From: Lagopus muta
Lineage: Eukaryota; Chordata; Aves; Galliformes; Phasianidae
Length of the DNA: 64,000 nt
Direction of reading: 5' to 3'
Assembly (NCBI RefSeq): GCF_023343835.1
Contig: NC_064443.1
Location: 11,594,001 to 11,658,000, forward strand
In this document: piece by piece, positions 1 through 64,000 of the stretch
How positions within the stretch are numbered: position 1 is the stretch's first letter
How the letters are laid out: each line of letters begins with the position of its first letter
Translations under genes and position numbers: made by a program
The notes under the pieces: generated by a model
Told to the model about the DNA's origin: nothing
What the model saw: only the letters and a program-made list of their open reading frames with translations
Database searches by the model: none

Positions 1-61
1 GACGTTCCTTTGCTCTCATTGTCCCCATGCAGATGGGGAGCAGGGATTTTACTACACCCCT

Positions 62-3000
62 TTACTGGACAGCACCCTGTGACTGGAGCTTGCAGTGGGT
101 GTCCAGGGCAGCACAGCGCAGGAGCTCCAGGCCCTGCCCACAGAGCACGCAATACCAGCACCGCTCCCCACCTGCCTCTGCCACCTCCCAGCAGTCCAGC
201 TCTGCCAGGTCGGGCACGTAGAAGAAGGTGGTGCTCAGCTCCTCCAGGCTGTCCCAGCTCAGCCGCCACAGTGTCAGCCGCTGGTCCACGGAGGCAGAGA
301 GCACCAGGTCCGGCCGCAGCACTCTGATCCCCGTCACGTGAGCAGCATGGCTGCACGGCCTCGCCACGCGCTCCAGGATGCGCAAGCAGGTCTCTGGTTC
401 GGCCTCATCACCGTCCTGTGTCACCTCCAGCAGGCAGACGTGGATGGAGCCATCATCACTGCCACTGGCCACCAGGAACTGTCCCTTGGGCAGCTCCTGG
501 ATGTGCAGGCTGTTCACCCCGCAGCTGTGAGCCACGACAGTGAGCAGCGGGGTGGCCAGGGCTGGAAGGAGAGGCTCGGTCAGGACAGCAGTGCATAGAG
601 CTGCTGGCACAGCCTCCCTGCCCATGGCTGTACCCACCCAATGGCTTCATCTCTCCCTCTGAGTGCTGCAGGGCATCTGTTGCATCTGCGATGGTACTGG
701 TGATGTCCCAGAAGGCAACGCTGCCGTCAGTGGCCGCACTACACAGGAAGTGCTTCCTGGAAGGAAGATGTTGGGCAGCCTCCAGCCCCATGCTGATACC
801 CAGGGCAAGCAGAAAGGATGGCCCCAATTTCCTCCCTCCCTTCACCAGCTCCACTGCCATCACCCTTTCTTGTTGCGCAGGCATCACAAGGATGAATGCT
901 TCCCTCCCAGTACCCTGCCCAGGGCTCACCTCTCCTCCTCTGCCCACGTGTGCAGGAATGCCTCCACTTTCAGCACACAGCGCTGGTGGTGGAACGACTC
1001 TGCCACGAGCAGCAGCTTCTGGGCAGCCTCCAGCAGCACAAAGAGCCTGGGCAGAGGGAGATGCAACTGATCCTGGGAGAAAGAGGTGCCTTACTGCAAG
1101 GTACCACCCTACTCCTGCTCAGAGCTGGCACCTCTAGGCAGCTAAGCCCCATGCTGACTGCTCACCGGACTGATCCATCACTGCATGCAGCTACCAGGAA
1201 CGTACAGGGCACGGGCAGCTGCTTGCTGTTGGTTCCGCATACGACTGAGAGGGACATGTACCTGGGCAAACATAGAATGCTTGCTGCATGCCCCCCCGGC
1301 ACCTGCTGTCATGTAGGAGGACAGGGGGGGCAGCAGCATGAACTCAGCACAGGACACAGCTCTGAACACTCTGGGGGTTCTGAGAGGAAGGACTGAGTCA
1401 AAATCCCCTCAAAGGCTCAGGCAGCCATCGAGCATCACCTCGTCTCCGGGTCCATCTTGACAAGCTTGTGCCTGTTCTTCATGCGGTCCCAGTGCTCATC
1501 CAGCCGGTGGGAGGCCACGTGAGTGACCTGGCAGCTCACCATGCCCTCAGCCTCCAGATCCGCAGCGCACTGCAGCCGATAGCACTCAATCTGTGCGCGG
1601 CCGCCGGCTGAGAACAGCAAGGAGCAGAGCTGGGTGCCGTTAGGCAGTGCAGTGCCGGCCAAGGCCAGCGCCCTGACACTGGAGATGTGGTCGCTGAGCC
1701 TGGTGAGGGGCACCGCTGCACGCGTCAGCTCACTGAGTGTCAGCACGCACGCCGTGGTGTCCTCGCTGCCGGTGATGAAGACATCAATGGGGCGGCATCC
1801 GGGCGCCCGCACGGCCCCCAGGTGCCGCACGCAGGTGATCTCGCGGCCATGCAGGGACGCCAGCAGCACCCGCTGCTCGCAGGGCTCGGCCTCACTGTGG
1901 TACAGCATCACGTCCCCACGCTTGATGAAAGCGAAGGCATCGGCCTCAGGGCTGCTGTGGTAGCTCCAGGAGCGGTGCCCTCCGCCGCAGGGCACGCAGT
2001 GCAGGTTCACCCCGCTCCTTGTGCTCCACACCACAAAGTTGTCGGCGTGGAAGCCCAGCACCAGCAGGTCCCCGCTGGGCGTGAAACGCAGCTCCTCAAT
2101 CCACTGCAGCCCTTTGCGGGGCCGGTGCTTCTGCAGCACCTCCAGCTGCTGGTCCCGCAGGCAGAGCTGCCGGTAGCAGCCGTCCCGGCCTGTGCTATAG
2201 ATGTAGTCCCCACGGCAGGTCACTGAGGTGACCCCTGTCTTGCCATGAAGCCCAAAGAGCACGGACAGAGGGTTCTCGATGGGCACAGCCTCGCTGTGTA
2301 ACAAGCAGGAGGGCTCCGACTGGCTCGCAGTGCCCTTGCTGCCCAGGGTACCTGTGTCGGTGCCATCAGAGCTGCTGCTGCCACAGGGGAAGAGGAGCAG
2401 GGAGCCGCGGCGGTCCCCACACAGCAGCAGCCCTCCCTGGGGCAGGAAGGCGGCACAGGTGTGCCAGCGCTGCTTGCAGGGTGGCAGCCGGTAGCGCCCC
2501 ATGAGCCGCACCGCAGGCACCTGCCCGGGGCTGCAGGTAACATCCATCCAGAGCACGGTCCCGCCGGGGCCGGAGACCACGAGGGCAGCGGGGCCGAGGG
2601 ACGGCCCGGGCCGGGCGGCCCAGCTGAGCCCCAGCACGGGTCCCTCGAACGGCCTCAGCCTGGCGGGGCGCTCGGGGCCGCTCAGGGTGAACACGAGCAG
2701 CCGCCCGTCGCCGCCGCCCAGCGCGCAGAGCGGCTCCGCCCCGCCGGGCATCGGGGCGGCCGCCAGCAGCCCGCGGGGCCCGCAGGAGGCGGCGGGGCCG
2801 AGCAGCGGCACCCAGCGCCCCGCCGCCGCCTCGTAGGCCGCCAGCCCGCCCGCCTCACCCAGCGCCAGCACCCGCCGCGGCCCCACCAGCAGCACCGCCC
2901 GCGGCCGCTCCGGGGCCCCCAGCGTCTCCGCTTCCGCCGGAGCCTCCTTCCGCGGCCGCCACAGCCGCGCTCCCCCGTCGGACCCGCCGGTAGCGAGGCA

Positions 3001-3949
3001 GCCGCCGGCGGGCCGCAGAGCCAGGGCGCGCAACGCCCCGCGGTGCCCGCGCCGGACGCTCCGCACGCCGCCGCCGCCGTCCCACTCTAGGCAGGCTCCG
3101 TCCTCCCCGGCGCTGACCGGACGCGGCCCGCGCAGCCCCACGGCGGCCACGCGCGAGCCGTGCCCGTAGCACACCAGCAGACAGACGGCCTCGCCGCCGC
3201 CCCCTAGTTCGCCCACGGCCCAGAGCCGCACGGCGCGGTCCTCGGAGGCGGAAGCCAACAGCCCCCGCGGCTCCGCGTAGCTCAGCGCCAGCACCGCGCC
3301 CCGGTGCCCCGGCAGGGTCCTCCGCGGCGTCTCCGCCTGCGCCGCCCTCCACACCGCCACGGTCCCCGCCGCCGTGCCCGCCGCCAGCGCCAGCCGCTCC
3401 CAGCCCGCCCCCGCCAGCACGGCGCAGCGCAGCGCCCCGGCCCCGCCGCACCGCGCGCTCCGCAGCCAGCTGCCGCCGGCGCGCCACTCGTACAGCGCCA
3501 CGGTCCCGCCGCCCAGCGCCAGCGCCAGCCGCCCCCCCGCCGCCCAGCGCGCCTCCCACACCCGCGCCCCCAGCCGCCGCGCCGCCCCCCCGCCGCACGC
3601 CGCCAGCCGCGGTCCCCCGCCGCCCGGCCCGCCTCGCCTCACGGCCAGCACCGCCAGCCAGCCGCCGCCGAACGCCGCCACGCGCCCGCCCGGCTCGGCC
3701 CGCAGTCCCCGCACGGTGGCCTCACGCAGCGCTCTCCGCCTGCCCGCCGCCGCGCCGCCGCTCAGCAGGAACGCCGCCACCTCCGGGCCCGTGCCTGCCG
3801 GTGCCGGACAGCGCGTCAGCCGCCGTCCCCGCCGTGTCCCTCGGCCGCCCCGCGCCCGCCCCCTCCCCGGCCCGCCGCTCACCCGCCAGCAGCACGTCCC
3901 CCGCGAACTCCAACGCCGTTACCGGCGCCACCAACGCTACCGACTCCAT
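62..3949 (-). CDS. WDR6: WDR6, WD-repeat protein partnering a tRNA 2'-O-methyltransferase
   Basis: Six coding exons: 3949-3883, 3794-1439, 1261-1166, 1046-930, 756-638 and 561-62 (stop TAA at 64-62). They join in phase to 1084 residues; human WDR6 is about 1120. WD-type blades are visible throughout, for example GHRGAVLALSYAEPRG with SASEDRAVRLW (exon 2), GSEDTTACVLTL, CSAATDGSVAFWD (exon 5) and VASGSDDGSIHV with SASVDQRLTLWRL (exon 6). The block HRLDEHWDRMKNRHKLVKMD before the exon 2/3 junction is a family hallmark. Known role: WDR6 (yeast Rtt10/Trm734) works with FTSJ1/Trm7 to 2'-O-methylate tRNA position 34 in the cytoplasm. The start at 3949 gives MESVALVAPVTALEFAGDVL, which lines up with the human N-terminus. 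Exon 2 is 2.36 kb. Its 5' half is extremely GC-rich and the protein there is rich in Ala, Gly and Arg. The C-terminus is a little longer than the human one. The 3' UTR runs off the window start. Confidence 0.95.
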
Positions 3950-3981
3950 CTCGATGCGGAGCGCCGCCCCGCCCCGCACGC

Positions 3982-3989
3982 TTTATTGG
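3982..3989 (-). terminator. P4HTM: P4HTM poly(A) signal, overlapping a CCAAT pentamer
   Basis: The minus strand reads CCAATAAA at 3989-3982. AATAAA (3987-3982) lies 85 bases past the P4HTM stop, so cleavage would fall near 3970-3955, only a few bases before the WDR6 start codon at 3949. A GT-rich stretch suited to a downstream element lies inside WDR6 codons at about 3936-3923. The first five bases of the octamer form a CCAAT motif. Its spacing to the WDR6 start is short for a classical CCAAT box, so that second role is only a possibility. Confidence 0.7.
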
Positions 3990-4017
3990 CGCGCCGCGTG
4001 GCCCCGCCCCCTCCAGC

Positions 4018-4086
4018 GCGGGAAAAGGCCACGTGCGCCCGCGAGGTTCCGCGGCACCCCCGGAGCGCGGCCTACAGCTCCACGTG
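4018..4086 (-). promoter_or_regulatory. WDR6: Putative WDR6 proximal promoter with two CACGTG E-boxes and an E2F-like site
   Basis: CACGTG occurs at 4030-4035 and again at 4081-4086, each within the same longer match CCACGTGC followed by a purine, 51 bases apart. GCGGGAAA at 4018-4025 resembles an E2F site. The second E-box is part of the last P4HTM codons (Val-His-Val-Glu). WDR6 begins at 3949 and P4HTM ends at 4072, so any WDR6 promoter has to lie in the P4HTM last exon and 3' UTR. The motifs are seen directly; promoter function is inferred. Confidence 0.45.
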
Positions 4087-7000
4087 CACCCCGCTGTACG
4101 TTTTGTCCACGGTCCATTCACCCGGGGCTCCGGCCCCGCTCCCCGCGTAACGCTCCATCTCCTGCTGGAAGCGCTGCTGCCGCCAGCGATTGGGGTCCAC
4201 GTTGATCCAGTTGTTGGCGATCCACTTGGTGCCCTGGGTGACCAGGCAGCCCCCGTGCAGGGCGAAGTCATCCAGCTCCCCCACCCAGCCTGCGGGAGCA
4301 AAGCACGGCTTGCTGCAGGCTGCTGGACACAGCCCGGGCAGCACCGCTGAATGTTGACACCCAATTTTAGCTTGGGGGCTTCTCCCGACGGTCCCTCCTG
4401 ACATCCCCCCTCACCCCACCCTGTCTACACACAGGGGGTTCCCTGGTTGCAGAACAGGCACTGCCTCTGTGCCTCAGCATTTCACATCACAGCTGCCCTT
4501 TTCCTCAACTTTTCCCCAAAGGAGAGGATGGAAGCCAGAGGTTTGAGGCCATACCATACATTATGCGTCACCAGTTCCAACCCTTTATAGAGATCTCAGC
4601 TTTTCTGTGACAGATTTCAGCAGCTTTTTTCCATTTGGGAAGAATTTGGCCATAAAAATTCAACAAGGCTCCTCTGACAGGACAGCAATGGCCCTGATAT
4701 TATCATCCCACAGCCCAAGCAGAGGCCTCGTAACCTCCTCTGTAGCTTTTCTCGAGATGGAAACTCTTGGGCTACTCTCAGGAGACCTGGGACACTACAT
4801 AACTTCATCAGCAGCCGGGAAGGCTGAAGTTAATGCCCCAGCCTGGCTGCCAGGGAAAACCACACAGCACTCTGAGAAGTGCAGCCCGAGGACATCTGTC
4901 ACAGAGCTGCAGTTGCCCCATAGTGCGGCCTCGGCCCCACGTGGGGCACAGCGCAGCGCAGGGCAGGGAGGACCGCGCCTCCCCACACCGCAGAGCTTGC
5001 AGCCATGCTTTTGTCTGCCTCCCCTTTCCATCCCTGTGGGCAACGCCACATCAGTGAAGCATTTTGAATTGCGGCCCAAGCTCCAGCAGAACTTTCAGCT
5101 CACACAGCAGGGTGGAAGGCAGCTGGCGATGGCTCAGTGCAGCCAAGGGCTTTGTTTGCTGGCTAGTTCTGTCCCCCAAAGACACCAGGAGCCACTGACC
5201 CACTGCCTGAGAACAAAGGCCTCCGAGAGCCAGGAAGCTCCTGCTCAGCTGGTGACAGGGAGGCTCTGCACATCCCACTAGCAGGCAGCTACCCCCTTAA
5301 GGTCTCTTCTGAGCCACAGAACCCCTGGAAGATGGTTGTCACCTTCTGCAATGCTAGCAAGACTCAGCCTGGAGCCGTACCTTCTCCGTCCGACAGGTAG
5401 TTGTACCAGAAGACAGCGGTGCCTTGCTGAGGTTTCACTCGCAAATTGCCCTTGTCACAGTTTTTCCGAGTATCTCGCAGATCAACATCATTCTGGATCA
5501 AAGACTAACCAAAATCAACAACAACAACACAGAAGGTGTCATAAAGGGCCTGGAACAAAGCACAGGGGTGCTGTGCTGTGCGTCCTTTTGCCCTGTGCTG
5601 AGTCCCTTAATGCATCACCAGACAGCATGCCTACAGTTATCTTAGTCTGAAGAAAAGTGCCCAGATTAAAGCAAGCACAGCCTGTGTCAAGGCAGCAAGG
5701 TCCAAAGGCTGCCCCTCACGCATTGGAGTGGGGAACTGCCAAAGCCCTGCACCTCCTCCCTTGGCCTCTGAGTGAAATCACTCTGTGAAGCTCAGCCTTC
5801 CCACACGCCAGCTCAGAAGGCTCACATCTCCAAACCCCCCTTCTACAGTGAATACAGTCACAGTGGGACCCAGAACCCCCGAGAAGGACAGAGCCACTCA
5901 CCATCTCTTCGTACGTCCTGTTATCAGCTATAGGAAAGACAGTTTCTCCTCCACCCGTGACATTGTTCAGGTAGAACAGCACTGTCACATACCTGCAGGA
6001 CAGGACAGAGCAGCTGTCAGGGGACACAGCTGGAGCAGGAGGAGCTGCATGGGGCTGCCCATCCCCTGCTGTATGTACAGCACTCCTCCAGGACACCATG
6101 AGACACGCAGTTTACCTTGGTTTTTTTTTTTCCAAAGGCAACAGAGAGTTGCACCAAAGCAGCCCTTACCGGCATGAGGTCTCAAAGGGAGCGCTTTCGT
6201 TGGCAACCAGCTTGGTGTGGCTGCAGGCAGTCTCAGGGAAGACGGGGCCGCTGTCCATGTGGGCATGGTAGTGCCCCCCCTGGTCATAGCGCACGACCTG
6301 CAGGGGCTCACTGTGCTCCACAATCTCTGGGGGCAAGCGAGTCAGGCGCATTACCCTGGGGAGACAGCACTGCAGGTGAGGGGAAGACACATGCACCAGG
6401 ACAGCTGCTACTCCCAAGCACAGAATACATCCAGAGAAAGAGAACCCCCTTCCCCAAAAGACCGGAGAGACGGATGGGCTGCAGCAAGCATGCCAAGAGA
6501 TAACTAGGTTCCTTACAGATCTGTCAGACCATCAGCTCAGAAACTCCTCCTCAAGGTTAATAAAAAAACAAAAACGAAGGGCGCATCTCCAGCAGGACTG
6601 CTCTCATGAAGACCTTGCTTGCTCAGAAAGATCCCTCCTGTGTGTGTCCCTGGAGCCTTCATGTGCCATCTCAGCGCTTCTCTGGACTCCTGCACACCAG
6701 CTACAGACCTCGGGGACAGTTAGCAAAGCACAGGGCCCCTGCTGAGAGTGAACGAGAGACTAGCTCTAGGGATATTCTCATCACCTAACTCACCTTTCCC
6801 TGTTGCCTTGAACAGCCTCCCCCCGGCGCAGAGGGCCACGGAGGGCTCTGGGTTTTTTCCACTGCTACATCTGAGCTCATCCCCAAGGCAAGCAGGTACC
6901 TCTCAAGACCTGCCAAAGAACACTCAGTGCTCTGGCAATTCTGAGCTGTGAAGCCCTAGGGGAATGTGGCACCAAGGCAGGGTGGCCGAGCTCCTCCAGG

Positions 7001-10000
7001 CCCCCCAAGATCCCACTGGGGATCGCAGCCTCCTTCAGCACCACGCCTCCAGGTCTGCAGGGGCTTTCTAACGCTGGCAAACTGAAGAGCATAAATGCGA
7101 TGTGCCGATGCCTGCGTGCGCCAGAGAGCTGGCACAGAGAAAGTGGCAGCCACAGTCTGCTCTAATTAAGGCAATATGCGACCCCATTCTCCCTCTGGAA
7201 TGTGCTGAAGAAAAGGAGTGGCCAGCAGCCGTTCTGCAGCCTCGGGACAGAATTTCCCCACCCATGTCCTGGGTGAGGACCAGCACCACAAGAACGAGGA
7301 GTCTCCAGCCAATTATCTGAAACTCACCACGGCTAAGCCATTTGGCCTGCGAGCTGGGTTAACTCTTCCCAGAACCAAAACCAAGGTGAAGGGAAAGACA
7401 GGAGGTTCTCCCATCTGCTGGGACAGGCCCCGTGGTCATGCGCTCCGATGACTGAACTACCTCGGTGTGCTTGAGATAAAGTCGTGCTTATTATGAAGTT
7501 AGCTCTGAACAGCTACGACAGATCTCAGTGAAATGCATGAGTAACTCAAGCAATTGACAGTAACTACTGGCACCCAGACAGCGTTGGAAATGGGCAGTTT
7601 CTCCCAGTAAGCTCATTTACTAATTAGAATGAATTATTTCACATAATGCCAAGTCTTCTTGGTTTTATAGGGCCGTTCCCAAAAGTGAATGGCTACGCTG
7701 AAAGGTTTGATTTTTCTTTTTCCTTTTCCAGGGGACAATACAAATCCTTGCTCTAACGAAAACCTCCTCTTCCCATTTCACGACTGTGCTCATTGCTCTT
7801 CATACTCCACACTTCCACACAATTAGGAAGTGTGAATATTAGCATGTCTGCATCTGCATCTCCCAGCACAGGTGGCCCACATGCCCACACCCCCTGAGCC
7901 CTCACCTCTGCCGTATGGCTCTCATGACCTGGTGTGCGCCCTCGCCCTGGTACAGCCACGTGTGCTGGCTGTTGCGCACCGCGTCACTCGTCTTCACTTT
8001 CTGGCTCCCTATGTACTTGTGGAAGTCACGGATGTTCAGCCTCTTGAACTCCTCCAAACTCAGCACGCCTGTGGAAGAGAGCAGGAGCAGGCTGACCTGG
8101 GCACCCCACGTGCACGAGGTGATAGAGAACCATCAGTTGCAGCTCAAGGTCAGAACCAGAACAGGCAAAACACAATCAACTTGATACTTACATGTTTAAA
8201 TGCAGCAGAGGGGGACACCTCAGGCCACCTTCCTACAAGACCTTGCAGGGCAATTTAAAAAAAACAAGCCCCAAACAACAAGCAGTACATTCTTCTGCTT
8301 TTGCTGCTTTTGTGCAATTTCAAAACATGAAAGAGATACACAACACAGTACAATCCGATGTAAATAGAAGACAGAAAAACAAAAGGTAAAAGGTTTCTAC
8401 TAGAACAGATATTTCTTGTTTGCACTCAGCTGAGCTTGGCAAGGGATGGATTTTTGCCTCTGTTAGCTTCAGAGAAATCCTTACCGTTTGTTGTGTTCCC
8501 TTTCTGGAGAAGCAGGGAAGCAGCACATGCCAGGGACAGAGAGAGGAGCTCAGGGAGGCAGCAAACACACTGCTGTTTGCGGCCAGGGGGAAAGGCCCAG
8601 CCACCAGGGTCAGCCCAGGGCAGCTCCCCAGGTGCTGGTTGTTGTCAGCAAATCACCCACGTCACTGTTTCTCATGCCCCGCTCACATCTCCCAGTCCCC
8701 ACTTCCCCTTATTTGATAACACAGTGCCACATCCAGGTCGTGACCTGGTCCCTCAGCGGCACGCACCGACGTGACAATGGAGGAAAGCAGCACTCTGGAA
8801 GCAAGGTCCTGCCAAAAGCACTTTAACAGGACTTTTCATTCGTAAACATCCGGAACGGTGGAAAAGCCATTGGCAACTCAGTCATACGCTCCTACCCCTG
8901 CCAAAAATGTCACCAGCGTGGGTGCTCGGGGTGCCCTCCGGATAGTTAGGCATTCACATGGGTACTGTGCCTACTTCATCTCCAAAGCAGCTCCTCTATG
9001 GCACTCTCAATGCCAGGTCACTGGAAGAGAGCATGCACAGCCTGTGCATTCACTTAATTTGATTAGGAAATGGAGAGTTGCTTAATTGAGGACACTCTAA
9101 TTAGAGCAGCAAGGGTTAGAGTGCACGTCCAGGCCAGAGGGAGACCAGGGTAAGGGGAGTAACACAGAGAACAGAGCAGTGGCAGAGATGGAATCAGCAC
9201 TAAAAGCTGACCAAGACCACCCTGAGTCCACCGATGCTGCACCCCTCTGCCAGTGAAGCAGCTCTCTCAGACAGCTGTAAAAGTCCCTTTGAAAGCAGGG
9301 GGGAACACCTTAAGAGCTGCAGCCCACACGATGAGAGCTACATGGTCAGAGCCAGAGCAGCTTCTGAGAGGTCTACACCAATTTTACTTTCTGCTAAGTC
9401 TCTAAAGCAGTGTTATTTTCCTTGGAAGACCATCTGGTACAACAGGCCTGGGCAGGGACACGGTATTTGCTTCTCCCTGCATGGCTGTGTGCGGCGTCCC
9501 CTGCTGAGGACATGGGGATTCCTGAGGAGCTGCTCTTACCATTCCCATCAGGATCAGCCTTGACTGCAGTGTACATCTCTCGGATGTTTTCAGGGGTCAT
9601 CCACCTGCCGTTCCCAAGGCGGGTGTGAGTCAGCACCTGAAATTCAGAAGCAGATTAACACTGGGCACTGGTTTCCAGTACTAATGCAACCCTCACAGTT
9701 TCCTGCTTGAGGCCTGGCCAGCTCTCCTCTGCAGTGCATCAGTCAGCCAGGCGTCAGCACATCTCTGCACACAGACTTGAATGGAGATCATCGGGCAGCC
9801 ACGCTGTGTGGCTGATCTGCATTTTCATTTCCAGTTTAGGTGGTGGCAAATGACTGCTGAAGCTCAGTTAACCAATCCTTAGGCGGATGTGGTACAGCTC
9901 TCAGCAAGCTGTGAACTTCAGAAGCGACATCCTTCTACCTACTCCAATGCATGCTGCCTTGCAGGACAAGGCTGCTGAAGAGCTGTGGACAAGGTGCTCC

Positions 10001-13000
10001 TTATTCCCCTCCCAGGTTTGTTACTGTGGATGATTCTGAAGCCCCATCAGCTGCAGGAGGGCACAGCCAGCTCTGCTGCACAAACTCAGCGTGCTGGGAC
10101 ACACACAAGAAGAAATGCACCCTACCTCTTTGAGCTGCAGCTGCCCATCCTGATTGTGGTCCAGCAGATTGAAGAAATCCATCTGGCTGATTTCTATCAT
10201 TTCCATGGCTTCCTCGTAGTCATCCGTTGGTAGGATCTGGCTCTTCTGCAGCCCCTTCAGCTGTGCCAGATGGATGATGAGTTTGCACTCCTCCTCTGTC
10301 AGGAAGTCTGGAATTTCTGCAGGAAAATGCGAGCAGTAACAGAGTCTGAGGAACTGTTACATTAGGACAAATACTAACAGCAGGCCACTGAAAAGAGAGG
10401 AAAATAGGAAAATTTAGAAACTTCCTACCAAGCCAGGGGGGTAGGACAGTCAAATATATATATCTTTCTACCCGAAGAGCTCTACAACAGCACACATCTC
10501 ACACCTGAGCTCCAGGAGATGGGTATTTTTACAGCAGCCATTCCTCAATGTTTGGATCCCGAGGTCAAGCCCCTTATTTTCTTGCAAATCACCACAATGG
10601 ACAAAGGAGTGAACAAACACAGGCATATCACTGCGTTTTATCACTTCAAAGGTTACATGTGGATCACAGTCTAGAACTGCTGTTTTACAGGAAGGGAGGC
10701 CAGAAGTCCTTACAGGGGAAGCGAGGATGGCTAGGGTTTCATGCTCCTTTGCTCGGCAGCAGAGCAGGCAGCACCTCCCAAACAACCAAACTCCTTCTGG
10801 GGGTACCTAGCACATTGCTCTACTGGGAAACTCAAACAACTTCCTGACTTATTCTCATTCATTCCCTTAAATGAAGGGGGAGGAAGTACAGCCATCGGAG
10901 CAGGACAGGCTTAAGTGAATATGGCTGAGACGGGCTGGATTAGGTGACTTTAAAAGTATTTTCCAGTCTTAATGATTCTGTAAGTGCTTGCAGACACAAA
11001 GTCCTGCTCTCTAAACTGCAGCCCTGCAGGTGTGTGCTGAGGACACATCACATCCCAGCTGCAGCAGCAATCCTCAAAGGGGGAAAGAAAAAATAAAAGT
11101 TAATTACTTCCACGACCTTAAATCAACCCTATCAGCTCCGACTGTCAGTAAGCAGTTGGCCTCTTAAGTGCATACCAGAACTGGCCCTGTAGAAAATGCG
11201 ATGCTCCTGGGAAGCCCCGGGGACACAATGCAGCTGTATCCCTCTGAGGACACAATTTCTGCCACCAGCAAAACAATGTCCTTGTAACAGAGGGGGCTTT
11301 GGGGCCACAGCTTCCGCTGTCCCGAGCGTCACGGCCTCACATCAGGTCAGAGCCAACCATACCCACTGGCAAGCAACAGTCCCAGGATCTCCAGTTCCTC
11401 AAACCGGGCTCAAATAATGACAGCTTCTGGAATCTTAATTACATGCTGGAGGAAGGACAATCCCTCTCTTCAGTGGTGGTAATGGGATTTTGTAACGAGG
11501 TAGAAATTGCATTAGCAGGAAGCGCTTTCTGCCAGGCAGGTTGCAAGGTGAGGGGCTTTCCAGCTAAGAGCTGGCAATCCGCAGTGCAAACAGTCTTCCT
11601 TCCCAGCTGCAAATTGGTTCCTGTGCCCACTGCTCTCCCAAACAGTTAACTTTGGCTGTGAGACCATCCTATCTCTCATCCCGCTCAACAATGGGTCCAG
11701 CTAAACAAATGCCTTCTAATTGACTTTGAGCAACACTTGATTGCTTTCAGAAGAAAAAAAAAAAAAAACAAAAGAGAGGAAAACATTGGGGTTTATGAAA
11801 TAATGACTAATCCTGGAGCAAGAGAAAGGGGCTGGGTTGGAGCACTGGTGTCAAACAGAGAGCCCCAAGACACAGGGCCAAGGCATTCACTCCTCCCCAG
11901 CTGCCCTCATTTCCACACCTGCTGATCTAAGCCAAACCCCTGCTAAAATCCAAACAATCGGGGCCGCTGGCAAACGAAAATTGGAGCATTGTCTTCCCCA
12001 AGAGGGCTCTGAAAGGGCCGCACTTAATGAGGATGGATTGCCACGGAGGTGGCTCGCAGGCTATAAAAGGCGTTCTGCGGGCTGGAGCAGCTCAGTCTGG
12101 GTGTGCTGCGAGCCCACTCCGAGCACCATGAGGGCTGTGAGCACAGAGAAGGCGTCCCGCAGGCGGGGAGCCCCGTGGCTGCCAGGCCTGCTGCTGCGCC
12201 TGCTGCTGTGGGGCAGCCCGGGGGGGCGGGCCAGCTACCTGCGCAGGTCCTCCAGCTGCACCGCCATCCCGCGCAGCATGGCCCTGTGCTACGACATCGG
12301 CTACTCGGAGATGAGGATCCCCAACCTGCTGGAGCACGAGACCATGCCGGAGGTGATCCAGCAGTCCTCCAGCTGGCTGCCCTTGCTGGCCAGGGAGTGC
12401 CATCCCGACGCCAGGATTTTCCTCTGCTCCCTCTTCGCGCCCATCTGCTTGGACAGGTAAGGCATTTGCATGAGCTTGTTCCGCATCGCTCCCCAGCAGC
12501 GATGGCATTTGCCTCCTGAGAGAAAAGACGTGCAATCTGATCACAGCCACTTTCAGGCAGCACAGTGAGGGGACATGGGATTACCCAGCAGGGACTCTCC
12601 CCCCTTCTGAGGGAGAACAGAACTCCCGTCCAATTTCCAGAACAGCCTTTTGTTGCTTGCTTCCCTGCTCCCCCCCCAGGCTCATCTACCCATGCCGCAG
12701 CCTGTGCGAGGCCGTCAAGAGGAGCTGTGCACCCGTCATGGCTTGTTATGGCTACCCCTGGCCTGAAATCCTCAACTGCAACAAGTTCCCTGCAGACCAC
12801 GAGCTGTGCATCGCTGCCGTCTCCACGGATGAAAGTTCCTCCAGCAGGAGAAGTAAGGGCTTTTTTTCTCATATGTTTTCCCATGTGTAATGCTGAATAC
12901 TCACAGGGATGAGCCTATGCCTTGCCTGTGTTCATAGAATGGCTTGGGTTGGAAGGGACCTCAAGGATCATAAAGTTCCAGCCTAGTTCCTAGAGCTTCT

Positions 13001-16000
13001 GGCTTTAAGCTATATTTAAAAAGAAAAGTGGAAATTCTAGTTTTTCCTCTATGGGAACTGCACTGTAACTAGAAAAGGAGTGTGACATTGGCTGAAGCTT
13101 GTTCCCTCAGCTCTGCTCATCACTACCTGGGTGCCCTCAGACAGTGGTGCTTGGGGCAGGGGAGAAGTCTAAAAGACATGGGAGCTCACAGTGCGCCTGT
13201 CCAGGAGGTGAAAAGCAGCAGACATTCACTAAGCAACGTCACGGCAACATGCAGCAATGAACACAGCCTCCACAAAGCACAGCGAGCAGTGCCTGTCCCA
13301 CCGTGAGACTGGGAGCTTAACATTCCTATCCTGGGGCTGGCTAGCTCAGGAGGAAGCACCATTTCAAAACTACAAGCCACCACTCGCAGATGTCAAAACC
13401 GTATGATGCCTTTTCCAGCAACGGGCGTTCTAACCAGCTTTCTGTTGCAGCAGTGCCTCGAGCCAGTTGCAAGGACTGCGAGCTGGAAGAGGCCAGCACC
13501 ACCAGGGAGATCCTGGACAGCCTCTGTGCCAACGATTTCAGTGAGTACACCCACCTGCCCTCCCTGCAGCCAGCACAGCCTCCAGCAGTGAAGCTGTGAC
13601 ACACACAAGAATGGCTTGGCCATAAGAACTGACTTGGAGGAATCACGTCTTTTATAAGCAGGTTGCAGAGATGATCAGTTCTCAGCATACCTGTTAAGTA
13701 ACAGGACTTGCTGCTCGTGGTATTGCTCCTTGGAGGCACTCTGCCCGTGCCACAGTGCTGCTATGCCTTCTGCGCTCATGAGAAAAGCAGGGTGGAAAGA
13801 ACAGTGCTCAGTGCTGGAAGCGCTCAGCTCAGCTGAGAACTTTTCCACAATCACTGCAATTGCACGGGTTTGGGAGGACGTGTCACCACGTTAGAGGAGC
13901 AGCACAAAAGCTATGATGTGTAAACAGAACTAACAGCTCTTTTTCCCCCACTCCAGCAGTGAAAATCCGAATCCTCAGGAAGAACACGACCACAACCGTC
14001 TCCGACTTCGACCTGGACCCCTCCAGGGTGGAGGTGCTGAAGCACGGCCCGCTCCTCAGAACTGAAATCCCAGGCAGGCTGCAGCAGTGGCTGGACATCG
14101 ATGCTACCTGCGCCCACAACATCATGAGAGGCACTCACGCGGGGGTCTTTGTCATCAGCGGAGAAGTGCAGAGTGACAAAGTGGTGGTGAACAAGGCCTA
14201 CGCTTGGCAGAAGAAGAACAGGAACCTGCACCAGGCCGTGCGGAGATGGAAACATCACCGCTGCCCCGAGCAGGCCGGCAGGAAGGTCTGAGATCTTGAT
14301 CCCAATGCTAAGAAATGGCTCCCTTCCCCACAGCTAGAAAACTCCTTCCCCGGGCAGCTGGTGTTTTGGAGACGTACAGTCAGTATTTTTAGGTGAATCA
14401 AAGCAGTCATAGTCAGCAGGTAGGGCCTCACTACAGATCCCTGAGATAACTAAAACCCTTCTCCAGAGGCAGAGCTTAGAGATGCAGACTTAACATATTC
14501 CTACGGCAAGGTCCTGCCAATCCAGGACTTACAATGGATGGCTTTGTGCAGCATCAGTGCCTTGAAATCTGCAGGCGAGCAGACTAGAAGACACCTTCGA
14601 TAACATGGGCATTTGCACAGGTGAAAGGAAACAACCCCTCCTGAGCACACAGCAGACAGCTGAGGATTTCTGCATAACTGGGAATGACCGCTTTTTGACT
14701 TCAGGCATTCAGTTTGGGTCAGAACGTTCTGGTAACCGTGGAGCTACTGAAGATACCCGCAGAGCCTTGAGAGAGGTGGCAACAACACTGGGAATCGCTC
14801 TCACCAGTGAATACAGCCACAGCTCAACATGAGCAGAAAGCAGAAAACTGCAAATCCCCGAGTGAGAAAATGAGTTGGATTTCTACTGTCTAACAAAGCA
14901 CTGCCCATGGAAAGTTTTCTACACTGGATTAAACTTGAGAATGAAATAAAAATGACAGAAAAAATAAAAAAACCACACAGCTCTGGGGATAAATACGTTC
15001 TTCCCTGTGCTCAAAGCCTGCAGCCTCAGTTGTGGAGAGAACCGCCAGCTTTGATGGAGACACATTGCCTCCCTGTGCTCGTAAAGCACAGCAACAACCC
15101 AGCCAAGACTGTCTCTTCAGATTTAACATGGGCTGAGATTAGCACTCACGGCACTCGCACTGCAATTCAGCCGCGCTCTGACATTTGTGTAGCAATTACT
15201 TCTTTTTCCCTGAGGCTCAGAAGAAAAACAGAGAGATTTCCTATTTTTATTCCTCCCCGCTGCCTCGTCTCGCAAACTGCCGCCCGACCCGCAGGGCCTG
15301 CTGCCAGGTGGTCCCTGTGATGGCAGCATCCTCTGAACAGACTGCGTTTTGAAAACACAACAAGTAAAAGCTCTGAAGGTTGAAAAAGGCTTTGTCTGAT
15401 ATTTGTTTTCCATTAATGGGATTATTTGATTACTGGTGTTTCCCAACTAAGCAGCGCACAGATGGTCTGACTTACAAGCTTAGAAATGATGTCTCATAAC
15501 CAGAGGGGGGGAGGGGATGGGGAAACAGGGCAGGGACTTTTTGAGAGCTCCATGAAATACGCTTGGGTTCAATGCAGATGACTTACCCACATTTAAAACA
15601 GCAAACTGTGCGCTCCCTGTGGTGCCCAGCCCCAAAGCGCAGAGCTCCCATTAGGCCATCAGCCAGCTGCCCACAGCCCCACAACACCCTGCTTTGCTGA
15701 AAGCAAAGATCACAGCGCAGCCACTTCTCCCTACAGTGGCTCTCGTTCAGCAAAATCCCCTTCAGGACTTCAAGAGCTCTGCCAGCGACTTCTGGCTTTG
15801 TCTAACACCACCCCATTAAATACACACCTCTGCCAATTTAAACAACAGAGACGTAATAATTGGATTTTAAAACACTTAATTTAGGTCGGTGCTGTTTGCA
15901 TAGATAGAGAGGTCTCTGGAATTCTTTTTAAGTCACAGCTGGCTCCTGGCAGGTCTATCTGGGAGATAAGAGCTGTCTTACGAGTCAAGGTTTCTAAATT

Positions 16001-17339
16001 AGGGCTTCCCTATCAGAGGATAAAGGAGAGCAGTCTGGGTGGAATCTGAAATGCTGCCTACCCAGGGCTGTCCCCAGAGCCAGCATCAGAAGGCACAGCC
16101 TGCCCCAGAAGCTGACAGAGGTGCCTGAGTCATATCAGGGGCTGTGGGATCACTGCTGCCTGTGGGTGCCCTCCTGGAGGCCAGCATCAGTCCAGCAGAG
16201 CAGCACTGGCGGGGCACAGAAGGTTGCAACTGGAGCAGGAAAAACCACTGCCCAGCCTGTGTCATGGGTCTCACAACCAGTACGTGCTCCAGGGCTGAGT
16301 TCAATGAATGTCTGATGGAGAACCTGCTAGAAATGAGCCATGAACACTGCATATGTAGAAATGACAAAACAAATCTGTATATTTCTTGCAGGTACTTACG
16401 GCACTAAAGGAATTTAGTAAGAAAATGCTCTGACCTGTGGCCAGGTTTTCAGTTTGTATAATCGATTCCAAATCAGAGAAAAGCTCAGGTACTGGCAAAG
16501 CATCTCAAGGCCCCCAGCATCATCAGCTCAGAGCCAACAGGTCTGCTCTGCCTTTGCAGTAATACGAGCTCCATCACCAAATTAACCGGTGCATTCCCAG
16601 CGGACTTCCGCAGAACGGGGTGCGGGGCTGGGGCTGCAGGGGCTGCAGGGGCTGCGCTCACCCTAGGGAGCGTCGCAGCGACGCGGGGAAGGCTGCAAAC
16701 CATCAAGAGGGAAACGCGGTGCGGCCGCGCTGCAGAGCAAAGCCAGAGGAGGGCACAAAGCCGGCGGGCACCGGGCACCGACGCCGCCCCGCTTTACCAC
16801 CGCTTAACGCCCCGCGCTCCCGTCCCACCCTCGCGCCCCGCGGTCTCCCCGGGGTCCTCGGCCGCCCGTCCCGCTCTTGGCACGCGGCAGGGACGCGGGC
16901 TCCGATCCGCGGGCACTCACCGAAGAGCGGCGGCTTGAGGCTGAGGGTGCGCACGGCGCGGGTCCGGCCGGGCCCCAGCTCCACCCGCTGCGTGTGGCCC
17001 ACCTGCGGGGAGAGCGGCGGTGAGCCGGGGCCCGCCCCGCCCCGAGCCCCGCGCCCGGCCCCGCGGCCTTGCCTTGATGCCCTCGAGGCGCGGCAGGGCG
17101 CGGGCGGGCGGCGGCGGAGGCGGCGGAGAAGCGGCGGCGGAGGCGGGGGGGCCGCCGCCGGCGTCGCCGGCGCTGAGGTGGACGAAGAGCAGCAGCCCCA
17201 GCACGTTGAGGACGTAGAGGTGAGCGAAGACCATGAGCACGAGGAAGTAGGGCCGCGAGCACACGGGCCGCGGGCGGCCCCCCGGCGGGCCGGGCAGCGG
17301 GGGACTCTCCGCCCGCGCCGCCGCCGCCGCAGCCGCCAT
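4072..17339 (-). CDS. P4HTM: P4HTM, transmembrane prolyl 4-hydroxylase
   Basis: Nine exons: 17339-17073, 17002-16921, 10316-10126, 9636-9540, 8068-7906, 6355-6170, 5992-5902, 5504-5381 and 4289-4072. Together they encode 472 residues (human 502). P4HTM is an ER type II membrane enzyme of the Fe(II)/2-oxoglutarate dioxygenase class, reported to hydroxylate HIF-alpha. A cytosolic Ala/Pro-rich tail is followed by one membrane span at about residues 31-53. Two canonical EF-hand loops start at D169 ([12 protein letters not shown]) and D208 (DPDGNGVLSLEE). The catalytic domain keeps the iron ligands H299 and D301 (HAHMD) and H412, and the 2-oxoglutarate lysine K422, ten residues after that histidine as in the human enzyme. 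N-glycosylation sequons are at N339 and N353. The first intron is a 70-base GC-AG intron. Intron 2 (6.6 kb) hosts an antisense SFRP-type gene. The gene ends almost on top of WDR6. Confidence 0.95.
4290..10125 (-). other. P4HTM: P4HTM introns 3 to 8
   Basis: The spaces between exons 3 and 9 are 10125-9637, 9539-8069, 7905-6356, 6169-5993, 5901-5505 and 5380-4290. All have GT donors and AG acceptors. I saw no further exon, RNA gene or clear repeat in them beyond a short run of T at about 6121-6132 next to exon 6. The open frames in these introns match nothing I know. Confidence 0.6.
10928..10985 (+). repeat. CR1 LINE remnant, 3' end
   Basis: The stretch from GGGCTGGATTAGGTGACTT to the end in TGATTCTGTAA follows the usual 3' tail of avian CR1 elements, which ends in copies of ATTCTATG. 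It is diverged and only tens of bases long, in plus orientation, lying in P4HTM intron 2. Confidence 0.65.
11808..11813 (+). promoter_or_regulatory. TAATCC (K50-type homeodomain) site upstream of the SFRP-like gene
   Basis: TAATCC lies about 285 bases before the predicted start of transcription. This hexamer is the core bound by OTX and Goosecoid-type homeodomain proteins. A single six-base match is weak. It is recorded because an antisense match, GGATTA, also lies downstream of the gene at 15419-15424. Confidence 0.25.
12062..12098 (+). promoter_or_regulatory. Core promoter of the SFRP-like gene: TATA box plus initiator
   Basis: TATAAAAG at 12062-12069 is followed at the canonical distance by TCAGTCT at 12092-12098, which fits the initiator consensus YYANWYY with its A at 12094. 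This predicts a 34-base 5' UTR before the start codon at 12128. It marks the nested gene as having its own focused promoter, unlike the CpG-island promoters of its neighbours. Confidence 0.8.
12128..14291 (+). CDS. Secreted Frizzled-related protein, sizzled/crescent type, nested antisense in P4HTM
   Basis: Four exons: 12128-12456, 12680-12852, 13451-13540 and 13957-14291, giving 308 residues, the usual SFRP length. An N-terminal hydrophobic stretch (about residues 19-29) looks like a signal peptide. A Frizzled cysteine-rich domain spans C44 to C153 (motifs [49 protein letters not shown]). A netrin-like domain starts at C174 and ends around C300 (motif [15 protein letters not shown], then RWKHHRC). 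SFRPs bind Wnts; the crescent and sizzled branch also includes inhibitors of BMP1/Tolloid proteases. The netrin part resembles that branch more than SFRP1/2/5, in my memory of the sequences; I cannot choose between sizzled and crescent. There are 11 cysteines in the Frizzled domain, not 10, and one netrin cysteine is missing relative to SFRP2. The start was chosen from the TATA box and signal peptide. No homologue is known to me at the human P4HTM locus. Confidence 0.9.
12931..12996 (-). repeat. CR1 LINE remnant, 3' end
   Basis: CATAGAATGGCTTGGGTTGG and the following GAAGGGACCTCAAGGATCAT are the reverse complement of the CR1 3' tail, so the element lies in minus orientation. It sits in intron 2 of the SFRP-like gene, just past exon 2. 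Confidence 0.85.
14292..14980 (+). terminator. 3' UTR and poly(A) signals of the SFRP-like gene
   Basis: AATAAA is present at 14945-14950 and again at 14963-14968, about 655 to 675 bases past the stop. No earlier AATAAA was noticed after 14291, so a 3' UTR of roughly 0.7 kb is likely. The whole transcription unit therefore fits inside the P4HTM intron. Confidence 0.6.
15850..16026. promoter_or_regulatory. Possible intronic enhancer: homeodomain, FOX and GATA motif cluster
   Basis: Within about 180 bases there are TAATTGGATTTTA (15857-15869), CACTTAATTTAGG, TGTTTGC (15893-15899, Forkhead core), GATAGA, AGATAAG (15964-15970, GATA) and TATC followed by GGATAAAG (16011-16025). This is an AT-rich block set between more GC-rich surroundings in P4HTM intron 2. 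It lies about 1.5 kb past the end of the SFRP-like gene, which is a plausible target. The assignment rests on motif density only. Confidence 0.3.
17003..17072 (-). other. P4HTM: P4HTM intron 1: a 70-base GC-AG intron
   Basis: Exon 1 ends ...GGC ATC AAG and the intron begins GCAAGG, with no GT option that keeps the protein in frame at the conserved Ile-Lys/Val-Gly-His junction. The acceptor is a normal CCGCAG. The rest of the donor (AAG before, AAG after the GC) matches the strong consensus typical of functional GC donors. Confidence 0.8.
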
Positions 17340-17366
17340 CGCGCCCCGGCCCGCCAGGCCCCGCGC

Positions 17367-17380
17367 GTCACCACGGCAAC
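17367..17380 (-). promoter_or_regulatory. P4HTM: RFX X-box next to the P4HTM start codon
   Basis: GTCACC, two spacer bases and GGCAAC give a perfect match to the X-box consensus GTNRCC(0-3)RGYAAC bound by RFX factors. It lies 28 bases upstream of the P4HTM start codon. Its binding is inferred from the motif. Confidence 0.5.
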
Positions 17381-17391
17381 CGCGCGGCGCG

Positions 17392-17399
17392 TTACGTCA
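17392..17399 (-). promoter_or_regulatory. P4HTM: CRE-like (CREB/ATF) site in the P4HTM promoter
   Basis: The minus strand reads TGACGTAA, a common CREB/ATF and PAR-bZIP site, 12 bases from the X-box. Confidence 0.45.
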
Positions 17400-17521
17400 T
17401 CGCGGCGGGGGCGTGGCCGGCGCGCGCGCGGCGGGAAAGAGACACGTGCGGCGCGAGGGGGGGCGGCGCGTCTCCAAGGCCAAGGAAGAGCCGGGACGCG
17501 TCCGAAGTGAAAAAGTCACAA

Positions 17522-20500
17522 TTTATTGCAAATAAACCGAGGGAGCGCGTCTGGCAACCGGCTCCCGGGCGGTTTCCGCCGCCCCCGCCCCCATCCGGTG
17601 CCCGCAAAGAGAAGAGAGGAGGAAAGAGATTCGCAGCCCTCCTGCGGCGTGTGCGGCTACGCGGCAGCCTCCTCCGGCACTGTCCCGCGACCTCAACCGG
17701 AGCGGGGCGAGTAAACGAACTCCCAGAACCAGTGCCTCATTTAAAAATAAAGTTCTATTTTTCACCTGCTTAAAAAGTCTAAAATGTAGAGTGCGAGGCT
17801 ATAATACAGAAACCTCCTGCTGCCCCCGGCCCTACGCGAGGACAGAGCAGCAGTCATGCAGTTTATGTTATCAGTAAAAAAGTTTTTGTTACAGTCTGGG
17901 AAGCCTGAGGACCATCAGAGGTGAGGCAGCCAAAGCGAAACACGAGCAAAGCTGAAACAAAGAGCGCCGGATGCACGGATGGAGAGATGGCAGGCGGGCA
18001 GGGGGAGACAAACGCAGAAAGGAAAAGAGCAAACATTCCACATCTGTAGCAGTAATGCATCAAAGGGAATTTTATGCCTCTGAATGAATGGCTCCTGAGC
18101 CACTGAGCACCTATGGTCACATAGCCCTGCTGACTCGAATAGGGCTGTGTACCCGTTAGAAGGGAAAAAAACTTAGCCTTGTCTGTCGGTACTGCAACTC
18201 CTTCCTGTTGTTGCCTTTCAAGCAGTGCCACTTTACACAAAGAGCCAATGCTCCCTGTGCTCTGCAGGTTCTGTCCTGGAGTTTGTAACTCTGCATGACA
18301 TCGATACAGCAGTCACCCTGCCTGGGCTGCAACAGCAACAAAGTGCTGTTGTTTTCCCAGAGAGCATGGAAATGGGATTTGTGTCTGCAAACCAGGACAA
18401 CCACCACCCTAAGAAAGGGTGTGATTTGTTTGAAAGCAAACAGCACTGCTGGCTAAAGCTTCAGAAATTCTGAAAGAATTAAGGGGCACTCAGTGCAACA
18501 TGTAGCACTGTTCCTCAGCCAACATCTCAGCAGTCTGTTCAGCACATTTGGCCACTGCTACATAGTCCAGTTTTTCTACAAACAAGGATTCATGGCAAAG
18601 CATTTTGTGGGGGCAATGGAGAGAGGCAAAGAGGAGGTGGAGAGAGACAAAACCCCATTCTAGTATAGCTCAAAGCCTGGCAATTATGTAAGAGAGTGAG
18701 AGCTCTTTGGGATTAGGAAACACCAAGTATCTGTTCTGCAGAGACCGGGCATTATGCTAGTTACATTTAAACAACAAGAACACCAGCTTTTATCCAGATT
18801 ATTTGCAGGCTAAAATCTTCAAAGAACAGTTTAAATGTTAGCTCAACACACTGCAAACTGCTGGGTCTCAGCAAGCTCTCCCCTGAGCTACTTCTTGCTC
18901 TGTGTCCCAAATTTTGACAAGCATTTAGGAGGAGGAGAGAAAGGTACATTTGACCAATCTCTGGAATATATGCTGAGCAGGGCACCAAGATGCTGCTGCT
19001 GGGAGCAGAGGAGGGAATGAAGAATTCAGGAGGCAGTAGCTGGAGCAAGGACATACCTACCCCATGGCTTCAGCCCAGATGGGAGCCAAAACAGCCCAGA
19101 GCAGAAACATAAGAGACCTTGTACAGGTGCTGCTTCTGTTCCTATCCCTGCTCCACTGCCAGCAGCGCTTTGGCGGCACGTTCCTGAGGAGACATCCGAC
19201 AGCAGGGAGGGGAGATGGAAAGAGCAAGGCCTCTCAGATGGAAATTTTCCACCACGAACAAGCATGGCCACAGGATTAGCTTTGGTGGCAGCTATTTTCT
19301 TAAACCAAGCATCTCTTGTTCAAATCCATCTGCCCAATTACACATGCTGCAAAAACTTGGCTCACACATCTCAGGTACATGAGAAAGGCTCCAACAGCAG
19401 TTAGCTTATTTGGACATGCACAAATTTGGTACTTTTTCCCCTTCAGTTTAACCTTTGTCAAGTGAAATTGTATAACAACAACACAAAGGGATGCATCAAA
19501 GGTTACGCTTCCACATACAGCATGGAAGAGAACCCCACAAGTCCCCCACAGAAGTGATTTCCTCAAAGCAGTCACTCCAGCTTCACCTTCACTGGCTGTG
19601 TACAGCGTGCTCCTGGTGCAGGTGACATACATGCTTGTGAAATCTTAACACGTGGCCTGCTTCCTATAGCAAAGAGGCAAGCATCAGCATTTAATGAACC
19701 TTTTTCATGTTAACCTCTACTAAGATGAACTAGGCTTTCATAATTTTATTTTACTGTATATTTTACATTAGAAAAAAGAATGTTAATAAAAAAGCTCCAC
19801 ATGCTCCTAGCAATCATTTTTCTGCTAAGTTCCCACCAGTATTGATACTAATATACAAATAAATTAATTTTGCAAGTTAATTGTCTGCCTGGCTTGGTGC
19901 AGACTCTGCACAACCAGTGCATCTGTATTTTAGTGCCTGTCCAACACGTGCCAGGGAGTTGTACATAATATTTGCTCCTCATAAAGTAGCGGAGTTCAGT
20001 TTCATATCAATTAATGGGATCAAATTTTTCTCAACCATGTCACCCAGCAGGCACAAATATTCTTTACCAGATTGCATGGCACTGTTATGACATGGATTGT
20101 TTCACTCTGCAAAAGCCCCAAGCCTTGATAACATCTGTACGCTACTATTCCCTCATCACTCACTTTGGCAATACAACACCCTCCCCACAAAAACAAGTAA
20201 AGCAAAAAATCTATATGGAAGACCTAAAATTTATCAAATGCAGAATCTGACCTGGCTTAGCAATAACCTGCTCTCCCCCCTGCAATTCCTCTGCTTGTTT
20301 TCGTTTGTGTAGCAAGATTTTGCACAGCTGATATTCAAGAAGAGACGTCACATTAATCAGACTAAGTCACAGACACTGCTGGTACTGCCAGATCAGACAC
20401 AGCAGCAGCCATTCTTAGCACCAGCCACTCTCCTCATGCAATGCCAATGCTACAATGTCCTGGCTAAAGGAGCATCAGGAAATCTACGTGAGTTATTTTG

Positions 20501-20999
20501 TAACCTCCTTCAGCGCCTAGGAGGATTTTTGGTTCAAAGGAAGGAAGGAGGAGAGAGGGAAAAGCCCATTAAATTTACAAGCAGATTAAGGAAAAACACT
20601 CCACTGCCAATTTATTTTTAAAAAGGGTTGTGTGTTATTCTAAGGTTTGTCTGTATAATTGTACAACCGTTGAAAATTACATAAATTGTATTGATCTAAT
20701 ACTATTAACAGCCATTCAGAGAAAAACTCCCTTCCCTTCTGAAACCATTCAGCGCAGGAGGGAAATGTCCCAGGAAATACGCCAATCTGAGCTCTGGCCT
20801 CTAGCATGGCAGAAACAAACAGAAAGATAAGAGAACAAACTGGACTAAGATGTGATGTTTGCATGTGTCTGACTCGCAAGGGGAGGGGTGGCTCTGTCCT
20901 TGGCCGTGTTCTCCCAGAGGCAGTGCCTGCTTATCCCGGTGAAGCTGCCATCACTTCACTTGCTGCTCTCACCCCTGCACTTCGTCATTTTCGCCTGTT
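17522..20999 (-). other. ARIH2: ARIH2 3' UTR and spacer to P4HTM
   Basis: No other gene was recognised between the ARIH2 stop codon and the P4HTM promoter. Minus-strand AATAAA signals occur at 20616-20611, 19750-19745 and 17527-17522, so the 3' UTR could be about 0.4, 1.3 or 3.5 kb long. The nearest signal is followed on the minus strand by a GT-rich stretch. The farthest lies under 200 bases from the P4HTM start codon. Which signals are used cannot be decided from sequence. Confidence 0.55.
20611..20616 (-). terminator. ARIH2: Candidate proximal ARIH2 poly(A) signal
   Basis: This AATAAA on the minus strand lies about 385 bases past the ARIH2 stop codon, with a GT-rich stretch shortly downstream. 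Alternatives lie at 19750-19745 and 17527-17522. Confidence 0.45.
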
Positions 21000-23900
21000 T
21001 TATGTGTCATGGAAGTCTTTCAGCAGGGTCCTCCGTCTCTGCTCTGCTATGTGCATCTGATTCTCTAAGTCCTGGTAGAACAGAAGGCAGAAATAGTTAG
21101 CGTGAGATCCCCAGAGATGAGTTAATTTTTTTGCTCAGGGATTCAAATAATCTGACAATCACCAACCTTCATACTTCACATATGCTCTGAATCACAAGAC
21201 TGCAGACCTCATTCCTTTTAACATGGGCTCACTCTGCAGTTATCTGGCTCTTGCTTTATCTAAAAAGCTACACACTTCAGGAACCCATACTTAACCAGAG
21301 GTCTATTCTGGGCAGCTTCCTCCAAAGCTTTGTTGGTTCTGTTTCCGGCCCTGCTTCCTCTCCCAAGAAGCAGTGAGCACTCCACTTCCACAACATCCAC
21401 CAGCAAGAGGAAGAAAAGTGAGATTCTGGATCTAGTATGTCAGCACTCTCACTTAACCGCCTTAGCTCTCCCACAGAGGTGCTAAGCCTGATATTAACAA
21501 AATCTGGCCAGCTGGCTCAAGCAAGCTGAACTCACCCCTCTGTCATAGCTGTCTGCTCGCTCCACCTTCCATGAGAGATTTTCAATTTCAGCCTCCAGCT
21601 GGGCCTGCTGGTATTCAAACTGCAAGCAGCAAAATTAGAGTTAGCATCAAGAAACTAGCTTAGTGGAACAGCTTCGTTCAACCTGCTACGCTTGAGGAGC
21701 AAACAAACGAGTTCTGCTGACAGCAATGCAGGAAGAGCAGGTTTGTGCCTCCTCCCTATCCATCTTCAGCTACACATGCCTTGCAGGAGGTTCCTGGAGT
21801 GAATACTCCCCAATCTGCATCACTCAAAGTTAATCATATCAGTTCAGAAACACTCACAGTGACAGATATCTGCTAACTCAGCTCACTTTGCCAATAAGCA
21901 GGTCAGGAAATGCTCTTGTGAGCAGCTCTGCAGGCAGAATGGAGGGACTACTAACCACTGCTGGGAGCAGTAGCTTGTTCTACCAGCACAGTCAGACAGA
22001 AAATAAAATGTGGTCAAAGCCTGAGAGAATACACATGCTATGGGAAGAGATTGGAGAACAAGCTTTACTTGACTACTGAGTCAAAGAATCAACACATTCA
22101 ATGAATTCAAGAATATTCTGGGACATATCCAGCCTGTAGAAAGTTCCAGCTTGCCAAGAACTTGCAGTGGGAATCAAGGGCAGGGCTACACACCAATTCC
22201 AGGCTGGAAAACCTATGCTCCAGCAGCAATTTGTGGGAAATACAGTCCACAGCCCTGTGATAGTCCCACCAAAGAACAAACATTTTCCAGCTTCAAAATT
22301 TTTTGGATAAAGTGCTTATTAGTTAAAATGCAGTGTTGCCAAAGGAAAATACCAATTGAGCAGCAGATCAATTTGAAGCAAAGAAGAAAGGTGCAAAAGC
22401 ACACAGTCTTGTCCTGCGCTTTCCTCAAACTCAGTACTTGTATTTCAGATGCACAAGCTCTGGAATTAAATGTGGATGCTTGGCTATTCATTCAGCCCAG
22501 CATGCTGCCAGCTAAACACCCCCAGACAAACAGTAAGTGAAAAAAGTGCAAAACACCTTACCAGTTTCTTCCTGGGACCAGACTCCATGTAGTAGGCATA
22601 TGGATATGTGTACTGCAGAGTGTAACGACACTGTTGGGGTCCAGGGAAAAGAGAGAGAAAACAAGAAGAGTCTCAGATTCCAGGTGATTTTTGCCTAGTT
22701 CACAGCCTAGACTTGAGGTACAGTTTCACATACCCATAACCCCCAAGTTCCCTTCCTCTCACTATGCACTGTGAAATTAGCATTCATGTGCATGGATTCT
22801 CTTCTCTGCTAAACAAGCCACAGCTACCCACCTTTGCAAGTAGCTTTGCAGCATTTTGTAGGTATTGCCAGTCTATCCACGTTCCCAAGTTGTTCATAAC
22901 TCTTTCCTGAATTTTCTCCTGGATTCGTTGGTATGTCTGTGCCTCCAGCTGCAAACTTTTATTGTGATTCTCCCACTGCATAGGGTGGGAAGAAGGGAAA
23001 AGAAAAAATGGTATGAGACCAGAATACTTTGCTATAAAAGCATAAGCTCTAGCAAGCGGAAACTGAAGTGGGGCAGGAGTCCAGCAAGGCAAGACATGCT
23101 GTGGGAAAGAACAGCAAGGCAGCAGCTCCAATAGCAAGGAGTGGAAGCTGTATAGAACAGATTGACAGCAGGAAAGAGCAAGAGGCAAACCCAGCTCCTC
23201 AGAGTAGGAATGCTCTCTGCACAAAGACTATGTGTACAACAAGATAGATAGTAATGGTGATTCCTCTACTTATACAATTTCTATAGAAAGGGCAAGAGTT
23301 GAAATTAACACTTAAATGCGGGTTCAGTGAACTCCAACATCCACATGCACACTGTGAACATGACCACATCCCAAAGCCTGTTTGGTCTAGTGAGCCAAGA
23401 ATGAACTCGTTTATTTTAACACAGGAGTTGGCTCACAGAATGAAAAAGAATAAATTCATTTTAATGGGGAAACAAGTGCACTGACAGGCAGCAGCACTGT
23501 ACCTCTATCACATTCTCCTGCACAGATGCTGTTCTAGAAATACATTGTATGTCCAGGTGCTTTGAAACATCTGTGTGCATACAGATCATGTAATCACACT
23601 TTTTAAAAGTTGCACCCAGCACTCTGGGTCCTTTAGGAAAATTTTGCTATAGCCAAAGGAATTTGAACATAACAGTTTGTTTATTCTTTGTCTCAGTGAA
23701 AATATGCTGCAAGTAACAAAAGTTCTGCAGTCCTGAAAGGAAATGATTGGAGTAATATTAATCTACTGCAGGCACTCAGCCTGCAGGAAAACAGTATAGT
23801 GGCACACAGATAATACCAATTTTCTCTAGCACGAGGAAACACAAGAGTACACACAAGTATAATTTGCTTTAGGGATGACACTACTGGTTTGAACAGGACC

Positions 23901-26900
23901 CACAGGGCAGGACATAGAGTAAGAAAGAACGGGGCCTGAAAATTCAGCACAGATTCTCTTTGGGCAGTTTCTTGCATGGAGATTGCTGGCAGTGACCTTT
24001 GCACCAGGCAGGGAGCATTAAAAAGCTACAGCAGCTCTGGCCAAAGAGATGTCTCCTACCCTCTCAAAATAGAACAAGTACTTCTTAAGGGCCTCCCTGG
24101 CCTGTGCTTGCTGACTCTGGTTTACAATATCAGGATTCTCTTTGTACCGACTGCATTCGTAGTACTCGCTGCCGTGAGTCTTCCAGTCTCCCAGACACAT
24201 CCAGCAGAAGTCTGCAGAAAACAGTGAAATTCCACTATGATGCACAGAATAAAAAAAACCATAAGGCTGAGAAAGAAAAGATTCAGGAGACATAGCTCAT
24301 CTGTTCTCATTATTTCTGCTAAGCCAAGAAACATACATTTTGTATCATCTTGCAAAACAGAACACAACAGTGAGCCAAAAATACCAGCCTGTCTGGAAGA
24401 TTTTCGTTGTACAGCCTCCTGTGCAACTACACAAAGTAAACCTTGAAGTGCTGTATTGTGTACATCAAGACCAATGTACAGAACTTGTGCTCTGCACAGG
24501 CTGTCACTCCAGGTTAAAGAAGAGGCAGGCTGTTGTCTTATTTGTGAATTGCATCCACCCCATTCTGGCGTACGGCACCATGAGAATCTCTGGTTGAATA
24601 AAATATGAACAATCAAATACAAGAGTGAATTAATTCATGCAAATAAAATCTGCCTTCAGCTCTCTCCAAGAGAAAACTACCTGCATGACTTCAGATATCA
24701 GTGGTCAATGACACTTGAAGTTAGGAGCCACTGAACTGGGAAGAAAGTGGAAGAAAGAGAACAATAGCAAAACCCACATAACAGTTTCCTGGTTTCAGAG
24801 CGAGGCTGTGAGTGTTTTGCTGGAAAGGAAAAAAGATGGAGATTAAGTTGCTAAAATAATAATCACTTTGTGTCGCTCATTTTAAGGGACTGAAATTGGC
24901 ATTTCCAGAGTTCACCAGCCTTCTTGAATGCTAGTCACCATGGTACCTTGGCACTTGCTTGCTCACTCTTGTCACAGAGCTCCATCAAATCACATCCAGT
25001 GCTGCTGAGGACCCCAAAGCAAAGGAAATGAGAGAGGACAGCAGTCTTTAATCATCATCCAAATAAGGTTCTGATAATATAATATTTCCTAGCAGCACAC
25101 TTAATATAGAGGGCCTGAACACAAACTATTTTGCTCCAAGGCAACAGGGATTATTTCTGCCATGAAAAGATCTACAAAAGAACAGGCTGTTGTTTTAGAG
25201 GAGCACACAATGGTCCACAGACATCTGTCTGCTCAATGCACAGCGGTGGACTAAGCAGTCCAATAGAGAATGTTATGCAGAACAATTCACAGCTCCTGCA
25301 GTTTCATCTGGGTTGGGTCTCATTATTTCCATCAGAGACCAGAAGGACCTAAGCTGATCTGAGAAGATAGCCAGTATCTTCAACTGATAATCAGTAGATT
25401 TACAGGGAAAGCATTTCATGTTCTCCTCTGGGATGTTTTCCACTCTTGGTATTACGGCAGAGACAGAGATCTTCCTATACAATGGATGTCAGGGAGAAGG
25501 AGTTAAACTAGCACTGAATCAGAAGCTAATCAAAATTACAGCCAGTGAGGGGGGAAAAAAGGCTATCACAAGTCTGTAATTTAGTGCCTTGTCCACATTT
25601 TATGAGGGGAAAAATATTGCAGTCAGCGTTCACAATTCATCTTCATTACACACAAAAAGAGAACATCTCTGAAACACAGTGCTGGGAAAACTGTTTCCAA
25701 ATTCTACTTACCATGCTTGCATTTGGAGCATTGCTGAAAGAGAAGACAGGAGGCACTGGTTAGTGGAAAGTGGAAAAAAATTCTGCTTAGAGAAAGAAAG
25801 ATCTGGTGTGTTCAGGGAACTGCTCACCATGTGATTGCAGCCTCCATTCTTTTCAATACAGATATTGCACTTCGGACACTGGGGAAACATAAGCATTTGT
25901 TAGACCCAACTTTGTCTCCAGCAGACCTTCTGAGAATGACAATGTTTGCATGACAATTCTACCTGTGTTCTTTATTTTATTTTTGTATGCATGTATGAAA
26001 AGATTTAGAAAGGGGGCAGAAAGCCAGGGATGTTACACAGCAGCACCAGACTGCTTGCTCAAGAGAACAGGTTTGCTGCTGTTACATCTCGTAAAACTAA
26101 AAATCTCACCGTGTTACCAATTAGCAGCTGATGAGGCACAGAGACATAAATGAGATCACATTTGACAGTAGCTTCCACAGCTATTTAAACTACAAGATAA
26201 CTAGCTCTGTATCCTGACACTATCAGATGACAACAAGCAGAGGAGAATCGGTAGGACCACAGTGAGAGCTGCACACTTATTTGCTGCAGCAGTGGTTCTC
26301 TGATACTCTTGAGTGTTGAGTTCAGAGCATTGTTTTGATTGCACAAGTACAAAGAAAGAAGTGAGTTTTGTTGCTTCTTACAAATTTCAACAACAGGTAA
26401 AATGCATGCTGAATATAAAAGAGCCTTATATTTCCAAAGATGCATAGCAGAAAGACTGCCATCACATGCTAACACCTCTCTAAAGAAAAAATGGTATTTA
26501 GGATCTCTAGACAAAGTACTCACTTTCCTAGCACAACTGAAGCTGGTGCCTAATGAGCACTGTCACTATTATTACCATTTATAGTAAAAACAAATGCCAG
26601 TCAACTAAGAACTGACACAAAATCCTCCAAACGACATTAAAAACCCCAGTCTGCAAACAGCTAATCTAAAAGAAATACATCTGTGACCTTTAAAGATATT
26701 TCCAAGATAGAGTACACAGTATGTAACAGTTTCTCTTTCTCAGGTTTAAATCTACCAGAAGTACTTCAGAATACAATTTATCCATTTCATCCACCCCCTT
26801 CTGTTGTTATTGCCAAATCAGGACCTTATCTCCCTCACCTTCCCCCACACAGACGTTGAGACTAGAGCACCACTAGAGTTCACTAACTGCATTTACTACA

Positions 26901-29900
26901 CCCTCTCCCCCCATTTGAAATACACCTTCGCTGTGTATTCCAAGCAGTCACAATTCTGCCTTTTGCCCGTGGGAGGGCAGCACAGCTGGCTTCCAAAGAC
27001 ATTCACACAAGACCTGGAATAGGAACCAAGACCACCATCCTGTCCTTAGTGCAGGAGGTCAGCTGGACTGTCTGCATTCCCAGTGCATTCAGTTTGTAGT
27101 AACACAGTCCCCAGAGAGCCGTGAGAATTTAGAGCCTGTGAAAATGCTACATATATGAAGAATTGTAGGATTCCCAGGTAGGACTAGAGGACGTGAAAAG
27201 ACACGCCAGTACTTGTTCTTACATCTTTAGTGTGAGCACTGATGTAGTTGGCTGTTTCGGAGTCATCTGCACATTTGGTGAGCCATTTCCGGATGGTAGC
27301 ACAGTCTGTGGGTGCGTGGTACATCTGCCGACACTTAAAGCTTAACAGGAGACAAAAAACAAGGCATGACATATCCATTTCCACAGAAATGACTCAAGAA
27401 CTGAGGTATTCCTGATGACCAAAGTCTGTGAAGCAGAGCAAGGGGAAGGGATGCCAATGTATTCACAGTGTATTAGCAGAATGCAGAAATAAAGGCTGAG
27501 GGCTGCATAGTGAGAGCTCTAATAAACCACCACTCTGATGTGCAGAAACCAGCATCAGGATGAATGAAGAGGCCTTCTCTGACATAAACGTGACCAAGGA
27601 CACTTCAAAGCCAACAGGGAACATTAATGTTCCTATTTAGTAAAAATTTATTCTCACTCTAGCCTCAAAACACACCAGATACTCCGGTAATCAAATGCTT
27701 GTAAAAAGCCTAAAACCACCAGACCAGCAGATAACGTACAGATCTCTACATCCATTACCAGAATCTCTATCATTCACTCTGGCCTTACCCGAATTTGTAA
27801 CCTAGCCAACAAAGGACAAAAGATTTTTAACTCCTTCATTACTCAAGATCAGTGTTGCCTGACTGTTGTAACACCCAGCTCCCAAGGAGTTTGGGGAGCA
27901 AGGGGAAGGCTGACCACCTGCAGAAGTCAGACACTACGTGTCCAGTTACTCAAGTTAACTCAGGTTACAAACAACTTTAGCAAAGCATTTGAGATGCTTT
28001 CACACACTGAACCTATTGGCAAGCAAACGGAGTAGCTCTGAGGACAGCAATTTCCCTGTGATCTTTAACCTTTTCTGTTTCTTACCAGAAGACCTCATTG
28101 CAACGATTGCACTGCACTCGCCGGGCTTTTGGCTCCTGTACCTGTATGACCATAGGGCAATCTGCACCAGGACACAGCTGCAGCTGGTAATGGCTCTGTG
28201 AACACACCAATGTGGTAAAATCAGCAAAGGGTGCAGAAGAGCATTTATCTGTTCAAGTCTAATTACTCCTATCCATAAAAACACACAAGACAAATGTGTT
28301 TTCTTACTGGAAAAGATATTGAAAACTGTTACCAGATCTTCCCTAACAGAGCAGCTGAACCTTTCCCACATTAGGAAAGGTGATGTTAGCTACTTATCAC
28401 AACAGGGAGTTCAAATGGAGGACTATAGACCAAGTAAGCACAGCAACACATGTGGCTGTGAGCACACGAAGCTACTGAACACTTTTACTCTATTTGAGCT
28501 CTTTTCCCATGCTTATTTTATAACCTAAATTGTACTCAGCTGCTTTTTTGTGGTGGCTGTTTCCTTCTACATATTGAAGAGAGGTGACACTATTCTTTCA
28601 TACTGTTCCCATTTCTTTGAGCTCTCAGTCACCAGAATACTTTCTACAAATTTCATCTTATATGTCTGCCTTAATTTCAATAAATCTCTAATGAAATGTT
28701 ATTAAGCAAACCAATCCAGTTGGGCTTCACTGCAGTATGAGACTTATTTGCCAGAACCTAAAATATCTACATAAAAGTAAGGAGGAGACCAAAACTGAGA
28801 TGGAAGCTTGAGATTCTCAGTTGAAACATTCTGAGAATTCTACTTCAGGAAAAGAGTCCAGCACCAGCCAACAAGTTCCTGGGTGACCTTAGAGAAGAAT
28901 TTACTTTGGCAACCTGCTAGAGCATTTCGCCAGTGAGGCCGCCCTACAGAAGCAGCCACATCATGCTTATGAAGGACGACTCCACTGTAGTCACTGCATC
29001 TCTAATCAGAGATGCAAGACACTTCAAACAAGATTTCTGCAAGTCATTGGTGAATTGATCCAGGGTATTTTAACTGTGAAAAAGACAGTACCTCCACATA
29101 GTCCCTGAAGAGGTAGCGCCTGTATTTGTCTTTCAGCTCTTCACTAGGCAGCAATGGAAAAACAAAGTCTTCTGGTGTCCGAAGTAGGCAGTCCTGAGCC
29201 ATGCAGGAGACCCCTGAGAAAAGAAGGCAACATTTCAGCACAGTGCAACGTGTACTAAATAGCAGAGACACAGAGACAGCATTCAACAGTTTCCTAGGTG
29301 CCATCTGTTGTTGTAGCAAGAGGGACACAACTGTGAAACAGATCAATTGAATGCATCAGGGCCGTTGAAAAGCTGAAGCCCAACTGTCTTCACTGAAAGA
29401 TGATAGGGCACAAATGTATTCAGGAGCAGTAAGTGTTTCAACCAGGATTCAACTGCATGTTACTGTCATATCAGCAAGAATAACAGGCCAGGAGAAGTCC
29501 AAACCAAGCCCAGCAACTACTGGCTTCTGCTCAACACAAATGGAACAGGTGTTTGTATCCACAAGAACTTCCAGGGCAACAAAACAACGCATCACAGAGA
29601 TGCAATCTCAAAATACAGCAGATTTCTGACTTCTCATTTGCTCTTGAGATCAGAAGGGGGAGAAGAGCAGCAAATGGATCTGTAGAATTGCAGGTTTTGT
29701 TAGGCAGGAGTAGGGCTTTCCAGGCAGTATGCCAACACCAACGAGGGATTCGGGTAAAACAGCTTGTTAAAGTGAAATTTATCACAAATATCCATTCCAT
29801 GCTCCATTTTCTCATTACTGAGAAACAATTCAGACCGCTGCCTGCAGAGCAACCAAGATGTCAAACACAGATCCACTGCCAAATCCGCCTTGAACTTACC

Positions 29901-32900
29901 AACTCCAACACCATCCTTGACAAGCACTGTACAATGCTGCTCCCAGCAGCTGCGACAGAACTGGTGCTGACAAGCCAGAGAAAGCAAGTTCTCCTTCCGG
30001 ACAAACTGCATGCACACAGCGCAGTGATGGGAGGAATGTACCATTGCCTGGGAGAGACAAACCAGCATCACAGTGAAATCAACTGCAGCTCTGAGTATCT
30101 CACCTCATCCACAGATACCTGCAGCACTTTCCTTGCGACAGCAGTCTCGGATGAGCTCCAAGCCAGAACAGGCTCCTAAGTGACCGGCGTGCTGCCCTGC
30201 CCCCACTATCAGCCCTTTTCATGAACCTCGTCAAGCTCACGGAGCGCAGCGGATGAACAGCCGCTGAATAGCTCCTGTCTTTCATCTAGTGCTACCCAAA
30301 GTTCACCTTTGTTTTTCTAGCTCTATCATCTTCTTTGTTTGAAAAATGAGTAAATACATCACTGTGTATGTCCTTTTTGTTCAGTTCTTCCCTGAATTTA
30401 CTGGGATTTGTTGTTAGCTGGGTTGGACTCAATAGCTGTTCCACAGGCCTGGGAGAGCAGCTCTGGCTGGAAGCAGGCTTAGCAGTGTCTTTTTACTTGA
30501 TTGTAATTTTAGGTATCATATTGGACACACAAACGAAGGTATTGCATGCCAAATGTTTATAAAGAGAAAAGACTGTTTATGGACCATCAGAAAGTTCAGG
30601 GACTTTCTTGCATCACTTCTGCCTATACTACATTTGGCAGAATAGCTTCATCTCTTAAGCTGTGAGGGTTTGTTTCAAGTCAGACACAGTTCTGCTACTC
30701 TTTCACTGGGAAGCTGTCTGGTCTCCCTGTGGGTAGTGCAGAACTAACCCCCAGAAAACAGATAGAGCCTCTCACACATTTTGGCTCACCCTTGGGACCT
30801 GAAAGACTGTCTAGCACAGTATCAACAAAAGTGAGGTTCTACAATGCTGTTAGCAGGAGCTTGAGCTCCTATTTCCCCTTTCACAGAGAAGTCACCTAAT
30901 CACTTTTCATCTACTTAAACGTGTGTTACTCTCTGAGAAGCTAGCGAGACAGCAGTGAGCTTCCATGAGCTCTCTGTGCCAGGGATGCAGCAGCATCAGC
31001 ACCCACCCAGCCACATGACCAGCAGAGCTTGTTTTGTAGCATGACCACATGAAAAAGAAATAGAGCGACTTTGTTCTAAGCAGACCAAAACAAGATTCAT
31101 TAAGTTGGCAATCGTGTTGATGGCCAGATCAACTGCTCAACTTGAATAGCAAGCACACTACCTCAAAACTTTGGAAGCTGTCTCTCTGAGCTTACCATGA
31201 TAGTTTCTCTCTACAAGGCCAGATGCTCCATAGTATGAGCATACACAAAGAACTCCCCAGAAATATCAGTATTTTGCATTAGGAGCTGAACCACAGAGCA
31301 ACTTGCCATAGCACATACAAATAGATCTCAGTGTATTGCATATCAAACCAAGTTTGCCAAACTTAAATTAACCTCTGAACTGTAACTTCATTCCTCCAAA
31401 AATGAAATCACCATTGCAATGAAGGGTACTTAAATGACAAATTATTCAGACAAATCTCAAAATACACGTACTCCTTTTAGGTATGTCAAATAACAAAGAT
31501 TTTTTTCTGGACTCTAGACAGATAATTTGAGTCCATGAAGCTTACTGCTGCCAGCTGCATTAGTGTTTGACTCTATGTCAGCTACAAGTCAGCTCAGATG
31601 CCAAAGCAGGCTTTCAGGTCCTTAAAAATCCCTCTTTCCCACAGCCTAAACTGCGTTTTTCAGATGTAACATTTTATCACTCAAAATGTAACACATTGCA
31701 ATGTGTTCCTGGAGTACTGGACCACACTCTGGGAACAACTTCTGTAAACAAGTAACAGAGCATTTCTATTTAAAGGAGAAAAAAAAAGCATCTAAGGACC
31801 CCACAGCCCCAGCTGCAAAAGGCAAGCATTTGTTTCAAGTATTGCTACTGCTGGCCCAAGCCAGAACACCACTGGGAGATTGGCTTAAGCATTGCTAGGC
31901 AGAGCAGCACCCTTTAAAAAGTCAACCCCGAGCAGATTTAGGGTGTAGGACCTTGAGTTTGCAAAGAGTTAACATGGGACAGGCCCATCAGTAATGCAGG
32001 CCTCCAATGAGGTGGGTCAGAGGTTTCTCTGCCAAGGGGAACAGACCCAAACAGTGAGCATACTTACATGTTTGGATGAGGTGGGCTGAACTCGTGCTTC
32101 TACTAGCAATTGGGCAGCATTTGACTTGTGCCTGAAAAGACAATTAAACAAATGATCAAATCCACTTCTGAATATATTTTGCATTGTTCCATCACCATGA
32201 TAACATGCTCTGCTGAGGCTCCTGCCTGTCTCCTATTCCTCTGCAAAATCAAGCTATCCTGTGTAGGTCTTGCTTTGGCTCCAGTCTGCTATACAGCTAA
32301 ATATTTACTTTATGACAGATTATCACCTTTTAGGTATATGAAGCTGTCTGTCAGCAGCCTTTGAGGTAAACACATCTTGCTGTTAGTGATTGCTATCATA
32401 GAGCAATCTCCAGTGAAAAAAAACCACCAGTGAATTCAAGGATACAAAGCTGCACTGGGGGTATGATCAGGCTGTAATTTGATAATGCTGCTTCATAACA
32501 AGACAGAAGTTTGAGGACCAGATCAACAGGAGAACAACTTGCAAAGTCACTGTTGCAGAATTAAGCCCTTCCCTGTGCTTTCTCCTGACTAAATCCTGTT
32601 AGTCAACCTGCACAATCACCCTGCCTGCTGTGCAGGAATCTCACCCTCCACACTCCCCAGAGAAAAGCTCTCACAGGATGCATAGCAACAGACAAGTCAG
32701 TTACCAGAGATGCTGCAACAGTACCCATACATGAGGTGCATTTCCCATATGTTCTCTGGATGAAGTTGGTGGCTAATGGGGCCAAAAATGGCACAGCAGA
32801 ATGAGTCAGCCTGATGTGCTCTCTATTTTCAGACAATGCTCAGCTCTGAGCCAGTACTTTCAGGAGGGGCTGCCAGACAGCAGTGCCTCCTGACACACTT

Positions 32901-35900
32901 CCCATGTATATCTGGGCAGAGTCTGAACTCTCCTTTTGAAATCAGCTGGAGGACTTCACTGCAGTGTGATGCTGCCCAAGCAACAGAGGGGCTGCACTCA
33001 GCAGTTCTCTCACAGCATCTGCTCTTGCTCTCCAAACGCTATTCAGCTTGGAAAAAAACATCACTTATGTTCAGAAGGAACAAAAACCTCAAAGCAAATG
33101 TATTAATAAATTGTACATTCAGCGCTGCTTTATGATTTACAGATCATATGTTCAAAACAGACCATATGTTATCTCTATGCGTTATAAATAAATATAGCAG
33201 CACCCTCGGTCCTGTTGTTTAAGCTCAGCATATCAGCGCAGTTTCCAGCATGTCAATAATTCCTTGGACTGAAAGACATTTGCTGACACTGCCATCTCCT
33301 TATTCACAAATTCTTTGCAGGCAGCACAGCCTCAGCAAACAGCATTCCTCCTCTGCTCCCTGACATGCCGTGCGTCCTGCTTTCAGGTTCAAAGGCACTT
33401 GTCAAAATACACTACAGGACACCCTAAGCGTTCTTGCAGAGAGAGGGAAAAGCATGAAGCACAGAATAAATAAGGTTACTTACCTTTCCAAAATCTCTGA
33501 GATTTGCCAGTGGAAACTAACTAACACAAGCTTTGCAACAGCATGCGATACCTAGGAGAAAAAAACAAAAAGTGAAGCATATTTTGAGGACAAACTTTTG
33601 CTTAAGGCCACAATTTTCTTGTAAGACTAATAAACTGTGCAGACAGCAAAACAGTAATACTCAATTCCCATTAAATTACTAGACATAATTTTTACAGCCA
33701 GTGTACCTGTGGTGTACAAGTTGGAATGAAGCACAGATGTACCTAAAGTAACTCACACACTTAGCCACAGCAGCACCAGAAGAAAGGAATCAAGGAAAGG
33801 CAGGATGAACTGAACAGCTGCCCTGGTTGCAGCCACCCCTCGCTAGGACCAGGCCAGCTGGGCTCAGGTCCTCGCTCAGCACAGCGCAGCTGACACCACT
33901 CACAGGGCTGGGGAAGCAGCAGCAAGCTGCAGGCACACATGTGCTGTGATAGCGATGGGTAGGGGAAAAAGTTCTCTCTCTCTCCACAATCTTTTTTTCC
34001 CCAAACTTTCATTGTAGAAAAAGTCGTTATACACCAGAACAGAGCAGGAAGATGGAAACGTCCTCTGGTAGGGACTATTGCCACGCAGACTGGCTTACAT
34101 CATACGGGCTCCTGGTAAGCGTTAGCACAGACCGTGCCAGCCAGAAGCACCTGAGCATCCTGAAATACTGCAGCACAACACGAGAAGTCATGTTACAAGG
34201 GTACAAGTGAACAAGTTCTACTTTGGTTCTATCTATTAGCTTATTTCAGAAGAAAATTGGTCTTTGGACCCTTTGTGCCTCAATGACCCTCCTGGAGCTC
34301 TGCCTCTCCTGCTCCAAGAAAAGCTGTCACCACAGCATCCATCTGCTGCACATACAGAAAACACCTCTTCTTCTGACCCAGCTGCAGGAAGAGATTATTT
34401 TAATTTCTATTTTTTGACAAGCTGTCAGTCCCAATCACCAGCTGAGAAGCCATAAGCCATCTCGAATCCCACTTCAGGTGAATCATGGAATCTGACACGT
34501 TGGTAACACAGCCACAAATGATCCTGCACAGCCCCGGAAGGAAAACACTCCTATCACTCCTATAAAACAGGCTCTGCTCACTACTGCAACATATCCATTA
34601 CCCTTTTAAAAGCAGCCCTTCGAAGAGGTGCAGCACAACACAACTGACCTATTGCTGCCATCAGATATGGCCCCGACCCTGCACTGCCATCTGTCAATGT
34701 CAGAAGGTTGGAGGGGGAGCGTCCTGAGGAGGCAGCTGGGTGCTGCTGTGAGGAGAGTGGGGCAGCTAGGCACCTTTCTGCAGCCAGCAGGCTAGCTCTG
34801 CTCAGTGGAAAGTATCAGCAACGTGGTCTCTACAAGACAGGCTTCCTGCAAATGCAAACCACATGCTAAGAATCACTCCCTAATAGTAACTAAATTATTT
34901 CCCAGTAGCAGTAAGAAAACCACCCTGACAAAAGCAAACAAACAAACAAGAGCACCAGACTTAAATGGGAAGTTCATCTGTAACACATGAAAATGAGTAT
35001 TCTTCAGTTGCATTTTCACAGCCTGAGGTGCATCATCACAGCTCCATGAACAAGGGGCAGAGCTGTCTGTTCCCAGAAGACGTGGTAATTAACAAGTTCT
35101 TCTGAGAATGAGAAATTATAAATACAGACACTAGCATTCACTCCTTACATCTAACAAAGTAGCCTAACAGTGAAATGGTTTTGAATCAAATCGTTTAGCA
35201 AGACACAGAATTAATGCTCTAGAAGGATGCCAGGTTAACAGATCCAGAGGCAGTCTATCTCTGAAGAAACTTGAAATCAAGAGCAAGGATTCTGCAGAGC
35301 TATTTCTTTTTGTTCTAGAACATGTTTCAGAGAAATCCTATCACAAAGAAATTCCCTTTTGGCCCTGCCTGTGAACCCAACTCCTCCCAGCAGCCAAAGT
35401 CCGCTCCCCAGCCATGCATCCATTTGTTCGTGGTAGCAGACAAAGAATAAAGCTCCTGTGACCATTCCGAATTTGCTCTGCCTACAAGCCCTGATGGGAC
35501 CAGCTGTAATGCTCATTTTATTGCTTGTATCATAAAAGCACTCAAGAGTAAAAGTCATGTTTGTGATGCGAGTCCAGTTTCACAAAAGCCCCAACACACA
35601 GGATTTTGGTACTTTCCCTCTGAAGCACATGAGGTCTTGCAAACAGTAAGTCCCAGAGCCAGTCTGTTTGACATGGAAGGATTTGTTCTTACACACTACA
35701 GACAGAGGGAACAGGAACAGGTAACATAAGAGGCTGGGCTCTGCCTGTTGATTACAAGAGGTGGAGTCTCACCACAAGACAGCCCACGTCCTGCTCACCA
35801 ACAAGGCTGGTAATTCAGGCTGCAGATGTGGAAACCACTGGGGGCCAACACTACTGGAGATACTGAAGAAAACAAGCATAAGACAAGTAGGTTTTCAACA

Positions 35901-38900
35901 GCAAAGCATTTTCTGGACAGTCAGAAGTTTTATACATTGAAAGACCTCAAACCTATGAAATATTTCAGAAAGAGCTGTGATCCCCTATTAGCAGCTGGGT
36001 GGCACAAGAGTTTTACATTATCCAAGAACAGTAATGCCTCATCTCAGGCACAAAACAAACTGAAAAAGTTATCTTTGAAAAACTCCACTTTGTTTACACT
36101 TCTCTACTCTCTTTTCAGAAGACACAAAGAAGCTGTGGGATGGCCCACTCAATGTGCTGCTGGCAGCAGGCCATTACAGAAAAGCACTTCTGTGGACCAC
36201 GGTGTAGAAAGCAATGCATTCGAGATGCTGCACTTCTATTTTAGCTTTTGTCGGTGATAGCAAAACCGTGCCAACGCTTCTACTTCAGTACTCCAGAACA
36301 TTTTGAAATCAGACAACAATAATCATGCTGTTGTTATTTAGAATCATGTAATCATATAATCTTTTACATTTGCAAAGATCTTCAGGATCACCAAGCCCCA
36401 TCGCTGCCCCACACCCCCTAGTGCCACATGCACACAGCTATTAAGCACCTCCTGCCATGAGGACTCCACCACTTCCCCGGGCAGCACGTCCCAATGCTTG
36501 ACCACAATCTCCACAAAGAGAAATTATCCTCCCATCATTCAGCATTCCCCCATTTTCTCACTATTACAGATAGCAAGCTGATCACAGATCAGCTCAGACA
36601 AAAGCTGAACTTGGAGAAAATTCAAGACCAGGCTTCTTTCTCTGCATCCAGGGTGGGCAGAAATTTGAAACTGAGACTGGCTGGGACCAGTTTCACTTTC
36701 CAAGAGGAACGTGGTCATTTCAGAAGCCTCTTGCATCAGCTTAACTCTGTCATCCTAGTGACAGAGGATTGCAGGTTGTCAGAAATGGGCCAACCGTGAC
36801 CAATGCTCATGTTTAGTGCTGCAATGGAAAAGCAGCACAGTGTTAATAATGATAGCAAGAGTGCCAAGAGGAAACTGCTCTGCCTTAAGAGGAAATCTTC
36901 CAGAGTTATAAAAGAAGAATTTACCTTGTGCTGGATAAAATTAGATTCTGAAGGTAGGACAAAGAAGAGACATCATCACATTAAACACGTCCATTTGTTT
37001 TTTTTGAAGTAGAGAATAGTGATTTGTCTGTCTCAAGGATAACCTCCTGGGGTCTCACTCTCCAAGATAAGCAAAATTCACACTTCAGAAGTATGAGAAA
37101 CAGCACAGCACTCTTGGACAAGACAACATCAAAAGGATTTGCAAAGGAGCTCTGCAGGTACCTTGCTGGGACTGGAAAGCACAAAGACAACTACGCCTCA
37201 ACCTGCTTCCCTGATAAGCTATGTTATTTGAAGAGCTGAAGTTTCATCTCTCTACAGAAGAAAAGCTTTTCAAACACGCCACTTTGACAGTCACTCATTC
37301 AGACAGAAATGTTTCCTAAACGCTAAAAAAACACCATCTTTTGTAGAGCTTATATTCTACAGAAATCGCTCATGCATATTGATGTAGCATGCATATCTTA
37401 GGAGCTCATTTCAATTTTCTCTAAGGAACAGCCCGTTTTTTTAGGTTTTTTTTTTTGGAGGTCTGTTTCAATCCACACTTCTGCAGAGATCTGGTATCAG
37501 GAACTTTGAAACAAAAAAAATCCTCACATGATTCTCATAGAGTCGTGTCAGAACGAGTTGGTGTACGAAGAGCTGCTGGAGCTGACACCCCCTGGCTTTG
37601 CATTGAGCTGACAGTTCGTGTTAAACCAGGGCTGCACTGAAATGCCTGGCCATGATGAACACTACCTTGGCATAAAGAAATTTCTATTTCTCATGTTTCC
37701 CCTTGCCAAAGGTTTTTATACAAATACAGCTAAGCAAATAGGATTAATCTCGAGAGGCTTTTCTTCTAATCCAGAAATAGTTTTCTGTTAGGTCTACAAG
37801 AAAAGGAAGAAATTATGAAAATATTGGTTTGTGTGTCAGAACTTCTAAAAGCACACCCGAGTCCACAGAAAAGTGAGAACAGAGCAAGAGCTTCTGAAAT
37901 TGTTGCTTTTGGTGAGCAGTGATGGGAAAAATAGAGGAAACTCAACTGAGCAGACAGGGAGGAGAACAGTAACACCTCAGAAAGAAACTGTACTTTGAAT
38001 GGAATATTGTGGAGAAAAAAAATACCTTCACACTTAATGATACTGAAGCAAAAAAAGCGACCCACAAAATGGAAAAAGTACTATTTGATACTCATTCCTT
38101 GTGTGGAAAGGAGATCTGACTCCCTTCATGCTGAGCTGGAAAAAACTGTTTGACTGCCCTGTTTTTATTGGAGGATTTCTCAGAAAATTGCAGAACTATT
38201 AGGAATCAAGAAGAAACAAAAAGGGCCAACCAAAGAGCTTTCTTTTAGAGCCCATTTTCATCCTTGCTTTATCTAATGCTCTTTTAAGCAGGCTTCCAAC
38301 ACGCAATCCTGGTAGGAAAGTCCCACGGCTGCAGGGCTTGGGCTGCCACAGCCACCAGCTGCTGTAAGCACTCGTTGTGTTCAAAGGCTTGTAGCAAAGT
38401 CCCTCCTAACCGTCACAGGTTTCTGGCATTAGAAGCTGCTTTCAAAACAGAACTCGAATTAGTACACAGGAAAAAAGACAAAGTCACAACAAAACAATCG
38501 TATACCCTGCCCAAAGATTTGTGCGTTCAGTCATGGTCAAAAAACAAGAGAAAAAGTCATTTCTCTTTAAATGTCACTCACAGCATTGCTTAGAATTTGT
38601 CTGACACTTCAGTCCCTTTGCTGACCGCAGATGGCAGGCTGCACTGGTGGAAGAGATGCAATTTGGAGATCCTGGCAGCACGGTACCACAGGGCGGCCCT
38701 GATGCACAGCAACACACCAGCCCTGCTTACTGCAGGTCTGAGTCTGCACCATCACTCACCCTCAGGCATACAGAGGCATTGTGCTGTGACCACTGGAGTC
38801 ACGTTTAGGAGGCAGAGAGCAGTTTTGGAAAAGAGAAATGCCACCAGTGTTACTGCATAAGGTTCATGACGCTGTCGGTGCACGACGTACTGAAGAGAGG

Positions 38901-41900
38901 AGATCTCAGGTTAAACTCCACGTCCTGCTCCACAGTAACACATGGCTCTAATCCATCTGTTCTCCTACGGAGGACAGCGAGAATTTCAGCTGCCAGCAAG
39001 TGGGATCAGCAGGACTCAGTGAGGAAATCTCTACATACGTATTTCTCAAGCTGTTAGGCTATTCTTCCTGAGGAGATTCAGAAGTAAATTAAAGAAAAGA
39101 TTTAAGCAAGACAGCATGCCAGAAGGCATTATTACAAAATAGCTACGAGATTTCTTTGAAAGATTTAGAGTGAAGGAAATGTAGCAAGAAAGCTGTAGGA
39201 CAGCCCACGCGGTTCAGACTGACACGAGACTCCCAGCTGCTCTTTCCAGGCAAAGCCCCAGTGATGCACCACACCATGCACCACCTCAGCCCTTCTCTGG
39301 GGGCTTTCCAACAAAATACAGGAGGAGTGGAAAATCCTTTCTGGCCACACAGAGATCACACAAGCAATAAATAACCTGAATCCATGCGAGCTTGAGCAGT
39401 GGCTGAGGGTATGGCCCTGGGGCAGCTAACTCAAGCTGTAGTGTGCTGGTGTGCACGGACACAGCAGCACACACATGGTGAGAACACGGAGGAGTAACTG
39501 GAGTAAGCCTGGTTGGCCTCCAAGTAAGACAGCCCTCTATGGACTAATCCTAGCTTCCAAGGGCACTTCTTTTCTTTTGCTATAAGACGAAGAAGAGGAA
39601 CATCTGCTTTGTGAAACTGTTTCACGGTACATAAACTGGCTCATTTCTGCTGTGCCATCTGTAATAGCCACAGCACACAGATTTGGCAGTGAACCGAGCT
39701 GCTTTGTGCCACTCCCTGCAATCACGTTGTCCAGCTGAATGATTGCAACATGAAGTAGTTACTGAAAGGTTGTTTGGACATACTTAGTGACTCTACCTCC
39801 CACCAGGATCAGACTCACTAGCAGCTATGTGGAGCTTTCCTGCTCCCTGCAGCGCCATGCAGGCTGTAAGACACTCTTTACATGTGAATCACAAAGAAAC
39901 ATGAGGGCTATAATCACCCTCCACGTTTTCAGCTCATTTTTCCAATCAAGTTGAGAATTTTAGCACATCTAAGCAACAGGGAACAAAACTAATTTCTCTC
40001 CTCAAAGGACTGCATGAAGTTGTGACAGCTCCAGGCCCTCAGCCCTCCTTATCTTGCCAACCAGAAGGAAACTTACTGTGCTTTTAGAAAAACTGCTTGG
40101 GAGTAAAAACAAAGTACACACTGAGGACAGTTACCAACATCTTCACATCCTCTTGATGTTTACTACATGACCAAAACATGGGCATTGTGAAACTGACAGC
40201 TAATAACACAGCTTTTGTACAGCAGAACTTCCAGGATCTTTCTGAGAACAGAAAGCAGTACAGAAGACAGAAACACTTCTCAGCCACGTGTTCCTCAGGG
40301 TTAACACCCCACACAACACTCTCTCAATATCAAAACACAGAATATAGTACAGGCAGAAACCCAGCTAATCTAGGCCTTACCAGTACTCAGCGCGTTATCA
40401 TTGCCACACACCACCCCACGGCTTTGGTGGAGAAGTCACATTTGCCCGTCTGGATCTACCACTGATAATATTTAAATATTGACCAACTTTTCTATTTGTA
40501 TATATTAATATTTATCAATTTTGGTCAACCCCACATCTCCTTAGGTCTTAAGGGCATTAACCAAAGGTGTATGTTCTGCTCCTACGAGCATACATTTGAA
40601 TATCTCAGCTTTAATACATCTCATGTACTTAGGCAGGGCTTAGTCTCTAGCGATTGCCATTTTTCATTGCCTATTAAGTGCCATTAAGTCATTATGGCGT
40701 CAAAACGACAACCCCACAACATCGCAGGCTGTCAGCTGAGCACCCTGCACAGCACACACAGCTCTGGTTCGCACCGTGACACGGGGAGGCAGAAATTACT
40801 CATCTGGCATCTTGCTCTTCGCAGACTTTTCGCAATCACATCACACAGGCGTTCGGAGAGCGCCAGCTCCTCTGGGTAGAGCTGCTCGTACCGGCTGCCA
40901 GTCTGCGCGCACATGACTCTGGCTCTGCTAAAGATGGTATTTGAGAGGGATGGCTGCCAGCATTCACCAAGCAGCTCCACAAACTAACTGCTCGGTGTCA
41001 GCACAATCTGACTGCGTGGAAGAGTTTGAAAGGACTGTGTTTTTATGAGCAAATGCTAGTTTGGTTGTATTAAAAAAGTACAGCGTCAATAAGGTGAGCA
41101 AGAACATGCGGAAAGGCAAGTTTAATGCTGAAAGATCAGCAGTGATAACGCAGATCAGTAGATCCAGTGCTGTGTCATGACATGGAATACTTTTTTCTAT
41201 CTGTCAGTTTTATTCTTTAGAGGACAGGGTTCAGACAAATGCCTCACAAGTGTTTATTTTGAGAATCCAGGGAAATAAACGTTTTGCTGCCTGATAAATA
41301 TGAACAGATTACCCACATTAATTAACTGAAAATGTTAAGTTCCTCAGTTTTACAATTCCTTCACTTTTAATGGAAAGACAACATCAGTATCAACTGCCTG
41401 TAAAACAACATTACTGGCTTTCAGTCTGCAAAGTTCTCTTAGCCTTGTGACTGACAACCAGCTTCTCAAAGCTCCTGAAGTAACATTTCTTTGATAGACT
41501 GTAATACCACTGTGTTACCTGGTGGTTTCAATGACCACTGTGAAGAAGCTGGTAGAAAAAAAAAAACAAACAACAGAAAGATTCATTTCATCACCAAAAC
41601 AGAAAAACTACCACCGGTTATTTGGAACATCACAGAAATTCCAGGCTTGTACAAAGACTCTCAGCAGCACCAGGGGGTGTCACTCACCAACAAAAACAAT
41701 ATGACATCATCACACACTTATCTGCTTGCCAGTGATGGTGTCAGCTTTGTTTGTACAACAGTTGAGTACCGTATCATTCGTGTGCATCTTCTGCCACTCT
41801 AGAACCCATAATCACTTCATGTGGATGCGACAGAGTGTCCTGAAAACAAGATCACTACTATCCAATGTTACGTTTTATTTTTTGAAAGACACTGGATTTT

Positions 41901-44900
41901 ATAAATACACCTACTTCCTAAAAAGGACTGCTACGATTCCTTTGCTGGTCTGCAGGCAGTAGATGCTGCTCTGCTTTCAAACGCACTGTCCTTAACAGGA
42001 GCTGATGGTTGGATTAACTGACCTTGTGGGGAACTGACGCAGGCCTTCCTGCTTTCACTCACGGGCTTTTGGTCAGAGAACCAGTTTTGGATAATATTAC
42101 TTGGAGATTTCTTCAAGCATGGCTCAGCAAATACTCTATTCTAATTTACTCCGGTTATTAATTGAATTCCCCACAGCAGATCTGATTCAACAGCACTCCC
42201 CGAAGAGAAAACATTTTCTCTCCTTTCCTCAGAAAACAAGGATCTGCTGATAGCTTTCCCTAAAACAAACCTAAGAAGAAATTTTTAAACATATGCTGAG
42301 TATTCCCAACTGACCTGCCAACGCTGGGGTTAGCTTCATTAGCAGCAAGAACAAGTTCTGCTGTAACACACAAGCAGTGAAAAAAGAGTAGTCCAGAAGG
42401 TTTCCAAGGAAAAACACCCTTTAGCTCTATGCTTTAAGAAAATGAGTTGACAGAGCCAACTTATAACTGCTGAACAAAGGAATTAAAAAAAAAAAACCTG
42501 AGTTTAATGAGCAGAGTAAATGAAATACTTCTCAGATAGTTATTAGCTAATAACAGCAGAGATTGCATGTGTGAGGGTGTAAAGCTCTGAATACCTGGTT
42601 TTGGTCTTAGAGCGTAGACAAAATGCCATGGAAGAAACACACAAGTCCCTCCAGTTTAAGCTTCAGAGCATGAATCATCTAATGGCAGTGTATAGCAGAA
42701 CATTCAAGCACGGCTCTGAGCTCATTCGTGGTATTCATTTGTTCCTTTGCTTTAGGGAATTGTATTAGTCTAAACGTTTCTTGGGATAACAAGTTGCCCA
42801 AATTCCATGAAACAAATTGCCTTTAACACTGTTCCTCCAGAAAAGTCTTAAATTTAGCTTTTTCTTTCCCTGTCAGGGCTGAGCACTCTGTCATAAGTAT
42901 AAGCTAATGCTGAAAAGCAGTACGTAACCACTAGACACAGTGTACAACCCTGGAAACATAAGGAGGCAAAATCATCACAGTGAAGTACGGTGCTCCAGAA
43001 GAACAATCACAAATACACAAAAAATCCCCAATCATTATGATTGGTATTATGAATGATTGCATTCAAAAAGAAAAAAAAGTTTTTATTGCTCAAGAAAATT
43101 AGAGGAAAAAAGTTAATACAGTTCTGACAAGAAAATAAAAAATCAGCCCCTATTTATGCTTTGCCATTAAGAAAATGATGATTACAAATAGGTCCCATTC
43201 CATCCAATTTCCTTAGCCTCTATCCTTGCTAATGTAACCCAAATTCTTCCCCCTCCTGCTTATTTAAGGAAAGTAACAAAATCACAGGTTTCCCTAGGAA
43301 AGAGGGGGGAAGGAAGAAACGGTTGCTCAAGTATTGTAAGAAAGGATGTCAGGAAACCAGAAGCACACGCTACCCATGCACAGCACATTTCCAAGTTGAG
43401 GAGCGTGCAATTCTTGCACCACCACTGCCAGAAAACGGTGTGAACGTGGCACTTGTAGAGCTAAAGTAGCTTACAACATCAGTTTTCCAGGTTCCCACTC
43501 AGATTTAATTTTATCTTCTCATGCAGAAACCAAAATGCATAGCACTTCATTTTTAAGGAAATATACAGGCATACTCTTGATGTAAAATGAATCTAAAATG
43601 GGCCCAGAAGAGACAGGTTTGGGACCAGAATCTATCTAGCAGGTTAGTATTATCTGGTAAACTACAGTCTTTGCTGTTGTAACAGAAATGACACCTTCAG
43701 AATCCTTGGGGGAGGGAAAAGAAAGAAAAAAAAGACTTTAACTTCAAAAGCCTGATTTTACTAAGTATTGCTTTTGTTAATTTAATTCACAAGAACAAGA
43801 TGGCAGGCATCGTCCTTCTGAAGGGTGCTTCACCTGAAGGCAAACAGTAAGGAGGAGAAAAGCATTTCTAAATCATTACTTAATTGCTGGGAGCCAAGAG
43901 CAACTGGCAGCTGGCTGAGAAGTACTGACCAGCTACTCTCATCTGCTCTTTTATTTTGCCTCCCAACCTGCAGGAAACAGCCAGCATTCAGAACCTGAAA
44001 TGCACATTCTGAAGAAACCAGTCAAGAATTTGACAGCTAAGAAAGAGTAAAACATCTCACTTTATAGACAGACTAAAGGCTTTAGTTCTCAGGCCTCATG
44101 TTTACACTGTTTCTGTAAGAATCTGGTGTGCAATTAAGAATCAAGATCTCTCTGATCAACGTAGGTTCAGATCTAATTTATGGAAATCAAAACTCATCCC
44201 ACGTGGTTTTCATGTGCTGTTGTTACCTCTGTCCTGCTTTCAGGAGCTGCTCCAGAGAACAATCACTCCTAGACCTGCTACAAGGTCAGCACATCACTCA
44301 TTTCAGCCAAGTGCCACCATCTTGCAGCTTAGGAAACTCAGCTTTCCCCTGAGCAGCGCTGGGACCAAAGCACCCTGACAAGGCAGAAAGGGAACTGCCT
44401 CCTATTACTGATGTACACTAGAGTCATCACTTGCACAAAGAGATACAACACACAGTATGAGAGATTTTCAGGCCCAAGCATCAGTGTGCAGCAACTGTAA
44501 ACCTTTGAGTCAGTTTTGAACAAGCGATCTGCAGTAACATCCACCAAGCTCCCCAAAACAGTAACATAGCCACAGCTTTTATTCCAAACCGTGTGTTTGG
44601 CATTTGCCTTTTCAATCCCAGACTTACTTCGCCACTGTGTGAATGTGGAAGCCTTTCCTCACCTTTAACGTGGCAGCCAAGCTGGCCATGTGTTCATTCA
44701 GAGTGCTCTCCGACTCCTTGTAAGTCAGGCAGGTGAACTGATATTCCTCTGGATCAAAGGCATCTGCTCCCTGCTGCTCCACGTCGTTAGCTACCCCATC
44801 ATAATAATCCTCAATATCCCCCGGATCCTCATCCTCTTCCTCCTCCTCGCAATTAGGGTCATAATCCTCTTCATTGCTGTCAGAGCCCTGGCTGTTCATG

Positions 44901-44911
44901 TCCACGGACAT
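21000..44911 (-). CDS. ARIH2: ARIH2 (TRIAD1), RBR E3 ubiquitin ligase
   Basis: Fourteen coding exons: 44911-44663, 33551-33484, 32131-32068, 30047-29900, 29213-29092, 28195-28086, 27340-27223, 25878-25828, 25733-25712, 24211-24060, 22975-22832, 22630-22562, 21619-21536 and 21071-21000. They encode 490 residues (human 493), nearly identical to the human protein. ARIH2 works with neddylated cullin-5 ligases, placing ubiquitin on their substrates. An acidic N-terminus ([16 protein letters not shown]) is followed by RING1 from C136 (CAVC...CRSCW), an in-between-RING domain ([12 protein letters not shown] at its start) and RING2 ([17 protein letters not shown]). C307 corresponds to catalytic C310 of human. 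The C-terminal Ariadne domain contains [20 protein letters not shown] and ends KDFHDT. An in-frame TAA at 44977-44975 upstream supports the start. The first coding intron is 11.1 kb long; exon 10 is a 22-base micro-exon. Confidence 0.97.
21072..33483 (-). other. ARIH2: ARIH2 introns between exons 3 and 15
   Basis: The spaces between the coding exons listed for ARIH2 in this stretch all begin with GT and end with AG on the minus strand. The longest runs are 30048-32067, 22976-24059, 24212-25711 and 25879-27222. I found no RNA gene or clear transposon in them, and none of the small open frames has a recognisable product. Confidence 0.5.
25712..25733 (-). other. ARIH2: 22-base micro-exon of ARIH2 inside RING2
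   Basis: The exon encodes only Gln-Cys-Ser-Lys-Cys-Lys-His and one base of the next Asp codon. It carries two zinc ligands of RING2, and skipping it would also shift the frame. It is flanked by CTTTCAG and GTAAGT, and lies 94 bases from the preceding exon and 1.5 kb from the next one. Confidence 0.85.
33552..44662 (-). other. ARIH2: ARIH2 11.1-kb intron
   Basis: This is the largest gene-free stretch in the window. Apart from one CR1 remnant near 36.35-36.53 kb I saw no coding sequence, RNA gene or tandem array. It is AT-richer than the flanks, with an AT-only palindromic stretch (TTTAAATA and TATATTAATATT) around 40468-40515. Confidence 0.55.
36341..36530 (-). repeat. CR1 LINE remnant
   Basis: It opens with GAATCATGTAATCATATAAT and then reads through the CR1 3' region in reverse orientation: CTTCAGGATCACCAAGCCC, then GCCCCACACCCCCTAGTGCC, later GGGCAGCACGTCCCAATGCT. 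It is diverged from the consensus and truncated at its 5' side. Confidence 0.75.
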
Positions 44912-45009
44912 CTTAATGCCCTGCCAAACTGCAGACCAGGAAAGCAATTGCAGCGTCTTGTTCTCCTCCACACTTTATCGTTCTTTTGATTTCATCTGAG
45001 CTCTGTCTC
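44912..45009 (-). other. ARIH2: 5' UTR part of ARIH2 exon 2
   Basis: The acceptor CCCTCCTTAG ends at 45010 on the minus strand, giving 98 bases of 5' UTR before the start codon at 44911. This stretch contains an in-frame stop (44977-44975). Confidence 0.75.
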
Positions 45010-48000
45010 CTAAGGAGGGAAAAACAATTTTTTTCTTTTGCCTAAGAAATGGTAAGAGGCCACGTCAACATCACACAGGTGACCCAACAGACAGGAAAAG
45101 AGCAACCCAAGACCAAAGGTGGTGCTGCACAGGTCCCTGGTTTGGATCTGCTGCAACAACTCACACACTTGCAAGGCCAAGGCTGCTCTGACAGGCGATG
45201 TCTAAGACCTCAGAGAGGCGTTTACTACATGGCTGCATCACCATCCATGAGGGTCCCAGGATTTCATCATTTGGAAAGGGGCTCCATAACCTTCATCACA
45301 TCTCTTTTCAGAAATACATCTCGTTTTACAACATTATCTTTTTAGCAACAACCTGCAGCAATGCAGGAAAACAGAAAAAACCAAACCTCTTAGCTATGAT
45401 CACTGGAGCGAGGAAGGCAACTTGTGCAACCTGTGGTGCCCTGTACAAGTCCATATTGCTTCAGAAACACGGAATTCAGTGGGACTTTGGAAAACACAAC
45501 AGGCAAATATACTTATCTTATGCACCCAATTTAACAGTCTCTAATACCATCTCAAAGAAACAGTGAAATTAGTTAATCCCCTTAACGAGGTTTTGCTTGT
45601 CGTGATGCGCCTTGGGCCTTACATCTGAGTGGGGGAGTAAAATAAGTGCTCTCACCTTATTACCTTACACATGTACTTACACGTCACCTTCTGAATATAA
45701 AAACTGATATGCTCAAGTGGTGGCAGCTACTGCTCGAGAGGAATAGGAACCACCAAGCTCACTGTTACAGTGCTCACCAGTACTGGAAAATTCACACATT
45801 TGACTTTACTTATCTGAACTCCACCAGCAGAAGATTTGTAACTAAAACAGCAAGAATGGAGTTCTGAGAGCGTCAGCAGGTAGAGCACTTATCAGCCTTA
45901 GACTGTGGTCATCTCACATTTAGTCACAAATTTCCACTTTACCAATTGATTTAATTTCTATAGAGAATATATTAAATAAATAAAGACAATTAAAACACAA
46001 TGCTACAATTTTTTATGTACAAAAATTCATATATGAAAGTTGTGTTTTCTACAGGCAGCATATGTTCAGTTTCTTTTATATATATATGTACATGGCATTT
46101 CACATCATTACGTTGTTAACTCCGATCCTTGCACACATACACCCACAGTTTCACAATTTGTAGCTGCCAGGGAAACCATAATGAAGCTCTGACACTCCTG
46201 ACTTTCGAGCACAGGAAATCTCTACCATCAGTTTCCACTACTTTCCCTCAACTCATTTGTTTTCTGGTTGCACTAAACTGAGCAAGCAGCACAAATACAC
46301 CATGAAGAGATGTGATGTACCTTCCAGCTGAGAAGCTGCAGCGACTTCAGCAGACAGAAACCTCCTCCACTGAGTGAGGCTGAAAGCCAGGAGCTAATTA
46401 TATTATCCCAAGAATTCTGGTTTCTAATTCCTTTGCCTCTTGATTTCTGAGCTCACAACAGAACATACAGATAATTTATATCACTGCCTCCTGCAGAAGT
46501 CCAAAGGAGCAGAAGCACCGTGTCTCCATGTTGGAAGGCTCCAGATGTGAAATCTGATTTTGCAGACACAAGGCAAACCGGTACTGTCCCTCTGTCCATC
46601 CCGCTAGGATTCACAGTTCAGCTCTGGGTTTAACCTGCATCAACACAGACCTCTTGCATAAAAGATGCAATGGATCTTTGCTGTTAAATCCAATGTTAAA
46701 GGAGTTACTCACGTGAGAACCTAAAGCCACTCTATGGAGGTAACAGTAGCTAAACGTGTGACAGTTCTGCTCAGCAAACCTCAAAGCATCACAAAGTCCA
46801 AGCTTGTTTCTCCAGTCAGAAAAGTTAAACTTGATCAGATCATCCCACACTTCACAGACAGAAGAAAACCACCACATTTAAACCACAGCCCTCAGTATAC
46901 AGCAATACATCTCAGAGCAACAAGGTGCCCTGGCAAGACAAGGGGCACGCAAGCACCTGAGCAGTTACACACCAGCCCCAATGGAGGCACAAGCAGAGTC
47001 CTTTCTCTGTGCCACATTTACTTGAACAAACGGAGGAACTGTTTGCATGGGCAAATCAGACACGTCATGCAGAAAACAGCCTGCAGGCTGGACGTCTTTT
47101 GTGAGCCCTGTCACAACATTCTGGGAAAGAGTTCACTTCCAACATAACTTACTGACAGACGGATGCGTGTGAATGACAGAAGACGACTAAAGCTTCTGAG
47201 GAGAAAACAAAGGAAAGAAAACAAGCAGCGTAACTCGCCCCACTCAGCCTAACGCCCTCAGATCCAAATATAAGCTCTCTGAATACAAACTAGACAAGAC
47301 ATAGCTAATACTGATAGCACTAGCTGAAGAAAGTAAAAACGATAAACTCAAAAGAGAGGGTCAAAAGAACAAAGAGAATTTGGAGTAATTTAATTAATAT
47401 CATAATCGTGAAGATCAGGTTATAAAATTTTAAACAGTATTTGGGTTACTTTTCTATGCAGAACATGAGGTCTTAATGTCACCTCCATCCAAAGCACTTC
47501 TCACCCTCTTTAACACCGATGTAATCACCCAACCTCCCCTTGCCTTGCTCCAGGGGCACCCACAGCCCCAGCTCAGCACCGATCAGCCCCCACAGGATGC
47601 CCCATGCTGAGCTCCGATTTGAAACGTGCTTCTTCTTTAGCAAGATCTCTAGAAATAAACACTTTCGGCTGTGCTACCAGCAGTCTCTAACCTCTCCACT
47701 AATGGGCAGCGAATTACCACATCCCACTGTGCATCTCACCTCACTGAATCACTCTTCTCTGATTTACACCCTCTATATCCACCCTTACGGGATTCCTCTA
47801 ACAAGTCCTTTGGAAGATGCTTCTTTTTCGACAGCTATTTCACAAGATCCACATATTTCTGCGGATATTTCTTCTCTCATTTCCTCAATAATCATTCTGA
47901 AGCAAAGAGCTACCCTGGCCTGCCTCCCGCACCACCTCTCTGTGTAACTTCACCTTCTTTCTTCCAAACTCCAGCACAGCCCCAGCTGCCTTTTCGATGT

Positions 48001-48636
48001 TAATCACATCCCTGTCTGTGTCACCCCAGCCCGTAATCCCGGGATCATCTTCAGCCGCTTCCTCGCACACACGGCGGGCACAGCTCTCTGCTTCCTTCCC
48101 CGCCGAGATTTCCGACGGGATTTTTTCATCCCAAGAGTGAGAAGGCAGGACGGCAGCCCCCAGTTTCCTTGTACAGCAGACAGCAGGGATCCGCAGCCAC
48201 ACCGCATCCCCGGGAATCCGCCCGCCCCCCAAACGCCCCAGGCTTTGTTCGTTCCCCCGTGCCGGCCCTAACGCGAGGGCTTCCCTCCTTCCCGGCCTAC
48301 TATCCCTCGTACCAAGTTACCTCACGCGTGCCCACACGAGCCTGCCTCCCTCCCCCCGCTCGCAGCGCCCTATGAGGGAGCAGAGCGCAGTTTAAGCCTC
48401 CCCAGCCCCTCGCCGCGGGTGCAGGAATGGCCCCGCACGCCGCCGTCGGGACGTCGCGGCCACCCCACCGTCACCCCCCGCCCGGGGCAGCGCCGAGGCG
48501 ACAGCGGCCCTCCGCCCAGCTCGGTCCCGCCCGGCTGGGGCAGCCGCTCCCCGCTCACCACCCCCCGCCGGTCCCGCGGGCCGGGCGGCACGCTGCGGGC
48601 GCTCCGCTCCCCGCGGCTCGGCGGCCCCGCACTTAC
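45010..48636 (-). other. ARIH2: ARIH2 intron 1
   Basis: This 3.6-kb intron lies in the 5' UTR. It has a TA-repeat patch near 46077-46088 and rising GC towards 48.2 kb. No coding sequence, RNA gene or transposon was recognised. Confidence 0.5.
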
Positions 48637-48730
48637 CGGCGGCGCGGCGGGCGGGGGAGGCAGGGAGCGGCACCCCGGGCTCCTCCTGCCGGGCCGCCGC
48701 CGCCTGCGCGCCGGAAGCTCCGACCTCCAC
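48637..48730 (-). other. ARIH2: Predicted non-coding exon 1 of ARIH2
   Basis: A strong donor (CCG before GTAAGT) sits at 48637/48636 in the CpG island on the minus strand, correctly oriented to splice onto the exon 2 acceptor at 45009. The 5' limit of this exon is a guess. Confidence 0.5.
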
Positions 48731-49080
48731 TCTCCGTCACTTCCGCCGGGCGGGGCCGCGGTCTCCGGGCTGCACCACTGCCGCGGGCCGCGGGAGGTGG
48801 GGACGGCGGAACCGCCGGGGCGGGGAAGCGGGAGCGAGACGGGGGGCTTCCGCTCGGCGCCCTCGCGAGCCGGTGACGCGCGGCGGCCGCGTCGGTGCCG
48901 GCGCCGGATGGGACGCCCGCCCCGCGCCCGCCTCGCTCCCGCCCGCCCCGCGTCCCCCCCGCGTCCCAGCGTGCCGCGCGGCCCGGCACTGGGGTAAAGG
49001 TCGCGGCGCGGAGGGGCGGCGCTCTCTCGGTGGGGACGCTGCTCTCCGGTTCTGTTTCGCGCCCCTCGTCGACTGTCGCC

Positions 49081-58663
<9,583 letters not shown>

Positions 58664-59775
58664 AGATTACGAAGCCTCTGGAAATTAGAGAGGAGAGGGA
58701 AGAGAGTGCAAGTCTGCCTCAAAGGAATAAATGAATGATCACTTGAAGTTTCAGGAATGATTGCTTGCCTAATACCTTTTTGCCTTCCTCACATTCTTTA
58801 GGTGGTGCTATGTGCCATTCAGAAATATAAGGCATGACTCTGAAATAGAGTTGATGAAGAGCTAGAGGTGATACACCTATATTCTGAGCCAGTGTACCAC
58901 AGCAGTAATGCTGCTAACACACACTACACCTTGAGTACTTCCTTATGGAAGAAGGGGAGACTTCCAAAACAAATTCTTTGTTTACTGAAGAGACATGTAG
59001 CTATTAATGCTAAGTTGCTTGAAATAATTGTTAGCAGTGTGTGCTTTACTCGCAGTGCCTAAGTTAGCAGCTGCACATACTGGTATCTACAAGCAGTGTC
59101 AAGTAGTGTTCTCATCTTATGCAGTGTTTTCAGTTGTGGATGTTTGCATGATGACAGCCATTTTAATGTTATGTGCACATGATGCAGCAAATAAGGAACA
59201 AAGCAGGTGAGATTAGAGTTATGTTTTGGTGGGTTGATAGGAGTTACAGATACTTAACAAGGTACTTACTACACACTGATCTTCTCTATAGAACTAGGGA
59301 AAAAGGAATTACTCTCAGACACTTATTATAAACTTGACTAAGGTAGCCAGTGGAGAAATGTTTGACTCACCTGAGCTTTTCTCTGAAAAACCCCTTTGTA
59401 ACTTTCCACTAAACATATCCCAAATGTAGGTTCACAAGTACAGCATGATTCACAGCAGCCCATGGTGTGCCTGATTCATCAAATGCTGCATCCTGGAGGT
59501 TCGATCCCTCACCTAAGAAATTTTATCAGAACTTCTAGGAACTCAATTACTCTGACACTAGGGGGAAATATGAAGGTGACACTGGCTCTGCAATCTTGTC
59601 TAACGTTATTCTAACTTCTGTTCCTCCGTTTTCTTGTAATATTATTGAACATTATCACATTTTAATTTGAGAAATTACTAATGCTAAGAGGCAAAAAAAA
59701 AGCACCTTTATTTTCTCCTGATTTTGTTGCAGTGTTACCAGAAGTCAATAAAGCTGGCTCCTGCTTGGCTTGAAT
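58664..59775 (+). terminator. SLC25A20: SLC25A20 3' UTR with two poly(A) signals
   Basis: AATAAA occurs at 58726-58731, 63 bases past the stop, and at 59747-59752. The second is followed within about 30 bases by a T/G-rich tract (GTGTGCTTTGGTTTATTTTT), the usual downstream element, so it is the stronger candidate. It would give a 3' UTR of about 1.1 kb. Confidence 0.6.
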
Positions 59776-62700
59776 GTGTGCTTTGGTTTATTTTTGTCTG
59801 GTCGTGCATGGTTAGTTTGGCAAAAATTTTCCAATTCTTAATTCTTAGATGTCAGTGGGAAATAGGCTGTGCCTTACTGCTTTTTATCTGCTTGCCTTTT
59901 AGCTTTCGGGTTTTTTGTTCTTTAAGTGATACTGGAAAATGAATGTTCTGCACTTAGCAGGACTCGAAAGGCAAACATGAGGTGCTGTAATAGCTGAAGC
60001 TCTTTAACTTCAAAGCCAGATGCTAAATAAAACCTCTTGTCTGTGGAAAGGATTTGATGTTTTTCAGGAAAAGGCCTGGACATGGATGTGGGGCTGCTTA
60101 GGGAAAGAATCTGTACTGTTGCCACACAGAAAGGGCAGCTGAGAGGTTGTTCTTGATTTGCTGTGACCTGTTTGTCTATGCTGTAAAGAAACAATCTCAC
60201 CTTGGCTTTCGACAAATGAGTTGTTCCTGAATACACCCCACCCAGTGCTGCTTTGGAAGCCCTGAATCGTGTTCTCCTTCCCAGTTCTTTGGAAGAGAGT
60301 CTGCCTTCCCCAGAGCCCACCTTCGTGATTTACAGGGAAAAGGTGGGAGGTGTGAAAGCAGTGAGGAAGCCCCTCGTATGGGAAAAGCCAGTTGCTTGGA
60401 GCTGCCCCAAATTCTCCCTGCTTTGTTAGCAGTGGCAGACCCTCCCCGTTCCTTGCTGCCTAGGAACCTGCTGCTGCTCCTGCTTCTCAAAGTCGCTGCT
60501 GTGGATGAATGAATTATGTAACGCTGAGTTAATGCTAGTTCAGAGAAAAAGTAATTAAAGGATGTTAATCTGTGGAACTGTTTTAAACACAGCTCTCTAG
60601 GTTTGTTGAGGCTAAATTCAAACTAATGTCAAGAGGACTAAGTCTGCTTTTATGGATGTATGTTTCCTAACCACCAAATGCTCTCCTTGGCTTTGATTCT
60701 CTAGTAATTCTGATCGCCTCTCTGACCTCTGTGTGGGAGCTGTGATGCCTCGAAGCGATTTGTCTCAGCTTTACGAAGTGTCATCAAGCTTCAATGTTTT
60801 ATTCCTCTTTACTGAAGTGTTACAGAAATAGCGACGTTCCTTGGGAGGGACAGAAGTGTGCAAACCCTGCATCTCCTTTCAAAATTCCAAATACTGATCT
60901 TTAACACTGTTTGTTCCACCTGTCCTGTCAACTAATGAATGCTTTGTGTTCAGCTTCTGATCTCATAGAAAGAACTAGAAAGAACTGAACTATAGTCTTG
61001 GCTGTAAGTGCTGTTCTAGATTGTTTGGGGTTTTTTTATGCAATTGCCCAGCAGATGGCTGTCTGGGGCTGTCAGCAAGATGGACAAAGCAGATCTAAAG
61101 GCAAGGTCAGAGGCAAGTTAGCAAGAGCACGGGCTGGTGCCTGGTGTTTCCACTCGTGGCAGCTTTCTGTGTCAGGCTTCAGAGGCATTATGTAGCAGGG
61201 CAGACAGGCAGCTGGAAGGTAGGAGCCTCTTCTGCCCATCTACCCTTATGAGGAAGACTGTCATTCTTTCGTCTTGTGGTGAGGGGGAACAGGAGACTTT
61301 TGTGAGCTGGGCTCTGTGAAGCCTTCTCTTAACCTGCAGTTGGCCTGCAGTTGAACCTTGGCTGTGCTGGCACCAGCTCAGTCTCACCTGCCTATAGCCT
61401 GAAGCAGGACTTGTTCTGAAAGACTGAGAGACTTCCCGCATTCTCTAATACTTCAGCTGCTACTAGTAACTATAAACTATCTCCCTTCTACCAAGCCATC
61501 CCTTTCTTTAATACCTACCTTTTAAATGTAACTTCATGTTTTTTAAGAACTTCAGATTCTTTTTCCAATTTCAGTTATCCTAATTGTATTATCCCCACCC
61601 TGATGATTTTACAGAGCTTTGTATTTTGCATGAAGAAATATTGTTTGTTTAATATGATCGACTCCATTTGGTGCTTCTAGTGAAGTTCAATACAGAAGAA
61701 AGAGAACAAGAATGAAGGGTTGCTTTGCAACAACAGCTGTGGGAGGAGAAATGTTTAAAGTAGGCTGATCAGACACATCTGCTTGTTTGTTCAAAAGCTC
61801 GAGAACTACTGAAAACTGATACGGCTATCCATCACTTCTTGCACAAGAAATTCCTGAGTTGCAGGTTGTTAAGAACTGGGAGTGTTCTACTAGGGAAGTC
61901 ACACAGAGTGCTTTACTTCTTGTGTTCTTTCCAGAAGTATCTGCTGTTGGCCACTGTCAGGTGCTTGTTCGGAAAGAATAGACAGACCTCAGATGCGACT
62001 GCTGAAAGTTGGGCTGGGTCCAACCCTCCCAAACTAGGGAGGATTGCTCAGGACTGCCTCTGGTTGGCTTATGAATATACCCAAGGACAGTGGCTGTGCA
62101 CCTCTCTGGACAACCTGCTTCAGTGTTAATCACCTTCACAGCAAAATACATTTCTCGTACATAAAGACAGAATTTCCCATTGCTGCTAGGAAAAGTCTGC
62201 CTCTGTCATCCACCGAGTCAGTCATTTCATCAACAAAAGCTGCTAGGCTGAGCAGGCTTGAAATCCCCACATCCAGATCCATGCCGACAGTTCTCTCACT
62301 CACCTTCTTGGCCTTCCAAGGAAATAACTTCCTGGAGGATCTGCTCCATTGCTTTCCCATGGATTGAGGTAGGGTTTACCAGGCTGTACTTCCCCAGATT
62401 GTTCTTGCTTTTCTTGAAGATTAGGCTCACATGTACTTTCTTCCAGTCCTCAGAAACCTTCCCTGATTACTGCAACTTTTCAAAGACACCAAGAGTGACC
62501 TTGCAGTGACATCAGCCAATTCACTCAGTAGTTGTGAATGTATCCCATGGGGTCTTGTGCACTTGTGTATACTACATTATTATGTTTTTAATGTTACCTA
62601 ACTCAATCCCTTGTGTCATGAAAGAATAAGTCCACGTTACTCCTGACTTTCACACTGGTCTCAGGGACTTGGGTTTGCAGAGGACATTCTTGCCATCAGC

Positions 62701-64000
62701 TGTGGAACAACAACCAGAATAAACTGGTAGCTGGTATTTTGGGACTGGTCCTAGAGCAAGTAATCTTTTACCATGGCCAAAATAGTCTCTTCCGGTGCTT
62801 CACAGCCACTGGGCAGGAATGTACCACATTTGTGCTGTGTGAGAAGGTTCTTCTCATGACACCTGGGTTCCAGCCATAATGCTGCTTCCTTTTACAGACC
62901 GCAAACAAAAAAGCCTGCTGGCTCAACAGCAAGAGGCTGCTGCTGCCATTGGATACGCTCTGCACTGAAGAACTTCAACAATGTTGCGCAATTGCTCCCA
63001 TTTGAAAATAGGCCCAGCTCCCTCTGCAGCTGCTTCACAGGGACTTTTGCTTCTGACATAGAGAGCTGCTAGGAGCTACTTCCCTCACAGTGTGAGCTCC
63101 CCCCATAGGCTGGGAAGCAAAGCTGTAAGGATCCCAGCCTCAGCCCCGGTCCCTGGGACACAGTACTGGTAGTCCTATCTGTGCAGACGGGCTGACTGCC
63201 TGCTCAAAGGCCTTGTAAGTGATTCTGGCTGAACCTTTTTGATGTCCTGGTTTTATGCCACGCTTTGTCTTTCTGTCCAGTAGACTCTTGATTAATCCTT
63301 GATTAAGCAGCCCAGTGAAGGAATGGGCTGCAGGGCAGAACACACTGCCTAACACTGCAGTCTTAAAAAAAAAAACAAAAACATTTCTAGGGCAGAAACT
63401 TTTGTGCATAACTGAGGACATTTTGCTCTGTCTCAGCGTGTTAGAACAATATAATTTGGCAATTACATCTCCAAACCTGGTGAAAATGTAAACCTTTATT
63501 AGTGGACAGACAGTGCTTTTACTAACGTCTCCACATCTAGTTTAGTTTAAGCAGTCTATAATTCATAGCTTCTCTTACTGGAAGAATGGCTATAAAGATC
63601 AGTATCAAAGTTACTGCAAAAGGCTACAGATAAGCTTTACTTCCCTTTGTAGATAACAGTTTGAATGTAAATTTGCTGAAGTACATGATGCTATTGCTAA
63701 CTGTAGGTATTACTGACCGGAAAGCTGAAATGTTCTGTTCTGTAATGACTGCTTCTCTGTCAGAGTGCTGAGTGCTGGCTTCTCTTATAGTGCTGCTGCT
63801 GCTCTGCATTTGAGAGAATTTGCGCACAAGCTGTTGATATCTAAATAAATGTTGAGCTGCCTGGCTATGGATACTCCAATGCTGAAAGCAGATCCTAGCA
63901 GCAGCATTTCTTTATAGCAGTATTTCCTAATGCAGTTTCCTAACAGTTATTTATTACTGGCAGGTGTTTGCTCCTTCCTCTCCATTTTGTATAGTCCAAA
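59776..64000. other. Intergenic DNA beyond SLC25A20
   Basis: I recognise no exon here. In human the next gene is PRKAR2A, which by synteny would lie further downstream on the plus strand, but no CpG island or matching coding sequence appears before 64000. The stretch contains a decayed CR1 copy near 62 kb. Confidence 0.5.
61995..62570 (-). repeat. Decayed CR1 LINE with reverse-transcriptase fragment
   Basis: The lower part (61995-62155) matches the CR1 3' region in reverse, with GGGTCCAACCCTCCC and CACCTCTCTGGACAACCTGC. The upper part translates on the minus strand to pieces of CR1 ORF2: VSEDWKKVHVSLIFKKSK, then NLGKYSLVNPTSIHGKAMEQ, then VDEMTDSVDD. These correspond to the CR1 reverse-transcriptase motifs around NYRPVSLTSIPGK and the following segment. 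Over 1 kb of ORF2 between the two parts is missing, and the reading frame is not intact. Confidence 0.8.

Follow-up and report, generated by a model that had tools for sequence, protein, structure and literature searches.

Members of the sizzled/crescent subgroup of Secreted Frizzled-related proteins (SFRPs) are described from frog, chicken and zebrafish but not from mammals (PMC8417734). Sizzled from frog and zebrafish and crescent from frog are named as Tolloid inhibitors (PMC8753366), but zebrafish Sfrp5 does so too (PMC3639276), and Tolloid inhibition is therefore not confined to this subgroup. Crescent has been named as a Wnt antagonist of the hypoblast in chick embryos (PMC1852305), and the chick gene is cited to Pfeffer et al. 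1997 (PMC6886504, PMC1852305). Eight disulphides have been listed for sizzled (Szl), and its inter-domain disulphide is said to have no counterpart in other SFRPs except crescent; of three residues tested by mutagenesis, Glu44 and Asp92 are needed for BMP-1 inhibition and Phe94 matters too, and Lys26, Glu133 and Asp138 were proposed from docking (PMC9437010). Genes of the SFRP1/2/5 subgroup have three exons and those of SFRP3/4 have six (PMC8417734).

We analysed a window of 64,000 nucleotides from Lagopus muta (the whole stretch of DNA; all positions are counted from its first letter) and found a complete four-exon SFRP gene running from 12062 to approximately 14985 on the plus strand, embedded in intron 2 of P4HTM, which is encoded on the minus strand (Table 1). 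The initial annotation had described a complete gene with a Frizzled and a netrin domain, nested antisense in a P4HTM intron of 6.6 kb, and each of these points was borne out: the TATA box and initiator lie 30 bases apart, the exons are open and in phase and are followed by poly(A) signals, both domains were recovered, and the whole gene falls inside the host intron.

Table 1. Features of the nested gene and of its host, P4HTM
Feature	Position	Strand	Remarks
TATA box TATAAAAG, nested gene	12062..12069	+	pattern match, predicted function
Initiator-like TCAGTCT, probable transcription start	12092..12098	+	begins 30 bases after the TATA box start
Coding exon 1: signal peptide (judged by eye), beginning of the Frizzled CRD	12128..12456	+	
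Coding exon 2: remaining CRD and linker	12680..12852	+	
Coding exon 3: first part of the netrin domain	13451..13540	+	NAGNAG acceptor, 13451 or 13454
Coding exon 4: netrin domain, stop codon TGA at 14289-14291	13957..14291	+	NAGNAG acceptor, 13957 or 13960
3' UTR	14292..14985	+	inferred, end approximate; AATAAA at 14945 and 14963
P4HTM coding exon 1 (17339-17073), intron 1 and coding exon 2 (17002-16921)	16921..17339	-	CpG-rich
P4HTM intron 2, host intron, 6,604 bases	10317..16920	-	
P4HTM exon 3 to stop codon TAG (4074-4072)	4072..10316	-	coding pieces read; exon ends partly approximate

The nested gene has a TATA box, an initiator-like site, GT-AG introns in phases 2, 1 and 1, and two AATAAA signals, near which an ATTAAA also occurs at 14928. 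The octamer TATAAAAG is present six times in the 64 kb, with four copies on the plus strand and two on the minus strand, so by itself it says little for a promoter. The predicted product has 308 residues. Both of the last two introns end in CAGCAG (13448-13453 and 13954-13959), and all four combinations of acceptors leave the frame open, giving 308, 307, 307 and 306 residues. Isoforms of 306 to 308 residues, all in frame, are therefore possible.

A stretch at 12934-12990, within the second intron of the nested gene, was recognized by eye as CR1-like; presumably it corresponds to the 3' end of a bird CR1 element, in keeping with the avian origin of the window. Searches for other elements gave little. 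Rfam returned no matches over 9000-18000, and the 9 direct repeat families and 17 inverted pairs found over the same interval included none attributable to the nested gene. Tandem repeats filled 11 rows across the whole window, none of them within 12062-14985. Bacterial-type scans of 11800-12200 found no promoter-like sites and one terminator-like site (0.5 expected), but they use a bacterial model that is inapplicable to this genome. The frog sizzled promoter is described as having Smad1 and Ventx sites (TCTG, TAAATT), which are too short for pattern testing (PMC9654134, excerpt).

Pfam placed an Fz domain at residues 47-149 of the nested protein (E 2e-27) and, up to E 1, returned nothing else, the netrin model included. 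The netrin-like domain is instead evidenced by alignment to solved chains of Xenopus sizzled, 7EL5 and 5XGP, which match residues 41-301 at E 4.8e-79 and 8.8e-79, values that exclude chance. Among the matches listed (60 of 70), Frizzled CRDs scored 5.6e-27 or weaker and the SFRP3 CRD 1.2e-18. A hydrophobic N-terminal stretch, judged by eye in the translation, is plausible as a signal peptide. A scan of viral contigs for relatives gave two pattern matches, neither of which was confirmed by tblastn.

The nested protein and Xenopus laevis sizzled share the arrangement of a CRD followed by a netrin domain and are identical at 117 of 258 positions (45.3%). All 16 cysteines within the alignment agree, so each of the eight listed Szl disulphides has partners in the nested protein. 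The ten CRD cysteines of SFRPs align with Szl, as does an extra one, C132. The Szl inter-domain pair 115-156 corresponds to C132-C174, which would form the equivalent bond.

We read the nested gene as an intact member of the third SFRP subgroup and, with a probability of about three in four, as the orthologue in birds of chick crescent. The choice of crescent over sizzled comes from comparison with the sizzled sequence alone. Three differences from frog sizzled point this way. The nested protein is 45.3% identical to frog sizzled, below the 52% given for zebrafish against frog sizzled (PMC9437010, excerpt), although the two figures may cover different lengths. Of the three residues tested for BMP-1 inhibition, Glu44 and Asp92 are retained (E61 and D109 here) but Phe94 is Leu111. 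At the docking sites Lys26 is replaced by Ser, Glu133 by His and Asp138 by Ala, and the neighbouring Asp134 is Glu. Chick crescent, likened here by description, belongs likewise to this SFRP subgroup. The title of the original chick report gives crescent a Frizzled-like CRD.

The gene could instead be the avian sizzled orthologue and so encode a BMP-induced feedback inhibitor of BMP1/Tolloid proteases, a reading that we regard as unlikely. Xenopus sizzled is the best solved relative among the matches listed (60 of 70), and the two proteins have all 16 cysteines in common. In addition, the retained Glu44 falls at a site that is Lys, Asn and Arg in SFRP1, SFRP2 and SFRP5, respectively, in the human sequences reconstructed by hand for this comparison. 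Asp92 does not discriminate, because it is also present in the reconstructed SFRP1 and SFRP5. The best match cannot decide the matter either, since sizzled was the only full-length subgroup member among the matches listed (60 of 70). Against the sizzled reading stand the loss of Phe94, which mutagenesis found important, and an identity to frog sizzled lower than that given for the zebrafish protein. Szl and Crescent are both listed for fish, amphibians, reptiles and birds in the excerpt of PMC9437010, and a separate bird sizzled may therefore exist.

Turning to the host, the coding sequence of P4HTM opens at 17339. The last base of exon 2 is 16921, followed by a GTGAGT donor, and exon 3 starts at 10316, which fixes intron 2 at 16920-10317; other coding pieces were read at 9636-9541, 8066-7905, 6354-6169 and 5991-5902 on the minus strand. 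P4HTM intron 1 (17003-17072) is apparently only 70 bases long and has GC-AG splice ends, with a GCAAGG donor after an AAG codon and the acceptor CCCCGCAG, and exons 1 and 2 join in frame across it.

The neighbours were read by eye from open frames and named by us, as was P4HTM, on our own assumption of their identity: WDR6 (minus strand, below approximately 3900), ARIH2 (minus strand, with pieces from 44911, 30023 and 22930) and SLC25A20 (plus strand, from 49081). We take the order in the window to be that of human 3p21.31, SLC25A20-ARIH2-P4HTM-WDR6. A CpG-rich stretch at 48200-49200 (observed/expected ratio 1.03) covers the start codon of SLC25A20 (49081) and, on the opposite strand, is upstream of ARIH2. 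It is probably a shared two-way promoter of these two genes.

The exons of the nested gene are complementary to P4HTM intron 2 only, judged by coordinates with the P4HTM exons as modelled, which leaves no overlap between the coding exons of the two genes. The initial annotation had suggested that the two transcription units might interfere. Such regulatory nesting, in which the nested gene and P4HTM would impede each other's transcription as the latter is read through intron 2, strikes us as very unlikely. The opposite strands and the complete embedding of one gene in an intron of the other are in its favour. So too is the difference between the two start regions: the CpG observed/expected ratio is 1.1 over 16900-17500, at the P4HTM start, versus 0.23 over 11600-12050, upstream of the nested gene with its TATA box. 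Ratios of about 1.1 are typical of broadly active genes, and a ratio of 0.23 together with a TATA box is typical of tissue-restricted genes. This contrast suggests different control of the two promoters, and no more than that. Mature mRNAs as modelled cannot pair, because the nested exons face only intron sequence, and opposite-strand nesting within introns is in any case common in vertebrates.

The assignment to the third SFRP subgroup was also examined with trees. We aligned the nested protein with sizzled and five human SFRPs reconstructed by hand, and in the resulting seven-row tree the nested protein joined sizzled with support of 99/95, although the program warned of long branches meeting. 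Support was 100/100 when SFRP3 and SFRP4 were left out (five rows) and again 100/100 for the netrin part alone, both with the reconstructed human rows; a tree of the CRD alone left its five relevant rows without resolution. In the trees with reconstructed human rows, the nested protein grouped apart from both SFRP1/2/5 and SFRP3/4. The initial annotation had called the protein sizzled/crescent-type, an assignment that the inter-domain cysteine pair and these trees uphold, and had named a tree placing it in SFRP1/2/5 as the outcome that would count against it. No such placement was seen among the seven rows, five of them reconstructed.

The architecture of SFRP1, SFRP2 and SFRP5 is the same as that of the nested protein, and their CRDs, in the reconstructed human proteins, are 55-65% identical to it. 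Their netrin parts, by contrast, are only 20-23% identical, and the reconstructed rows are without the inter-domain cysteine pair. For the CRD, identities were 74/114 to reconstructed human SFRP5, 68/113 to reconstructed SFRP1 and 65/114 to sizzled. For the netrin part with the linker they were 52/141 to sizzled versus 33/143, 30/142 and 28/139 to reconstructed SFRP5, SFRP1 and SFRP2. The four coding exons of the nested gene also differ from the counts given for SFRP1/2/5 and for SFRP3/4. That the gene is a misnamed member of SFRP1/2/5, for example SFRP5, is thus extremely improbable despite a CRD nearer to SFRP5 than to sizzled: we reject it on the netrin part, on the cysteines (the nested protein has the extra C132 and, judged against the reconstructed rows, is without one cysteine, the second, of the pair found in the netrin domain of SFRP1/2/5) and on the trees, both those built from all columns and that of the netrin part, and the exon count of four rather than three also speaks against it.

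Much of the find is ordinary, because chickens, frogs and fish are known to have genes of this type, which mammals lack. Neither the gene type nor its absence from mammals is new to the literature, as excerpts of PMC6886504 and PMC8417734 make clear. The nested position was not found in open-licence papers, but it is probably already visible in public genome annotation. In the available text, PMC10229596 pairs P4HTM with the word "crescent" only by way of goat breeds and the Fertile Crescent, and the excerpts of PMC1847705, PMC2757023 and PMC3616094 contain nothing on the nested gene.

It had also been proposed that mammals lost the gene from the P4HTM intron. The loss itself agrees with the crescent remnants that human and mouse are reported to carry as a unitary pseudogene; as for the place, the excerpted text of that paper does not state a location (PMC6886504). 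A wider scenario seems to us distinctly unlikely: bony vertebrates would have had crescent in P4HTM intron 2 ancestrally, antisense embedding would link the times at which the two genes are active in the early embryo, and crescent in mammals would have been silenced where it stood, with its remnant kept in the same intron.

The gene, its domains and its location are shown directly; its expression and its Wnt and Tolloid activities may be supposed by analogy with its relatives. The gene would be transcribed from a TATA-type promoter of its own, on the strand opposite P4HTM, and would end at its own poly(A) signals; the secreted product would have its Frizzled CRD and netrin domain locked together by the inter-domain disulphide. 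Early embryonic cells, which for crescent are those of the hypoblast, would secrete it. The CRD would then bind Wnts, as in relatives, and a loop carrying Asp109 might hold back BMP1/Tolloid proteases, with the result that chordin would last longer.

A gene for a putative Wnt/Tolloid inhibitor, absent from mammals, is now fixed in position inside P4HTM. This intron provides a single place in which to seek both a mammalian remnant and the orthologue in other vertebrates.
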